In this document: in pieces, positions 1 to 64,000 of the stretch
How the letters are laid out: every line of letters starts with the position of its first letter
Position numbering within the stretch: the stretch's first letter is position 1
Assembly: GCF_008107625.1 (NCBI RefSeq)
Contig: NZ_SDKK01000019.1
Coordinates: forward strand, 31,487-95,486
From: Zoogloea oleivorans
GTDB lineage: Bacteria; Pseudomonadota; Gammaproteobacteria; Burkholderiales; Rhodocyclaceae
Length of the DNA: 64,000 bases
Reading direction: 5' to 3'
Translations under genes and position numbers: made by a program
The notes under the pieces: generated by a model
The model's input: only the letters and a program-made list of their open reading frames with translations
Databases searched by the model: none
Told to the model about the DNA's origin: nothing

Positions 1-1
1 G

Positions 2-829
2 CCCCATCACGAAAATCCGTTTACCGCCCTCATCGAAGACCTGTGGGAGCGCCGCACCGACCTGTCGGCAGCTACCGCGACCAAGGAACAGATCGACGTG
101 ATCGAACACGTGATCGAAGAACTCGACCAGGGCAAGCTGCGCGTCGCCGAGAAGATCAACGGCGAGTGGGTTACCCACCAGTGGATCAAGAAGGCCGTGC
201 TGCTGTACTTCCGTACCCATGACAACAAGATCATGGAAGGCGGCGATACCCGCTACTACGACAAGGTCCCGACCAAGTTCGACAACTACGACGCCCACGA
301 CTTCGCTGCCGGCGGTTTCCGCGTCGTGCCGAATGCGATCGTGCGCAAGGGCAGCTTCATCAGCAAGGGCGTGGTGTTGATGCCCTCCTACGTGAACATC
401 GGTGCCCACGTGGGCGAAGGCACCATGGTCGACACCTGGGCCACCGTCGGTTCCTGTGCCCAGATCGGCAAGAACGTGCACCTGTCCGGCGGCGTCGGCA
501 TTGGTGGCGTGCTCGAGCCCCTCCAGGCCAACCCGACCATCATCGGCGACAACTGCTTCGTCGGCGCCCGCTCCGAAGTGGTCGAAGGCGTCATCGTCGA
601 AGACAACTGCGTCATCTCGATGGGCGTGTACATCGGCCAGAGCACCAAGATCTACGATCGCGCCACCGGTGAAGTCACCTACGGCCGCATTCCGGCCGGT
701 TCCGTGGTGGTGAGCGGCAACCTGCCCTCCGCCGATGGCAAGTACAGCCTGTACTGTGCAGTGATCGTCAAGAAGGTCGACGCCCAGACCCGTGCCAAGA
801 CCAGCATCAACGAGCTCCTGCGCGACTAA
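2..829 (+). CDS. dapD: 2,3,4,5-tetrahydropyridine-2,6-dicarboxylate N-succinyltransferase, 5' end cut by window
   Basis: Transfers succinyl from succinyl-CoA to tetrahydrodipicolinate in the succinylase branch of the DAP/lysine pathway, in the cytosol. The frame is open to the left edge, so the start codon lies outside the window; about 275 codons are visible, close to the usual family length of about 273, so only a few residues are missing. The first in-frame ATG (98) would remove the N-terminal helical domain and is not the start. Left-handed beta-helix hexapeptide repeats fill the middle ([37 protein letters not shown]), and the C-terminus [14 protein letters not shown] is typical of DapD. 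dapE lies two genes downstream, which supports the assignment. Seen: motifs. Known: pathway. Confidence 0.97.
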
Positions 830-849
830 GCCCAGACTGAGCCACTTGC

Positions 850-869
850 GGGCCGCCACCCGGCGGCCC
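850..869 (+). terminator. GC-rich hairpin after dapD
   Basis: Perfect 8-bp inverted repeat GGGCCGCC-ACCC-GGCGGCCC, 20 bases after the dapD stop and 20 bases before the pilU start, followed by CTCCCCTTTC. The T-run is short, so it may be a weak or pausing terminator between dapD and pilU. Confidence 0.5.
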
Positions 870-889
870 CTCCCCTTTCGGGCAGCCCG

Positions 890-2062
890 ATGATCATCGA
901 CAAGCTATTCGCCCTGATGGCCGAGAAAAAGGCCTCGGACATCTTCATTACCGTCGGCACCCCGATCCACATCAAGATCGACGGCAACACGCTGCCCATC
1001 AACCAGCAGGCCATGGATCCGACGATGATCCATCGCATGGCCTACGAAATGATGACGCCGGAGCAGATCGAGCGCTTCGAAACCATGAAGGAGATGAACC
1101 TCTCCTTCGGCCGGCGCGACATGGGTAATTTTCGCGTCAATATCTTCTGGCAGCGCAACAGCATCGCCATCGTCGTGCGCTACATCATTGGCGAAATTCC
1201 CCGGCTGGAACACCTCGGCCTGCCCCAGGTGCTGGCCGACGTCATCATGGAAAAGCGTGGACTGGTGCTCGTCGTGGGCGCCACCGGTTCGGGCAAATCG
1301 ACGACCATTGCCTCGATGCTGGATCACCGCAACGAAAACCGTTCCGGCCACATCCTGACGATTGAAGACCCGATCGAATATCTGTTCAAGCACAAGATGT
1401 CGATCGTCAATCAGCGGGAAATCGGACAGGACACCCTCGACTGGCAAAACGCCCTGCGCAACGCCATGCGACAGGCGCCCGACTGCATCCTGATCGGCGA
1501 AATCCGTGACAAGGAAACCATGGAGGCGGCCCTCGCCTATGCCCAGACCGGGCACCTGTGCCTGGCCACGCTACATGCCAACAACGCGTACCACGCGCTG
1601 AACCGGATCTTCAGCTTCTTCCCGACCGATGCACGTGCGCTGCTGTCCCTCGACCTTGCCGCGACGCTCAAGTGCATCATTTCCCAGCGCCTCGTCAAAC
1701 GGCCGGACGGCGGACGCATACCTGCCGTCGAGATCCTCCTCAACTCCCGTCAGGTCGCCGAACTCATAGAGCGCGGCGAAATCTCGGCGATCCGGGAAGC
1801 CATGGAGCAAAGCCTGGCCCAGGGCTCGCGGACCTTCGAGCAGGATCTCTTCCGTCTCTACAAGGACAAGGTCATCACCCTCGAGGAAGCGCTGGCCAAC
1901 TCGGATTCGCCGACCAATCTCTCGTGGCTCATCAACAACGCCCAGTTCGGCAACACGAACAACGAGAAATCGACGCGCCCTCCGTCCACCATTGATTTCG
2001 AGACGACCGAGCCGGACGGCTCCTCGTTCCGGGAATTCACCCTCGAACTCGACGACGACTAA
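890..2062 (+). CDS. pilU: type IV pilus twitching ATPase, PilT/PilU family (PilU)
   Basis: Hexameric secretion-superfamily ATPase that assists PilT in pilus retraction at the inner membrane. The 390 residues show an N-terminal PAS-like region (DKLFALMAEKKASDIF), Walker A GATGSGKS near residues 130-137, Walker B with the catalytic Glu in CILIGEIRD (E204), and the His box TLHANNA. The acidic C-terminal tail of about 40 residues beyond the core, and closer wording to PilU than to PilT, favour PilU. pilT itself is not in the window. It sits between dapD and dapE, unrelated in function; pilS and pilR are about 58 kb away. Start ATG at 890 has no strong Shine-Dalgarno sequence. Confidence 0.93.
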   Translation: MIIDKLFALMAEKKASDIFITVGTPIHIKIDGNTLPINQQAMDPTMIHRMAYEMMTPEQIERFETMKEMNLSFGRRDMGNFRVNIFWQRNSIAIVVRYIIGEIPRLEHLGLPQVLADVIMEKRGLVLVVGATGSGKSTTIASMLDHRNENRSGHILTIEDPIEYLFKHKMSIVNQREIGQDTLDWQNALRNAMRQAPDCILIGEIRDKETMEAALAYAQTGHLCLATLHANNAYHALNRIFSFFPTDARALLSLDLAATLKCIISQRLVKRPDGGRIPAVEILLNSRQVAELIERGEISAIREAMEQSLAQGSRTFEQDLFRLYKDKVITLEEALANSDSPTNLSWLINNAQFGNTNNEKSTRPPSTIDFETTEPDGSSFREFTLELDDD

Positions 2063-4173
<2,111 letters not shown>

Positions 4174-4220
4174 AAGCATTCGCCAATGAGGAATTGGTCG
4201 ACCGTCTCGGTCGCCAGTCG

Positions 4221-4316
4221 TACTTATGATCTTGCTTGGGCTCGCAATGAAAAATTAAAGGCCCAGATCACGGGAAGTAACGAAAAACATAAAAGCAAGA
4301 TCAAGGAGTACTTATG
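4221..4316 (+). promoter_or_regulatory. leader with inverted and direct repeats around the ribosome binding site of the orphan regulator
   Basis: A perfect 10-base inverted repeat, GATCTTGCTT (4228-4237) and AAGCAAGATC (4293-4302), ends directly before the Shine-Dalgarno AAGGAG (4303-4308) of the gene starting at 4314. TACTTATG is repeated directly at 4221-4228 and at 4309-4316, the second copy including the start codon. A long-range stem next to the ribosome binding site is possible. Function is inferred only. Confidence 0.4.
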
Positions 4317-4763
4317 GCGACCGATCGCCCCATTCTTCTCGTAGAAGACAACCCCGACGATGAGGCGCTGACTCTTCGCGCCTTCAGCAAGAACAAGATA
4401 GCGAACCAGGTGGTCGTCGCACGAGATGGTGTCGAAGCCCTGGATTATCTTTTCTGCACGGGTCAGTACTCCTCCCGCGACAGCCTCGTCAATCCGGCCT
4501 TTGTATTGCTGGATCTGAAGCTGCCGCGTATCGACGGACTGGAAGTATTACGCCGCATCCGTGCAGACGAACGCACGGCGCTCCTGCCGGTGGTCGTACT
4601 AACCACCTCGAAGGAACATCAGGATATTTTTGAAGCCTACCGACTCGGCGCCAACAGCTACATCCGCAAACCCGTGGATTTCGAACGTTTCCTGCAGGCT
4701 GTTGGTCAGCTGGGGCTTTACTGGTTGTCGCTGAACGAACCGTCGGATCCGACGGCCCGCTAG
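4314..4763 (+). CDS. single-domain response regulator (CheY/Rcp1-like)
   Basis: Stand-alone receiver of 149 residues with no output domain. Phosphoacceptor D67 in LLDLKLPRIDG, acidic pair in VEDNPDDE near residues 11-16, and the conserved Lys K119 in IRKPVDF. The VEDNPDDxxL start and the loop between alpha2 and beta3 match the Rcp1 subgroup, which usually receives phosphate from bacteriophytochrome-type or other hybrid kinases. No kinase is adjacent, so the partner is unknown. A good AAGGAG lies 5 bases before ATG 4314, inside an unusual repeat-bearing leader. The gene converges on the peroxidase with a 6-base gap. Confidence 0.9.
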   Translation: MATDRPILLVEDNPDDEALTLRAFSKNKIANQVVVARDGVEALDYLFCTGQYSSRDSLVNPAFVLLDLKLPRIDGLEVLRRIRADERTALLPVVVLTTSKEHQDIFEAYRLGANSYIRKPVDFERFLQAVGQLGLYWLSLNEPSDPTAR

Positions 4764-4769
4764 AATGCG

Positions 4770-5264
4770 CTACAGCAGAGCTTCAATGTCTTTGGCCAGA
4801 TCCTCTGGCGGGGTCATTGAGGCGTAACGCTTGACGGGCACACCCGCCTTGTCCACCAGAAACTTGGTGAAGTTCCACTTGACCGGCTGCGTCCCCAGGA
4901 CCCCGGGCAGCGCCGCTGTCAGGAACTTGAAAAGCGGATGGGCATTGGCCCCATTGACCTCCACTTTTTCGGTCAGCAAGAAGCTGACGCCAAAATGAGT
5001 TTCACAGAAATGTGAAATCGCTGCTTCGTCACCCGGCTCCTGCCCACCAAACTGGTTGCACGGAAAGCCGATCACGACCAGCCCCCGCTCTCCGTAAGTC
5101 TCGTGCAGCTTCTGCAAGCCTGCGTATTGGGGCGTGAAACCGCACTGACTCGCCGTGTTGACGATCAGGACGACCTTGCCAGCAAGCTCATCGAAGCGGA
5201 GCGGTATTCCCGCCACACTCCTGACGTCGAAACCCAGGATGTTGCCGGGCTCCTGAACGCTCAC
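4770..5264 (-). CDS. glutathione peroxidase family protein (BtuE/Gpx type)
   Basis: Thiol peroxidase of the thioredoxin fold that reduces hydroperoxides using glutathione or thioredoxin. 164 residues; peroxidatic Cys C41 in NTASQCGFTPQY, the FPCNQFGGQEP block with Q75, and the WNFTKFLV block complete the active site. It has Cys, not selenocysteine, and a second Cys (C69) that could act as resolving residue. GTG start at 5264 overlaps the iscX stop by four bases (GTGA), so it is the last gene of the isc operon here. That placement suggests peroxide defence is co-expressed with Fe-S assembly. Confidence 0.93.
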   Translation of the reverse strand: MSVQEPGNILGFDVRSVAGIPLRFDELAGKVVLIVNTASQCGFTPQYAGLQKLHETYGERGLVVIGFPCNQFGGQEPGDEAAISHFCETHFGVSFLLTEKVEVNGANAHPLFKFLTAALPGVLGTQPVKWNFTKFLVDKAGVPVKRYASMTPPEDLAKDIEALL

Positions 5265-5455
5265 TCGACCTCCTCGATCCAGGCGGCCTGGATGGCCTCC
5301 AGCACGCGCTCACCGCAATGCTTCGGATCGTCATTGAACTCCGGCAGTGCAATGACCCACTTCATCAGATCGACAAAGTTGATCTTCAGTGGATCCACCT
5401 GCGGATGGGCATCCGAGAGCTGGATCGCAATTTCCTGAACATCGGTCCACTTCAT
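5261..5455 (-). CDS. iscX: Fe-S cluster assembly protein IscX
   Basis: Small acidic protein of 64 residues that binds IscS and iron and modulates Fe-S assembly. MKWTDVQEIAIQL at the start and KHCGERVLEAIQAAWIEE at the end are family hallmarks. The start is the ATG at 5455, not the longer frame start at 5539: ATG 5455 forms a TGATG overlap with the fdx stop. The stop overlaps the peroxidase GTG. Confidence 0.95.
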   Translation of the reverse strand: MKWTDVQEIAIQLSDAHPQVDPLKINFVDLMKWVIALPEFNDDPKHCGERVLEAIQAAWIEEVE

Positions 5456-5796
5456 CAGTGCTTCCCTTCCCGCGCCATGTTGATGGAGTACTTCGGAATC
5501 TCGACCGTCAGCGGCACGGAGCCCACCACGGCCTGACACGACAGGCGGGATGCAGGCTCAAGACCCCAGGCCTTGTCGAGGAGATCCTCTTCAAGTTCTT
5601 CCGCCGGCTCCAGGCTGTTGAAGCCGTCGCGGATGATCACGTGACAGGTCGTGCACGCACAGGATTTCTCGCAGGCATGTTCGATCTCGATCCCGTTGGC
5701 AAGCAGGCTGTCGCAGATGGTCTGGCCGGGCTCGGCTTCAATTACGGCGCCTTCGGGGCATAGCTCCACATGGGGAAGCACAATCAATGTAGTCAT
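5455..5796 (-). CDS. fdx: ISC-type [2Fe-2S] ferredoxin
   Basis: Adrenodoxin-type ferredoxin that supplies electrons for Fe-S cluster assembly. 113 residues; cluster ligands C42, C48, C51 (HACEKSCACTTC) and C87 (RLSCQ) are at the same positions as in E. coli Fdx, plus the extra Cys C46. Follows hscA by 21 bases and is coupled to iscX. Confidence 0.97.
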   Translation of the reverse strand: MTTLIVLPHVELCPEGAVIEAEPGQTICDSLLANGIEIEHACEKSCACTTCHVIIRDGFNSLEPAEELEEDLLDKAWGLEPASRLSCQAVVGSVPLTVEIPKYSINMAREGKH

Positions 5797-5817
5797 GAGT
5801 TCTCAGTCCGGATTCGT

Positions 5818-7686
5818 TCAGAGCCGGATATCGTCAATCTTCTGGCCGGCCAGCGCACCACGGATGCTCTTGTCCATACGGCGTGACGCGAATTCGTTGG
5901 AGGCCCGGTTGAAGGCTTCCAGCTGGATTTTGATGGCGCGCGCTTCAGACCCTTCGGCAGCGGTGCGCAGGGCCGCGATGGCCTTATCCAGTTCACTGCG
6001 TTCCGCGTCGCTCAGCAGCGCACCGTCCAGAGCCAGTGCGTGCTCGGTCGCCTCGATGACCCGGGCGGCTTCCACCTGTTGCTCCTTGAGGCCACGCTGC
6101 TCCATATCCTGCTTCGCGTGTTCAAAACCGGCCTTCAGCATACCGGCAATTTCGTCATCGGCAAGGCCGTAAGACGGTTTCACTTCGACCCGGGCTTCCG
6201 CACCGGTGGTGGTTTCCCGCGCCGATACGGACAGAAGGCCATCCGCATCCACCTGGAAAGTCACACGGATGCGTGCAGCACCGGCCACCATGGGGGGAAT
6301 GCCACGCAGTTCAAAGCGGGCCAGGGAACGACAATCGGAGACCAGCTCACGCTCACCCTGGACCACATGGAAGGCCATCGCCGTCTGGCCGTCCTTGAAA
6401 GTGGTGAACTCCTGGGCCCGCGCCGTCGGAATCGTCGAATTGCGGGGGATGATCTTCTCGACCAGACCGCCCATCGTCTCGATACCGAGGGACAGGGGGA
6501 TCACATCGAGGAGCAGCCATTCTTCCTCGGCTGCCCGGTTACCAGCCAGCACATTGGCCTGCATGGCCGCACCGACGGCGACGACTGTATCCGGATCGAG
6601 GTTGGTCAGCGGGGTCTGGCCGAAGAATTCGCCGACCGCCTGCTGCACATGGGGCATTCGCGTCGCACCGCCCACCATCACCACACCTTTCACGTCTTCC
6701 TGGCTGAGTCCGGCATCACGCAGGGCCTTCTTCAGCGGCTTGAGGGTCTTGGTGACCAGGTGACGGGTCAGTTCGACAAAGGCAGCCCGATCAATGACGA
6801 GATCGACTTCATCACCGCTGTCGAGGGTCATCTGGATGGGTACCGACTCGTCGAGGGTCAGGCGCTCCTTGACCTCGCGGGCCTTCATCAGCAGACGCCG
6901 GGAATCCCGGTCGGAAGGCAGCGAAATACCGGCGTTGTCGAGAATCCAGCAGAACAGGCGGTGATCGAAATCATCGCCGCCCAAGGCCGCATCGCCATTG
7001 GTGGACACCACCTCGAACACTCCCCGCGACAGGCGCAGGATGGAGATGTCGAAGGTGCCGCCACCCAGGTCATACACCGCGTAAACGCCTTCCGAGGCAT
7101 TCTCGAGGCCGTAGGCGATGGCTGCTGCCGTCGGCTCGTTGAGCAGGCGCAGCACATTGAGGCCAGCCAGCCGGGACGCATCCTTGGTGGCTTGGCGCTG
7201 GGCTTCGTCGAAATAGGCCGGAACGGTGATCACCGCACCGGTGAGTTCGCCGCCGAGGCTCCGCTCGGCGCGCAAACGCAGATCCTTGAGGATTTCGGCC
7301 GACACTTCCACCGGGCTCTTCACACCCTGCACGGTACGCAGGCGAACCATGCCTTCGGCGTCCACGAAATCGTAGGGCATGGTTTCCACGTGGGCCACAT
7401 CTCTCAGGCCACGCCCCATGAAGCGCTTTACCGACACGATGGTGTTGCGCGGGTCGGTAGCCTGGGAGGCGTGGGCCTTGCGCCCCACCACGATCTGCCC
7501 ATCGGGCAGGTAATGCACAACGGACGGCAACAGCATCTTGCCGTCCTCATCCTGCAAACACAGGGTCACACCATTGCGAACCGTCGCCACCAGCGAGTTG
7601 GTCGTGCCCAGATCAATCCCAACCGCCAGGCGGTGTTGATGGGGCTCGGTGGACATGCCCGGTTCGGAAATTTGCAGCAAAGCCAT
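5818..7686 (-). CDS. hscA: Fe-S assembly Hsp70 chaperone HscA
   Basis: Specialised DnaK-type chaperone that uses ATP to release clusters from IscU with HscB as co-chaperone. 622 residues, normal for HscA. Nucleotide-binding domain from [13 protein letters not shown] through [13 protein letters not shown] and [11 protein letters not shown]; substrate domain with [16 protein letters not shown] 7686 overlaps the hscB stop by one base (TGATG). Context in the isc operon separates it from DnaK. Confidence 0.97.
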
Positions 7687-8216
7687 CAGGATTCCAGCGC
7701 CGTCAAGGCATCGTTGATTTCATGTTGCAGCTTCTCGAGAAATTTGAGGCGCCGGACGCTGTCTGCCGCGCCCTCCAGATCACCGCTCTCGTCGAGCTGG
7801 GCGGCGAGCTGCTCGACCAGCGTCTTTGTGCTGTGGCGGATGCGCCGGGACAGCTCCTCGAGGGTATCCTCATCGGCGGCATCCCGCGCTTCACCCAGGG
7901 CCTCGCGCCACTCCATCTGCTCCATCAGGAACTCGGAGGACATGGCGGTGTTGGTGTCGAAAGCCGGATCGACGCCACGCAACTCCAGCAGGTAATGCCC
8001 GCGTGTCAGCGGACTTTTCAGGGTGCGAAAAGCCTCGTTGGCGTGGGTGGCCCACTGCATGGACAGACGCTTTTCGGCATCTGAAAGATGGGCAAAGCGG
8101 TCGGGATGGACCCTGCCCTGAATGTCGAGATAAGCCTGCTCCAGCCTGTCCATGTCGATGGAGAAGGCGGGAGTCAGCCCGAACAGCGCGAAGAAGTCCT
8201 GCCGCAGATCCAGCAT
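7686..8216 (-). CDS. hscB: Fe-S assembly co-chaperone HscB (J-domain)
   Basis: J-domain protein that brings IscU to HscA. 176 residues; the HPD motif is at 37-39 in [10 protein letters not shown], and the C-terminal three-helix IscU-binding domain follows from about residue 95. ATG 8216 follows the iscA stop by one base; the stop is fused to the hscA ATG. Confidence 0.97.
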
Positions 8217-8217
8217 G

Positions 8218-8541
8218 TCAGACGGTAAAGCTTTCGCCGCAACCGCACTGATCCTTCACGTTCGGATTGTTGAACTTGAAACCCTCGTTCAAGCCTTCAC
8301 GGACAAAATCCAGCTCGGTGCCGTCCATGTAAGGCAGGCTCTTCGGGTCGATCATTACCTTCAGTCCGTGGGATTCGAAAACCACGTCTTCCGGCAGCAC
8401 CTCGTCGGCAAACTCCAGCTTGTAGGCCATCCCGGAACAGCCCGAAGTACGCACGCCAAGGCGAATGCCGACGCCCTTGCCGCGCTTGGCGATGAAGTTA
8501 CCGATATGCGTTGCTGCCTTGTCGGACAGGGTCACTGCCAT
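8218..8541 (-). CDS. iscA: A-type Fe-S carrier IscA
   Basis: A-type carrier that receives clusters and passes them to apoproteins. 107 residues from ATG 8541, which has AAAGGA 7 bases upstream; the longer frame to 8604 adds 21 residues that run into iscU. Ligand cysteines C35, C99 and C101 (TSGCSG and CGCGES) are all present. Confidence 0.97.
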
Positions 8542-8554
8542 GATCGCGTTCCTT

Positions 8555-8938
8555 TCAGCTGTTGTGCTTTTTCTTGTAATCCTCGACCGCCGCCTTGATG
8601 GCATCTTCAGCCAGAATCGAGCAGTGGATCTTCACCGGCGGCAGGGCCAGTTCTTCGGCGATGGCGGTGTTCTTGATTTCCAGCGCCTGGTCGAGGGTCT
8701 TGCCCTTCACCCATTCGGTGACCAGCGAGCTCGACGCAATGGCGGAGCCACAGCCGTAGGTCTTGAACTTGGCATCTTCGATGATGCCATCCTTGCCCAC
8801 CTTGATCTGCAACTTCATTACGTCGCCACAGGCCGGTGCGCCGACCATGCCGGTACCCACGCCGTCATCTTCCTTCTTGAAAGCGCCGACGTTGCGGGGA
8901 TTTTCGTAGTGGTCCAGAACCTTTTCGCTATATGCCAT
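8555..8938 (-). CDS. iscU: Fe-S cluster scaffold IscU
   Basis: Scaffold on which IscS-derived sulfur and iron form [2Fe-2S] clusters. 127 residues from ATG 8938 ([16 protein letters not shown]), which has a GGAGAA ribosome binding site; the frame continues upstream into iscS and that part is not coding. Cluster ligands C37, D39, C63 and C106 and the HscA recognition motif LPPVK (99-103) are intact. Confidence 0.98.
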
Positions 8939-8951
8939 TTTCGTTCTCCTG

Positions 8952-10163
8952 TCAGTGCGCTGCCCATTGCACGCTATCGAGATCAACGCCTTCCTTGAAC
9001 ATGTCCCACAGGGGCGACAGTTCGCGGAGCTTTCCGATCTTGCGCTGCAACAATTCAATTGTGAAGTCGATTTCCTCGACCGTCGTGAAGCGGCCGATGG
9101 TGAAACGGATGGAGCTGTGGGCCAGTTCGTCGTTGCGGCCAAGGGCGCGCAACACATAGGACGGCTCGAGGCTGGCCGAGGTGCAGGCCGAACCGCTGGA
9201 CACGGCAATATCCTTGATCGCCATGATCAGGGATTCACCTTCCACATAGGCAAAGCTGATGTTCAGGTTGTGGGGCACACGGTGCTCCATGTCCCCGTTA
9301 ACAAAGGTTTCCTCGATAGTGGACAAGCCGGCCAGCAGGCGGTCGCGCAGTTCGCGGACGCGCTGGTTCTCCTCGGCCATTTCCACGCGAGCCAGGCGGA
9401 AGGCTTCGCCCATGCCGACGATCTGGTGCGTTGCCAGCGTGCCGGAACGCAGGCCACGCTCGTGGCCACCGCCGTGCATCTGGGCTTCCAGGCGGACACG
9501 CGGCTTGCGCCGCACGTAGAGGGCACCGATACCCTTCGGGCCGTAGGTTTTGTGGGCGCTGAAGGACATCAGGTCCACCTTCAGCTTCGACAGGTCGATG
9601 TCGACCTTGCCGGTAGCCTGGGCCGCATCCACGTGGAAAATGATGCCCTTCTCGCGGCACAGCTCGCCAATCTCGGCGATCGGCTGGACCACGCCGACTT
9701 CGTTGTTCACGAACATCACCGAAATGACCACGGTGTCCGGACGGATGGCTGCCTTCAGGGCTTCCAGATCCACCAGGCCATTTTCCTGCACGTCCAGATA
9801 GGTCGCCTCGAACCCCTGCCGTTCGAGCTCGCGAACGGTGTCCAGCACCGCCTTGTGCTCGGTCTTCAGGGTAATGATGTGCTTGCCCTTGCCCGAGTAA
9901 AAATGGGCCGCACCCTTGATGGCCAGATTGTTCGACTCGGTCGCGCCGGAGGTCCAGATGATCTCCTTCGGATCGGCGCCCACCAGCGCGGCGACATCTT
10001 CCCGCGCCTCTTCGACCGCCTTTTCCGCCGTCCAGCCAAAGGCGTGGCTGCGGGATGCCGGGTTGCCGAACAGTTCCGTCAGGTACGGAATCATCTTCTC
10101 CGCCACGCGGGGATCTACCGGCGTGGTCGCGGAGTAATCGAGGTAGATCGGAAACTTGAGCAT
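8952..10163 (-). CDS. iscS: cysteine desulfurase IscS
   Basis: PLP enzyme that takes sulfur from cysteine for Fe-S clusters and tRNA thiolation. About 403 residues. PLP lysine in [10 protein letters not shown], catalytic Cys in [13 protein letters not shown] with the longer flexible loop of group I enzymes. Start chosen at ATG 10163 ([15 protein letters not shown]), 9 bases after GGAG; ATG 10169 two codons upstream is nearly as good. The frame open to 10205 is too long. The gene follows a second desulfurase and precedes iscU by 13 bases. Confidence 0.97.
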
Positions 10164-10206
10164 CTTCATCTTCTCCGTGCTGCAAAAATTAAGTCGTTCC
10201 AACAAC

Positions 10207-11355
10207 TTAGACCGTCATGGCGGTCAGGGTTCGGAGGCTCGCGAGATTCTCGCCGAGCGCCGTCAAAAATCCATCCACATCCTGCTGCGTACTGGCAGAA
10301 CCGAGGCTCATGCGAACCGCTGCGCGGGCCAGACTGCTTTCCACCCCCATCGCCAGCAGCGTGTGGGAAGGTTCCGGGTTGGCACTGGAGCAGGCCGAAC
10401 CGCTCGCCACCGCAAAACCCGCCCGGTCCAGCTTGCCGACCAGGGTGTCGCCATCCACACCGGGAATAGCGAAAAAACTCGTGTTCGGCAGACGCAGGGC
10501 ATCTACCGAAAAAATCCGTGCATCCATCTGCCGCAGGCCGGCCTCCAGTCGCTGCCGCAGCCCGGCCAGATGCAGCGCCCGCTCTTCAACTTGCGCAGCG
10601 GCCAGTTCGCAAGCCTTGCCGAATCCGACAATTGCCATCACGTTTTCGGTACCGGAACGCAGATTCCGCTCCTGCCCGCCGCCGGCAACAAGGGGCGCCA
10701 GCTCCACCCGCTTGTCCACGATCAGGGCACCGGCCCCGATCGGGCCATAAATCTTGTGGGACGACAGGGTAAGGCCATGCACACCCAGCGCCCGAAAATC
10801 CACTTTCATCTTGCCGAGGGCCTGCACCGCATCGCAGTGCATCCAGCCACCCCTGGCGCGAACCCCTGCTGCAAGGGCAGCCACATTCTGGATGACGCCC
10901 GTCTCGTTGTTGGCGAGCATGACAGACACCAAGCGCGGCTTCTCTGCCAGCAAACCTTCAAACGCCTGCGGATTAATCCGCCCAGCCCCATCAACGCGGA
11001 TTTCTTCAAGGCGCCAGCCGCTTTTAAGCAGTTGCCGGGCCGGCTCCCTGACGCAGGGATGCTCGATGGCACTGACGACCACCAGGCCCGGCCTCATGGT
11101 GGCCGCGGCGCCCTTGAGAAACAGGTTGTTCGCCTCCGACCCCCCGCTGGTGAAAATCACCTCGGTAGGGTGGGCATTCACCGCCGCCGCCACCTGTCCC
11201 CGGGCCTCGTCGATGGCCTTGCGGGCCGCCCGGCCGTATTCGTGGCGACTCGACGCATTGCCGAAGCGATCCCGAAACCACGGCAACATCGCCTCACGCA
11301 CCGCCGGATCGAGGGGCGTTGTGGCGTTGTAATCGAGGTAAACCGGGGCAAACAC
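10207..11355 (-). CDS. second cysteine desulfurase (NifS/IscS-like) within the isc operon
   Basis: Aminotransferase class V protein of 382 residues, clearly paralogous to but distinct from IscS. PLP lysine in [10 protein letters not shown], catalytic Cys in [16 protein letters not shown] start at 11355 with GGAG 7 bases upstream, 18 bases after the iscR stop. It lies between iscR and iscS, so both desulfurases are on one transcript. It could be a spare Fe-S sulfur donor, a donor for another pathway such as tRNA thiolation, or a NifS-like enzyme; the sequence alone does not decide. Both catalytic residues are intact, so it is not a decayed copy. Confidence 0.9.
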
Positions 11356-11373
11356 GACTATTCTCCGCGTGAA

Positions 11374-11862
11374 TCAGGCCGTCAGGGGCAGCTTGCTGCC
11401 AGACCGGCAGGCCGTCGGCGAACGTTCGTCGTGCAGTATCGAAACCTGTCCCACCTTTTGCCGCTGCTGCTCCACCAGGCTCCCCAGCGTCACCGAATGC
11501 AGGTATTCATACATGCGGCGGTTGAGGTTGGTCCACAAATCGTGAGTCATGCAGCGATGCTCGTCGAGACAGTTTTCCTTGCCACCGCAGGAGGTTGCAT
11601 CAAGGGGTTCATCCACCGCCGCAATGATGTCCGCCACCGTGATCGAGCCCATGTTCCGGGCCAGGGCATAACCGCCCCCCGGGCCGCGCACGCTGCTCAC
11701 CAGCTCGAAACGGCGGAGCTTGCCGAACAACTGCTCAAGGTAGGAAAGTGAAATCCGCTGACGGTCGGCAATGCCTGCCAGCGTTACCGGCCCGTCCGCA
11801 CAGCGAAGCGCCAGATCGATCATTGCCGTTACAGCAAAACGACCTTTGGTGGTGAGTCTCAT
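11374..11862 (-). CDS. iscR: Fe-S cluster regulator IscR
   Basis: Rrf2-family winged-helix regulator that represses the isc operon when it carries a [2Fe-2S] cluster. 162 residues. The cluster ligands C92, C98, C104 and H107 sit at the same positions as in E. coli IscR. N-terminal HTH MRLTTKGRFAVTAMIDLAL. ATG 11862 has GGGAG 8 bases upstream. First gene of the operon; a near-consensus type 1 site lies in its promoter (11917-11941), so autoregulation is expected. Confidence 0.97.
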   Translation of the reverse strand: MRLTTKGRFAVTAMIDLALRCADGPVTLAGIADRQRISLSYLEQLFGKLRRFELVSSVRGPGGGYALARNMGSITVADIIAAVDEPLDATSCGGKENCLDEHRCMTHDLWTNLNRRMYEYLHSVTLGSLVEQQRQKVGQVSILHDERSPTACRSGSKLPLTA

Positions 11863-11908
11863 GTCGGCTCCCGGGGGCTGGTAAATGAATAGTTGAACAA
11901 TTCACTCA

Positions 11909-11937
11909 ACAATATCAAACCCGACCAAATCAATCAA
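11909..11937 (-). promoter_or_regulatory. predicted sigma-70 promoter of the isc operon
   Basis: On the minus strand, -35 TTGATT (11932-11937), 17-base spacer, -10 TATTGT (11909-11914). It lies inside and just after the IscR site, the usual arrangement for repression. Each hexamer matches the consensus in 4 of 6 positions. Confidence 0.6.
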
Positions 11938-11941
11938 CTAT
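11917..11941 (-). promoter_or_regulatory. IscR type 1 operator
   Basis: The 25 bases read on the minus strand agree with the known type 1 IscR consensus (ATASYYGACTRWWWYAGTCRRSTAT) at 22 positions by my count. The site overlaps the predicted -35 box and spacer, about 55 bases before iscR. Supports cluster-dependent repression of the whole operon. Confidence 0.8.
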
Positions 11942-11970
11942 TTCGCAGCCTGCCCAAAGCGCGCCAGCGC

Positions 11971-12735
11971 TCAATCGACCATCTTGCCGAGGCCCTGCGG
12001 GTCGAAGGCATCCTCCGACTTCAAAGCCCCTTCCACCGAGATTCCGGCGGCCACCAGTTGATCGACCAGCACGCGAATCCGCCGGTCGGTTTCTACAGCA
12101 TGGTCGAGCAGGCCGTGGAGCGCCTTCGACACCGGATCATCCAGGTCGCGGGTCACACCATAGGCGGTAAAACCCATCTGCTCGGCCTTGGCTTCACGCG
12201 CCTTGGCCGCTTCATCCTTGCCGGCTTCGATGACCCGTGCCGGGTTGCCGACCGCCGTCGCCCCTGCCGGAACCGGCTTGACGACCACCGCGTTGGAACC
12301 GACCTTGGCCCCGTCCCCCACCTCGAAACCGCCCAGCACCTTGGCCCCGGCACCAATCACCACGCCACGCCCGAGCGTCGGGTGACGCTTGGCGCCCCGA
12401 TAGAGGGAAGTACCGCCCAGGGTCACGCCCTGGTAGATCGTGCAGTCATCGCCCACTTCGGCAGTTTCGCCAATGACCACACCCATGCCGTGATCGATGA
12501 AGACGCGACGACCAACAGTAGCTCCCGGATGAATCTCGATACCGGTCAGCATCCGGCCGATGTGGCTGGTGAAACGCCCCACCCAGTAAAACCCGCGAAT
12601 CCACGCAGCGTGGGCAAAGCGATGCAGCCACAGGGCATGCATGCCGGGATAGCAGGTGAGCACTTCCCACCTGGAGCGTGCTGCCGGGTCCCGTTCGAGA
12701 ACGTTGGCCAGGTCTTCACGCAGACGAGTGAACAT
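11971..12735 (-). CDS. cysE: serine O-acetyltransferase
   Basis: Makes O-acetylserine from serine and acetyl-CoA, the first step of cysteine synthesis. 254 residues from ATG 12735 (MFTRLREDL), preceded by GGGGAG 9 bases upstream; the longer frame to 12765 lacks a ribosome binding site. Hexapeptide left-handed beta-helix from about residue 65 ([35 protein letters not shown]). A C-terminal extension of about 80 residues follows the helix. It lies directly upstream of the isc promoter on the same strand, linking cysteine supply to cysteine desulfurases. Confidence 0.95.
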
Positions 12736-12830
12736 GAGAGGAAACTCCCCGAAATTGAAGCGCACTTGCGCCTGCCCGCCTGCCAGTACACAGCAGGGAC
12801 GAGCCAGATTTTATTTCCGACTATTTTAGT

Positions 12831-13553
12831 CTACTTCTTTTCAAAGGCCGTCAGCATCCCTCGCAGAATGTTGATTTCGTCCTTTTCCAGCCGGATGCGC
12901 CCGTAAAGACGCCGCAAACGGGGCCACAAGCGCTTGGAGTTGGTCGGGTTAAAAAACCCGCTGGCGGTAATTGCCCGATCCAGATGGGCATAAAAACCTT
13001 CGATCTGCTCAAAGGTTGCCGGTTCAAATTCCGTTGCCGGTGCGTTGCCGGGATCCAGTGCGGCCATGCGCAGCTCGTAGCACAGCAGTTGCACCGCAGC
13101 GCCGAGATTGAGCGACGAATACGTTTCGCTCACCGGTACCTTCACCGGCATGTGGCACAGGGCCACATCCTCGTTGGAAAGCCCCATGGTCTCGTTGCCG
13201 AAGACCAAAGCCACGTCGCCACTGGCCGCAAGCTGGACGAGATCGCCCGCCGCCTCCCGCGCCCACTTCATCGGCACAGCCATTTCGCGCCGGCGGGCCG
13301 TCATCGCCGCAGCGAAGACCGTACCCTCCAGCGCCTCGGCGAGCGTACCGACAACCCGCGCATTGGCGAGGATATCGTCAGCTCCGGCCGCCCGGGCGGT
13401 AGCCACCGGGTCGGGAAACGACTGGGGATTGACGAGCACCAGATGCGACAGACCCATGGTTTTCATGGCTCTTGCCGCTGCGCCGATATTGCCGGGATGA
13501 CTGGTTCGGGAGAGAACGACACGCACGCGCTCAAGCGCGTTATCGAGGTTCAT
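12831..13553 (-). CDS. trmJ: tRNA (cytidine/uridine-2'-O-)-methyltransferase TrmJ
   Basis: SPOUT-class methyltransferase that methylates position 32 of several tRNAs. 240 residues from ATG 13553 ([17 protein letters not shown]); the frame extends to 13598 without support. Motifs: [46 protein letters not shown], all typical of TrmJ, with the C-terminal helical extension. It is divergent from suhB with an 79-base gap, a pairing common in proteobacteria. Confidence 0.94.
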
Positions 13554-13632
13554 ATTAAAATATGCGGTTTTCCAAATTAGAGTCGACCGGTGGGCCATTC
13601 ATGCCCGGGCCGGCAGACCTTGCCAGACACCC

Positions 13633-14439
13633 ATGCATCCCACTCTGAACATCGCCATCAAGGCCGCACGCCGTGCCGCCACCGTCATTAACCGGGCTTC
13701 GCTCGACCTGGATTTGCTCCGCGTCGAGACCAAGTCCCCCAACGATTTTGTGACGGAAGTGGATCGGGCTGCCGAAGAAGCCATCATCCAGGTGCTCCGT
13801 GAGGCCTATCCGAGCCACAGCATTTTAGCAGAAGAGTCCGGCGAGACCGGCCCGGAGGCTGACACCGAATACCAATGGATCATCGATCCGCTCGATGGCA
13901 CCACCAACTTCATCCACGGTTTTCCCCAGTACGCGATCTCCATCGCGCTGGCTCGCCGGGGTGTGGTCGAACAGGCCGTCGTCTTCGATCCGAACCGCAA
14001 CGAGCTGTTTACCGCCTCCAAGGGCGCCGGCGCATTCCTCAACGACCGTCGCATCCGCGTCTCCAAGCGCCTCAAGCTGCAGGATGCACTGGTTGGCACC
14101 GGCTTCCCCTACCGCCAGTTTTCCCACATCGACACTTACCTGGCAATCTTCAAGGAACTGACCCAGAAGACTGCCGGCCTGCGTCGTCCGGGTGCCGCTG
14201 CACTCGATCTGGCCTACGTGGCCGCCGGTCGCCTGGACGCCTTCTGGGAATTCGGCCTGTCGCCGTGGGACATGGCTGCAGGCAGCCTGCTGATCAGTGA
14301 AGCGGGCGGCCTGGTCAGCGATCTGTCAGGCGAGTCCGGCTACCTCGCTTCCGGCAATGTCGTGGCCGGCACGCCCAAGGTCTTTCCCCCGCTGCTGCAG
14401 CTCATCCAGGGCCACTGCGGCGACAAGCTGAGCGTCTGA
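13633..14439 (+). CDS. suhB: inositol-1-monophosphatase (SuhB family)
   Basis: Mg-dependent phosphatase of the FIG superfamily; SuhB in E. coli also acts in rRNA antitermination complexes. 268 residues. Metal-site motifs EESG (near residue 67), DPLDGTTNF (near 87) and [15 protein letters not shown] (near 217) are intact. ATG 13633 has only a weak ribosome binding site. The next gene starts 9 bases downstream. Confidence 0.95.
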
Positions 14440-14448
14440 TCCATCGCG

Positions 14449-15063
14449 ATGGCGATCCGCGCCCTTCTCCGCCTCGTGCTGGCGAGCCTGATGCTCGCCG
14501 GCACGTCGGCTTTTGCCGGCACCGTCCTGGTGTGGGGCGACAGCCTGTCCGCCGGCTACGGCCTGCGTCCCAACGAAGCCTGGCCGATACTGCTGGAGCA
14601 GCGGATCGGCGAATCGAAACTTCCCCACAAGGTGATAAACGCCAGCATCAGTGGCGAAACCACGGCTGGCGGCCGCAGCCGCTTACCCGCCGCGCTGCAA
14701 GCCTACAAGCCATCGGTGGTCATCATCGAACTCGGCGCCAATGACGGTCTGCGCGGCCTTCCCGCAAGCGCCATGGCGGCCAACCTGCAGGCCATGATCG
14801 ACGCCAGCAAGCAGGCCGGCGCAAAGGTACTGCTGATCGGCATGCGCATGCCGCCCAACTACGGGCCGGACTACACAAGCCGCTTCGAGAACGCCTTCCT
14901 GGATCTGGCCAAAGCCAACAAGACCCGCCTCGTTCCCTTCATGATGGAAGGCTTTGCCGACAAGCGGAACTACTTCCAGCAGGATGGCATCCACCCCGTC
15001 GCAGATGCCCAGCCGGTCATCCTCGACACCATCTGGCAGCAACTCAAACCCCTGCTGCGCTAA
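14449..15063 (+). CDS. tesA: periplasmic GDSL esterase/thioesterase I/lysophospholipase L1 (TesA-like)
   Basis: SGNH-fold hydrolase acting on acyl thioesters, aryl esters and lysophospholipids in the periplasm. 204 residues with a Sec signal peptide (about 1-23, ending SAFA). Block I is GDSLSAGYGL with nucleophile S32; ELGANDGLRGLP and the catalytic Asp/His pair in DGIHPVAD are present. Likely cotranscribed with suhB; converges on the methyltransferase gene with an 11-base gap. Confidence 0.92.
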   Translation: MAIRALLRLVLASLMLAGTSAFAGTVLVWGDSLSAGYGLRPNEAWPILLEQRIGESKLPHKVINASISGETTAGGRSRLPAALQAYKPSVVIIELGANDGLRGLPASAMAANLQAMIDASKQAGAKVLLIGMRMPPNYGPDYTSRFENAFLDLAKANKTRLVPFMMEGFADKRNYFQQDGIHPVADAQPVILDTIWQQLKPLLR

Positions 15064-15074
15064 ACCCCCATCGT

Positions 15075-15620
15075 TCAGGGCAGACGCAACGACGGGTTGT
15101 GTCCCTTGACGGCGCAAATACGCTGAACCACCGCCGGCTTTGGCTCCACAACCTCGCCCTGTTCATAGGCGATCACCGTACACGCGTCAGCCACCCGCTC
15201 GAACAATTCGTGGGAGCGCAACAGAAAATCCGGATTGCTGGGCTTGCCGAAACGTTCGTTGCCGACCATGAAGGTTTCGTAGATCAGCACGCCGCCCGGA
15301 TTGAGCGCAGTCAGCAGGAGTGGCAGGCGCGGGCGAAACAGGTAGTTGGTGACGATGATCCCGTCGAAATGTCGCCCCGCATAAGGCCATGGCCCCTCCT
15401 CGAGATCCGCCTCGCGGGTCGCCACGTGGGGCACGCCGGCGAGCAGCTCCAGCGCCACCGCGTCCTGATCCACGGCTTCGATCCGGAAGCCCTTGCTGGC
15501 CAGCCAGCGGGTATGACGCCCGCTGCCGCAGGCAAAATCCAGAACCTCGCCACCCGCCGCAATCATCGACGCAAAGCGCGTCACCCAGGGCGAAGGGGTC
15601 AGGGCACCAACGTGACGCAT
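15075..15620 (-). CDS. class I SAM-dependent methyltransferase (TehB-like), substrate unknown
   Basis: 181 residues from ATG 15620, chosen because it forms a TGATG overlap with the stop of the upstream dehydrogenase; the frame continues to 15644 inside that gene. Rossmann SAM-binding motif VLDFACGSGRHTRWLA near residues 27-42, acidic residue in IEAVDQDAVAL, and the later strand IVTNYLF. It resembles short methyltransferases annotated as TehB or UbiE-like, but no substrate motif is recognisable. Confidence 0.82.
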   Translation of the reverse strand: MRHVGALTPSPWVTRFASMIAAGGEVLDFACGSGRHTRWLASKGFRIEAVDQDAVALELLAGVPHVATREADLEEGPWPYAGRHFDGIIVTNYLFRPRLPLLLTALNPGGVLIYETFMVGNERFGKPSNPDFLLRSHELFERVADACTVIAYEQGEVVEPKPAVVQRICAVKGHNPSLRLP

Positions 15621-17080
15621 CACTTGTCGATCCCTCCGATGCACAGGTATTTCATTTCAAGGTACTCGTCGATGCCGTAACGGGAGCCCTCGCGCCCGAC
15701 GCCCGACTGCTTGATGCCGCCAAAAGGCGACACTTCATTGGAAATGATGCCGGTGTTGATACCGACCATACCGTACTCCAGCGCCTCACCGACACGAAAG
15801 ACACGCCCCACATCGCGGGCAAAAAAGTAAGCCGCCAGGCCGAACTCGGTATCGTTGGCCATCTGAATGGCCTCATCTTCGGTCTTGAAACGAAACAGCG
15901 GCGCCACCGGACCGAAAGTTTCTTCGCGGGCAACTCGCATGTCCGGCGTGACATTCACCAGCACCGTCGGCTCATAGAACAACTTGCCGGCTGCATGGCG
16001 CTTGCCGCCGACAAGTACCCGCCCCCCTTTGGCCAGCGCGTCGGCCACATGCGCTTCCACCTTCAGCACCGCATCGTCATCGATCAGCGGACCGACATTT
16101 ACACCGGCCTCCAGCCCGTTGCCGATGGAGAAGGTCTTCACCGCCTCGGCAAGCTTGGCCGCAAACTCGTCATACACCGAATCCTGAACAAGCAAGCGGT
16201 TGGCGCAGACACAAGTCTGCCCCGCATTGCGATACTTGGAAACCAGCGCACCGGCTACCGCAGCATCGATATCCGCGTCGTCGAAAACGATGAAGGGCGC
16301 ATTTCCCCCCAGCTCCAGCGACAGCTTCTTGATCGTCGGCGCACACTGAGCCATCAACAACCGGCCGATCTCCGTCGAGCCGGTGAAAGACAGTTTGCGG
16401 ACAATCGGGCTGCCGGTCAGCACACCGCCAATCGCCACCGGATCGCCGGTCAGCACATTGAAGACCCCCGTCGGAAAGCCAGCCTGCTGGGCAAGCTCGG
16501 CCAGTGCCAGCGCAGTGAACGGAGTTTGCTCGGCCGGCTTGACCACCACAGTACAACCCGCAGCCAGCGCCGGGGCAACCTTGCGGGTAATCATCGCGGC
16601 CGGAAAATTCCACGGCGTGATCGCCGCACACACACCAATCGGCTGGCGAATCACCATCAAGCGGCGATCCACACCGGTGGTCGGCAGCGTGTCGCCATAG
16701 AGGCGCTTGGCTTCTTCGGCAAACCATTCGATGAAGGACGCGGCATAGACCACCTCTCCTTTTGCCTCGATCAGCGGCTTGCCCTGCTCCAGGGTCATCA
16801 TCCGTGCCAGATCGTCGGCATTGGCAAGAATCAGGTGATACCAGCGCTGCAGAATGGCGGCCCGCTCCCGTGCCAGCAAGCTGCGCCAGGCCGGCAAGGC
16901 AGCGTTGGCAGCATCCACAGCCCGAACGGTCTCGGCCCCCCCCATCCGGGGTACCTCGCCCAGCAATTCACCGGTCGCCGGATTGCTTACAGAAAAGCGG
17001 GTCTTGTCGTCGGCATCGCGCCACTGGCCATCCAGGAAAGCCTGTGAGCGGAAAAGCGAAGAATCCTTGAGGTTCTGCAT
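15620..17080 (-). CDS. gabD: NAD(P)-dependent succinate-semialdehyde dehydrogenase
   Basis: Aldehyde dehydrogenase that oxidises succinate semialdehyde to succinate. 486 residues, normal for GabD. Catalytic Cys in NAGQTCVCANR, general-base Glu in ELGGNAPFIVF, cofactor loop FTGSTEIG, and the C-terminal FGGIKQSGVGREGS. NAD(P) preference and glutarate-semialdehyde activity (DavD) cannot be separated from sequence. No gabT is adjacent. Coupled to the downstream methyltransferase. Confidence 0.92.
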   Translation of the reverse strand: MQNLKDSSLFRSQAFLDGQWRDADDKTRFSVSNPATGELLGEVPRMGGAETVRAVDAANAALPAWRSLLARERAAILQRWYHLILANADDLARMMTLEQGKPLIEAKGEVVYAASFIEWFAEEAKRLYGDTLPTTGVDRRLMVIRQPIGVCAAITPWNFPAAMITRKVAPALAAGCTVVVKPAEQTPFTALALAELAQQAGFPTGVFNVLTGDPVAIGGVLTGSPIVRKLSFTGSTEIGRLLMAQCAPTIKKLSLELGGNAPFIVFDDADIDAAVAGALVSKYRNAGQTCVCANRLLVQDSVYDEFAAKLAEAVKTFSIGNGLEAGVNVGPLIDDDAVLKVEAHVADALAKGGRVLVGGKRHAAGKLFYEPTVLVNVTPDMRVAREETFGPVAPLFRFKTEDEAIQMANDTEFGLAAYFFARDVGRVFRVGEALEYGMVGINTGIISNEVSPFGGIKQSGVGREGSRYGIDEYLEMKYLCIGGIDK

Positions 17081-17202
17081 GGGTCTGGGTCATCGTCCTG
17101 ATTGATGCGGGCTCAGCATGGGCCGCGTCCTGCTCTGATGTCGACAGGCCCCGCGGGTTCCCCCGGCGCAGCCCTTTCGACGTCCAGCCCAAACCATAAA
17201 TG

Positions 17203-17229
17203 AAAATGGGCGCCGAAGCGCCCATTTTT
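17203..17229 (-). terminator. intrinsic terminator after pnp
   Basis: Inverted repeat AAAATGGGCGC-CGAA-GCGCCCATTTTT, 20 bases after the pnp stop; the stem is A/T-flanked on both sides and so could work in both directions. A similar ATGGGCG/CGCCCAT terminator occurs before rimP. Confidence 0.85.
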
Positions 17230-17249
17230 CTGAAACCGAAGCCTGAATA

Positions 17250-19346
17250 TTACTGGGCTTGTTCGTTCAGCAGAGCCTTCATCGACAGGCGCACGCGGCC
17301 CTTTTCGTCGGTCTCGAGCACCTTGACGCGAACGACCTGACCTTCTTTAAGGTAGTCGGCCACGGCATTGACGCGCTCATTGGCGATCTGGGAGACGTGC
17401 AGCAGGCCGTCACGACCCGGCATGATATTGATGATGGCGCCGAAATCGAGAATGCGCAGCACCGGGCCTTCGTAGACCTTGCCGACTTCCACTTCAGCGG
17501 TGATGTCCTCGATGCGCTTCTTGGCGACCTGGGCACCTTCCGAGCTGACGGAAGAAATGGTCACGTTGCCATCATCGGTGATTTCGATGATGGTGCCGGT
17601 TTCTTCCTGCAGACCACGGATGACAGCGCCGCCCTTGCCGATCACGTCGCGGATCTTTTCCGGATTGATCTTCAGGGTGATCATGCGCGGGGCGAAGGTC
17701 GAAACCTCGTCACGAGCACCTTCCAGCGCGGTCTTCATCAGGCCGAGGATGTGCAGACGACCTTCCTTGGCCTGAGCCAGGGCAACCTGCATGATTTCCT
17801 TGGTGATGCCGAGGATCTTGATGTCCATCTGCAGCGCGGTCACACCGTTTTCGGTACCGGCCACCTTGAAGTCCATGTCGCCGAGGTGATCTTCGTCGCC
17901 GAGGATATCGGTCAGCACGGCAAAACGGCCACCATCCTTGATCAGGCCCATGGCGATACCGGCCACCGGCGAGCTCAGGGGAACGCCCGCGTCCATCATG
18001 GCCAGCGAACCGCCACACACGGACGCCATCGAGCTGGAGCCGTTGGATTCGGTGATCTCGGATACCACACGCACGGTGTAGCTGAACTCTTCCTTGCTCG
18101 GCAGCACACCCAGCAGGGCGCGCTTGGCCAGACGGCCATGACCGATTTCACGACGCTTCGGCGAACCGAAACGGCCACATTCACCGGTGGAGAACGGGGG
18201 GAAGTTGTAGTGCAGCATGAAACGTTCGCGGTATTCACCGGCAACCGCATCAATGATCTGCTCGTCACGGCCGGTGCCAAGGGTGGTCACCACCAGCGCC
18301 TGGGTTTCGCCACGGGTAAACAGGGCGGAACCGTGGGTACGGGGCAGCACGCCGACACGAATGTCGATCGGGCGCACGGTACGGGTGTCACGACCGTCGA
18401 TGCGGGGCTCGCCACTCAGGATGCGACCACGAACGACCTTGGCTTCCAGATCGAAGATGATGTTGTTGACGGTGTTGGCGTCAAACTCGATGCCTTCGGC
18501 GACGAGCGTGGCGTGCACTTCCTTGCCGATAGCCGACAGTTGCTGCGAACGGGCCTGCTTGGCGGTAATACGGAAAGCTTCGTCAACCTTGGCACCGGCG
18601 ATCTCGGTCACGCGGGCGATCAGCGGCTCGTTCTTGGCCGGAGCCTGCCAGTCCCACTCGGGCTTGCCAGCCAGCTCAACCAGTTCGTTGATGGCGGTGA
18701 TGGCAGCCTGCATCTGGGTGTGGCCGAACACTACGCCGCCCAGCATCACATCTTCGGGCAGTTCGAGGGCTTCGGATTCCACCATCAGCACGGCGGTGTC
18801 GGTACCGGCAACCACCAGGTTCATCTTGCTGGTCTGCAGCTGGGTGGCAGTCGGGTTGAGGATGTACTCACCGTTCTCGAAACCCACGCGGCAGGCGCCG
18901 ATCGGGCCAGCAAACGGAATGCCGGCGATAGCCAGCGCAGCGGAGGCAGCGATCATCGCGGGGATGTCGGCATCCACTTCCGGATTCAGGGACACAACCT
19001 GCGCGATGACCTGCACTTCGTTGTAGAAGCCTTCCGGGAAGAGCGGACGGATCGGACGGTCGATCAGGCGGGAGGTCAGCGTTTCCTTCTCGGTCGGACG
19101 ACCTTCGCGCTTGAAGAAGCCACCAGGGATACGGCCGGCTGCGTAAAATTTTTCAACGTAATCAACAGTCAGCGGGAAGAAATCCTGACCCGGCTTGGCG
19201 TTCTTCGCCGCCACCACGGTCGCCAGCACCACGGTGTCGTCCATGGTGATAAGCACTGCGCCATGGGCTTGACGGGCGACTTCGCCGGTCTCCATGGTTA
19301 CAGTGTGGGAGCCGTAGGTAAAACTCTTCTTGATTGCGGTAGGCAA
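17250..19346 (-). CDS. pnp: polyribonucleotide nucleotidyltransferase (PNPase)
   Basis: Phosphorolytic 3'-5' exoribonuclease of the degradosome. About 698 residues: two RNase PH domains, a KH domain ([20 protein letters not shown]) and a C-terminal S1 domain ([23 protein letters not shown]). The longest frame starts at ATG 19361, but TTG 19346 is preceded by AAAGGA at 6 bases and gives [12 protein letters not shown], matching where the family usually begins; I chose TTG. It follows rpsO, the usual order, with hairpins between them. Confidence 0.95.
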
Positions 19347-19408
19347 AAGATGTCCTTTCATTCAATCGGTTGGCGGCAAACAACAACCGCACGCGTAACC
19401 GAGGTAAA

Positions 19409-19472
19409 GCGCCGTTTTCTCTGGCGCATAGATGTGACAAAGCCGGCGAAGCCTCACGGACTTACACCGGCT
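19409..19472 (-). other. hairpins in the rpsO-pnp intergenic region
   Basis: Two stems lie between rpsO and pnp: AGCCGG/CCGGCT (19441-19472), followed by TTTG, and GCGCC/GGCGC (19409-19427), followed by TTTA. In other proteobacteria this region holds a leaky rpsO terminator and the RNase III site used in PNPase autoregulation; a similar role here is inference. Confidence 0.45.
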
Positions 19473-19543
19473 GTGCCCATGATCAAACCTGCGCAAAATG
19501 CGGCAGGGTTGTCACGTTCGGTACTGAAGCGTCTTCTATCCGC

Positions 19544-19813
19544 TTACTTGCGCAGACCCAGACGGCCGATCAGCTCACGATAGCTGTCGACATTCTTGCG
19601 CTTCAGGTAGTCCAGGAGCTTGCGACGCTGGCTAACCATCATCAGCAGGCCACGGCGGGAGTGATGATCCTTGACGTTAGCCTTGAAGTGGCCGGTCAGA
19701 TCGTTGATGCGCGCGGTCAGCAGAGCGACTTGCACTTCCGGGGAACCGGTATCGCCTTGGGCACGCTGGTAGTCACCAACGATTTGCGCTTTTTGTACAG
19801 TGGAGATTGCCAT
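19544..19813 (-). CDS. rpsO: 30S ribosomal protein S15
   Basis: Primary 16S rRNA-binding protein of the small subunit platform. 89 residues, exact family length, with [39 protein letters not shown] and the C-terminal GLRK. ATG 19813, downstream of a strong promoter at 19852-19881 and followed by pnp. Confidence 0.98.
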
Positions 19814-19851
19814 TGTTTAACTCGGTTAGTTTTAGCCTTGCGAAGCGCGCG

Positions 19852-19881
19852 ATTATATCGAACCGGCGCAGGATAACTCAA
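19852..19881 (-). promoter_or_regulatory. strong sigma-70 promoter for rpsO-pnp
   Basis: On the minus strand, perfect -10 TATAAT (19852-19857), 18-base spacer and -35 TTGAGT (19876-19881). It lies in the short gap after the truB stop, about 40 bases before rpsO. Confidence 0.75.
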
Positions 19882-19887
19882 GACATT

Positions 19888-20805
19888 TCATTGATTACCG
19901 GTGGCTACGAGGCGCATCGGCACCAGCGTCCCACCGTCCCCAAGGGTCCCTACGCCAAGGAAACGCTCCCCGTCATAGGCCCGAAACATCTCACCCACCG
20001 CGCCGCTCAAGCCTTGCGCAGACTGACCGTGGGTGAAACTCCTTGTCTGATTTGCATCGAGTTGAAGCACAGCCAGGTGCACCAACAAGGCATCGACAGG
20101 TGCCAGACGGGCATCCCTGTCGTCAGCCTCCAAAGCCTCGAAGTCGGCAAGCGAAATCGACGCCTCCAGCGTGAATGGCCCGACCTTGGTCCGCCGCAAA
20201 GCGGTCAGATGGGCACCACAACCGAGGAAAGCCCCGAGATCCGAGGCCAGCGTGCGTACGTAAGTCCCCTTGCTGCAATCCACCCTCACCATCAGGCTGT
20301 CCCCATTCCGACTCAGCAAGTCGAAACGGTGAATGGTCACGCGCCGCGGCTCACGTGGAATATCAACACCCGCACGGGCATACTCGTAGAGCGCCTTGCC
20401 ATGGTGCTTGAGCGCCGAATACATCGGCGGAACCTGATCGATCTCGCCACGCAGGCGCACCAGTGCCGCCTCGATCTCCGCATCGGACACATTGACGGCC
20501 AAAGTTTCCAGGACCTCGCCTTCGGCATCCGCGGTCGTCGTCGTCACCCCCAGCAAGACCGTCGCATCGTAAGACTTGTCGGCATCAAGCAGGGTCTGGG
20601 AGAACTTCGTCGCCTCGCCAAAGGTGAGCGGCAACAAGCCACTGGCCAATGGATCCAGCGTACCCGTATGGCCACCCTTGGCAGCATTCAACAGGCGCCT
20701 GGCTTTCTGCAGGGCGCGATTCGAACTTAAACCGACAGGCTTATCGAGAAACAGCACGCCATCGACGACACGCCGCTGCACACGACGCTGGGGAGCTTGA
20801 GCCAA
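19888..20805 (-). CDS. truB: tRNA pseudouridine(55) synthase
   Basis: Makes pseudouridine 55 in the T-loop of tRNAs. 305 residues; catalytic Asp in GGHTGTLDPLASGLLP near residue 51, and the motif KSYDATVLLG. TTG start at 20805 is supported by CAGGAAG 7 bases upstream; no ATG lies near. Placed between rbfA and rpsO, the standard order of the nusA-infB block. Confidence 0.96.
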   Translation of the reverse strand: MAQAPQRRVQRRVVDGVLFLDKPVGLSSNRALQKARRLLNAAKGGHTGTLDPLASGLLPLTFGEATKFSQTLLDADKSYDATVLLGVTTTTADAEGEVLETLAVNVSDAEIEAALVRLRGEIDQVPPMYSALKHHGKALYEYARAGVDIPREPRRVTIHRFDLLSRNGDSLMVRVDCSKGTYVRTLASDLGAFLGCGAHLTALRRTKVGPFTLEASISLADFEALEADDRDARLAPVDALLVHLAVLQLDANQTRSFTHGQSAQGLSGAVGEMFRAYDGERFLGVGTLGDGGTLVPMRLVATGNQ

Positions 20806-20850
20806 ACGGGAAACTTCCTGAAAAGGCGACGCAAAAGCGTCGCCGGAAAA

Positions 20851-21270
20851 TCAAACAGCCGAATCCGGATCCTTCTTTACATCATCAGCAACTTCACCCG
20901 CCTCCTCGGCAAGGTGACGATCAGCTTCGATAGCCTTGTCGATCAAGGCAGAAATCCGGTTGCCGGTTTCCACCGACGGATCGTAGTGAAAATGCAGCTC
21001 GGGCAAAGTGTGGATACGAATGCGCTTACCCAGTTCGCGGCGCAGGAAACTGCTGGCTCGACGTAATCCTTGCTGGATTTCGGCGAGCCCCTCCTGGCCG
21101 GTCATGGAGGTGAAGAACACCTTGGCGTGGGCGTAATCCGGCGTGATCTCCACGTCGGTCAGAGTAATGAAACCGACACGGGGATCCTTGACTTCGAGCC
21201 GGATCAGCTCCGCCAGTTCGCGACGGACCTGCTCCGCCACGCGCTGGCCACGGGAAAACTCCTTGGGCAT
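20851..21270 (-). CDS. rbfA: 30S ribosome-binding factor A
   Basis: KH-like 16S rRNA maturation factor acting on the 30S subunit. 139 residues; SRGQRVAEQVRRELAELI at the N-terminus and DYAHAKVFFTSM in the core. ATG 21270 is 3 bases after the infB stop. The C-terminus is acidic and short. Confidence 0.96.
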   Translation of the reverse strand: MPKEFSRGQRVAEQVRRELAELIRLEVKDPRVGFITLTDVEITPDYAHAKVFFTSMTGQEGLAEIQQGLRRASSFLRRELGKRIRIHTLPELHFHYDPSVETGNRISALIDKAIEADRHLAEEAGEVADDVKKDPDSAV

Positions 21271-21273
21271 GGC

Positions 21274-24105
21274 TTACAGAGTCCGCGCGATTTCCTGGAT
21301 TTCGAACACTTCGAGCTGGTCGCCTTCCTGGAGATCGTTGAAGTTCTTCACCTGCAGACCGCACTCGTAGCCAAACTTGACTTCCTTGACGTCGTCCTTG
21401 AAGCGCTTGAGCGATTCGAGCTCGCCGGTATGGATGACCACGTGATTGCGCAGCAAACGAACCTGCGCATTGCGCTTGACGATCCCTTCGAGGACATAAC
21501 AACCCGCGATGGTACCGATCTTGGAAATCGTGAATACCTGACGAATCTCGACCAGACCAAGCACCTGCTCACGCTTTTCGGGCGCCAGCATGCCGGACAG
21601 CGCACTCTTCACCTCATCCACGGCATCGTAAATGATGTTGTAGTAGCGCAGATCGACGCCAAAAGTCTCGGACAGCTTGCGGGCATTGGCATCGGCACGG
21701 ATGTTGAAGCCGATGATCACGGCACCGGAGGCCTGCGCCAGGTTCACATCGGACTCGCTGATGGCCCCGACACCGCCGTGGATGACCTGCACCCGAACTT
21801 CGTCGTTCGACAGCTTGACCAATGCATGAGCCAGCGCCTCCTGGGAACCCTGCACGTCGGCCTTGATGATAAGCGGCAGCGTCTTGATCTCGCCTTCGCC
21901 CATCTGTTCAAACATGCTTTCGAGCTTGGCAGCCTGCTGGCGAGCCAGCTTCACATCACGGAACTTGCCCTGACGGAACAACGCAATTTCACGCGCCTTG
22001 CGTTCGTCGGCCAGCGCCACGACTTCGTCACCCGCGCCCGGAACTTCGGACAAGCCGAGAATTTCCACCGGAATGGACGGACCCGCTTCGTCGATCGGCT
22101 TGCCGTTTTCGTCGAGCATGGCCCGGACACGGCCAAAGGTTGCACCAGCCAGCAGCACGTCGCCACGCCGGAGCGTACCGGACTGAACGAGCAGCGTTGC
22201 AACCGGGCCGCGACCCTTGTCGAGACGGGCTTCGATGATCAGACCCTTGGCCATGCTTTCGCGCGGCGCAGTGAGTTCCAGGATTTCCGCCTGCAGCAGG
22301 ATACCTTCGAGCAGATCGTCGATACCGGCGCCGGTCTTGGCCGAAACCTCGACAAACATGGCATCGCCACCGTAGGCTTCCGGTACAACACCTTCGGTAA
22401 TCAGTTCCTGACGAACACGCTCGGGGTTGGCACCCGGCTTGTCGATCTTGTTCACCGCCACGATCAGGGGCACGCCGGCCGCCTTGGCGTGGTGGATAGC
22501 TTCCTTGGTCTGGGGCATCACGCCGTCGTCGGCAGCCACCACCAGAACGACCAAGTCAGTTGCCTTGGCACCACGGGCACGCATCGCCGTAAAGGCTTCG
22601 TGACCCGGGGTATCGAGGAAGGTCACCATACCGCGCTCGGTTTCCACGTGGTAGGCACCGATGTGCTGGGTGATGCCACCCGCTTCGCCGGAGGCCACCT
22701 TGGCACGCCGGATGTAATCCAGCAGCGAGGTCTTGCCGTGGTCGACGTGGCCCATGACGGTTACCACCGGAGCACGCGGCTCCAGCGGCACATCCTTGTG
22801 CACAACGTTTTCTTCAAGGAAGGCATCCGGATCGTCCAGCTTGGCGGCAACCGCCTTGTGACCCATTTCCTCGACGAGAATCATCGCCGTGTCCTGGTCC
22901 AGCACCTGGTTGATGGTAACCATGGAGCCCATCTTCATCAGGGCCTTGATCAGCTCGATGGCCTTGACGGACATCTTGTGAGCCAGATCGGCCACCGAGA
23001 TGGTTTCCGGCACATGCACTTCACGCACGATCGGTTCGGTCGGGGCCACGAAACTCGTGGTGTCCTGATGACGACCGCCAGAGCGGCCACCACTACGACC
23101 ATTACCACGCCAGCCACCGGCACCACCGGTCGTATCGCCGCGGGTCTTGAGGCCACCGCGACGCTTGGCATCCGCAGGCGCTTCCTTGGTGGGAACAGCC
23201 TTCTTGACGTCCTTGCGGGGCGCCTTTTCTTCGGTCTTGGCAGGCTTGTGCAGGGTACCGACCTTGGGCGCAGCTTCGCCTTCAATCTTGGCCTTTTCGG
23301 CGGCGGCAACACGCTGTTTTTCGTCTTCCACGCGCTGCTGCATGGCAGCACGAGCACGCGCCTCACGCTCCTGCTTTTCCTTCAGATCGGCCATCTGACG
23401 GGCCTGAAGTTCGGAATGGCGCTGAGCCTCACGTTCCCGCGATGCTTTTTCTTCGGCACTCAAAATCGAGCCGGCAACAACACGACGAACCGGAGCTGCA
23501 GGCTTCGCTTCAACCTTCGCCGGAGCCGCTGCGACGGGCGCAGGAACAGGCTCGGGAGCCGGAGCCGGTACGGGCTCAGGCACCACTTCAACGACAGGCT
23601 CGGGCTCGGGCTCCGGCGCAGGCTCGGGTTCGGGCTCGGGTTCGGGCTCGGGAACGACTTCGACGACTGGCGCAACGGCCTCGACGACCGGCGCTTCGAC
23701 GAACTGCTCAACTTCTACCTGTGCGACGATCTCTTCAACTTCCGGAACGACAACCGACTCAGCAGTTTCGCCAGCAGACGCAGTTGCAGACTCAGGCACC
23801 AGCACTTCATCGCGCTTGACGAAGGTACGCTTTTTACGCACTTCGACCTGCACGGTACGGGCACGCCCGGTGGAATCCGTTGCCTTGATTTCGCTGGTCT
23901 GCTTGCGCGTCAGCGTTATCTTGGACTTTGCTGCCGTATCGCCATGGGCGCGACGGAGAAAGTCCAGCAAGCGGGTCTTGTCCTGCTCGGAGAGCAGATC
24001 GGTTTCCTGCGCCTTGTCCACGCCAGCCTTCTGCAACTGCTCGAGCAACACGGAGGCCGACATTTTAAGTTCGCCGGCAAATTGTGTAACGGTTGTCTGT
24101 CCCAT
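21274..24105 (-). CDS. infB: translation initiation factor IF-2
   Basis: GTPase that places fMet-tRNA on the 30S subunit. 943 residues. IF2-N domain at the start ([18 protein letters not shown]); a long low-complexity linker (about 110-390); G1 motif GHVDHGKTS near 452-460; VNKIDKPG; beta-barrel and C-terminal initiator-tRNA domain. The linker contains a Pro-Glu run (DNA about 23530-23665) and a Gly/Arg-rich part ([15 protein letters not shown]). ATG 24105 with GGAGGT 5 bases before it. Confidence 0.97.
23530..23665 (-). repeat. low-complexity Pro-Glu/Pro-Ala coding repeat in infB
   Basis: Tandem GAGCCC-type hexamers encode alternating Glu-Pro, then Pro-Ala pairs, in the IF-2 linker. Such linkers vary in length between strains by slippage; here the repeat is part of an open coding frame. 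Confidence 0.8.
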
Positions 24106-24122
24106 CTATAACCTCCGGGGTA

Positions 24123-25595
24123 TTACTCGAACCAGTGCGCGCGCGCCTTGGTGATCATATTCTTGGCCCGCTCTTCGTCCAGCCCCGACATTTCCATCAG
24201 CTCGTCTACAGCCAGATCTGCCAGCTCGTCACGGGTATGCACACCACCCTGGGCCAGCTTCGCTGCGATGGGCTTGTCCATGCCTTCAAGGCTGAGCAAG
24301 TCCTCTGCAACGGACTCCAGTTGTTCTTCGGTCACAATGGCTTCGGTAAGGAGCACGTTGCGGGCGCGGTTGCGCAGCTCGTTCACCGTTTCTTCGTCGA
24401 AGGATTCAATTTCCAGCATTTCTGCCAGCGGCACGTAAGCGATCTCTTCCAGCGACGAGAAACCCTCGTCGATCAGGATGTCGGCCACTTCTTCGTCCAC
24501 GTCCAGCTTTGCGATGAACAGCTGGCGAACCGAGCTGTGCTCCGCTTCGGACTTCCGCTCTGACTCGGCAACGGTCATCAGATTGATGCCCCACCCCGTC
24601 AGCTCGGATGCAAGCTTCACGTTCTGACCATTGCGTCCGATGGCAATAGCCAGATTGTTCTCATCCACCACTACATCCATGGCGTGCGCTTCTTCATCGA
24701 CAACAATGGAAGACACTTCCGCGGGCTGCAGGGCACCGATCACAAACTGGGCCGGCTCGGGAGACCACAGCACGATGTCGATATTCTCGCCGCCGATCTC
24801 GTTACGCACCGCCGTCACACGCGAACCACGCAGGCCTACGCAGGTGCCGATCGGATCAATACGCGGATCGTTGGACTTTACGCCAATCTTGGCGCGCAGA
24901 CCTGGGTCGCGGGCACAAGCCTTGATCTCGAGCAAACCGTCGTCGATCTCCGGTACTTCGAGCTCGAACAGACGCATGACGAATTCGGGCGCCGTGCGGG
25001 ACAGGATCAGTTGCGGACCACGGGCACCGCGATCGATACGCAGCAGGTAGGACTTGACCCGGTCGCCAACGCGCAGATTTTCCTTGGGGATCATCTGGTC
25101 GCGGGGAAGCACCGCCTCAAGACGGCCTACTTCAATGATCGCGTTGCCCCGCTCCATGCGCTTGATACTGCCGGAGATGATGTATTCCTTGCGATCAAGG
25201 AAGTCGTTGAGAATCTGTTCCCGCTCGGCGTCACGCACCTTTTGCAGAATGACCTGCTTGGCCGCCTGCGCACCGATCCGACCGAAGTCGATGGGCTCCA
25301 GACCTTCTTCGACGTAGTCACCCACCTGGATATCCGGATATTCTTCGCGGGCATCGATCAGGCCCATCTGGGCTTCGTCATTCTCGACATCTTCGTCGGG
25401 CAGCACCTGCCAGCGACGGAAGGACTCGTAGTCACCGGTTTCCCGGTCGATGGATACACGCACATCGGCTTCGTCGTGAATACGCTTCTTGGTCGCCTGA
25501 GCGAGCGCAGACTCCAACGCGGAGAAAACGATATCCTTGGAAACGTTCTTCTCGCGGGCCAGCGCATCAACCAGCAGCAAAATTTCGCGGCTCAT
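24123..25595 (-). CDS. nusA: transcription termination/antitermination factor NusA
   Basis: RNA polymerase-bound factor for pausing, termination and rRNA antitermination. 490 residues: N-terminal domain, S1 domain ([19 protein letters not shown]), two KH domains ([38 protein letters not shown]) and two acidic C-terminal repeats (about 350-490) as in E. coli. ATG 25595 has a strong GGAGGTTTGCAGGT region. Between rimP and infB, the classical operon. Confidence 0.97.
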
Positions 25596-25616
25596 ACCTG
25601 CAAACCTCCAAATCCC

Positions 25617-26045
25617 TTAAAACCTGGGAACCAGGCGGGCCTTCTCTATTTCTTCAAACGGGATCTCCATCGATCCCTTTTCCGTCTCCAGGGTGACCAC
25701 GTTGTCCTTAAGACCTTGCAGCACCCCGGCAAAATTGCGTTGATTGGCGATTGGCATGCGAATGCGGACCTGTACTTCCTGCCCAGCGAAGCGCTCGAAA
25801 TCGGCGGGCTTCCTGAGCGGACGGTCCAATCCGGGAGACGACACCTCAAGGCGGTCGTAATCCACGTTTTCGACTTCGAAGATTCGGGTCAACTGATTGC
25901 TCACCGTGGCACAATCGTCCACGGTGATGCCGTTCGGCGAATCAATGAACACCCGCATGAGACGGCCACGGGGCGAGGTCTCGAAGTCGACCAGTTCGTA
26001 GCCGAGGCCTTCTGCGGTCTGCTCGATTAGTTTCAGCAACTCCAT
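25617..26045 (-). CDS. rimP: ribosome maturation factor RimP
   Basis: Assembly factor for the 30S subunit. 142 residues; ELLKLIEQTAEGLGYELVD start, VFIDSPNGITVDDC middle, SSPGLDRPL signature and SH3-like C-terminal domain. ATG 26045 with AGGA very close (3 bases). A terminator-like hairpin ends only 17 bases upstream of the ATG. Confidence 0.96.
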   Translation of the reverse strand: MELLKLIEQTAEGLGYELVDFETSPRGRLMRVFIDSPNGITVDDCATVSNQLTRIFEVENVDYDRLEVSSPGLDRPLRKPADFERFAGQEVQVRIRMPIANQRNFAGVLQGLKDNVVTLETEKGSMEIPFEEIEKARLVPRF

Positions 26046-26062
26046 TTCCTAGCCCACAAATG

Positions 26063-26083
26063 AAAAATGGGCGAAACGCCCAT
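26063..26083 (-). terminator. terminator or attenuator directly before rimP
   Basis: Minus strand: ATGGGCG-TTT-CGCCCAT followed by TTTTC, a 7-bp GC-rich stem with a U-run, ending 17 bases before the rimP start codon. It can end rluB transcription, or attenuate the rimP-nusA-infB operon from the promoter at 26156-26184. Confidence 0.7.
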
Positions 26084-26106
26084 CCCTGTTAAATTTGACC
26101 GGATGT

Positions 26107-26142
26107 CGGCTCTTTTTCGAGCCGGTCGGTCCTTTCGAACCG
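26107..26142 (-). other. two stacked leader hairpins upstream of rimP
   Basis: Minus strand, in order: CGGTTC-GAAA-GGACCG (26127-26142, GNRA-type loop) and CGGCTC-GAAAAA-GAGCCG (26107-26124). With the terminator at 26063-26083 they form a three-hairpin leader of about 100 bases. Confidence 0.55.
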
Positions 26143-26155
26143 ATAAAACACGCTG

Positions 26156-26184
26156 AGTATAGCAGCCCGCCGAGGCGGGCGCAA
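26156..26184 (-). promoter_or_regulatory. predicted promoter of rimP-nusA-infB
   Basis: Minus strand: extended -10 TGC-TATACT (hexamer 26156-26161), 17-base spacer, weak -35 TTGCGC (26179-26184). A perfect inverted repeat GCCCGC-CTCG-GCGGGC (26165-26180) fills the spacer and could be an operator or a remnant rluB terminator. Confidence 0.5.
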
Positions 26185-26204
26185 TTTCGCCCTTCGTTCC
26201 GACC

Positions 26205-27461
26205 CTAGAATGCCTGCGAGCGACGGGGCGGACGTGCCGGGCGCTTGATCTTGCCGGTGAGATTATCCGGCTTCGGAAGCCCTGCCAGTGCGCACACATC
26301 CTCCACAGCCATATCTTCCCACATGCCACGCTTCAGGCGCGGCGGCAGCACCACCGGACCATAACGGACACGCATCAGACGGCTGACGGTCAGGCCGAGC
26401 GCTTCGAACATGCGCCGCACTTCCCGGTTGCGCCCTTCCGAAAGGGTGACGTGATACCAGTGATTGGAGCCTTCGCCACCCCGGTCCTGCAGGGTGTTGA
26501 ACTTGGCCAGGCCATCCTCCAGTTCGATACCCTGGAGCAAGGCATTCTTCTGGGCTTCATCCAGCTCGCCGAGAATCCGCACCGCATACTCGCGATCCAG
26601 CTCGTAACGCGGATGCATGAGCTTGTTGGCCAGATCACCGTCGTTCACAAAAAGGAGCAGTCCGGACGTATTGAAGTCCAGTCGGCCGACAGCAATCCAG
26701 CGCCCCTTGCGCAGCACCGGCAAACGGTTGAAAACCGTCGGACGTCCTTCCGGATCATCCCGCGACACGATCTCGCCATCCGGCTTGTGGTAGATCAGCA
26801 CCCTCGGAATACGCGGCGCAAAACGAATCGGCATCAGTTTGCCGTTGATTCGCACACGATCGCCCGGACCAACTTTCTGCCCGACATCCGCCGGCTCGCC
26901 ATTGACGGAAATCCGACCGGCGACGATCCACTCTTCGATTTCCCGACGGGAACCGACACCAGCGGCAGCCAGCACCTTGTGCAGACGCTGGGGCTCGGTG
27001 TAGGCAGGCTCCTGGAACTTGCCCTGCCGACGCTCGCCATCAGCCGCCGGCAGCAGTTCAGTGCTGGCCAGCGGGTACGGAGAGTCCGGCTTTGCAAAAC
27101 CGCCGGGCGCAGCCGGACGCTTGCCCCGCCAGTTGCCCCGACCACCGCCCAGGTCACTCAGACCAATGGCCGACGCATTACTCTTGGGCTGACGATTGCC
27201 ATCCGTGTCGCGCTCAGGACGCCCCTGGGCACGATTGCCTTCGCCATCAGGCCTGCCGCGACCACGGCGTCCATCCTGCGGTCCACCTTGCGGAGCCGCC
27301 GAACGAGGACCCTCGCCTTCTGGCCGGCCACGTCCACGACGCCCGCCCTGCGGGCCGGCCTGGGGACCACTTTGTGAGGCTGCCGAGCGGGGGCCATCGC
27401 CCCCGGGCTTGCCGGTCTTCGGTCTAAACGGCCGGTTCTTCGGTTTTTGGGAGGTCGACAA
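26205..27461 (-). CDS. rluB: 23S rRNA pseudouridine(2605) synthase RluB
   Basis: RsuA-family pseudouridine synthase acting on helix 80-93 region of 23S rRNA. 418 residues: an unusual N-terminal tail of about 155 residues rich in Gly, Arg, Pro and Gln, then an S4 domain ([22 protein letters not shown]) and the catalytic domain with [12 protein letters not shown] and [14 protein letters not shown] start at 27461 with AAAGGA 9 bases upstream, overlapping the end of scpB by 38 bases; no ATG lies in the tail, so the exact start is uncertain. RluB rather than RsuA/RluE by length and S4 domain. Confidence 0.9.
27236..27395 (-). repeat. degenerate tandem repeat coding the RluB tail
   Basis: About two and a half units containing [12 protein letters not shown] / [12 protein letters not shown] repeat within the N-terminal tail of rluB (about residues 23-75), visible at both DNA and protein level. 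The RG/RGR composition suggests a disordered RNA-binding tail. Confidence 0.7.
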
Positions 27462-27996
27462 GATCCATGATCCTTTCGATTTCAGTCAACGGAGGCAACT
27501 CGGTCAGACTACGCAGACCAAGGTCCTCCAGGAATTTTCGGGTCGTGGCATACAAACCGGGCCGCCCGGGAGTATCCCGATAGCCCACCACGTCCACCCA
27601 CCCCCTCGATTCGAGGGTTTTCAGTACATTTGTTGAAACCACCACCCCGCGGATATCCTCGATGTCACCCCGAGTCACGGGCTGACGGTAGGCGATGATC
27701 GCCAGGGTTTCGAGGACCGCCCGGGAATACTTCGGCGGTCTTTCCTGCTTGAGCCGATCCAGATAGACCTGATATTCGAGACGAGTCTGAAAACGCCAGC
27801 CACCCGCCGTCTGCACCAGTTCAACCCCCTTGCCCTGCCAGTCTTCGGCCAGATCCACGAGTAGCCGGCGCACCAGATCACTTCCCGGATCTTCATCAAA
27901 AAGGCGACGCAGATCACTGACCGGCACTGGCGACGAGCCCGCCAGCAGGGCTGTTTCCAGCACCCGCTTGATCTGCTCAATCGTTTCCGGCTGCAC
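27424..27996 (-). CDS. scpB: segregation and condensation protein B
   Basis: Winged-helix kleisin partner of ScpA in the SMC condensin complex. 190 residues; [23 protein letters not shown] and [18 protein letters not shown] are family signatures. GTG start at 27996 lies inside the 3' end of scpA (20-base overlap). Overlaps rluB at its own 3' end. Confidence 0.95.
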
Positions 27997-28807
27997 CGTC
28001 GGCCCGCTTTACGTAAATCGGCGCAAAGGCCTCGTTCTGGGTAATGATCACCAGGCGCTCCTTCACCAGTTCCAGGGTTGCGAGAAAACTCACTACCAGA
28101 CTCGCCACCCCCAACGCCGGATCAAACAGGGATTCAAATACTACAAAAGCATCACCCCGCAACTTGCGGAGGATCAAGGTCATGTGCTCACGCACGGAAA
28201 GCTCTTCACGCTGGATCGTGTGATGCTGCTTGAGACGACTTTGCCGGGCGATTTTCATCCAGGCCAGCTGCAGATCGTGGAGACTGACTTCGGGCAGGCG
28301 CTCGACCACCTTCTCGGCCACAAACACGCCAACCCACTCAAAGTCACGCTCCACGCGGGGCAAGGCATCGAGCCGGGCCGCCGCCAGTTTGGTTTGCTCA
28401 TATTCAAGCAGGCGCCGCACCAGCTCAGCACGGGGATCCAGTTCCTCTGCCTCTTCGGGCCTCGACGGCCGTGGCAGAAGCATCCGCGACTTGATCTCCA
28501 GCAACGTGGCTGCCATCAACAGATAGTCGGCCGCCAGCGCCAGGTTGTGATGCCGCATCGCTTCAACGTACTCAAGATACTGGGCCGTCAGCGGCACCAT
28601 GGGAATATCGAGAACGTTGATATTGGCCTTGCGAATCAGGTACAGCAGCAGATCGAGCGGCCCCTCGAAAGCATCCAGAATCACTTCCAGCGCATCGGGC
28701 GGGATGTAGAGATCCTTCGGCAGATCGAAGATTGGCTGGCCATACATCCGGCCGATGACACCATTCGGCACATCAACCAGCGGAGCAAGATCGAGGGGAG
28801 CGGTCAC
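27977..28807 (-). CDS. scpA: segregation and condensation protein A
   Basis: Kleisin subunit bridging SMC heads in the condensin complex. 276 residues; [24 protein letters not shown] and [18 protein letters not shown] are diagnostic. GTG start at 28807 with AAGGA 9 bases upstream. The smc gene is not in the window. The 78-base gap to trpS upstream holds no clear feature. Confidence 0.95.
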
Positions 28808-28885
28808 GCGCCCCGTCCTTCATTGCAGGTTAACACGTGAAAACGGCACATCCAAGGCAAAAATCCACGTGGCGACAAGAAGGCA

Positions 28886-30088
28886 TCAGCTGTAGCTCAG
28901 CCCCATGGCATCGCGCACCTCGCGCATGGTCTCCTGGGCCAGCTTGCGCGCCTTGTCGCAGCCGTCAGCGACGATACTGCGCACCAGGGACGGATCGTCG
29001 AGATAAGGCTGGGCGCGCTCACGCATGCCTTCCTGCTCCTTAAGCACCGCATCGACGACCGGCTGCTTGCACTCAAGACAGCCAATACCGGCGCTCTTGC
29101 AGCCTTGGGTAACCCATTCACGCGTGCTGTTGTCAGAGTAGATCAAGTGGAACTGCCACACCGGACACTTTTCCGGGTCACCCGGATCTGTGCGCCGCGC
29201 CCGCGCCGGATCGGTCTGCATGGTACGGATCTTCTTGGTCAGCGAGTCAGCTTCCTCACGCAGGAAGATCGTGTTGCCGTAGGACTTGGACATCTTCTGG
29301 CCGTCAAGGCCGGGCATGCGGGATGCTTCGGTCAGCAAAGCACCGGGCTCGACCAGAATCATCTTGCCACTGCCCTCCAGATAGCCATACAGACGCTCGC
29401 GATCCCCCAGGGACAGGCTCTGGGCCTCTTCGAGCAGGGCCTTGCCGAGAGCCAGGCCCTCTTCGTCACCGTTCTGCTGGAAGCGGGTGCGGAACTCCTC
29501 GTACAGGCGGGCACGCTTGGAGCCAAGTTTCTTGACCGCTTCCTTCGCCTTTTCCTCGAAGCCCGGCTCACGACCGTACATATGATTGAAGCGGCGGGCC
29601 AGCTCCCGGGTGAATTCCACGTGGGGCAGCTGGTCTTCGCCCACCGGCACCTTGTCGGCGCGGTAGATCAGGATGTCGGCACTCATCAGCAGCGGGTAGC
29701 CGAGAAAGCCGTAAGTGGTGAGATCCTTGTGGGTCAGCTTTTCCTGCTGGTCCTTGTAGGTGGGCACCCGCTCCAGCCAGCCCTGAGGCGTCATCATCGA
29801 CATGAGCAGATGCAGTTCGGCATGCTCGGGCACCCGGGACTGAATGAAAATCGTCGCCTGAGACGGGTCCACACCGGCCGCCAGCCAGTCAACGATCATT
29901 TCCCACACGCTCGACTCGATCCCCTTGGGATTGTCGTAGTCGGTCGTCAGCGCATGCCAGTCGGCGGCAAAGAACAAGCAGGGGTACTCGGACTGCAGCT
30001 TGACCCAGTTTTTCAGGACGCCGTGGTAGTGGCCGAGGTGGAGTCGCCCGGTAGGGCGCATGCCGGAAAGGACGCGTTCAGCGAACAT
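28886..30088 (-). CDS. trpS: tryptophan--tRNA ligase
   Basis: Class I aminoacyl-tRNA synthetase charging tRNA-Trp. 400 residues, longer than the E. coli enzyme (334): it is the extended form seen in many betaproteobacteria, with an insertion after the catalytic core (about residues 180-245). HIGH-like HLGHYHG near residue 18 and KMSKSYGN near 265. The C-terminal part contains GIGCLECKQPVVD. Confidence 0.96.
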   Translation of the reverse strand: MFAERVLSGMRPTGRLHLGHYHGVLKNWVKLQSEYPCLFFAADWHALTTDYDNPKGIESSVWEMIVDWLAAGVDPSQATIFIQSRVPEHAELHLLMSMMTPQGWLERVPTYKDQQEKLTHKDLTTYGFLGYPLLMSADILIYRADKVPVGEDQLPHVEFTRELARRFNHMYGREPGFEEKAKEAVKKLGSKRARLYEEFRTRFQQNGDEEGLALGKALLEEAQSLSLGDRERLYGYLEGSGKMILVEPGALLTEASRMPGLDGQKMSKSYGNTIFLREEADSLTKKIRTMQTDPARARRTDPGDPEKCPVWQFHLIYSDNSTREWVTQGCKSAGIGCLECKQPVVDAVLKEQEGMRERAQPYLDDPSLVRSIVADGCDKARKLAQETMREVRDAMGLSYS

Positions 30089-30094
30089 GGGATT

Positions 30095-30754
30095 TCAAAG
30101 TCCAAAAACGATTGCAAGAGCAAAACGGAAAAAAGCCACCAGCGGCCCAAGAATGTTGCCAAGGATACCGGTGAACAGCAAAAGCAGCAGAATCGGAAAC
30201 CCGTAGGGCTCGATTTGCGCAAACTTGTAGGCAGGGCCAGGGGGCAACAGGCTTACGGCAATACGCCCACCATCGAGAGGCGGCAAGGGCACCAGGTTCA
30301 GAAAAAGCAGCACCGCGTTGATCTGAATGCCCGCATCCGCCATTTTGGCCATCGGCAGGGCGTACATGCCGTCAGGCGACAGAACAGCCAGCTTGAACAA
30401 CAGCGCCCACCCAACGGCCATAACCAGATTGGCGAACGGTCCAGCAGCAGCAACCCACAACATGTCAGCCTTGGGGCGGCGCAAGCGGCCAAAATTGACC
30501 GGCACCGGCTTGGCCCAGCCGAAGAGCATCGGTGGCGCGCCCGCCAGGCTGCTCATGGCGACGATCAGACCCGGCACGACAATCGTGCCCATCGGGTCGA
30601 TGTGGCGCAGGGGATTCAGGCTGATCCGCCCTGCCCGCTCGGCGGTGGCATCGCCAAAGTGGCGCGCGGCATAGCCGTGGGCAGCCTCGTGGAGCGTGAT
30701 GGCAAACAGCACCGGCAGCGCCCAGATGGTCAGCGTGGAAATAAGTTCTTGCAT
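30095..30754 (-). CDS. site-2 protease family (M50) membrane metalloprotease
   Basis: Integral membrane zinc peptidase fold of 219 residues from ATG 30754 (MQELISTLTIWALP); the frame extends to 30832 without support. HEAAH zinc motif H22-E23-H26 in the first membrane segment and the third ligand in NLVPLPPLDGGR near residue 175. About five hydrophobic segments. This short form has no PDZ domain, unlike RseP, and its substrate is unknown. Located 6 bases downstream of the next gene pair and 6 bases before trpS. Confidence 0.88.
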   Translation of the reverse strand: MQELISTLTIWALPVLFAITLHEAAHGYAARHFGDATAERAGRISLNPLRHIDPMGTIVVPGLIVAMSSLAGAPPMLFGWAKPVPVNFGRLRRPKADMLWVAAAGPFANLVMAVGWALLFKLAVLSPDGMYALPMAKMADAGIQINAVLLFLNLVPLPPLDGGRIAVSLLPPGPAYKFAQIEPYGFPILLLLLFTGILGNILGPLVAFFRFALAIVFGL

Positions 30755-30843
30755 GGGCAATGGTCCGTGCGGGGCCGCGATTCTAACAGACCGCCGGGTT
30801 ATCCCCCGCCGGTCTGCCGCCGCCGGACGCAATCGGCGTCAAA

Positions 30844-31467
30844 TCAGAGCCCAAAGGGCGTCAGACTGCCGCGTCCCTCGCGCACCAGCACCGGAGTGCC
30901 GCTGGTCAGATCGATAACGGTTGTCGCCTCGCCACGACAGGGCCCGGCTTCGATAACCAGATCGACCTCTTTTTCCAGGCGATCACGGATTTCTTCCGGA
31001 TCGGTCAGCGGGAATTCTTCATCCGGCAACAGCAGTGTCGAGCTGAGGAGCGGCTCACCCAGCTCGGCAAGCAACGCTGAAACCACGGGATGATCGGGAA
31101 TCCGCAGACCGATGGTCTTGCGCTTGGGATGCATCAGGCGACGTGGAAGCTCCTTGGTGCCTTCAAGGATGAAGGTATAGGGGCCCGGCGTGGTAGCTTT
31201 GAGCAGCCGGTACTGGCTGTTGTCCACCTTGGCGAAGTTGGCAATGTCGGAAAGATCGCGACACAGCAGGGTGAAATGATGCCGGTCGTCCACATCGCGA
31301 ATGCGCCGGATGCGGGTCAGCAGGGCGGTATCCCCGGTGTGACCGCCCAAGGCGTAAGCCGAATCGGTGGGAAAGGCGACCAGCCCCCCGTCACGCATGA
31401 TCTGCGCGGCCTGCTTGATAAGCCGGGGCTGGGGTTGGTCGGGATGCAGGGAAAAAAACTGAGCCAT
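30844..31467 (-). CDS. Sua5/YciO/YrdC/YwlC family protein (YciO-like)
   Basis: 207 residues with the YrdC dsRNA-binding fold: GGLVAFPTDSAYALGG near residues 28-42, RIRDVDDRHHFTLLCRDL, and PGPYTFILEGTKELP. The HHFTLL variant in place of KRPL-type threonylcarbamoyl-AMP synthase motifs and KRKTIGLRIPDH point to the YciO subgroup, whose role in t6A synthesis is weak or uncertain. ATG 31467. Next to the PHP phosphatase, as yciO is next to rnm (yciV/trpH) in E. coli. Confidence 0.88.
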   Translation of the reverse strand: MAQFFSLHPDQPQPRLIKQAAQIMRDGGLVAFPTDSAYALGGHTGDTALLTRIRRIRDVDDRHHFTLLCRDLSDIANFAKVDNSQYRLLKATTPGPYTFILEGTKELPRRLMHPKRKTIGLRIPDHPVVSALLAELGEPLLSSTLLLPDEEFPLTDPEEIRDRLEKEVDLVIEAGPCRGEATTVIDLTSGTPVLVREGRGSLTPFGL

Positions 31468-31490
31468 GATTCAAAGTAAAACCAAAAGAC

Positions 31491-32330
31491 TCACGTCAGG
31501 CGGGTCCACACCGGCGTGAGATCGGGAGGAAGCGGAGAGGCGCGCCCAAGATCAATGGGGCTGTCTTCCGGACCATGAAAATCGGAGGCCCGGGACGCCA
31601 TCAGGCCGAACTTTCGCGCCAGTCGCGCAAAGGCCAGCAACTGACCGCCATCATGGGCACCGCAGGAAACCTCGACGGCATCGCCGCCCAGATCGCGAAA
31701 CTTTTCGAGGAGGAGATCCATCTCGGCGTGACTGAGCCGATAGCGCCCCGGATGGGCAATCACCGCCAGCCCGCCAGCCCCCTTGATCCAGCCGACCGCA
31801 TCTTCCAGCGTCGCCCACACATGCTCCACGTAACCAGGCTTGCCGCGGGCCAGGTAATGCAGAAAGACGTCGTGAACATTTCTGGAAGCGCCGATCTCGA
31901 CCAGATAGCGGGCGAAATGGGCACGACTCACCAGGGCCGGGTTGCCGGCATAACTGAGAGCACCTTCAAGCGCGCCGTGAATGCCGATCCGCTCGAGTTC
32001 GGCGGCAATGCGCACCGCCCGCCCGTCCCGGCCACTGCGCACTTTGCCAAGACCTTCGATCAGCGCCTCATTGGTAGGGTCGATACCGAGGCCGACGATA
32101 TGCAGCGTCTGGTCCAGCCAGGAAACCGAGACCTCGACACCGGGCACGAAACGCAGGCCCAGCTCCGCCGCCGTAGCGGCCGCCTCGGGCAGGCCGAGAA
32201 GTTCATCGTGATCAGTCAGGGCCAGCAGATCCACGCCGTTGGCGTGGGCGCGGCGCACCACCTCGGCAGGCGGCAAGGTGCCGTCCGAAGCAGTGGAATG
32301 ACAGTGCAGGTCTGCATTGAGGGCGTTCAT
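31491..32330 (-). CDS. rnm: PHP-domain 3',5'-nucleotide phosphatase / 5'-3' exoribonuclease (RnmA/YciV)
   Basis: Metal-dependent PHP phosphoesterase of 279 residues; relatives hydrolyse pAp and trim rRNA 5' ends. Metal motifs DLHCHSTASDG (near 7-17), ALTDHDE (near 38), GVEVS (near 64), VIAHPGRY (near 191) and SDFHG (near 252) are intact. ATG 32330 overlaps the hydrolase stop by four bases (ATGA). The adjacent yciO-like gene matches the E. coli order. Confidence 0.9.
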   Translation of the reverse strand: MNALNADLHCHSTASDGTLPPAEVVRRAHANGVDLLALTDHDELLGLPEAAATAAELGLRFVPGVEVSVSWLDQTLHIVGLGIDPTNEALIEGLGKVRSGRDGRAVRIAAELERIGIHGALEGALSYAGNPALVSRAHFARYLVEIGASRNVHDVFLHYLARGKPGYVEHVWATLEDAVGWIKGAGGLAVIAHPGRYRLSHAEMDLLLEKFRDLGGDAVEVSCGAHDGGQLLAFARLARKFGLMASRASDFHGPEDSPIDLGRASPLPPDLTPVWTRLT

Positions 32331-33202
32331 GATTCCTTGGGCAACAAGAAAGTCTCGATGATCCGGGCAACCTCCCCCGGCTGGTCGTGATGCAGGTTAT
32401 GTCCACTATTGGACACCTGAACTTCACGAAAGTCCCGAAAGCATGCCCGAGCCTGCTCGTGGGCCTCGTCCGTCACGCCAAGTCGGCGGCGCAAGTCAGG
32501 CTCGGCGGGCTCGATCCACAGGGTCGGTGCGATGACCCGCCGCCAACTGGCCATCGCCTCGGCACGCCGGTACAGCATGGGACTGACCCGTCGATGGGAC
32601 GGATCGCCTGCCAGGCGGATGCCACCCTGACCATCCGGCTCGCCCAGATGCCCGGCAAGGAAGGCCGCTTTCTCCTCCGTCAGGCGAGGATTGTCCGCGC
32701 GGAGACGGGCAGCCAGCGCCAGCCGGTCCGGATAGCCACGAAAACGCACCCCCGACTCCAGCTCGTTCAACCATTTCTCAAAGCGCTCCGGCGACTGCTG
32801 CGGATCGCTTTCGGCCAACCCGAAAGCGTCGAGCGCGATCAGACGGGCCACCCGGGCGGGACGCACGCCCGCGTAATGACAAGCCACATTGCCCCCCATG
32901 CTGTGTCCGATCAGGCTTACCTGACCATCCGGCACGAGGGCACGCAAAATGGCATCCAGGTCGGCAAAGTAATCGGGAAACCAGTAGGAATCACCATGCC
33001 ATTCCGTCAACCCGAAACCCCGCCAGTCAGGTGCGATCACATGCCAGTCGGCTTTCAGCTCATCAACGATGAACTGAAAGGAGGCGGACACATCCATCCA
33101 GCCGTGGAGCAAAAAAATCTTGGGCGCGCCCTCCACCCCCCATTCCCGGAGGTGATAGCGCAGCCCGCGAACATCGAGAAAACGGCTTCGGGACGGAGTC
33201 AT
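32327..33202 (-). CDS. alpha/beta hydrolase, substrate unknown
   Basis: 291 residues from ATG 33202 ([22 protein letters not shown]); the open frame to 33331 runs across the gcv promoter and is not coding. Oxyanion HGWMD, nucleophile elbow GHSMGG near residue 103, and a late His in [14 protein letters not shown]. Similar to haloalkane-dehalogenase-like and epoxide-hydrolase-like esterases, but the cap region does not reveal a substrate. Coupled by ATGA to the PHP phosphatase; divergent from gcvT. Confidence 0.87.
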
Positions 33203-33223
33203 CTGCACAATTGTAACAGACCC

Positions 33224-33252
33224 TTGCCCCGCCCCGCCCCGGATGGTAAGGT
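33224..33252 (+). promoter_or_regulatory. predicted promoter of the gcvTHP riboswitch transcript
   Basis: -35 TTGCCC (33224-33229), 17-base spacer, TGG-preceded -10 TAAGGT (33247-33252). The implied start near 33259 coincides with the first base of the riboswitch P1 stem. Hexamers are weak, so confidence is moderate. Confidence 0.45.
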
Positions 33253-33258
33253 GCGCGC

Positions 33259-33459
33259 CGTCGTGTGGGAGAGAGTTCGCACTGCATTGTGCGAGCCGCC
33301 GAAGGCGCAACCCCCGGAACCGCTCAGGCAAAAGGACCGCCGACGAATCAAGAATCTGGAGAGTGATGCCGCCCGCCCATTGTGCGTGGCCGCATCCACC
33401 GAAGGGGCACGCAGACGGTCGAAGTTACCGCTGCAATCTCTCAGGTACAAAGGACAGAT
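33259..33459 (+). ncRNA. tandem glycine riboswitch (two aptamers)
   Basis: First aptamer 33259-33345: P1 arms CGTCG/CGACG, core CGCCGAAGGCGCAA and GCTCAGGCAAAAGGACCG. Short linker 33346-33352. Second aptamer 33353-33459: P1 ATCTG/CAGAT, core CACCGAAGGGGCA and TCTCAGGTACAAAGGACAG. These are the conserved glycine-aptamer blocks, placed directly upstream of the glycine cleavage genes. Glycine binding is expected to raise gcvTHP expression, as in the well-studied family members. Confidence 0.95.
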
Positions 33460-33502
33460 GGGGCCAAGGCGATTTCACGTCGCCTTGGCCCCATTGCCTT
33501 TC
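33460..33502 (+). terminator. riboswitch expression-platform terminator
   Basis: Perfect 13-bp stem GGGGCCAAGGCGA/TCGCCTTGGCCCC with a 7-base loop (33460-33492), followed by ATTGCCTTTC, a poor U-run. It begins at the base after the second aptamer and ends 41 bases before the gcvT start. Confidence 0.75.
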
Positions 33503-33533
33503 TACACTGAACGATTGCCTGCCGGAGAGCCTC

Positions 33534-34616
33534 ATGCCCCAACAAACACCCCTTCACGCCACCCACGTCGCCGCAGGCGCCCGCATGGTCGACTTTGCCG
33601 GCTGGGACATGCCCGTCAATTACGGCTCCCAGATCGAGGAACATCACGCCGTACGTCGCGACGCCGGCATGTTCGATGTCTCCCACATGCTCGCGCTGGA
33701 CCTCGAAGGAGCTGATGCCAGGGCCTTCCTGCGCGGCCTCATCGCCAACGACGTGGCCAAGCTGGTCGAGCCGGGCAAGGCCCTGTACAGCTGCATGCTC
33801 ACCCCGCAGGGCGGCGTCATCGACGACCTGATCGTCTACTTCCTGTCCGACACCCGCTACCGCATCGTCGTCAACGCCGGCACCGCCGACAAGGACGTGG
33901 CGTGGATCCAGGAACAAATGCGCGCCACGGGCACCCAGGCCAATCTGGCGGTCCGTCGCGACCTGGCCATGATCGCCATCCAGGGCCCCAACGCCCAGGC
34001 CAAGACCTGGGCCGCGATCCCTGGCTCCGAAGCCGCCTCCGCCGCCCTCAAGCCTTTCCAGGCGACCCTCTTCGGCGATTACTTCATCGCCCGCACCGGC
34101 TACACCGGTGAAGACGGCTTCGAGCTGACCCTGCCGGTCGGCCAGGCCGCTGCCACCTGGGCCGCCCTGGCCGCTGCCGGCGTTGCCCCCTGCGGCCTCG
34201 GCGCCCGCGACACCCTGCGTCTTGAAGCCGGCATGGCCCTCTACGGCAACGACATGGACGAAAGTGTCTCCCCGCTCGACGCCGGTCTGGCCTGGACGGT
34301 GGACTTCAAGGACGAAAGCCGCGACTTTATCGGCAAGGCGACGCTGCAGGCCCAGGGTGCCCACCAGCAAACCCTCGGCCTCATTCTGGAAGACAAAGGC
34401 GTGCTGCGCTCCCACCAGAAAGTGTTCACCGCCAAGGGCGAAGGTGAAACCACCAGCGGCACCTTCTCGCCGACCCTCGAAAAATCCATCGCACTGGCCC
34501 GCCTGCCCCTCGGCGTGGCACCCGGCGATGCGGTTGAAGTAGACATTCGCGGCAAGCGCCTCAAGGCACGCGTCGTGAAAGCACCGTTCGTACGCAAGGG
34601 CCAGGCCCTGATCTGA
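33534..34616 (+). CDS. gcvT: glycine cleavage system T protein (aminomethyltransferase)
   Basis: Tetrahydrofolate-dependent subunit that releases ammonia and makes 5,10-methylene-THF. 360 residues from ATG 33534, preceded by GGAGAG at a good distance; the frame runs upstream through the riboswitch to 33243 and that part is not coding. [40 protein letters not shown] and the Asp of the folate site are present. Confidence 0.97.
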
Positions 34617-34664
34617 CAAGCAGAAATCCACCAATCCCATCGACTTGAACAAGGACAGCAAACC

Positions 34665-35042
34665 ATGACGACCCCCACCGATCTGCGCTACACCGCCTCC
34701 CACGAATGGGTCCGCACCGAAGCTGACGGCACCCTCACCATCGGCGTTACCGATCACGCCCAGGAAGCCCTTGGCGACGTGGTCTTCCTCGAACTGCCCG
34801 AAGCCGGCCGTGTCGTGACCGCCGGGGAATCCATCGCGGTGATCGAATCGGTCAAGGCGGCCTCCGACATCTACGCCCCGGTGGCCGGCGAAATCATCGC
34901 CGCCAACCAGGAAGCCGTTGATGCCCCGGAATCCGTGAATGCCGATGCCTACGCCGCCTGGCTGTTCAAGATCAAGCCCGCCAACGCCGCCGCCGTGGAC
35001 GCCCTCCTCGACGCCGCCGGCTACGAAGCCGCCATCGGTTAA
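34665..35042 (+). CDS. gcvH: glycine cleavage system H protein (lipoyl carrier)
   Basis: Carries the aminomethyl group on a lipoyl-lysine between P and T proteins. 125 residues; lipoylation site K64 in [14 protein letters not shown] and [14 protein letters not shown] at the N-terminus. ATG 34665 has AAGGAC 8 bases before it. Confidence 0.98.
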
Positions 35043-35117
35043 GTCCTGGCTCGCGGGTGCGCCCGGCCGGTGCACCCCACCCCCTGCTGTTGCCGTAAAT
35101 CCAAATCGAGTACCCCC

Positions 35118-38012
<2,895 letters not shown>

Positions 38013-38030
38013 CTGAGCCAGTTGAAAGTG

Positions 38031-38067
38031 AAAGCCCCGGACAAGCACAAGCTTTCCGGGGCTTTTT
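38031..38067 (+). terminator. strong intrinsic terminator after gcvP
   Basis: Stem AAAGCCCCGGA/TCCGGGGCTTT (11 bp) with a 13-base loop, then TT. It lies 18 bases after the gcvP stop and between convergent genes, so it can serve both strands. Confidence 0.9.
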
Positions 38068-38091
38068 ACATCCAGCGCAACAGCCGTCGGA

Positions 38092-38883
38092 TCAGGGCTT
38101 CAGCATCGCCTTGATGAAGGACGCGGGAATCGCATACGAAATCCCGGATGGTGTCGTCACGGCACTCTCTTTCGCGCCCTTGACGAAGACCATGTTGATG
38201 ATGCCGATCACCTCTCCGGTGTCGGGATTGAAAAGCGGGCTTCCGCTGTTTCCCGGATAGCACACCGCATCCAGCTGAAAAACCGAATAACCTCCCGACG
38301 ACAACCGGCGAACAGCCTGGGCGTCGAGCTGCCGTGCCGAAGGCAGGGGCTGTCCGATCGGCGTGACAGCCGACACAATGCCCCGGTGTGTCACCGGCAC
38401 GATTCCGATAGTGGCCCCGAGCGGAAAGCCGGTCAGTGCAATCGCCTGCCCGTCCCGCACCCCGTCGGAGTCACCGAGGCGCACAGCCGGCAGCGGCGGA
38501 CCCTCGAAACGCAGTATCGACACGTCGTGCTCACGATCGACAGCCTCCTTGACCACCGGGCGAACCATGACCCGCCCGGAACCCGGCATGGCGATGACCA
38601 GACGCTCCTTGCCATCGGCACTGTCCAGAATGGCACCTTCCACATGCGCATTGGTCGCTACCTGATTGCCACTGCCAACGACAAAACCCGTTCCAAGAAA
38701 ACGGAACTGGGGATTCCGCGTTGGCTCGAAGCTCCCCACGGCGACAACCGATTTCTTTATCTCGACCACCGTCGCAGGCAAATCGGCCCTGGCTGGCGCA
38801 ATGAAGCAGGCCAGCAGCGCGGCCACGCTTCCCGCCAGCACGGCACGGCGCGACAACCACGCCGGCATCGACACATTGTTCAA
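38092..38883 (-). CDS. exported trypsin-like serine protease (S1 family), Tat-type signal
   Basis: 263 residues. Twin-arginine signal SRRAVLAGSVAALLACF (about 11-27), signal end near ARA. Catalytic triad H80 (TNAHVEG), D120 (REHDVSIL) and S213 (YPGNSGSPL). No PDZ domain, so it is not DegP/DegQ-like in architecture. TTG start at 38883 forms a TTGA overlap with the transglycosylase stop; ATG 38868 is the alternative. Last gene of the envelope cluster. The role could be processing of surface or PEP-CTERM proteins, but that is guesswork. Confidence 0.87.
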   Translation of the reverse strand: MNNVSMPAWLSRRAVLAGSVAALLACFIAPARADLPATVVEIKKSVVAVGSFEPTRNPQFRFLGTGFVVGSGNQVATNAHVEGAILDSADGKERLVIAMPGSGRVMVRPVVKEAVDREHDVSILRFEGPPLPAVRLGDSDGVRDGQAIALTGFPLGATIGIVPVTHRGIVSAVTPIGQPLPSARQLDAQAVRRLSSGGYSVFQLDAVCYPGNSGSPLFNPDTGEVIGIINMVFVKGAKESAVTTPSGISYAIPASFIKAMLKP

Positions 38884-39797
38884 CGGCTCACCGCCTTGAA
38901 GGTTTGCAGGAACGGAGAAGCACTCACGACGTGGGCGTCAAAGGGATGTTCGGTACGGGGGAAAAATGCCAGGATACGCTTCACGTAATTCTGGGTTTCC
39001 TTGTAGGGAGGCACGCCGCGATAACGATCTACCGCCCCTTCCCCTGCGTTGTAGCCGGCAACCGCCAGCGCCACATTGCCCTGATAATAGGCCAGCAGCC
39101 AGCGCAGGTAGGCAAGTCCGCCCTTGATGTTCTGCACCGGATCGAAACTGTCCTTCACGTTGAAGCGACTGGCGGTCTCGGGAATGAGCTGCATGACGCC
39201 CATGGCATTCTTCGGGGAAGTCGCCGTGGCATCGAAATTGGATTCGGTCGTGGCAATGGCCAGTGCCAGTCGCGGCTCAATGGAAAAGCGCGGGGCCAGC
39301 GTGGTGATCAGTTCGACCATGCGCTTTTTGTGGTCAGGCAGGGACGCCAGGTATTTTTGCGTATCCCAGGTGTCACGGGCGGCAAAACTGCGCTCTACCG
39401 CGCGCGCCTTGAGACATTCAGGGACACTGCCGGAGTAGTCACCGACGAGACGACGCGCCTTGGCGGCCTCTGCATGGCCACTGAAAACCGCCATGTCAAA
39501 CAGCGTGGCGGCGTAAGCATCATCCCGTGCCACACCGCGACCATTCGCGTACATCCAGCCAAGGCTGTACATGGCCTCGCTGCTTCCGAGGCGAACCGCA
39601 TCGCAATACAGCTCGGCGGCCCGCTCGGGATCGCGGGGAACGCCCTCCCCATGCTCGTAGGCCAGAGCCTGCGCGACAAGGACGGACGCATCCACGAGTT
39701 CCTGCGGATTGGCACACGCGACGCGCGCATTGCCTGCCAGGCATGCGCCCAGCAGCAACACGGAAAATATCTTTCGCAGACGCGTCACGCGCTTCAT
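38880..39797 (-). CDS. lytic transglycosylase (SLT) with Sel1 repeats, exported
   Basis: Cuts peptidoglycan glycan strands. 305 residues from ATG 39797 (MKRVTRLRK); the frame begins at TTG 39821. Hydrophobic signal 11-28, with LLGAC that could be a lipobox. Two Sel1-like repeats (about 45-115: EHGEGVPRDPERAAELY, ANGRGVARDDAYAATLF), then an SLT domain with the catalytic Glu in ATTESNF, MGVMQLIPETA and NAGEGAVDRYRGVPPYKETQNYV. Its start overlaps the end of the sugar-nucleotide dehydrogenase gene by 12 codons or fewer bases, so it is in the same transcript. Such enzymes often open the wall for polymer export. Confidence 0.92.
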   Translation of the reverse strand: MKRVTRLRKIFSVLLLGACLAGNARVACANPQELVDASVLVAQALAYEHGEGVPRDPERAAELYCDAVRLGSSEAMYSLGWMYANGRGVARDDAYAATLFDMAVFSGHAEAAKARRLVGDYSGSVPECLKARAVERSFAARDTWDTQKYLASLPDHKKRMVELITTLAPRFSIEPRLALAIATTESNFDATATSPKNAMGVMQLIPETASRFNVKDSFDPVQNIKGGLAYLRWLLAYYQGNVALAVAGYNAGEGAVDRYRGVPPYKETQNYVKRILAFFPRTEHPFDAHVVSASPFLQTFKAVSR

Positions 39798-39808
39798 CCC
39801 ATCGCCGC

Positions 39809-41089
39809 TCAGAGACGCCAAACGGTAGCGCCGGCAGCCTCAAGCTCGGCCGGATCGTAAAAACTCTTCACGTCGGCAAACACGCCCTTCGGCTGGAGCT
39901 TTTCGGCCAGTTGGGAGACACCCATCTCGGCGTATTCCTTGTGCGCCACGGCAGCCACGATGGCGGCAGCGCGCGGCAGCTTGTCCCACGGAGTCAGGCT
40001 GACGCCGTACTCGTGTTCGGCTTCACCGGACTCGGCTACCGGATCGTGCACATGCACGGTACAGCCAAAGCTCTGCAGTTCGTGGATCACGTCGATGACC
40101 TTGCTGTTGCGCAGGTCGGGGCAGTTTTCCTTGAAGGTCAGGCCGAGAACGATGACATCGGCGCCCTTGATGTTGTGGCCGGACTGGATCATCTGCTTGA
40201 CGGTCTGCTCGGCGATGTACTTGCCCATGCTGTCGTTGATGCGACGGCCGGCCAGGATGACCTGCGGGTGGTAGCCCAGCATGTCGGCCTTGTGAGTCAG
40301 GTAGTAGGGATCGACACCGATGCAGTGACCACCAACCAGACCCGGACGGAAGGGCAGGAAGTTCCACTTGGTACCGGCCGCCTTCAGCACTTCGATGGTG
40401 TCGATGCCGATCTTGTGGAAGATCACCGAGAGTTCGTTCATCAGGGCGATGTTGAGGTCGCGCTGGGTATTCTCGATGACCTTGGCAGCTTCGGCGACCT
40501 TGATCGAGCTGGCCGGGTAAACACCGGCAACGATCACTTCACCGTAGACTTCGGCCACCTTTTTGAGGGTTTCCGGGGTATCGCCGGAAACAACCTTCAT
40601 GATCTTGGTGACGGTGCGTTCCTTGTCGCCCGGGTTGATCCGCTCGGGGGAATAGCCGACGTTGAAGTCTTCCTTCCACTTGAGGCCGGAGAACTTCTCG
40701 AGGATGGGGATGCACACCTCTTCGGTAGCGCCCGGATACACGGTGGATTCATACACCACGATGGCGCCGCGCTTGAGGTGCTTGCCGACGCTCTCGGAAG
40801 ACTTGATCAGCGGGGTGAAATCGGGCTGGTGCGCTTCGTCGACCGGGGTCGGCACGGCAACGATGATGAAGTCGGCTTCACCGATGATCTTCGGATCGGT
40901 GCTGCAGGTGAGGTGCACGGCTGCCTTCAGGTCTTCCGTGCTCACCTCACCGGTGGGATCCACGTGGCGGCCATAGGCAGCAACCTTGTCTGCATGGAGA
41001 TCAAAACCGACCGTCTTCATCTTCTTACCGAATTCAACGGCGAGGGGCAGGCCTACATAGCCGAGGCCGATAACTGCGATGGTGCTCAT
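39809..41089 (-). CDS. tviB: nucleotide-sugar dehydrogenase (TviB/WbpO type, UDP-HexNAc 6-dehydrogenase)
   Basis: Oxidises a UDP-sugar to the uronic acid with NAD for surface polysaccharide. 426 residues. NAD motif GLGYVG near 8-13, TPVDEAHQPD, ESTVYPGATEE, ENTQRDLNIALMNE, catalytic Cys C256 in GGHCIGVDPYYL, and FKENCPDLRNSK. The motif pattern is that of TviB/VipA and WbpO rather than UDP-glucose dehydrogenase. Directly downstream of prsT by 39 bases. Exact substrate is inferred. Confidence 0.9.
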   Translation of the reverse strand: MSTIAVIGLGYVGLPLAVEFGKKMKTVGFDLHADKVAAYGRHVDPTGEVSTEDLKAAVHLTCSTDPKIIGEADFIIVAVPTPVDEAHQPDFTPLIKSSESVGKHLKRGAIVVYESTVYPGATEEVCIPILEKFSGLKWKEDFNVGYSPERINPGDKERTVTKIMKVVSGDTPETLKKVAEVYGEVIVAGVYPASSIKVAEAAKVIENTQRDLNIALMNELSVIFHKIGIDTIEVLKAAGTKWNFLPFRPGLVGGHCIGVDPYYLTHKADMLGYHPQVILAGRRINDSMGKYIAEQTVKQMIQSGHNIKGADVIVLGLTFKENCPDLRNSKVIDVIHELQSFGCTVHVHDPVAESGEAEHEYGVSLTPWDKLPRAAAIVAAVAHKEYAEMGVSQLAEKLQPKGVFADVKSFYDPAELEAAGATVWRL

Positions 41090-41128
41090 AAGATCGTTCC
41101 TGATTGAAATTAATTTTGCTGAAAACGA

Positions 41129-43912
41129 TTACAACGAAGCCTTGAGCTTATCGAGCTCGGCACGGATAGCTGATTTTTCCGGCGCCTTGCTCATCGCCGC
41201 ATCCAGCTCCTTGCGCGCACCATCCTTGTCGCCAATTTTGACCAGGGCCTTGGCAAGGTTCAGACGCAAGGCCGGCAAATTGGGCCCGAGGCTGACTGCC
41301 CTCTTGAGCTGCTCCACCCCTTTCGCGGTATCGCCACTGTCCATCAGCAGACCACCGAGGGTGTCGAGAACGACCGGGCTGTTCGGCGCCAGGGCAACCG
41401 CCTGTTGAGCGACACTGATTGCACTCTTGTCACCGAGCTTGCCGAGCACCCAGGCCAGATTGTTCAGCAGCATGGGGTTCTTGGGAGCAAGTTCCAGCAT
41501 CTGGCGATACTGCTGCGCCGCCAGTTCATACTTTTGTTCAGTCAGGCTGCGCTCGGCCAGATAGGAGCGCAGGACCAGATCCTTCGGATTGGCCTTGACC
41601 CAATCGGCAGCCAGCTTGGCAGCCTCGGCGGACTGACCGGCAGCAGCTCGGGCCCGGTACAGGCGAACAACCGACTGCGGACTCTTGTCGCGCTTGAAGG
41701 CCTCTTCAAAGGGCGGCAAGGCTTCAACCTTCTTGCCCATGGCACCAAGGATCTCGCCCTCAAGAACGTATCCAACAGCCGCGTCCTTGCGCTGCTTCTG
41801 TATGTCCTTCGCCACACCGATAGCCGCATCAGCCCTCTTGTTGCCCAGCAGAATGGCAATCAGACGCTGCTGCGCTTCGACGGTGTCCGGCTTGATGGCA
41901 ATTGCCTTGCGCAAACTCTGCTCCGCGGCGGACAAATCCTTGGTGGCCACCTGCAGATCAGCCATGGCGACCAGCGGCGCGGGCGAGTTGGGCATCTTCG
42001 GCGCCAGCTTGCTGTAGGTACTCAAGGCCTGCTGAAGCTCCCCGGCCCCCACCTGGGCACGCCCAAGCAGATCCTGAACCGCAGTATCTTCCGGCGCGGT
42101 CGCGGAGGCTTCCTGGGCGAGGAGAAGTGCCCGCTTTGCATCGCCGGACTGAATCAGCAGGCGCACCAGCGCCATGCGGATCGGCAGCGAATCGGGGACA
42201 GCCGTCAGCCCCTTCTCCAGCAGGGCCTGAACATCCTTGCCGGGCGCACCGGTCATCGCCATGAACTCTGCGAACTGGAGGTAAGCCTGGCCGCTCTTCG
42301 GGTTTTTGGCAATGAAACTATCGTAACGTTTGCGCGCGGCATCAAGCTGCTTGTCGGTGATGTCGAGCCTGGCCAGGTTGCTGACAGCCGGCAGGAAATC
42401 CGGCTTGAGTTCCAGCGCCTTGTCGAAGGCCTTGCGTGCGCCGGCAAAATCCTTGCTGGCGAGCAGGACCCCACCCTTCATGTTGTAGGTAACAGGATCA
42501 GCCGGCTTCTTCTTTTCGAGTGCCTGTACGGCACTCATGGCCTTGGCCGTTTCATTGCGGCGCAGGTGGGCCATGATCAGGGTGATGTCCGCCTGAATGT
42601 TGTTTGCATCAAGTGCGGAGGCCGCCTCCAGATCATGGAAAGCCTGATCGGTTTCCCCTGCGGCAAGCCGCGAAACCCCCAGGCGGGTGCGATACTGGGC
42701 ATTCTTGGGATCGGCCACACTGGCGCGACGGAAAAACTCTTCGGAGCGCGTGAAGTCGCCATTCATGGCGTACACCTGACCGGCAAGGTTCAGCACCCCG
42801 ATATCGTCCCCGGCGTCCTTGAGCAGCGGCTGGAGAGCCTCCTGCGCCTTGGCCGGTTCACGCAGCCCCAGATAGGCAGCAACCATCTGGCGACGGGCGA
42901 TGACAAGGTTCGGACTCTTCTCCAGTATCTTTGTCAGGTTTTCCTGGGCCTGGGCAAAATCCTGGCGCTGCAGCTGCAGCGTGGAGGCCAGCAACATTGC
43001 GGGAACATAGCCCGGAGCCACGCGCAGCACCTGCAGGACGCCATCGTAGGCCTCCTTGTTCTTGCCATTGCGGACGTCTACGTAGGCCTGCAGGTAAAGT
43101 GCCAGCGGATGATTGCCCGACGCTTTCTTCATGGCCTGAATCTTGGTTTGCGCCACGTCCACCTTGTTGGCACGCAGCAGCAGGGAGATAAGATTCTGAT
43201 AGGCAATCACATCCGCCGGCTTGCCGGCAATGACGGCCTCGTAGGCGACGATGGCTTCATCCGGACGATTCAGCGCAGTCAAAAGGTCAGCCCGCAGGCT
43301 GTGCGCCTCGGGAAGCTTGGGAGCGTCCTTGAGGATGGCATCCACGTCGGCAAGAGCCCCTTCGAGATCCCGGCCAATTGCACGAACGCGCGCCTGTCCG
43401 ACCCGGGCCAGCGGAAAGCCTGCAGACGCCTTCAGGGCGGACTGGAACCCCTCTGCAGCAACTTCAGTCTTGCCCTGGCCAAGGGCGGCATACCCCTGCG
43501 AGGTGAGGAAACTGGCCTGGGCTTCCGGCTGTGTCAGGTTCTGGCTGGCAAGTTCGGCGCTGATCCGCGGCCCCTGCCCCGTCGCGAGCAGGCTCTGGGC
43601 GAGGAGAGGCACGACCAGATCGGGAGAGAAACCCAGATCGAGCGCCCGCTTCAGCTCCTTTTCGGCCCCGGCATAATCGCCCTGGTCAAAATTGACCTTG
43701 CCGAGCAGGTAGCGGGCTTCCGCGAAGCTGGGGTTTTTCTGCAACGCATTCTTGAGCTGAATCGTGGCCGCACTCCGGTCATCCTTGGCCAGATAGTCCT
43801 TGGCGGACGCGATCATCGACTCAGGGCTGGCACCACATGCAGCCAGGAGCAAGGCACAAAGGGCACTGACCGCAGTGTTCCGAACTATGCTGCGTTTTGT
43901 CTGGGAGCGCAT
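41129..43912 (-). CDS. prsT: XrtA/PEP-CTERM system TPR-repeat lipoprotein PrsT
   Basis: Large outer-membrane-type lipoprotein of about 927 residues built almost entirely of TPR repeats. Signal peptide with lipobox LLLAAC, C26 when starting at ATG 43912. Start: the frame opens with GTG 43933 (GTGA overlap with prsR); ATG 43918 and 43912 follow, and 43912 is 9 bases after AGGA. PrsT is found with PrsK/PrsR next to XrtA-type exopolysaccharide loci; its exact role (polymer export or assembly scaffold) is not established. Confidence 0.92.
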   Translation of the reverse strand: MRSQTKRSIVRNTAVSALCALLLAACGASPESMIASAKDYLAKDDRSAATIQLKNALQKNPSFAEARYLLGKVNFDQGDYAGAEKELKRALDLGFSPDLVVPLLAQSLLATGQGPRISAELASQNLTQPEAQASFLTSQGYAALGQGKTEVAAEGFQSALKASAGFPLARVGQARVRAIGRDLEGALADVDAILKDAPKLPEAHSLRADLLTALNRPDEAIVAYEAVIAGKPADVIAYQNLISLLLRANKVDVAQTKIQAMKKASGNHPLALYLQAYVDVRNGKNKEAYDGVLQVLRVAPGYVPAMLLASTLQLQRQDFAQAQENLTKILEKSPNLVIARRQMVAAYLGLREPAKAQEALQPLLKDAGDDIGVLNLAGQVYAMNGDFTRSEEFFRRASVADPKNAQYRTRLGVSRLAAGETDQAFHDLEAASALDANNIQADITLIMAHLRRNETAKAMSAVQALEKKKPADPVTYNMKGGVLLASKDFAGARKAFDKALELKPDFLPAVSNLARLDITDKQLDAARKRYDSFIAKNPKSGQAYLQFAEFMAMTGAPGKDVQALLEKGLTAVPDSLPIRMALVRLLIQSGDAKRALLLAQEASATAPEDTAVQDLLGRAQVGAGELQQALSTYSKLAPKMPNSPAPLVAMADLQVATKDLSAAEQSLRKAIAIKPDTVEAQQRLIAILLGNKRADAAIGVAKDIQKQRKDAAVGYVLEGEILGAMGKKVEALPPFEEAFKRDKSPQSVVRLYRARAAAGQSAEAAKLAADWVKANPKDLVLRSYLAERSLTEQKYELAAQQYRQMLELAPKNPMLLNNLAWVLGKLGDKSAISVAQQAVALAPNSPVVLDTLGGLLMDSGDTAKGVEQLKRAVSLGPNLPALRLNLAKALVKIGDKDGARKELDAAMSKAPEKSAIRAELDKLKASL

Positions 43913-43929
43913 TTGCATGGATCCTTGAA

Positions 43930-45300
43930 TCACGTTGAAGTCTCTTTCTTCAGTCCGAAGCGGTTCATTAAATCGTAGAGGGTTGGGCGGCTGATGCCGA
44001 GTACCTCGGCAGCACGGGCCACGTTGCCATTGACTCTGGCCATGACCCTGACAACAGCACGCCGCTCGGCCTCTTCACGGACAACGCGCAGGTTGAGCGC
44101 CTCGAGGGCCTCTTCCCCGGCATCTACATTCAGGCCGACATCATCGGCAGCGATACAGTTTCCGTCCGCCATGATGACGGCACGCTTGATCGCATTTTCG
44201 AGCTCCCGGATATTACCCGGCCACCGATGTGACTCGATACTCTGCACGGCATCATCGGTAAGGGACATCGTACCCCGACCATGATCGGCAGCAAAACGCT
44301 GCACAAAGGCATGCGCCAGCAGCACCGCATCGCCATCACGATCACGCAGGGCCGGAATGTCCACCACGATCTCGGCAAGACGGTAGTACAGATCCTCGCG
44401 GAAGCGCCCTACCTGGATCAGACCCTTGACGTCCTGGTGGGTGGCACAGACGATTCTCACATCGACCGGAATCTCTTCGCGCCCCCCAACCCGCTCGATG
44501 ACCCGCTCCTGCAGAAAACGGAGCAGCTTGGCCTGCAGGGGCATCGGCAGATCACCGATTTCATCCAGGAACAGGGTGCCCTTGTTGGCAAATTCGATCT
44601 TGCCGAGGGTTTGTTTCACGGCCCCGGTGAACGCCCCTTTTTCGTAGCCGAACAACTCGCTTTCGAGCAGGTTCTCGGGAATCGCCGCACAGTTGATTGC
44701 CACAAAGCGCTCATTCCGGCGCGGGGACAGTTCATGCAGGCCCCGCGCCAGAACCTCCTTGCCCGTTCCACTCTCGCCTAGCAGCATCACGGTGACATTG
44801 GCAGAAGCAACCTTTTCGATCAGGCGGCACACCCGCAACATGCCCGAATCCCGCGTGATGACACCCGACAGGGCGCTTCCCTGCTGGACTTTCAGCTTGC
44901 GGTTGTCCTGCTGCAGGTCATACAGGCGCAAGGCGCGATCGAGCGTCAGGGCAAGGAGTTCGGGCTCGAAGGGCTTGGCGAAGAAGTCGTAGGCCCCCAT
45001 GCCGACGGCGCGCACGGCATTTTCCCGATCATGTTGTCCGGTGAGCACGACGACCTTGGTGTCGGGTGCCAGTGCGAGAATTTCGCCCAGCAACCGAAAA
45101 CCTTCCGTTACGTCATCCGGCGCCGGCGGAAGGCCGAGATCCATCGTGACAACTGCAGGCTCATGCCGCCTTAACTGCGCAATCGCCTCTTCGCGATTGT
45201 TCGCAACTACCGTCTCGTATTGATCGAAGGCCCAGCGCATCTGCTTTTGCAGCGCGGGATCGTCCTCGACAATCAGCAAAGTCCTGCGTTTATCACTCAT
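43930..45300 (-). CDS. prsR: PEP-CTERM-box response regulator PrsR (sigma-54 activator)
   Basis: NtrC-type regulator of 456 residues: receiver with phosphoacceptor D54 (TMDLGLP), AAA+ domain with Walker A GESGTGKE (175-182) and the sigma-54 contact loop GAFTGA (222-227), and a Fis-type HTH at the C-terminus (NVARAAEVLGISRPTLYDLM). Known for controlling PEP-CTERM genes through RpoN. ATG 45300, 4 bases after the prsK stop. Pairs with PrsK. Confidence 0.95.
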   Translation of the reverse strand: MSDKRRTLLIVEDDPALQKQMRWAFDQYETVVANNREEAIAQLRRHEPAVVTMDLGLPPAPDDVTEGFRLLGEILALAPDTKVVVLTGQHDRENAVRAVGMGAYDFFAKPFEPELLALTLDRALRLYDLQQDNRKLKVQQGSALSGVITRDSGMLRVCRLIEKVASANVTVMLLGESGTGKEVLARGLHELSPRRNERFVAINCAAIPENLLESELFGYEKGAFTGAVKQTLGKIEFANKGTLFLDEIGDLPMPLQAKLLRFLQERVIERVGGREEIPVDVRIVCATHQDVKGLIQVGRFREDLYYRLAEIVVDIPALRDRDGDAVLLAHAFVQRFAADHGRGTMSLTDDAVQSIESHRWPGNIRELENAIKRAVIMADGNCIAADDVGLNVDAGEEALEALNLRVVREEAERRAVVRVMARVNGNVARAAEVLGISRPTLYDLMNRFGLKKETST

Positions 45301-45304
45301 ATGG

Positions 45305-47401
45305 CTAGTTTGCTACCGCTTCGTTACCGGCGTTCCGGGAGTAATCGGCAATCGGCAATCTGACATCAAAGCAGGTTCCTGAACCTACTTCACTCTGCAC
45401 CGATAGACTTCCTCCCAGCTCATGGACATATTGCTGCACCTCATAGGCGCCGATGCCCATTCCACTTGCCTTGGTTGTCTGAAAGGCCTTGAAAAGCTGC
45501 TCGCGAACGAATGCAGAAGACATCCCCGATCCGGTATCCCGAACCGTGACACACGCCTGATTACGCTCCTGGGATAGCTCTATGACTACACTACCATGCT
45601 CAGAAGTCGCGTCTAGGGCATTTTGCACGATGTGCCCGAGGATGCGCTCAAGCCTCTCCGAATGGGCAAGAACGGAAATATCAGGCGCGCCCGCCACAAA
45701 TACCGGGCACGGATTGAACATGCGCTTCGACTGGACGATACGCTCGATCAGCGGTTTCAAGTGCACCGGCTTGCGCTGGTTGATCGGCGTCTTTTCCATG
45801 AGCTGCGCCATCAGGCCGCGCATCCGCTCTTCAACGTGCCGAATCGTGTCAAGCATGTCCGCCTGAAACTCCGGGTTGTCCTTGTGCCGCTCGGCATTAC
45901 GCAGCATCAACGACAACTGGGCCACGAGGTTCTTCAGGTCGTGCACAACAAACGCCGACATGCGGTTGAAGGCGTCGAACTTGCGGGCTTCCAGGAGCGC
46001 CTCCGCAGCCTGCATCCGGGCAAAATAGCTGGCCGCCTGCCGGCCGGCCATCTTCAGGAGATCGAGCACCTCCCAATTCACATCAACAGGCGTACGCGGC
46101 GTCAGCAGCACCACGAATCCAACCAGCACACCGGACGAAATCAGCGGAACGATCAGCCACATGTCCGACAGCTCGGAGACCCATTCCGGCAGGGGAAACT
46201 CGCTCGGCGACACCAGAGCGCCGCGCAACTCCGCCAGATTCACCACCCACTCCCGCTCCAGCAGGTAACGTGCGAATTCGGAATTTTCGTGCTCCTGGAG
46301 AGCGTAATGAGGCATGTTCAGGCGGGCCTGCTGGCTGTATTCCCCGTTGGCATCGCGCAGCCATACGCCGCCGCCGGGACTCTCGACCAGGTCGGCCAAG
46401 GCCTTGACCACCGACTCGCCAAGACTCAGACCATCGCCAGCCATCGACAGCGCCTGGGTCACGCCCAGCCACTCCTTGCGGTAATCATAACGGTAAGCAA
46501 AGAAATGCTTGGCAAGCAGTACGCGCAGACGAGCCCGGAAGGCCCCCGAAAAGGCGATCACGGACAACAGCAGCGCGCCACCAAAGGTCAGCGCCAACTG
46601 CAGCGCCTCACCCCATTCACCGCCGAAATAGCGCATGTAATAACCGGCGCCGGCAAGCGTCAGCAGATACAGCCCGGAGCCAGCCAGCGCCGTGGAATGG
46701 AAGACGACATGCCGGGAAACCGAAACCCGGAACGTCCACTCGGGGTTCCGGGATGCAGACACTGCCACCAGGGGAATCGTTAGTGTGTGTGCAAACCCGC
46801 GCACACTCCAGATCACCGGGTGAAGACGGCTAAAGAGAAGGGTATCTGCGTAGAGATACACATCGAATGCAAATAGGCCCCCCAGGGCCAGGGCCACCGG
46901 CTTGATCCCCCAGCGCGAACGTTCCGGAACCGAGCGGTAAAACAATTCGAGCAATACCAGCCCGAAGACGGAAGAAAACAGTGAAGTCGCAGCCCAGGTA
47001 CGCAAGGGCGTCCCATAGACGGGAATCCCCACGCTGAGGCAGAGCACCCCGGCGGCACTCAAGGTAATGACACCCAGCACCCAGGGCCTGGGCCAGCCGG
47101 GAAGCGCGTTCTCGGAGCTGTCCTGAGAAGGCTGCGAGAGCAGCGCGAGGAGAAAGCCGAACCAGGCACCAAGCCTCAGCACGTCCAGCAGGCAGGCCAG
47201 CTGGAACAGCCAGATCCAGCCCGTTGCTGAAAACGCCCAACTGGCTCCGGCCCACAGGGCGCTCACCAGGGTGGCGACAATAAGAAAACCGCCGCGCGCC
47301 CCCTTGCGCCAGGCCACGACAAGATAGAGACCAAAAACCGCGTGCACGAGCGTGGCGAACGCGTAGCTCCAGACCGAAACTTGGGAAAGGATGAATTCCA
47401 T
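45305..47401 (-). CDS. prsK: XrtA/PEP-CTERM system histidine kinase PrsK
   Basis: Membrane sensor kinase of 698 residues. About eight or nine N-terminal membrane segments (1-300), a GAF-like domain (about 315-455), then a kinase core with phospho-His H487 in VVHDLKNLVAQL, an N-box near QNALDAT and G-boxes DTGSGMS and GMGIGAYE. The HDLKN variant of the H-box is typical of PrsK. ATG 47401 with AAGG 4 bases upstream, right after a terminator-like hairpin. Confidence 0.94.
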   Translation of the reverse strand: MEFILSQVSVWSYAFATLVHAVFGLYLVVAWRKGARGGFLIVATLVSALWAGASWAFSATGWIWLFQLACLLDVLRLGAWFGFLLALLSQPSQDSSENALPGWPRPWVLGVITLSAAGVLCLSVGIPVYGTPLRTWAATSLFSSVFGLVLLELFYRSVPERSRWGIKPVALALGGLFAFDVYLYADTLLFSRLHPVIWSVRGFAHTLTIPLVAVSASRNPEWTFRVSVSRHVVFHSTALAGSGLYLLTLAGAGYYMRYFGGEWGEALQLALTFGGALLLSVIAFSGAFRARLRVLLAKHFFAYRYDYRKEWLGVTQALSMAGDGLSLGESVVKALADLVESPGGGVWLRDANGEYSQQARLNMPHYALQEHENSEFARYLLEREWVVNLAELRGALVSPSEFPLPEWVSELSDMWLIVPLISSGVLVGFVVLLTPRTPVDVNWEVLDLLKMAGRQAASYFARMQAAEALLEARKFDAFNRMSAFVVHDLKNLVAQLSLMLRNAERHKDNPEFQADMLDTIRHVEERMRGLMAQLMEKTPINQRKPVHLKPLIERIVQSKRMFNPCPVFVAGAPDISVLAHSERLERILGHIVQNALDATSEHGSVVIELSQERNQACVTVRDTGSGMSSAFVREQLFKAFQTTKASGMGIGAYEVQQYVHELGGSLSVQSEVGSGTCFDVRLPIADYSRNAGNEAVAN

Positions 47402-47412
47402 CAGACCTTAAC

Positions 47413-47444
47413 GGAAAAGCAAACGCCCCCATAAGCGGGAGCGT
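47413..47444 (-). terminator. terminator-like hairpin between the sugar transferase and prsK
   Basis: Minus strand: 8-bp stem ACGCTCCC/GGGGGCGT (one G-T pair) with loop GCTTAT (47423-47444), then TTGCTTTTCC. It ends about 12 bases before prsK. A second small hairpin CCCCG/CGGGG lies just upstream. It may lower readthrough from the transferase gene into prsKRT. Confidence 0.6.
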
Positions 47445-47485
47445 CTGGACTCAACCCCGCGTTTACGGGGAGATACCGAAGGGAA

Positions 47486-48871
47486 TCAGTGTGCGCCGTC
47501 ACCGGTCAACACAACCCTCACAGTCTCGAACAAGACTACCGTATCGAGAAAGAGCGTGTGATTCTTGACGTAGTAGAGATCGTACTGCAGCTTGTTGATT
47601 GCATCATCAACCGATGAACCATATTGATAGCGAACCTGGGCCCAGCCGGTAACACCCGGCTTGACGCAGTGGCGAACGGCATAGAACGGAATGTCACGGG
47701 TCAGCTGATCGACAAAGAACGGCCGTTCGGGACGGGGCCCTACCAGACTCATGTCCCCCTTCAATACGTTGAACAACTGCGGCAACTCGTCGATACGCAC
47801 CTTGCGGATAAAACGTCCGATACGCGTGACACGATCGTCATTGGCGGAAGCCCAGCGCGGCTTGCCATCGCGCTCGGCATCGCGGCGCATGCTGCGGAAC
47901 TTGGTTACCTTGAACAAGCGGCCGCCGAGGCCGACACGTTCCTGGCGATAGAAAATCGGAGCACCGTCCTCAACGGCAATCAGAATCGCCGCCAGAACCA
48001 TCACCGGGGCCGCCAACACCAAAAGAATCGACGAGGCCACGAGATCGAAAATACGCTTGACCAGCGTCCGCCCCCAGCCTTGCCGGAAGCCTTCACCGTA
48101 TATCAGCCAGCTGGCGCGCAGGGAGTCGATGCGAACCTGACCGCGAACCCGTTCGAAGAAACTGGAAAGATCGAGCACCTTGATGCCCGCCATCTTGCAA
48201 TCGAGCAGTTCGCGCAGGGGAATCACACCGCCCCGCCGCTCCCGGACTGCCACGATGATTTCGTTCACCCGCAAGTGATTCGCAGCATTGAGCAGATTGC
48301 CATCGAAATGGACGACCCGCTTCGGATCGACGCGCACTTCGTCGCCCGAACCGGCCGGATAGAAACCCACCACCTGCAGACTGGGATTGCCAGGATTTGA
48401 CAGGGCGTGCTCAACGGCAACCGCATCCGCCCCCGTCCCGATAACCATGATTCGCTTGACCAACACACCTGCTCCCACACGCCGGACCGCGAAACCACGT
48501 ACGGCCACCACAAAGCCCAAAAGGCCGATCACATTCAGTTCAGCCGCCTCGTGAGCCACTTCGCCCCAGGGCAACACCCGAAAAATACCGTAGGCCACAG
48601 GAATGCTCAGCACGATGGACATCCCGACCCGCATCACGGTCTCGCGGAAGTCCGCCCCGAAGTTTACCCGGTAGAGACCGAGTGCACCGTTAAGGATCAT
48701 CATCGTGACGGCAAACGCAAAAGCCGAGGGAATCACCGCGATCAGCAGCGTGACATCGACCTGTTCCTGAAGCACAAATACGGCCACTACCGCAACGAAC
48801 AGCAGCATCGCATCGAAGAGCAGCTGCAGAACCGTATTGGACGGAACGTAATGATTGAAGAGTTTTAGCAT
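47486..48871 (-). CDS. XrtA/PEP-CTERM-associated sugar transferase (TIGR03013-type, undecaprenyl-phosphate glycosyl-1-phosphate transferase)
   Basis: Initiating transferase that puts the first sugar phosphate on undecaprenyl phosphate for exopolysaccharide. 461 residues: four N-terminal membrane segments, a CoA-binding-like Rossmann domain (VKRIMVIGTGADAVAVEHAL), a further membrane helix near 275, and a WcaJ/PssE-type catalytic C-terminus (KFRSMRRDAE, KVRIDELPQLFNVLKGDMSLVGPRPERP, WAQVRYQYG). Family members mark XrtA loci. ATG 48871 with GGGTGA upstream; preceded by a 381-base gap holding no gene. Confidence 0.93.
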   Translation of the reverse strand: MLKLFNHYVPSNTVLQLLFDAMLLFVAVVAVFVLQEQVDVTLLIAVIPSAFAFAVTMMILNGALGLYRVNFGADFRETVMRVGMSIVLSIPVAYGIFRVLPWGEVAHEAAELNVIGLLGFVVAVRGFAVRRVGAGVLVKRIMVIGTGADAVAVEHALSNPGNPSLQVVGFYPAGSGDEVRVDPKRVVHFDGNLLNAANHLRVNEIIVAVRERRGGVIPLRELLDCKMAGIKVLDLSSFFERVRGQVRIDSLRASWLIYGEGFRQGWGRTLVKRIFDLVASSILLVLAAPVMVLAAILIAVEDGAPIFYRQERVGLGGRLFKVTKFRSMRRDAERDGKPRWASANDDRVTRIGRFIRKVRIDELPQLFNVLKGDMSLVGPRPERPFFVDQLTRDIPFYAVRHCVKPGVTGWAQVRYQYGSSVDDAINKLQYDLYYVKNHTLFLDTVVLFETVRVVLTGDGAH

Positions 48872-49252
48872 TCGGAGCTTCGATCACCCTTTAAGGCGAC
48901 CGCCCATGCAAATTAGATCAACCAAGGAAGTGCTGCAGCGCAGCACCTCATAAAAATCGCCACACATTATCTATGAACATGGCTTGAGGGTCATGCCATT
49001 TGTGCATCGCAAAATTGCCAAATGCGTGAAGAACTGTGCAACCGAACGATATCCCTAAGCAGCGGGCGCGCGCGTGATGCCTGTCACACGAAAAATTACA
49101 TTGCACATAAAGTGACATGCAACCGGGCCCCGTGGCCGAAGCCCTAAAAAGCAGGCGGACGACAGCCGGCCATGGTCACAAAAGTCTTCAAAGACTATCG
49201 TCACCCTGAAACATTCGTAGCGACGCATCCCCTGGCACGCCGCTACACCGCC
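48872..49252. other. intergenic region between kup and the exopolysaccharide cluster, no gene seen
   Basis: 381 bases, less GC-rich than its neighbours, no credible coding frame. It holds several symmetric elements: GTGCTGC-AGC-GCAGCAC (48930-48946), ATGGC-N11-GCCAT (48979-48999), TGTCAC-N24-GTGACA (49082-49117) and AGTCTT-CA-AAGACT (49183-49196, which could be a weak kup terminator). No sigma-54 -24/-12 element with correct spacing was found by eye. It should hold the promoter of the sugar transferase gene. Confidence 0.6.
48930..48946. promoter_or_regulatory. perfect 7-bp inverted repeat upstream of the sugar transferase gene
   Basis: GTGCTGC-AGC-GCAGCAC, 59 bases before the start codon at 48871. 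It is placed where an operator or RNA hairpin in the 5' leader could act. No matching regulator is known to me. Confidence 0.35.
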
Positions 49253-51148
49253 TTACAGCTCGATCTGGGTACCGAACTCCACAACCCGGTTGGCCGGAAT
49301 ACAGAAGAACTCCGCGGCACTATGGGCATTTCTGAACATCAGGATGAACAACCGCTCACGCCAGGCATTGAGGGACGAGCCTACGCGGGGAATCAGGGTC
49401 TCCCGCCCCAGGAAGAACGACGTCTCCATCAACTCGAAAGGCAGGCCCTGCGTTTCACACATCTCCAGCGCTGCCGGAATATCCGGATCGTCCTTGAAAC
49501 CGTAGCGGACAAAAACCCGGTAAAAACCGAAATCAAGCTCCTCGACCCTGACCCGCTCCGCATCGGGCACATAGGGAATATCCTCCGTCACCACATTCAC
49601 CAGCACCACGCGGGCGTGCAGCACCTTGTTGTGCAGCAAGTTGTGCAAGAGCGCCCGCGGCACGCCATCCGGCGCCGTGGTCATGAACACCCCCATGCCC
49701 GGCACGCGAATCGGCGGGTCGTGGAACATCGACTGGATGAACAGGTCCAGCGGCATCGTATCCACCCGCATCCGCTCCGTGAGCGCCGCCCGCCCCTTTT
49801 TCCAGGTCATCAGCAAGGTGTGCACCGCCAGGCCCATGGCCAGCGGAAACCATCCGCCATCAAAAATCTTCACGCTGTTGGCCGTGAAAAATGCAAAGTC
49901 GACCGTAAAAAACAGCGCCAGGAAAAGAATCGCCTGACCCAGGGTCCATTGCCACAGCGCCCGCACGACCACAAAGGCCAGCACGGTGTCGATCATCATC
50001 GTCAGCGTCACCGCAATCCCGTAGGCTGAGGCCAGGGCGCTCGACGAATGGAAGCCGATCACCAGGGCGATCACCGCCCCCAGCAGCATCCAGTTCACGT
50101 TCGGCACGTAAATCTGCCCGACTTCCTTTTCAGACGTATGAATGATGTGGATACGCGGGCAATAACCAAGCTGCACGGCCTGCTTGGTCAGCGAGAAGGC
50201 CCCGGAGATCACCGCCTGCGAAGCGATGATGGTGGCCAGCGTGGACAAGGCCACCATGGGCAGCAGCAAAGGCTCGGGGACGAGGAGATAGAAGGGGCTC
50301 TTGACCGCCAGCGGATTGTCGAGAATCAGGGCACCCTGTCCCAGATAGTTCAGGTACAGGGCCGGGAAAACGTAACCGAACCAGGCCAGCTTGATCGGAC
50401 GGCGTCCAAAATGCCCCATGTCCGCATACAGGGCCTCGCCACCGGTAATGGCAAGTACCACCGCCCCAAGGGCCAGGAAGCCGTGCCACTGGTTGTTGGC
50501 AAAGAACGCCACGGCGTAGACCGGATTGATCGCCCGCAGCACGTCGGGATGGCGCATCACATTCAGGGCCCCGAGCGCGCCCAGCGTCGTGAACCAGAAA
50601 AGCATGACCGGGCCGAAGATCGCCCCGACCCGCGCCGTCCCCTTGCTCTGGATCAGGAACAGGCCGGTCAGCACGACCAGGGAAATGGGCAACACGTAAG
50701 GCTTGAAAGCGGGCGTCACCACCTCGAGACCTTCGACCGCCGACAGCACGGAGATCGCCGGCGTGATCACGCCATCCCCGTAAAAGAGCGCCGCCCCGAA
50801 CAGGCCGAGGGCGGCCATGGCAGCCCCCATGCGCGGCGATTTGTTGGTGCGCAAGGCCAGCGAGGTGAGGGCCATGATGCCTCCCTCGCCACGGTTGTCG
50901 GCACGCATGATGTACATGATGTACTTCAGAGAGACGACGATCGTCAGCGCCCAGAAAACCAGGGACAGAATCCCCAGCACATTGTCCGGCGTCACCGGGA
51001 CCGCATGGGACCCACTGAACACTTCCTTCATCGTATAGAGGGGACTCGTGCCGATGTCGCCGAACACCACCCCCATCGCAGCCAGCGCAACGGGCAAGAC
51101 TTCCTTCTGCGACTGCTTTTCCTGCCCTGAAGCAAGCACCGTGGACAT
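49253..51148 (-). CDS. kup: low-affinity potassium transporter Kup
   Basis: K+/H+ symporter of the inner membrane. 631 residues with 12 membrane segments and a cytoplasmic C-terminal domain (about 470-631). N-terminal LPVALAAMGVVFGDIGTSPLYTMKE and YGDGVITPAISVLSAVEG are diagnostic. ATG 51148 with GGAG 8 bases before it. Divergent from the GGDEF/EAL gene. C-terminal region is shorter than in E. coli Kup only slightly. Confidence 0.96.
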   Translation of the reverse strand: MSTVLASGQEKQSQKEVLPVALAAMGVVFGDIGTSPLYTMKEVFSGSHAVPVTPDNVLGILSLVFWALTIVVSLKYIMYIMRADNRGEGGIMALTSLALRTNKSPRMGAAMAALGLFGAALFYGDGVITPAISVLSAVEGLEVVTPAFKPYVLPISLVVLTGLFLIQSKGTARVGAIFGPVMLFWFTTLGALGALNVMRHPDVLRAINPVYAVAFFANNQWHGFLALGAVVLAITGGEALYADMGHFGRRPIKLAWFGYVFPALYLNYLGQGALILDNPLAVKSPFYLLVPEPLLLPMVALSTLATIIASQAVISGAFSLTKQAVQLGYCPRIHIIHTSEKEVGQIYVPNVNWMLLGAVIALVIGFHSSSALASAYGIAVTLTMMIDTVLAFVVVRALWQWTLGQAILFLALFFTVDFAFFTANSVKIFDGGWFPLAMGLAVHTLLMTWKKGRAALTERMRVDTMPLDLFIQSMFHDPPIRVPGMGVFMTTAPDGVPRALLHNLLHNKVLHARVVLVNVVTEDIPYVPDAERVRVEELDFGFYRVFVRYGFKDDPDIPAALEMCETQGLPFELMETSFFLGRETLIPRVGSSLNAWRERLFILMFRNAHSAAEFFCIPANRVVEFGTQIEL

Positions 51149-51475
51149 TCAGCTCTCCTGAGACACCTTTGAACAGGCCGGACGACCGGATACGGGACGC
51201 GGATTGACCAAAGCAATCCACCCGTCCGCCCGGGGGCCAGGCCGTCAGGCACCGGGTCCTCCCGGAACGGGTTCGCGATACTACCGCATCGCAACAAAAC
51301 CGGGAGTCCGGATGCGCAGGGCACGGGAAATGCGGAGCCGCCTACCGGAACCTTCAGGACTAGAAAGGCGATCTGCAAGGCAGGGCGGAGTTACAATGCG
51401 CCCTTGCCCATAACCAACGACACCCCGGCCCGAATAACGCCGAGCCGGTGCATTCTCGCCATCGAACTGCTGCCA
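51149..51475. other. divergent intergenic region between kup and the GGDEF/EAL gene, no gene seen
   Basis: 327 bases. Small inverted repeats GGATTG-N7-CAATCC (51201-51219), CCGGG-TCCT-CCCGG (51252-51265) and GCGAT-N8-ATCGC (51274-51291) occur; TACAAT at 51392-51397 could be a -10 for the rightward gene but lacks a good -35. The coding frame opens at TTG 51404, but the supported start is ATG 51476. Confidence 0.5.
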
Positions 51476-54400
51476 ATGTCTCCGACCCAGCTACGAGCAA
51501 TGGCAGGAATCACCGTTGCCTACGCGCTTTGCGGTCTGATTGCCCTTCACATGGCAATCCCGCCCGGCTATGTTGCGCCACTCTATCCCTCGGCCGGGAT
51601 CGCCCTCGCCGGCCTGCTGATATATGGCAACCGGATCTGGCCGGCAATTTTTCTGGGCGCCGTCCTGACCAACATCGAAGCGGTTCTGCGCTCCGGACTC
51701 GGGGGGCAAAACTGGATAATGCCCCTGTGCGTCGGTAGCGGCGCCGCCCTGCAGGCCCTGGCCGGAGCGGCCCTCGCCAGGCGCTGGATCGGCTTTCCCA
51801 ATGCCCTCGATACAGCCGGCGCGATTCTGCGCTTCCTGTTTGCTGCAGCGCCAATCAGTTGCGTAATCAGCGCGAGCATTGGCGTCGGCACCCTCACCCT
51901 TCTCGGCGCAATTCCCCTGGATGAAGCAGCCTTCAGCTGGTGGAACTGGTGGGCCGGCGACGCTATCGGCATCCTCATCGCCGCCCCCCTGACCTTCGTC
52001 TTCTTTGGTCTTCCCCGCAGGGACTGGGCGCCACGCCGACTGGCCCTCGCCCTGCCCCTGGTGGTCGCCCTTGTCCTGCTGATCGGACTTGAGGTCCAGG
52101 TCGGCACATGGGAACAACAACGCCTGCAATCCCGCTTCGAACGGGACGCCCGCTACCTTTCCAGCCTGCTGCGCACACGCTTCTCCGATTATCTCGACGT
52201 GCTCCAGTCCACCGAACGCGTGATGGTGGCCGCCCCCGCCATGGACAACGACAGTTTCCAGCAGTTTGGGGCGCCGTGGCTGTCAAGATTTGGCGGGCTG
52301 CAGGCCATCGGCTGGATTCCACGCGTACCCACGGAGCAGCGCGCCGTTCTCGAAGCCACGGCCCGCGCCAACGATGTCACCCGCGACTTCATGATCCGCG
52401 ATCGCGGCAGTGACAACCAGCTGTCCGCAGCCAGTCCGCAGCCCGAGTACTACCCGATCCGCTACATCACCCCCCTTGAACCCAACCGAAGAGCCCTCGG
52501 GGTCAACGTTCTGACCATCCCGGCCGCCGCAGAAGCAATCCCGCGGACCCTTGCCAAAGGCAAAGCGTCGGCAACCCGCGCCTTCGAACTGACCCAGGAA
52601 ACCCAGGGCAAACTCGGTGTGGTCGTGTATCAGCGCACCAGCCCCGCCGTACCCGCAGAAGCGGGCAAACCGGACGGCCTGGTATTCGTCGCCCTGCGTA
52701 TCGAAGATGCCATCAACGGTGCCCTGCGAGGGCATGTCATTGATGGCATCGGCTATTGCCTGTCGGACATCACCACAGAGCAGCCCGGGAGACAACGCCT
52801 CGCGGGGCTGGCCAACTGTCCGGAGCAGGACAAACCAGGCGCTGGCGGCCTGACGCCATGGGTGGAAATCTTCGACTTCGCCGGCCGGACCTGGGCCATC
52901 CACCTCGTGGCAGAACCAGGCTACGCAGCGTACTACCGGGGCTGGGAGGCCTGGACGCTGCTTGCCATCGGCCTGCTCAGCATCGGTACACTCGGCGCCT
53001 TCCTGCTGACCACCACCGGCCACGCCCGTCGCGTCGAGGAACTGGTACACCTGCGCACTGCCGAGCTGGCCGATGCCGGGCGGCGCCTGAGCGCCCAGCA
53101 GGCCATCCTGACCCACGCTGAACGCATTGCCCGACTGGGCAGCTGGGAAGCCGACTCGGTCACCGGACAGGGCCACTGGTCAAGCGAGCTGTACCGGATC
53201 CTGGGCATCCCGGCCGTCGATGACAGCAACCTCTCACGCCTGATCACGGCCATCCATCCGGATGACCGGGCCCGCCTGCAGGACGCCCTGCTCGACGTGG
53301 AGCGCGGACTCACCAGCACCAGCCTCGACATTCGCCTGCCTGACCGCAACGACGGCAGCGAGCGGCGCATCGTCCACTTCACCATCGAAGCGACCTCCTG
53401 CCGTGACGGCACCCAAACCCTGCGCGGAACCGTCCAGGACGTTACCGACAGCCGTGCTGCCGAAGCCCACATCCATTACCTGGCCCACTACGACACCCTC
53501 ACCGGCCTGCCCAACCGCAGCCTGTGGATCAGCCGCGCCGAACAGGCCCTCGCCTTCGCCCGGCGCAACAAGCTGCGCGTGGGCGTCCTGTTCCTCGATC
53601 TCGACAACTTCAAGAAAATCAACGACACCCTTGGCCACCCTGTCGGCGACCGCCTGCTGTCGGCAGCCGCCCACCGCCTGTCCCTGTGCCTGCGGGAAGA
53701 AGACGTACTGGCCCGACTGGGCGGTGACGAATTCGTCGTGCTGCTGCCCCAGCTTACCCGTGCCGACGATGCCGCCACCGTCGCGCGCAAGCTGCTCGCC
53801 AGCCTGACCCGCCCGTTCGACATCGACGGGCAGGAGCTGACCGTTTCCACCAGCATCGGCATCGCCCTCTATCCGGGCAACGGCGCCGACGTGGACGTAC
53901 TGCTCAAGCATGCCGACACCGCCATGTACGATGCCAAAAACGAGGGGCGCAACGACTTCCGCTTCTTCACGCCGGACATGAACAGCCGGGCCTATGCCCG
54001 CCTGATGATCGAAAACGCCCTGCGCCGGGCCATCGAGCGGAACGAACTGGTGCTCGAATACCAGCCTCAGTGGGCAATGCCCGAACAACGCCTGATCGGC
54101 GTCGAAGCCCTGGTGCGCTGGGACAACCCCGAACGGGGGCGCATCTCGCCCAACGACTTCATTCCGGTGGCAGAAGAAACCGGCCTGATCCAGAGCATCG
54201 GCGACTGGGTACTCAACGAAGCCTGCCGGCAGCAGGCCGAATGGCAGGCCGCAGGGCTCCCGCCGCTGACCGTCGCAGTGAATATCTCTGCGCTGCAATT
54301 CCGCAAACCGGGCTTTGTAGACCGGGTTCGCCAGGCTTTCACTGAAAGCGGCGTGTCGCCCCACACATTCGAACTGGAACTCACCGAAAGCGCCCTGATG

Positions 54401-54781
54401 CAACCGAGCGCCGAAACCGAACATCAGTTTGCCACCCTTCGCGGCATGGGCCTCGGGCTCGCCCTGGACGACTTCGGCACCGGCTATTCCAGCCTGTCCT
54501 ACCTCAAGCGCCTGCCCCTCACCCGGCTGAAGATCGACCGTTCCTTCGTGCAGGATCTGCCCGGCGATCCGGAAGACGCCGCCATTGCCGCCGCGACCCT
54601 GTCCATCGCCCGCGACCTGGGCCTCGAAGTGGTGGCCGAAGGCGTCGAAACCGAAGCCCAGCGCGATTTTCTGCTCGCCCGCCAATGCCACATCATGCAG
54701 GGCTTCCTGCTTGGCCGGCCGATGCCCGGGGCCGGCATCACCCACCTGCTGCAGGACGAGGCCCGCCGCAGCGTGGCCTAA
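51476..54781 (+). CDS. MASE1-CHASE-PAS-GGDEF-EAL cyclic-di-GMP turnover protein
   Basis: Membrane-bound dual-domain enzyme of about 1101 residues. In order: MASE1-like membrane sensor (about 5-215, LYPSAGIALAGLLIYG), periplasmic CHASE domain (about 245-450, QAIGWIPRVPTEQR), a membrane helix, PAS (about 520-645, ARLGSWEADS), GGDEF (active motif GGDEF 749-753 with inhibitory I-site REED five residues before it) and EAL (877-879 in GVEALVRWD, with DDFGTGYSSLSYLK). Both catalytic motifs are intact, so either or both activities are possible. Start ATG 51476 preferred over TTG 51404. It ends in a 4-base convergent overlap with the LuxR regulator gene. Confidence 0.93.
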   Translation: MSPTQLRAMAGITVAYALCGLIALHMAIPPGYVAPLYPSAGIALAGLLIYGNRIWPAIFLGAVLTNIEAVLRSGLGGQNWIMPLCVGSGAALQALAGAALARRWIGFPNALDTAGAILRFLFAAAPISCVISASIGVGTLTLLGAIPLDEAAFSWWNWWAGDAIGILIAAPLTFVFFGLPRRDWAPRRLALALPLVVALVLLIGLEVQVGTWEQQRLQSRFERDARYLSSLLRTRFSDYLDVLQSTERVMVAAPAMDNDSFQQFGAPWLSRFGGLQAIGWIPRVPTEQRAVLEATARANDVTRDFMIRDRGSDNQLSAASPQPEYYPIRYITPLEPNRRALGVNVLTIPAAAEAIPRTLAKGKASATRAFELTQETQGKLGVVVYQRTSPAVPAEAGKPDGLVFVALRIEDAINGALRGHVIDGIGYCLSDITTEQPGRQRLAGLANCPEQDKPGAGGLTPWVEIFDFAGRTWAIHLVAEPGYAAYYRGWEAWTLLAIGLLSIGTLGAFLLTTTGHARRVEELVHLRTAELADAGRRLSAQQAILTHAERIARLGSWEADSVTGQGHWSSELYRILGIPAVDDSNLSRLITAIHPDDRARLQDALLDVERGLTSTSLDIRLPDRNDGSERRIVHFTIEATSCRDGTQTLRGTVQDVTDSRAAEAHIHYLAHYDTLTGLPNRSLWISRAEQALAFARRNKLRVGVLFLDLDNFKKINDTLGHPVGDRLLSAAAHRLSLCLREEDVLARLGGDEFVVLLPQLTRADDAATVARKLLASLTRPFDIDGQELTVSTSIGIALYPGNGADVDVLLKHADTAMYDAKNEGRNDFRFFTPDMNSRAYARLMIENALRRAIERNELVLEYQPQWAMPEQRLIGVEALVRWDNPERGRISPNDFIPVAEETGLIQSIGDWVLNEACRQQAEWQAAGLPPLTVAVNISALQFRKPGFVDRVRQAFTESGVSPHTFELELTESALMQPSAETEHQFATLRGMGLGLALDDFGTGYSSLSYLKRLPLTRLKIDRSFVQDLPGDPEDAAIAAATLSIARDLGLEVVAEGVETEAQRDFLLARQCHIMQGFLLGRPMPGAGITHLLQDEARRSVA

Positions 54782-55722
54782 GCCTCGGCGCCCCCGCCTG
54801 TGCGAATGCGCGCCATGGCGACAGACGCCGCGGCCGTCCGGTTTTCGACCCCCAGCTTGGTGAACACGTGCTCCAGGTGCTTGTTCACCGTACGCGGGCT
54901 GGAACCGAGGATTTCACCGATATCCGGGCTGGTCTTGCCCTTGATCACCCAGTAGAGCACCTCGGCCTCACGCGTGGTCAGGCGAAAGGCGGCGATCAGC
55001 GCATCAATCACCGCCGCGTCCGACTCCTCCCGCAGGCTCAGCAGCCACTCATCCTCGCCGGTCCGTTCGTGCAGGGTGAAGATCAGCCGCTTCGCCCCCT
55101 GGTTAATGTACAGAGGCGGAAAATCCCGGCCTTCGTGACGCGCCCGGCTCGATTCCTGGACCCACGCCATCACCGCCGGCGGCGCGTTGTCCTCCGGCTG
55201 GCCCTCGAAATAATCCTTCATCAGCTTTCTGGCCAGCGGCGTCTGCCACACCACCCGTCCGCTGTCGGGGCGCAACGCCAGCGTGGCCTGGCCAAAGGCA
55301 TCCAGCGCGCTGCGCGCCTGCTTCATGAGGCGGGCGCTCTGCATGTGGGCGGCGATGCGGGCCAGCACTTCCTGCGGGCGGATCGGCTTGGTCACGTAAT
55401 CCGCACCACCGGCGTCGAAGGCGGCCACCACGTGCTCGGTTTCGGTGAGGCCGGTCATGAAGACAATCGGAATGTGCCGGGTGGTGAAATCCGCCTTCAG
55501 GCGCCGGGCGACTTCGAAGCCGTCCATGCCCGGCATCATCGCGTCGAGCAGGATCACATCCGGCACGCTGTGGCGCGCCCGCTGCAGGGCCGTTTCACCG
55601 TTGGTGGCGACAAGCACCGTGTAGCCGGATTCGTCGAGGGCGTCGTGGAGCACCGAAAGGTTCTCGGGGATGTCGTCCACAATCAGCACGAGGTCGGCGT
55701 TGAGCCGGTCAAAATCAAGCAT
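54778..55722 (-). CDS. LuxR-type response regulator (receiver + middle domain + HTH)
   Basis: 314 residues. Receiver with acidic pair DD (16-17), phosphoacceptor D60 (ILLDAMMPGMDG) and KPIRPQEVL; a middle region (about 135-240) that looks like a small PAS-like module (DSGRVVWQTPLARKLM, WLLSLREES); and a GerE/LuxR HTH (about 248-305, LTTREAEVLYWVIKGKTSPDIGEIL). ATG 55722 overlaps the end of the transporter-kinase gene by 8 bases, so it is its likely partner. The pairing of a transporter-fused kinase with a LuxR-type regulator recalls CrbS/CrbR. Target genes are not evident. Confidence 0.9.
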   Translation of the reverse strand: MLDFDRLNADLVLIVDDIPENLSVLHDALDESGYTVLVATNGETALQRARHSVPDVILLDAMMPGMDGFEVARRLKADFTTRHIPIVFMTGLTETEHVVAAFDAGGADYVTKPIRPQEVLARIAAHMQSARLMKQARSALDAFGQATLALRPDSGRVVWQTPLARKLMKDYFEGQPEDNAPPAVMAWVQESSRARHEGRDFPPLYINQGAKRLIFTLHERTGEDEWLLSLREESDAAVIDALIAAFRLTTREAEVLYWVIKGKTSPDIGEILGSSPRTVNKHLEHVFTKLGVENRTAAASVAMARIRTGGGAEA

Positions 55723-58700
55723 GGCGGGCTTTTTCCAGCAGGGGCGGAATGGCGTCGAGACGGAAATTGCGGGTCAGGTCACGCACTTCGACCACGAAGC
55801 GCGCGTAAGCCGGGTCGGCCGCCTCGATCTCGGCGAGGCGAGCCAGAATGCCCTTCACGTAACCCAGCTCGACCTGATGGGCCAGCGGCCCGAGCAGGGA
55901 CGCAGGCGGATACACCAGATCGGCGGGCATCGGCGCAACAGGCCTCTGCTGATCCGCCTCCAGCCATTCGAGGCCAAGACGCTGGCCGATCCAGTCGAGC
56001 AGTTGTGCTACCTGCACCGGCTTGAGAATGAAGTCGTGCTCGCCGATGCCCAGTGCACTGTTGTCGTTGTTGAGGCCCCGCTCGTAAGCATTGGCCGAAA
56101 TGATCGCCACCGGCGTGGTGGCAAACTCGCCGGCCCGGATGCGCCGGATCGCCTCCCAGCCGTCCATGCCCGGCATGGCCAGATCCATGAAAACCAGATC
56201 CGGGCGAAAGTCGGGCAGCACCGCCAGGCAGTCTTCCCCCGACGAAGCCTGTGCCAGCACAAAGCCGAGGGGTTCCAGCAAGGTGATCAGGAATTCCCGG
56301 TCCACCCGCTCGTTGTCCACAATGAGAATCCGCCGCCGCTCGCCCCGATAGCCAACAAGGTTCTTGCGCGGCAGCTCGCGGGCCGCCAGTTCGCCGCGCA
56401 CCTGGGGCAGGAAGAGCCGCACACGGAAGGTGCTGCCAAGCCCTGGCTCGCTGCTGGCGGTCAGCTCGCCGCCCATCACGTCGGCGAACATGCGGCTGAT
56501 GGTCAGGCCCAGCCCGGCCCCACTCGCCCCCTGAGCCGAAGTGCCGCGGGAAAAAGGATCGAAAATGCGCTCCATTTCGGCAGGTGAAATCCCCGGCCCC
56601 GAATCCTCGATCTCGAAAGTGGCCATCTCCATGCGGTAGGCCAGACGCAGGCTGATGCGGCCACGGGCGGTGAACTTCACCGCGTTGCCAAGCAGGTTGA
56701 TGAGGATCTGGCGCAGCCGCTTTTCGTCGGCACGCACGATGGGCGGGATCTCACCCTTGGGCGCGAAGCAGAACACCAACCCCTTGTTGCGTGCCTGCAG
56801 TTCGAACATGCCGACGATCTGCTGCATGAAATCGGCAAAATCCAGCGGCTTCACATCAAGGGTCAGCTTGCCGCCCTCGATCCGTGCGATGTCCAGCGTG
56901 CCCTCGATGACCGACAGCAGATGATCGCCACTGCGCCGGATCACGTTGATCGCCTGACGCCGGTGCACCGGGATTGAATCATCCCCATCGAGGATCTGCG
57001 CGTAGCCAAGGATGCTGTTGAGCGGCGTGCGCAGTTCGTGGCTGATCGCCGTGATGTAACGGCTCTTGGCCTGGTTGGCCAGATCGGCGGCCTGCTTGGC
57101 TTGCTGCAGTTGCTCGTCGGTACGCCGGTGGGAATCGATCTCCTTCATCAGCAGGTGGGTCTGGCGGTTGGACTCCTCCTGCGCCACCTGGCGGCTCTTG
57201 TGGGTCAGCACCAGCCACCACACCACCAGCCCGGACAGCAGCAGCAAGGCCGCGTAGCCCTTCAGAAAAGCCAGGCGCATGGCCGGGCCGAACGCTTCAG
57301 CGCTGTCGCCGAGCAGGCTCAGGCCCTGGTAATGGAGCAACCACACCAGCAACGCCAGGCCCGGGGCAATCACGCCCATCAGCAGCAGGTAATGGCCGAG
57401 CCCGGTTTCCAGGTAAGGCCACACTGACGGCGGCAGGATCCGGCGCATGGCCCCCGACCACTGGGCCGACAGGCGCGCTTCGGGCTTGCACAGATCGTTG
57501 CAGCGGGCATCCAGCGAGCAGCACAGGGAGCAGATGTCGCCCTGATAGGCCGGGCAGCGGGCCAGATCGTCGGCCTCGTACTCCCGTTCGCAAATCACGC
57601 ACTGGCGGATCGCCGCGCCACCGGGCGCAGGCTTCCTGGCGATGTAGTAACGCCCGCCGGTCGCCCAGGCGATCAGCGGCGCGGTGACGAAAGCCGTAAC
57701 CAGCGCAATCAGCGCCGAGAAAGCCTGGGCACTCTCGCCAAACAACCCCATGTAGGCCGACACCGACAACAGCGAGGCGATGCCCATCGCGCCAACGCCC
57801 ACCGGATTGACGTCGTAGAGGTGCGCCCGCTTGAACTCGATGCCCGGCGGCGACAGGCCCAGCGGCTTGTTGATGACCAGATCGGCCACCACCGCCATCA
57901 TCCACGAGATGGCTACGTTGGCGTACAGGCCGAGCACCTTGCCGATGGCCTGAAACACGTCGAGTTCCATCAGCACCAGGGCGATCAACGTATTGAAAAC
58001 CACCCACACAACCCGCCCCGGATGGCTGTGGGTAAGCCGCGCAAAGAAGTTCGACCAGGCCAGCGAGCCGGCGTAGGCATTGGTCACATTGATCTTGAGC
58101 TGCGAGATGACCACGAACAGGGCCGTCGCCCCCACCGCCCAGTGCAGGTTCGGAAAGACGTATTCGTAGGCCGCCAGGTACATCTGGTTCGGGTCCACGG
58201 CGCGCTCCGCCGGCACCGAATTGCTGATCGCCAGGTAGGCCAGCAGCGCCCCGCCGAGCATCTTGACCACCCCCAGCACCACCCAGCCGGGCCCGCCCAG
58301 CAGCACACCCATCCACCACCGGCGAGCGGTGGCGGGCGTCTTCTCGGGCATGAAGCGCAGGTAGTCAGCCTGCTCGCCCATCTGGGTGATCAGCGCGATG
58401 CCGACGGTGAGCGCCGCCCCGAAGGCGTGAATATTGAAACCCGCCCCGGCGCCGTGCTCGCCGCCGTAGCCGCTGATGCTGGAGAGGATGTCCGGCCGCT
58501 CGCGGAACACGAAAATGTAGGGCACCACCAGCATCAGCAGCCACAGGGGCTGAGTCAGTATCTGCAAACGGCTGATCGCCGTTACCCCGTGAGTGACCAG
58601 CGGAATCACCACGATGGCGCACAACATATAGCCCCAGGCGGGCGGAATGTCGAAGGCGAGATCCAGCGCGTAGGCCATGATCGCCGCTTCGAGGGCAAAA

Positions 58701-59122
58701 AAGATGAAGGTGAACGAGGCGTAAACCAGCGAGGTCAGTGTGGACCCGATATAGCCAAAGCCCGCGCCGCGGGTCAGCAGATCCATGTCCACGCCATAGC
58801 GGGCGGCATAGTGGCTGATCGGCAGGCCGGCCAGAAAGATGATCAGGCCGGTCGCAAGAATCGCCCAGAAGGCATTGATGAAACCGTAATCCACCAGCAG
58901 GGTCGCCCCCACCGCTTCCAGCACCAGGAAGGACGCCACGCCGAAGGCCGTGTTGGCCACCCGCAGCTCGGACCAACGCCGGAAGCTGCGCGGCGTGAAG
59001 CGCAGCGCGTAATCCTCGATGGTTTCCCGCGCCACCCAGGTGTTGTAGTCGCGCCGGACCTTGACAACCCGCTGAATGGCCTCCGGTTCGGTGGGCGCGG
59101 CGGCACGTCCTGCGTCGCTCAC
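55715..59122 (-). CDS. transporter-fused hybrid histidine kinase (NCS1-like permease + Cys-rich linker + HisKA/HATPase + receiver)
   Basis: 1135 residues. Residues about 35-490 form a 12-segment LeuT-fold transporter domain most like NCS1 purine/cytosine permeases. A Cys-rich segment follows (C508, C511, C523, C531, C534, C535, C541, C545), zinc-ribbon-like. Two more membrane helices (about 570-650), then HisKA with phospho-His H695 in ISHELRTPLNS, HATPase with NLLGNAVKF and DSGPGIS, a receiver with D980 (VFMDLAMPGMDG), and a C-terminal helical tail. GTG start at 59122 forms a GTGA overlap with pilR. Likely senses or transports a nitrogen-containing solute; ligand unknown. All kinase and receiver residues are intact. 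Confidence 0.9.
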   Translation of the reverse strand: MSDAGRAAAPTEPEAIQRVVKVRRDYNTWVARETIEDYALRFTPRSFRRWSELRVANTAFGVASFLVLEAVGATLLVDYGFINAFWAILATGLIIFLAGLPISHYAARYGVDMDLLTRGAGFGYIGSTLTSLVYASFTFIFFALEAAIMAYALDLAFDIPPAWGYMLCAIVVIPLVTHGVTAISRLQILTQPLWLLMLVVPYIFVFRERPDILSSISGYGGEHGAGAGFNIHAFGAALTVGIALITQMGEQADYLRFMPEKTPATARRWWMGVLLGGPGWVVLGVVKMLGGALLAYLAISNSVPAERAVDPNQMYLAAYEYVFPNLHWAVGATALFVVISQLKINVTNAYAGSLAWSNFFARLTHSHPGRVVWVVFNTLIALVLMELDVFQAIGKVLGLYANVAISWMMAVVADLVINKPLGLSPPGIEFKRAHLYDVNPVGVGAMGIASLLSVSAYMGLFGESAQAFSALIALVTAFVTAPLIAWATGGRYYIARKPAPGGAAIRQCVICEREYEADDLARCPAYQGDICSLCCSLDARCNDLCKPEARLSAQWSGAMRRILPPSVWPYLETGLGHYLLLMGVIAPGLALLVWLLHYQGLSLLGDSAEAFGPAMRLAFLKGYAALLLLSGLVVWWLVLTHKSRQVAQEESNRQTHLLMKEIDSHRRTDEQLQQAKQAADLANQAKSRYITAISHELRTPLNSILGYAQILDGDDSIPVHRRQAINVIRRSGDHLLSVIEGTLDIARIEGGKLTLDVKPLDFADFMQQIVGMFELQARNKGLVFCFAPKGEIPPIVRADEKRLRQILINLLGNAVKFTARGRISLRLAYRMEMATFEIEDSGPGISPAEMERIFDPFSRGTSAQGASGAGLGLTISRMFADVMGGELTASSEPGLGSTFRVRLFLPQVRGELAARELPRKNLVGYRGERRRILIVDNERVDREFLITLLEPLGFVLAQASSGEDCLAVLPDFRPDLVFMDLAMPGMDGWEAIRRIRAGEFATTPVAIISANAYERGLNNDNSALGIGEHDFILKPVQVAQLLDWIGQRLGLEWLEADQQRPVAPMPADLVYPPASLLGPLAHQVELGYVKGILARLAEIEAADPAYARFVVEVRDLTRNFRLDAIPPLLEKARHA

Positions 59123-60492
59123 TCCTTCATGCCCAGGCGCTCCAGTCGGTAGCGCAATGAACGGAAGGTCACGCCAAGGCTGCGCGCTGCCGCCGTGCGG
59201 TTGCCGCCGGATTTCTCGAGGGCGTCTTCGATGGCCTTGCGTTCCATCTCGTCCAGGTAGTCCTGCAAATCTGTTCCGCCCGGCGTGGTGGGCGCCACAT
59301 GGCTCGCCTCACCCATGTCGGCCGGATCGAGAAGCAGGTCATCGGCCTGGATGAGTTCGCCGCTCGACAGGGCCATGGCCCGTTCGAGGATGTTTTCAAG
59401 CTCCCGGACATTGCCGGGAAAGGAACATCCCATCAACGCCTGCATGGCCCCCGGGCTGAGGCGCGCGGGCGGCAGGCCCGACGACTCCGCCAGCCTGCCG
59501 AGCAGAATCCCGGCCAGTTGGGGGATGTCCTCGCTGCGCTCGCGCAGGGCCGGCATACGCAGTTCGATCACGTTGAGGCGATAGAACAGATCCTGGCGAA
59601 AGCGCGAGGCCTCGACCATGGCCTTCAGATTCTGGTGGGTTGCACTGAGGATGCGCACATCCACGGCCGTTTCAGCCGTATCGCCGAGTCGACGGAATTT
59701 CTTCTCCTGGATCGCCCGCAGCAGCTTGACCTGCATCGGCAGGGGCAGATCGCCCACTTCATCGAGAAACAGGGTGCCACCGTGAGCGGCCTGAAAAAAC
59801 CCCTCCCGATCGCAGTCGGCACCGGTAAAAGCGCCCTTCCTGGCCCCGAAGAACTCGCTCTCCATCAGATTCTCGGGGATTGCCCCGCAATTCACGGCAA
59901 CGAAGGGGGCTGCCGCCCGCGGGCCGAGGTCGTGAATCATCCGTGCCGCGCGCTCCTTGCCGCTGCCCGACTCGCCCGAAATGAACACCGGCGCCTGGCT
60001 CCTGGCCAGCTTTTCGATCATCGAGCGCACCTGGACCATCGCCGATGAATCACCGATCAGACTTGACGTGTCCTTGCGCAGACGTTCGTCCTCGCTGGAC
60101 GAAACGGAAAACACCGACTTGACCAGCGCACGCAATTGGTCGATGGACACCGGCTTGGAAAGATAATCGAAGGCCCCGGCCTTGAGCGCCGTCACCGCGT
60201 TATCCATGCTGCCGAAGGCCGTGATCACCGCCACCGGCAGGTCGCGGATGTTCTCGGCAATGTAGCGCACCAGGTCGAGCCCGTTGCCGTCGGGCAGGCG
60301 CATGTCGGTGAGGCACAAGCGGTAGCGCTTTTCATCGAGCAGGCGACGGGCGTCCGCCAGGTTGGCCGCCCCGTCACTGACCAGCCCCAGACGCAAGAGG
60401 GTGAGTTCAAGCAATTCGCGGATGTCATCCTCGTCATCGACGATAAGCACATCCGGCCCGCCAGGGCGAGCCCGCCTTTCATTCTGGATCAT
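59119..60492 (-). CDS. pilR: type IV pilus response regulator PilR (sigma-54 activator)
   Basis: NtrC-type activator of pilin transcription with RpoN. 457 residues from ATG 60492, which makes an ATGA overlap with pilS; the frame extends to 60555 inside pilS. Receiver D63 (CLTDMRLPDGNG), Walker A GESGSGKE (173-180), GAFTGA loop (220-225), and a Fis-type HTH at the end (NRTAAARSLGVTFRSLRYRL). The stop overlaps the GTG of the transporter-kinase, so all four signalling genes are coupled. Confidence 0.95.
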   Translation of the reverse strand: MIQNERRARPGGPDVLIVDDEDDIRELLELTLLRLGLVSDGAANLADARRLLDEKRYRLCLTDMRLPDGNGLDLVRYIAENIRDLPVAVITAFGSMDNAVTALKAGAFDYLSKPVSIDQLRALVKSVFSVSSSEDERLRKDTSSLIGDSSAMVQVRSMIEKLARSQAPVFISGESGSGKERAARMIHDLGPRAAAPFVAVNCGAIPENLMESEFFGARKGAFTGADCDREGFFQAAHGGTLFLDEVGDLPLPMQVKLLRAIQEKKFRRLGDTAETAVDVRILSATHQNLKAMVEASRFRQDLFYRLNVIELRMPALRERSEDIPQLAGILLGRLAESSGLPPARLSPGAMQALMGCSFPGNVRELENILERAMALSSGELIQADDLLLDPADMGEASHVAPTTPGGTDLQDYLDEMERKAIEDALEKSGGNRTAAARSLGVTFRSLRYRLERLGMKE

Positions 60493-62075
60493 GGTTTGAC
60501 GTGTCCGATAATGCGAAAATGGGCACCAGGCAGTGCCGACGGCGCATGGCCGCACAACTCAAGCACTGCGCCATTGGCTTCGGCCAGCTCCCTGGCAATA
60601 TAAAGTCCCAGGCCGGTCCCTTTTGAATGAGTCGTAAAAAAGGGTTCGAAAACCTGCCCGCGGAGGCTTTCCGGAATACCGGAACCGTCGTCGGACACAT
60701 CCAGGGCCACACGACCGTCATCGAGCAGCTCGGCACTGATTTTTACCGCACCCGGCTGACCACTGCAATGTCGCCGGGCGTTGCCGACGAGATTCCACAG
60801 AATCTGCCGGAGATGGGCCCGGTCCATCGATATCTCGAGATCGGGTCGCACCGCGCTGACGACGATCCCCCGATCCACCCCCGCATCCGCCACCGAAAAC
60901 TCCTCGAGGAACTCTTCGACGAAGGCCGCCAGCGGCAGCGTTTCGGGCAGGGCCTCGTCGCGTCGGCCAAGGGCCAGCACGTCGCCCACCAGGCGGTCGA
61001 TGCGCTGGGCGTTGTTGCCGATGATGCGGATCAGCCGGGCCTGCATCTCGCTGCGCTTCTCGTCCATCAACAATTCGGCGGCCTGCGACACCGAGGCCAG
61101 CGGATTGCGGATCTCGTGGGCAATGCTGGCAGTCAGGCGCCCCAGTGCCGCCAGCTTGACCTGCTGGATCTGGCGATGGATGCGCCCGAAGTCTTCCAGG
61201 TAGATCAGCGTTTCATTGGCCTCGCCGGCAGGCAGGAAGCGCGCCAGCAGCATCATGCCGCTGCTGTCGGCGCGCACGCTGTGGGCCGAACTGCCCAGTT
61301 CGTCGCGCCGCTGCAATTCCCGCTCGAGGGCCGGCGCGCACTCCTTGAGCGTGCCGCCGTCGCGCAGGCCAGGGCCGAGCAGGGCAATGGCCTGGGGATT
61401 GAACTGGCGAATCACACCGCCCTCCCCGACCACCAGCACCCCGTCCTGCATGTCCTGGATGATCTGCCGGTTGAGACGCAACTGGTTGGCCAGATCGGTG
61501 CCCCGCTGGCGGGCCAGATCTTCGTTGGCGATGGCCCGCTGGGCCAGCAGGCGGGCCACCTGGGCGATGGCAAAGAAGCCGATGCAGGTGATGCCAACGG
61601 TGAAAAAATCCACCGACTCGCGCCCCGACAAAAAACGGAATCCGTTTTCCAGCAAGGCCGCCACCGACGCATAAGCCGCATAAAACAGCACCATGCGGCT
61701 CTGTCCGACCAGCCCGGCACCGGCCAGCGCAACCAGGATCAGGGTCGGAATCCCGCTGCGGTAACCGCCGCTGGCCCACATGATCAGGGTCAGCAGGGTG
61801 ATATCCACCAGCACCTGCACGGTTACCAGCCGGTTCGTGCCCATCAGCCGGGCCGCGTCGGGAAAACCCAGAATCAGCACGGCGGCAAGATAAGTAAACG
61901 CCGCGCCCACGAAGAGGATCGGTGAATCGCTCCCGAGTTGCAGCGAACGCCCCGCCACCAGGAACAGACCGGCAAGAACCAGGCGAAACAGGTTCAGGTA
62001 GCGCAGGGGCTCCGTACGGACAGCGCCGTCAGTAGAAGAAGAAGTGTCCCCAAATACCGCGCCGGCGATTTTCAC
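60489..62075 (-). CDS. pilS: type IV pilus sensor histidine kinase PilS
   Basis: Polar membrane kinase that partners PilR and senses pilin. 528 residues: six N-terminal membrane segments (about 25-190), a PAS domain (about 205-305, LNRQIIQDMQDGVLVVGEGG), H-box with H320 in SIAHEIRNPLASVSQAAELL, N-box NLVGNARRH and G-boxes DDGSGIPE and KGTGLGLYIA. GTG start at 62075 forms a GTGA overlap with the upstream PP0621-family gene. Confidence 0.95.
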   Translation of the reverse strand: MKIAGAVFGDTSSSTDGAVRTEPLRYLNLFRLVLAGLFLVAGRSLQLGSDSPILFVGAAFTYLAAVLILGFPDAARLMGTNRLVTVQVLVDITLLTLIMWASGGYRSGIPTLILVALAGAGLVGQSRMVLFYAAYASVAALLENGFRFLSGRESVDFFTVGITCIGFFAIAQVARLLAQRAIANEDLARQRGTDLANQLRLNRQIIQDMQDGVLVVGEGGVIRQFNPQAIALLGPGLRDGGTLKECAPALERELQRRDELGSSAHSVRADSSGMMLLARFLPAGEANETLIYLEDFGRIHRQIQQVKLAALGRLTASIAHEIRNPLASVSQAAELLMDEKRSEMQARLIRIIGNNAQRIDRLVGDVLALGRRDEALPETLPLAAFVEEFLEEFSVADAGVDRGIVVSAVRPDLEISMDRAHLRQILWNLVGNARRHCSGQPGAVKISAELLDDGRVALDVSDDGSGIPESLRGQVFEPFFTTHSKGTGLGLYIARELAEANGAVLELCGHAPSALPGAHFRIIGHVKP

Positions 62076-62335
62076 GAACGGGGACCGAGGCGGCGGTGCT
62101 CCTCCGAGCAGTAGAAGCCGCCCGCGCCATGCAGGCCCTCACTCTCCGGCACATGCAGACCGCAATGCACGCAGGCCACCATCTGCTCGATGACGACCTG
62201 CTCGCGCGGGGCCTCCGCAGGGGCGCCACGCGCCTCGTCAGCGGCCTGCCCATCGGCCCTGCCAGTCCGGCGCAAGGCACGCCGGACGTAGAAAATGCCG
62301 ATCAGAACGAGGATAAAAAGAAAAATATTGCGCAC
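62072..62335 (-). CDS. PP0621 family small membrane protein
   Basis: 87 residues: one N-terminal membrane helix (NIFLFILVLIGIFYV), a charged linker, then a short Cys/His motif CVHCG near 55-59 with a later Cys-Ser-Glu-Glu-His (76-80) resembling a zinc-binding knuckle. Commonly found directly upstream of pilS in betaproteobacteria. Function unknown. ATG 62335, coupled to pilS. Confidence 0.85.
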   Translation of the reverse strand: MRNIFLFILVLIGIFYVRRALRRTGRADGQAADEARGAPAEAPREQVVIEQMVACVHCGLHVPESEGLHGAGGFYCSEEHRRLGPRS

Positions 62336-62365
62336 GACGGAGACTCCACAGGGTTCCGGGGCAGT

Positions 62366-63526
62366 TTAGCAGAAGCGCCCCAGCCGCTCGAAAGCCGCCG
62401 TCAGGGTCTCGTCCCGCTTGGCAAAACAGAAACGGATCACTTTCTCGTCGCGTCCGTCGCCAAAGAAGGCCGACAGGGGAATCGCCGCCACGCCCACCTC
62501 GCGGGTCAGCCAGTCGACGAATTCCGTGTCCGGCACCGCCGAGATGGCGGTGTAGCGGGCGGTTTGAAAGTAAGTCCCGGCGCAAGGCAGCAGTTCGAAG
62601 CGGGTGCCCGCCAGCCCGGCCCGGAAAAAATTCCGCTTGGTCTGGTAAAAATCAGCCAGTTGCAGGTGCCGTGAGGCATCGGCCATGTAATCGGCCAGCG
62701 CCAGTTGCACCGGAGTATTCACGGTGAACACATTGAACTGATGCACCTTGCGAAACTCCGTCATCAGCGCCCGCGGCGCCAGCACGTAACCCACCTTCCA
62801 ACCTGTCACGTGATAGGTTTTGCCGAAGCTCGAAACGATCACGCTGCGCGCCGCCAGCTCCGGGTAAAGGGCCGCACTCTGGTGGTGGACACCGTCAAAA
62901 ACAATGTGCTCGTACACCTCGTCGGCCACCACGATGATGCCGGTATCGCGGGTCAGCGCCGCCAGCGCGTTCAGGTCGGCCTCGGTCCACACCGTGCCGG
63001 TGGGGTTGTGGGGCGTGTTGATCATGATCATCCGCGTGCGCGGCGACAACAGCGCCCGCACGGCCTGCCAGTCGGGGCGATAATCCGGCGCCGCCAGCCG
63101 GGCCCGGCGCACGATACCGCCCTGCAGTTCAATCGCCGGCACATAGGAATCGTAAACCGGCTCGAAGACGATCACCTCGTCACCCGGATGAACTAGCGCC
63201 GCCACCGCGGTGAACAATGCCTGGGTCGCCCCCGCCGTCACGGTGATCTCGTGCTCGGGATCGTAGCTGGCGCCGTACAGCGCGCGCACCTTGTCGGCAA
63301 TCGCCTGGCGCAGGGCCGGCACACCGGCCATCGGCGCGTACTGGTTGTGCCCGGCGCGCATCCAGTGGGCAACCCGCTCGAAGAGCACGTCCTCGGCACT
63401 GAAATCAGGAAAACCCTGCGACAGGTTGATCGCCCCGCACTCCTGGGCAAGGCGGCTCATGGTCGTGAAAATGGTGGTACCCACGGCGGGCAGGCGGGAT
63501 ACGACAGCAGCAGGAAAAGTCGGCAT
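62366..63526 (-). CDS. PLP-dependent methionine aminotransferase (YbdL/MtnE-like)
   Basis: Class I/II aminotransferase of 386 residues from ATG 63526; the frame opens upstream to 63712 without support. PLP Lys K236 in SSFGKTYHVTGWK, NTPHNPTG, DEVYEHIVFDG, and the N-terminal SQGFPDFSAE loop. The INLSQGFPDF start and YEHIVFDG-HHQS block match methionine/aromatic transaminase YbdL, which acts on methionine and keto-methylthiobutyrate. Divergent from mtnA, which supports a methionine-salvage role. Confidence 0.9.
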   Translation of the reverse strand: MPTFPAAVVSRLPAVGTTIFTTMSRLAQECGAINLSQGFPDFSAEDVLFERVAHWMRAGHNQYAPMAGVPALRQAIADKVRALYGASYDPEHEITVTAGATQALFTAVAALVHPGDEVIVFEPVYDSYVPAIELQGGIVRRARLAAPDYRPDWQAVRALLSPRTRMIMINTPHNPTGTVWTEADLNALAALTRDTGIIVVADEVYEHIVFDGVHHQSAALYPELAARSVIVSSFGKTYHVTGWKVGYVLAPRALMTEFRKVHQFNVFTVNTPVQLALADYMADASRHLQLADFYQTKRNFFRAGLAGTRFELLPCAGTYFQTARYTAISAVPDTEFVDWLTREVGVAAIPLSAFFGDGRDEKVIRFCFAKRDETLTAAFERLGRFC

Positions 63527-63662
63527 GACAAGGGCTCCGGAACAGGCCCGCGGATTCTGGCAGATGGCGCCCGCGCCGGCCAGTTGCCGACAACCCGCAA
63601 TTGCCTGCACCGGGCGGAAGCGCCCCGATACAATCGCGCGGATATCCAAAAAGGAATATGCC

Positions 63663-64000
63663 GTGTCCGACAGCTGCCCCACCCTGCGCCGCGATGGCGA
63701 ACAGGTCATCATCCTCGACCAGACCCGCCTGCCCTACCGGGAATGTTTTCTCTGCCTCGACAGCCTCGAAGCTGCCGCCACGGCGATCCGTGACATGCAG
63801 GTGCGCGGCGCTCCGCTGATCGGCGCCACCGCCGCCTTCGGCATGGCGCTGGCCCTGCGTCACGACGCCTCCGACGCGGCCCTCGCTGCCGCCGACACCT
63901 GCCTGCGACAGACCCGCCCGACCGCCGTCAACCTGCACTGGGCGCCCGACCGCATGCTCGCCGCCCTCCGCCCGGTTTCCCCTGCCCCCCGCCGCGCCTG
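63663..64000 (+). CDS. mtnA: S-methyl-5-thioribose-1-phosphate isomerase, 3' end cut by window
   Basis: Isomerises methylthioribose-1-phosphate to methylthioribulose-1-phosphate in methionine salvage. Reads from GTG 63663 (AAGGA 7 bases upstream) and stays open to the window end, about 112 codons of an expected 350-plus. MQVRGAPLIGATAAFGMALAL and TRPTAVNLHWA are diagnostic of MtnA/eIF2B-like isomerases. An ATG at 63658 is in another frame. TACAAT at 63629-63634 may be the -10 of its promoter. Confidence 0.93.
   Translation, partial: MSDSCPTLRRDGEQVIILDQTRLPYRECFLCLDSLEAAATAIRDMQVRGAPLIGATAAFGMALALRHDASDAALAAADTCLRQTRPTAVNLHWAPDRMLAALRPVSPAPRRA

Follow-up and report, generated by a model that had tools for sequence, protein, structure and literature searches.

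A fusion of an NCS1-like permease domain to a hybrid histidine kinase as a putative sensor of urea or short-chain amides

A stretch of 64,000 nucleotides from Zoogloea oleivorans, here called the window, encodes a protein in which an NCS1-like permease domain is joined to a hybrid histidine kinase. From the sequences of the protein and its relatives we predict that it probably senses urea or a short-chain amide and switches on a urea-uptake operon via the adjoining LuxR-type regulator. Four things are observed: the fused architecture, the paired regulator, the linkage to urt, urease or formamidase genes, and a palindrome at urtA that accompanies the fusion gene. Since the relatives often lie beside urea-uptake or urease genes, a sensor of urea or of a small amide is the likely reading.

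The fusion gene begins with a GTG codon at 59122 on the minus strand and encodes a protein of 1135 amino acids (Table 1). An earlier note on this DNA had claimed this frame, naming no strand, with a complete kinase and a receiver in it. The frame exists, the two phosphorylatable residues (H695 and D980) are where the note had placed them, and Pfam finds HisKA, HATPase_c and Response_reg; with a phosphoacceptor histidine in the HisKA domain and an aspartate in the receiver the protein is a hybrid histidine kinase. An HPt domain was not found by Pfam.

Table 1. Features of the fusion locus, in positions of the window.
Feature	Residues	Positions	Strand	Basis
Fusion gene: NCS1-like permease domain, Cys-rich module and hybrid histidine kinase		55715..59122	-	open frame, Pfam, AlphaFold2 model of residues 1-691
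NCS1-like LeuT-fold domain	35-500	57623..59020	-	Foldseek and VIA best = CodB, Mhp1; D-[FY]-x-R motif after TM6
Cys-rich, zinc-finger-like module	505-548	57479..57610	-	alignment of 112 sequences, model
Two further hydrophobic segments, Cys module to kinase	573-603 and 614-643	57194..57406	-	hydropathy
HisKA dimerisation/phosphoacceptor domain (H695)	685-751	56870..57070	-	Pfam PF00512, 2.1e-16
HATPase_c	799-905	56408..56728	-	Pfam PF02518, 2e-28
Receiver domain of the fusion (D980)	932-1043	55994..56329	-	Pfam PF00072, 6.4e-21
REC-LuxR response regulator, 314 aa (D60)	REC 12-123, GerE 248-302	54778..55722	-	Pfam
PilR-like sigma54-activating response regulator, upstream neighbour		59119..60555	-	Pfam, sequence

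The N-terminal domain was not identified by Pfam, NCBIfam or PDB sequence searches: residues 1-501 gave no Pfam match even at an E value of 10, so that the window protein does not reach the PF02133 cut-off, and nothing better than E = 0.24 against the PDB sequences. Because these searches came back empty, the NCS1 call was made from structure and from a sister family. An AlphaFold2 model of residues 1-691 (pLDDT 88, pTM 0.87) has as its closest solved structures CodB and Mhp1, both NCS1 transporters (Foldseek, VIA), at 15-17% identity in the structural alignments. The stand-alone sister P0121 (43% identical by tblastn) passes Pfam PF02133 with 38.4 bits (cut-off 23.5) and the sister P0234 with 36.7 bits, the only two of six scanned sisters to do so. 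A D-[FY]-x-R motif after TM6, derived from our alignment and not from the literature, is present in the window domain and in 8 of 10 aligned NCS1 proteins (it is missing in AllW and L216); EQADYLRF of the window protein aligns with TADFVRF of CodB.

In TM8, T278-T279-N280 of CodB align with K343-I344-N345 of the fusion. The Thr pair of CodB, like the Ser/Thr pair of Mhp1, is what we take to be the sodium-2 site. The fusion does not have this pair, which is complete in only four of the ten aligned NCS1 sequences and is no strict mark of the family. K343 is invariant in 112 sequences, and Lys343-Ile344 is also found in the stand-alone sisters. Since Lys343 replaces the presumed sodium-2 pair, the domain may work without sodium.

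The earlier note had described the input as a LeuT-fold permease of the NCS1 type, different from the sodium/solute symporter (SSS) domains of CbrA and CrbS, and had proposed a profile search against both families. In the profile search PutP, of the SSS family, gave no significant match, though the match with CodB/AllW, of the NCS1 family, was weak (E = 0.009, 72 columns, probability 4.5%). Pairwise BLASTP of P0121 with CodB and with AllW gave no match. The identification itself was borne out by the model nearest CodB and Mhp1 and by the PF02133-passing sister, and the distinction from CbrA and CrbS holds by Pfam, without an SSS or STAC match, and by structure. Model and alignments thus support an NCS1-like domain that is sister to proteins passing PF02133, the window protein itself staying below that cut-off.

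The module between permease and kinase contains eight cysteines (508, 511, 523, 531, 534, 535, 541 and 545). C508, C511, C531 and C534 are invariant in the 112 sequences, stand-alone proteins included; the other four are absent from the tail of stand-alone P0121, which has four cysteines there versus eight. In the AlphaFold2 model short strands are followed by a helix at 532-537, an arrangement which would resemble a treble-clef zinc finger and may bind zinc. Over the two hydrophobic segments that follow, the model draws a single long helix (574-690), on which we did not rely; an even number of membrane crossings would leave the kinase in the cytoplasm. A STAC domain was not matched by Pfam in residues 500-691, the Cys module and the hydrophobic segments being there instead. 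When the window fusion is compared with four distant fusions (P0241, P0253, P0325, P0356), the NCS1 part is 59-60% conserved versus 51-55% for the kinase core, which fits a fixed ligand.

The gene after the fusion, overlapping its end by 8 bases, encodes a LuxR-type response regulator with a REC domain and a C-terminal GerE/LuxR helix-turn-helix (Pfam). This is the downstream LuxR gene for which the earlier note had suggested a survey of genomes; a relative of it follows the fusion in 76 of 80 related loci. Two of the other four loci stop at a contig edge (L030, L073) and two, from Rhizobacter (L008, L009), lack the gene. In the Rhizobacter loci a pilin-like gene comes after the fusion in place of the regulator.

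On the other side, the stop codon of a PilR-like gene overlaps the GTG start of the fusion. Within the 80 loci this neighbour is found only in the six of Zoogloea type (L001-L006); in Zoogloea-type genomes pilS/pilR-like genes (59119-62075, minus strand, in the window) precede the fusion where others have urea genes. A MASE1-CHASE-GGDEF-EAL gene (51404-54781, plus strand) converges on the regulator gene with a four-base overlap, and a relative occurs in each of the six Zoogloea-type loci. The window locus thus has pilSR-like genes adjoining and no urea gene nearby, which counts against a role in urea sensing.

The fusion is not a chance event, since its architecture recurs: in 116 of the 120 best homologues (the best of at least 7999 candidates passing E = 0.001, in a search restricted to proteins of about the same length) this N-terminus is followed by the same three Pfam domains of kinase and receiver. 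Of 150 Pseudomonadota genomes drawn evenly, 18 contain the fusion when the window's own genome is counted (E < 1e-100), or 17 of 149 when it is left aside; of 120 genomes of the order, 22 contain it, the window's own again counted. With the N-terminal part as query, 535 records of a plasmid collection gave some match, 342 of them from Klebsiella and others from Sinorhizobium and further genera, and the laboratory strain Sinorhizobium meliloti 2011 has a homologue; the 535 records include stand-alone and weak matches, and some of the "plasmids" are of chromosome size. The records consulted give the fusions no more specific name than "ATP-binding protein", "hybrid sensor histidine kinase" or similar. 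In a tree of 49 sequences, which is unrooted and from which four loci without a usable row were left out, a branch with 100/100 support parts 12 stand-alone proteins from 37 fusions, as would fit a single fusion event. The stand-alone permeases of Klebsiella, Acinetobacter and Streptomyces are 42-46% identical to the window domain and are annotated as cytosine, allantoin or purine-cytosine permeases. Three fusion frames (L203, L204, L205) are longer, with 1329-1417 amino acids; in L203 and L205 a region close to the C-terminus also resembles regulators and may be an additional receiver.

The neighbourhoods point to urea. The even draw of Pseudomonadota gave 19 non-self fusion genes, and within 1.5 kb of 16 of them lie UrtA (13) or urease genes (3), counting one UrtA cut by a contig end (L112) and one of only 39% identity (L119); two have neither within 1.5 kb (L117, L131), and the last ends at a contig edge (L122). 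Urease or urt genes lie near the fusion in 57 of the 80 related loci, 54 with urease and three with urtA, the urease genes mostly divergent from the fusion and within about 0.3 kb of it. The rest are the six Zoogloea-type loci with their pilSR-like genes and 17 with neither, which speak against urea, some of them being short contigs. The order-level sample gave UrtA (5), urease genes (7) or FmdA (1) at 13 of 20 new loci; the other seven, without urea genes in the 1.5-kb flanks, again count against it.

All 11 annotated neighbourhoods opened from the plasmid collection contain urt and/or urease genes, and seven of them also a gene annotated as formamidase. The locus from Mitsuaria has urease genes; those from Burkholderia, Azospirillum, Klebsiella, Paracoccus, Methylobacterium, Chelatococcus and Paraburkholderia have urt and the formamidase-annotated gene (in one of them the ABC genes are annotated as HAAT family and match UrtA-E); those from Shinella and Roseomonas have urt; and that from Novosphingobium has urt and urease, the urease operon ending with the fusion. 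Two regions without annotation were searched by tblastn or with reference genes: Halomonas (L218) has urt, fmdA and an amidase, and in Acinetobacter (L217) none of the urea references matches over about 9 kb around the fusion, a finding against urea. On the Klebsiella plasmid pKP062-1 (L087) the fusion-urt-formamidase cluster lies near the heat-shock genes clpK and hsp20 and insertion sequences. In K. pneumoniae the urease operon ends with a stand-alone sister annotated as cytosine permease (L085:7944-9551, plus strand). This annotation is probably wrong; a putative urea or amide transporter is the better guess.

The second line of evidence is a palindrome. By dyad counting, TACG-N8-CGTA was found in 16 of 18 divergent urtA-fusion intervals; in 20 shuffles the maxima over all four-base dyads averaged 2.75 and never exceeded 5. 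It recurred in 5/5 and 4/5 of urtA-fusion intervals examined later. In the 80 loci it lies 76-163 bp upstream of each of the 14 urtA genes found (at least 45% identity). Eleven of these 14 sites read TACGCC..GGCGTA and three TACGCA. The regulator helix is (A/M)TVKKHLE in 10 of the 11 loci with the first form, L052 giving no motif match, and RTVNKHLE in the three with the second form and in the six Zoogloea-type loci. Site form and helix vary together, as expected of a co-changing protein-operator pair; by this comparison regulator and palindrome would be such a pair.

As there are no urea genes beside the window copy, what links it to urea is the palindrome at a urtA gene elsewhere in the assembly. 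On that other contig the genome's own urtA has the palindrome upstream (L100 14838-14853), in front of a same-strand urtABCDE-urease cluster. The whole genome of 5.68 Mb contains 14 such sites versus 122 for the pattern read backwards. Under a matrix made from 24 distinct sites outside the genus, all from urtA-fusion intervals, the urtA site scores best of the 14 (20.6 versus 15.0 for the next; source sites 15.7-24.8), and a 19-site matrix gave the same outcome (21.1 versus 15.2).

The palindrome also goes with the fusion gene from genome to genome. In a sample of 60 relatives, covering 30 urtA loci with four further urtA matches left out, it was present at 21 of the 22 urtA promoters from fusion-bearing genomes versus none of the 8 from genomes without the fusion (Fisher 1.5e-6), starting 96-129 bp upstream of urtA; the remaining genome, G191, carries it at another urtA copy that adjoins its fusion. 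In the order-level sample of 31 urtA loci, eight of whose genomes are also in the first sample and from which G296 and three weaker second copies were left out, the counts were 4 of 9 versus 0 of 22 (p = 0.004). Since the compared genomes share ancestry, these Fisher values overstate independence. The five order-level fusion genomes without the palindrome at their best-matching urtA count against the urea reading; three of them carry it at another urtA copy adjoining the fusion, and G228 and G229 show none. Also against it, none of 55 urease-fusion intervals contains the exact palindrome, 19 of them having it with at most one mismatch versus 2-7 in shuffles, and in Halomonas it lies upstream of fmdA rather than urtA. 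In Acinetobacter baumannii (L217:7159-13355), where a stand-alone permease is divergent from the fusion and its regulator, the palindrome TACGTTATTTTGCGTA lies between them.

From these observations we propose the following sequence of events. Urea or a small amide would occupy the NCS1 site and shift the LeuT-fold domain; the Cys module and the hydrophobic segments would relay this change to the helices of HisKA. Autophosphorylation would take place on H695, D980 would act as a tuning or relay site, and the phosphate would pass, directly or via D980, to D60 of the LuxR regulator. A dimer of the regulator would then bind the palindrome, which lies about 100 bp ahead of urtA, the candidate target site of the phosphorylated form being TACGCAATCTGACGTA, and activate urtABCDE, behind which the urease genes lie on the same strand in the window genome.

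The same ligand and output are compatible with a different input signal: the fused domain might import urea or the amide, and the kinase might read the transport flux rather than the bound ligand. For CbrA a true transporter-receptor role has been proposed. The LeuT fold is predicted with good confidence, the transporter part is highly conserved, and the kinase-less sister proteins are presumably transporters. On the other hand, the urt-linked loci encode an ABC importer for urea right beside the fusion, and the ammonium receptor Ks-Amt5 is reported to bind without efficient translocation (PMC5764959). That Lys343-Ile344 is also present in the stand-alone sisters decides nothing here. We regard flux reading as possible but on the whole doubtful.

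A second question is the ligand. Characterized NCS1 transporters carry nucleobases, hydantoins and allantoin, and the domain could sense such a related nitrogen compound (cytosine or uracil, allantoin, hydantoin, cyanate) that yields urea or ammonia; urt and urease genes would then be targets and no sign of the ligand. Besides urt, the Shinella locus contains hydantoinase/oxoprolinase genes, which tell against urea, and the Paracoccus locus contains genes of the xanthine dehydrogenase family. Yet urt, ure and fmdA are the neighbours that come back from locus to locus in the samples, formamidase and aliphatic amidase act on small amides and not on nucleobases, and a stand-alone sister sits inside the urease operon of K. 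pneumoniae, so that we judge this alternative unlikely. Nucleobases, hydantoins and thiamine, the ligands that the earlier note had suggested assaying, were therefore set aside as the first lead: neighbourhoods and palindrome point to urea or short-chain amides.

Less probable still is a general sensor of nitrogen status, for which urt and urease would be typical targets under nitrogen starvation. In its favor are sigma54-like elements facing both genes in many Comamonadaceae-type ureA-fusion intervals: with the sigma54 consensus, 45 of 55 intervals have a match of at least 8 of 10 positions on both strands, which is a raw count with no shuffle control. Against it, genomes without the fusion keep urtA, but none of the 24 distinct ones in the two samples has the palindrome at that gene, and with its 14 sites in the window genome the palindrome is rare, unlike the sites of a global regulon. 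In Comamonadaceae-type loci (L014, L016 and others) one -24/-12 element faces ureA and one the fusion; such elements at urease and fusion genes suggest that nitrogen status may gate the system in loci of this type. A GCA-N7-TGC dyad, enriched in 49 of 50 urease-linked intervals, was tried as operator and dropped, being reread as sigma54-like promoters facing both ways.

Membership in the CbrA/CrbS family of SSS/STAC transporter-kinases is very improbable and was rejected: the plan of LeuT-fold transporter plus kinase is the same, and a LuxR-type regulator is also the partner in CrbS/CrbR, but neither SSS (SLC5) nor STAC was found by Pfam, the best structures are CodB and Mhp1, and PutP gave no significant profile match, though that with CodB/AllW was weak too.

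Sensing of urea or a small amide thus remains our preferred reading. Under it the fusion is a candidate urea receptor in the membrane that can be put to the test; its partner and its DNA site can be named, and a stand-alone sister allows transport to be set against sensing. By the same reading, the stand-alone relatives, annotated as permeases for cytosine or allantoin, may act on urea or small amides. A wider view, to which we give even chances, is that bacterial urea receptors of this kind form a widespread class that has been overlooked. An NCS1-derived domain, with an invariant Lys in TM8 in place of the Thr pair of CodB and a tail turned into a zinc-finger coupling module, would have joined a hybrid kinase in a single event; along with the LuxR partner and a TACG-N8-CGTA operator evolving in step, the fusion would have spread through Alpha-, Beta- and Gammaproteobacteria and Klebsiella plasmids as a switch for urea and formamide scavenging. 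About one in nine of the sampled Pseudomonadota genomes (17 of 149) has this NCS1-like kinase input.

In open-access full text, outside of which most subscription journals lie, we found no description of the fusion and none of a comparable urea two-component system; the suggestion of the earlier note that the system is a candidate for an undescribed one therefore stands within that literature. There, transporter-histidine kinase fusions are reported from the SLC5 and Amt families, and an S-component fold also occurs in some kinases.

Among the fusion's relatives in fold, CodB and Mhp1 have no kinase and, besides the low identity in the structural alignments, CodB has Thr-Thr in TM8 where the fusion has Lys-Ile. 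The stand-alone permeases of Klebsiella, Acinetobacter and Streptomyces share the CxxC..CxxC tail and the Lys of TM8 with the fusion and likewise lack a kinase. The AraC-type regulator UreR is a urea-responsive activator of urea genes and differs in being a cytoplasmic one-component protein with no membrane receptor and no phosphorylation; UreR is the sole dedicated bacterial urea sensor known to us.

CrbS/CrbR of Vibrio and Pseudomonas resembles the system described here in having a hybrid kinase with a transporter-like input and a LuxR-type partner regulator. It differs in its SLC5-STAC input and in its role in acetate utilization and acs control (PMC5715377, PMC9100948). CbrA of Pseudomonas, called a rare transceptor (PMC13022988), is built as SLC5-STAC-PAS-kinase: its transporter domain, too, is fused N-terminally to a histidine kinase, but it has an SLC5/SSS domain, a STAC linker and histidine as ligand, where the fusion has the NCS1-like domain, the Cys module, a receiver and the linkage to urea or amides. 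In Ks-Amt5 of Kuenenia (PMC5764959) a transporter has likewise been joined to a histidine kinase and serves to sense a small nitrogen compound; the plan is shared, whereas the transporter is of the Amt family and the ligand is ammonium. By its plan the fusion belongs with the transporter-kinase fusions CbrA, CrbS and Ks-Amt5, to which it adds the NCS1-like domain as a further input.
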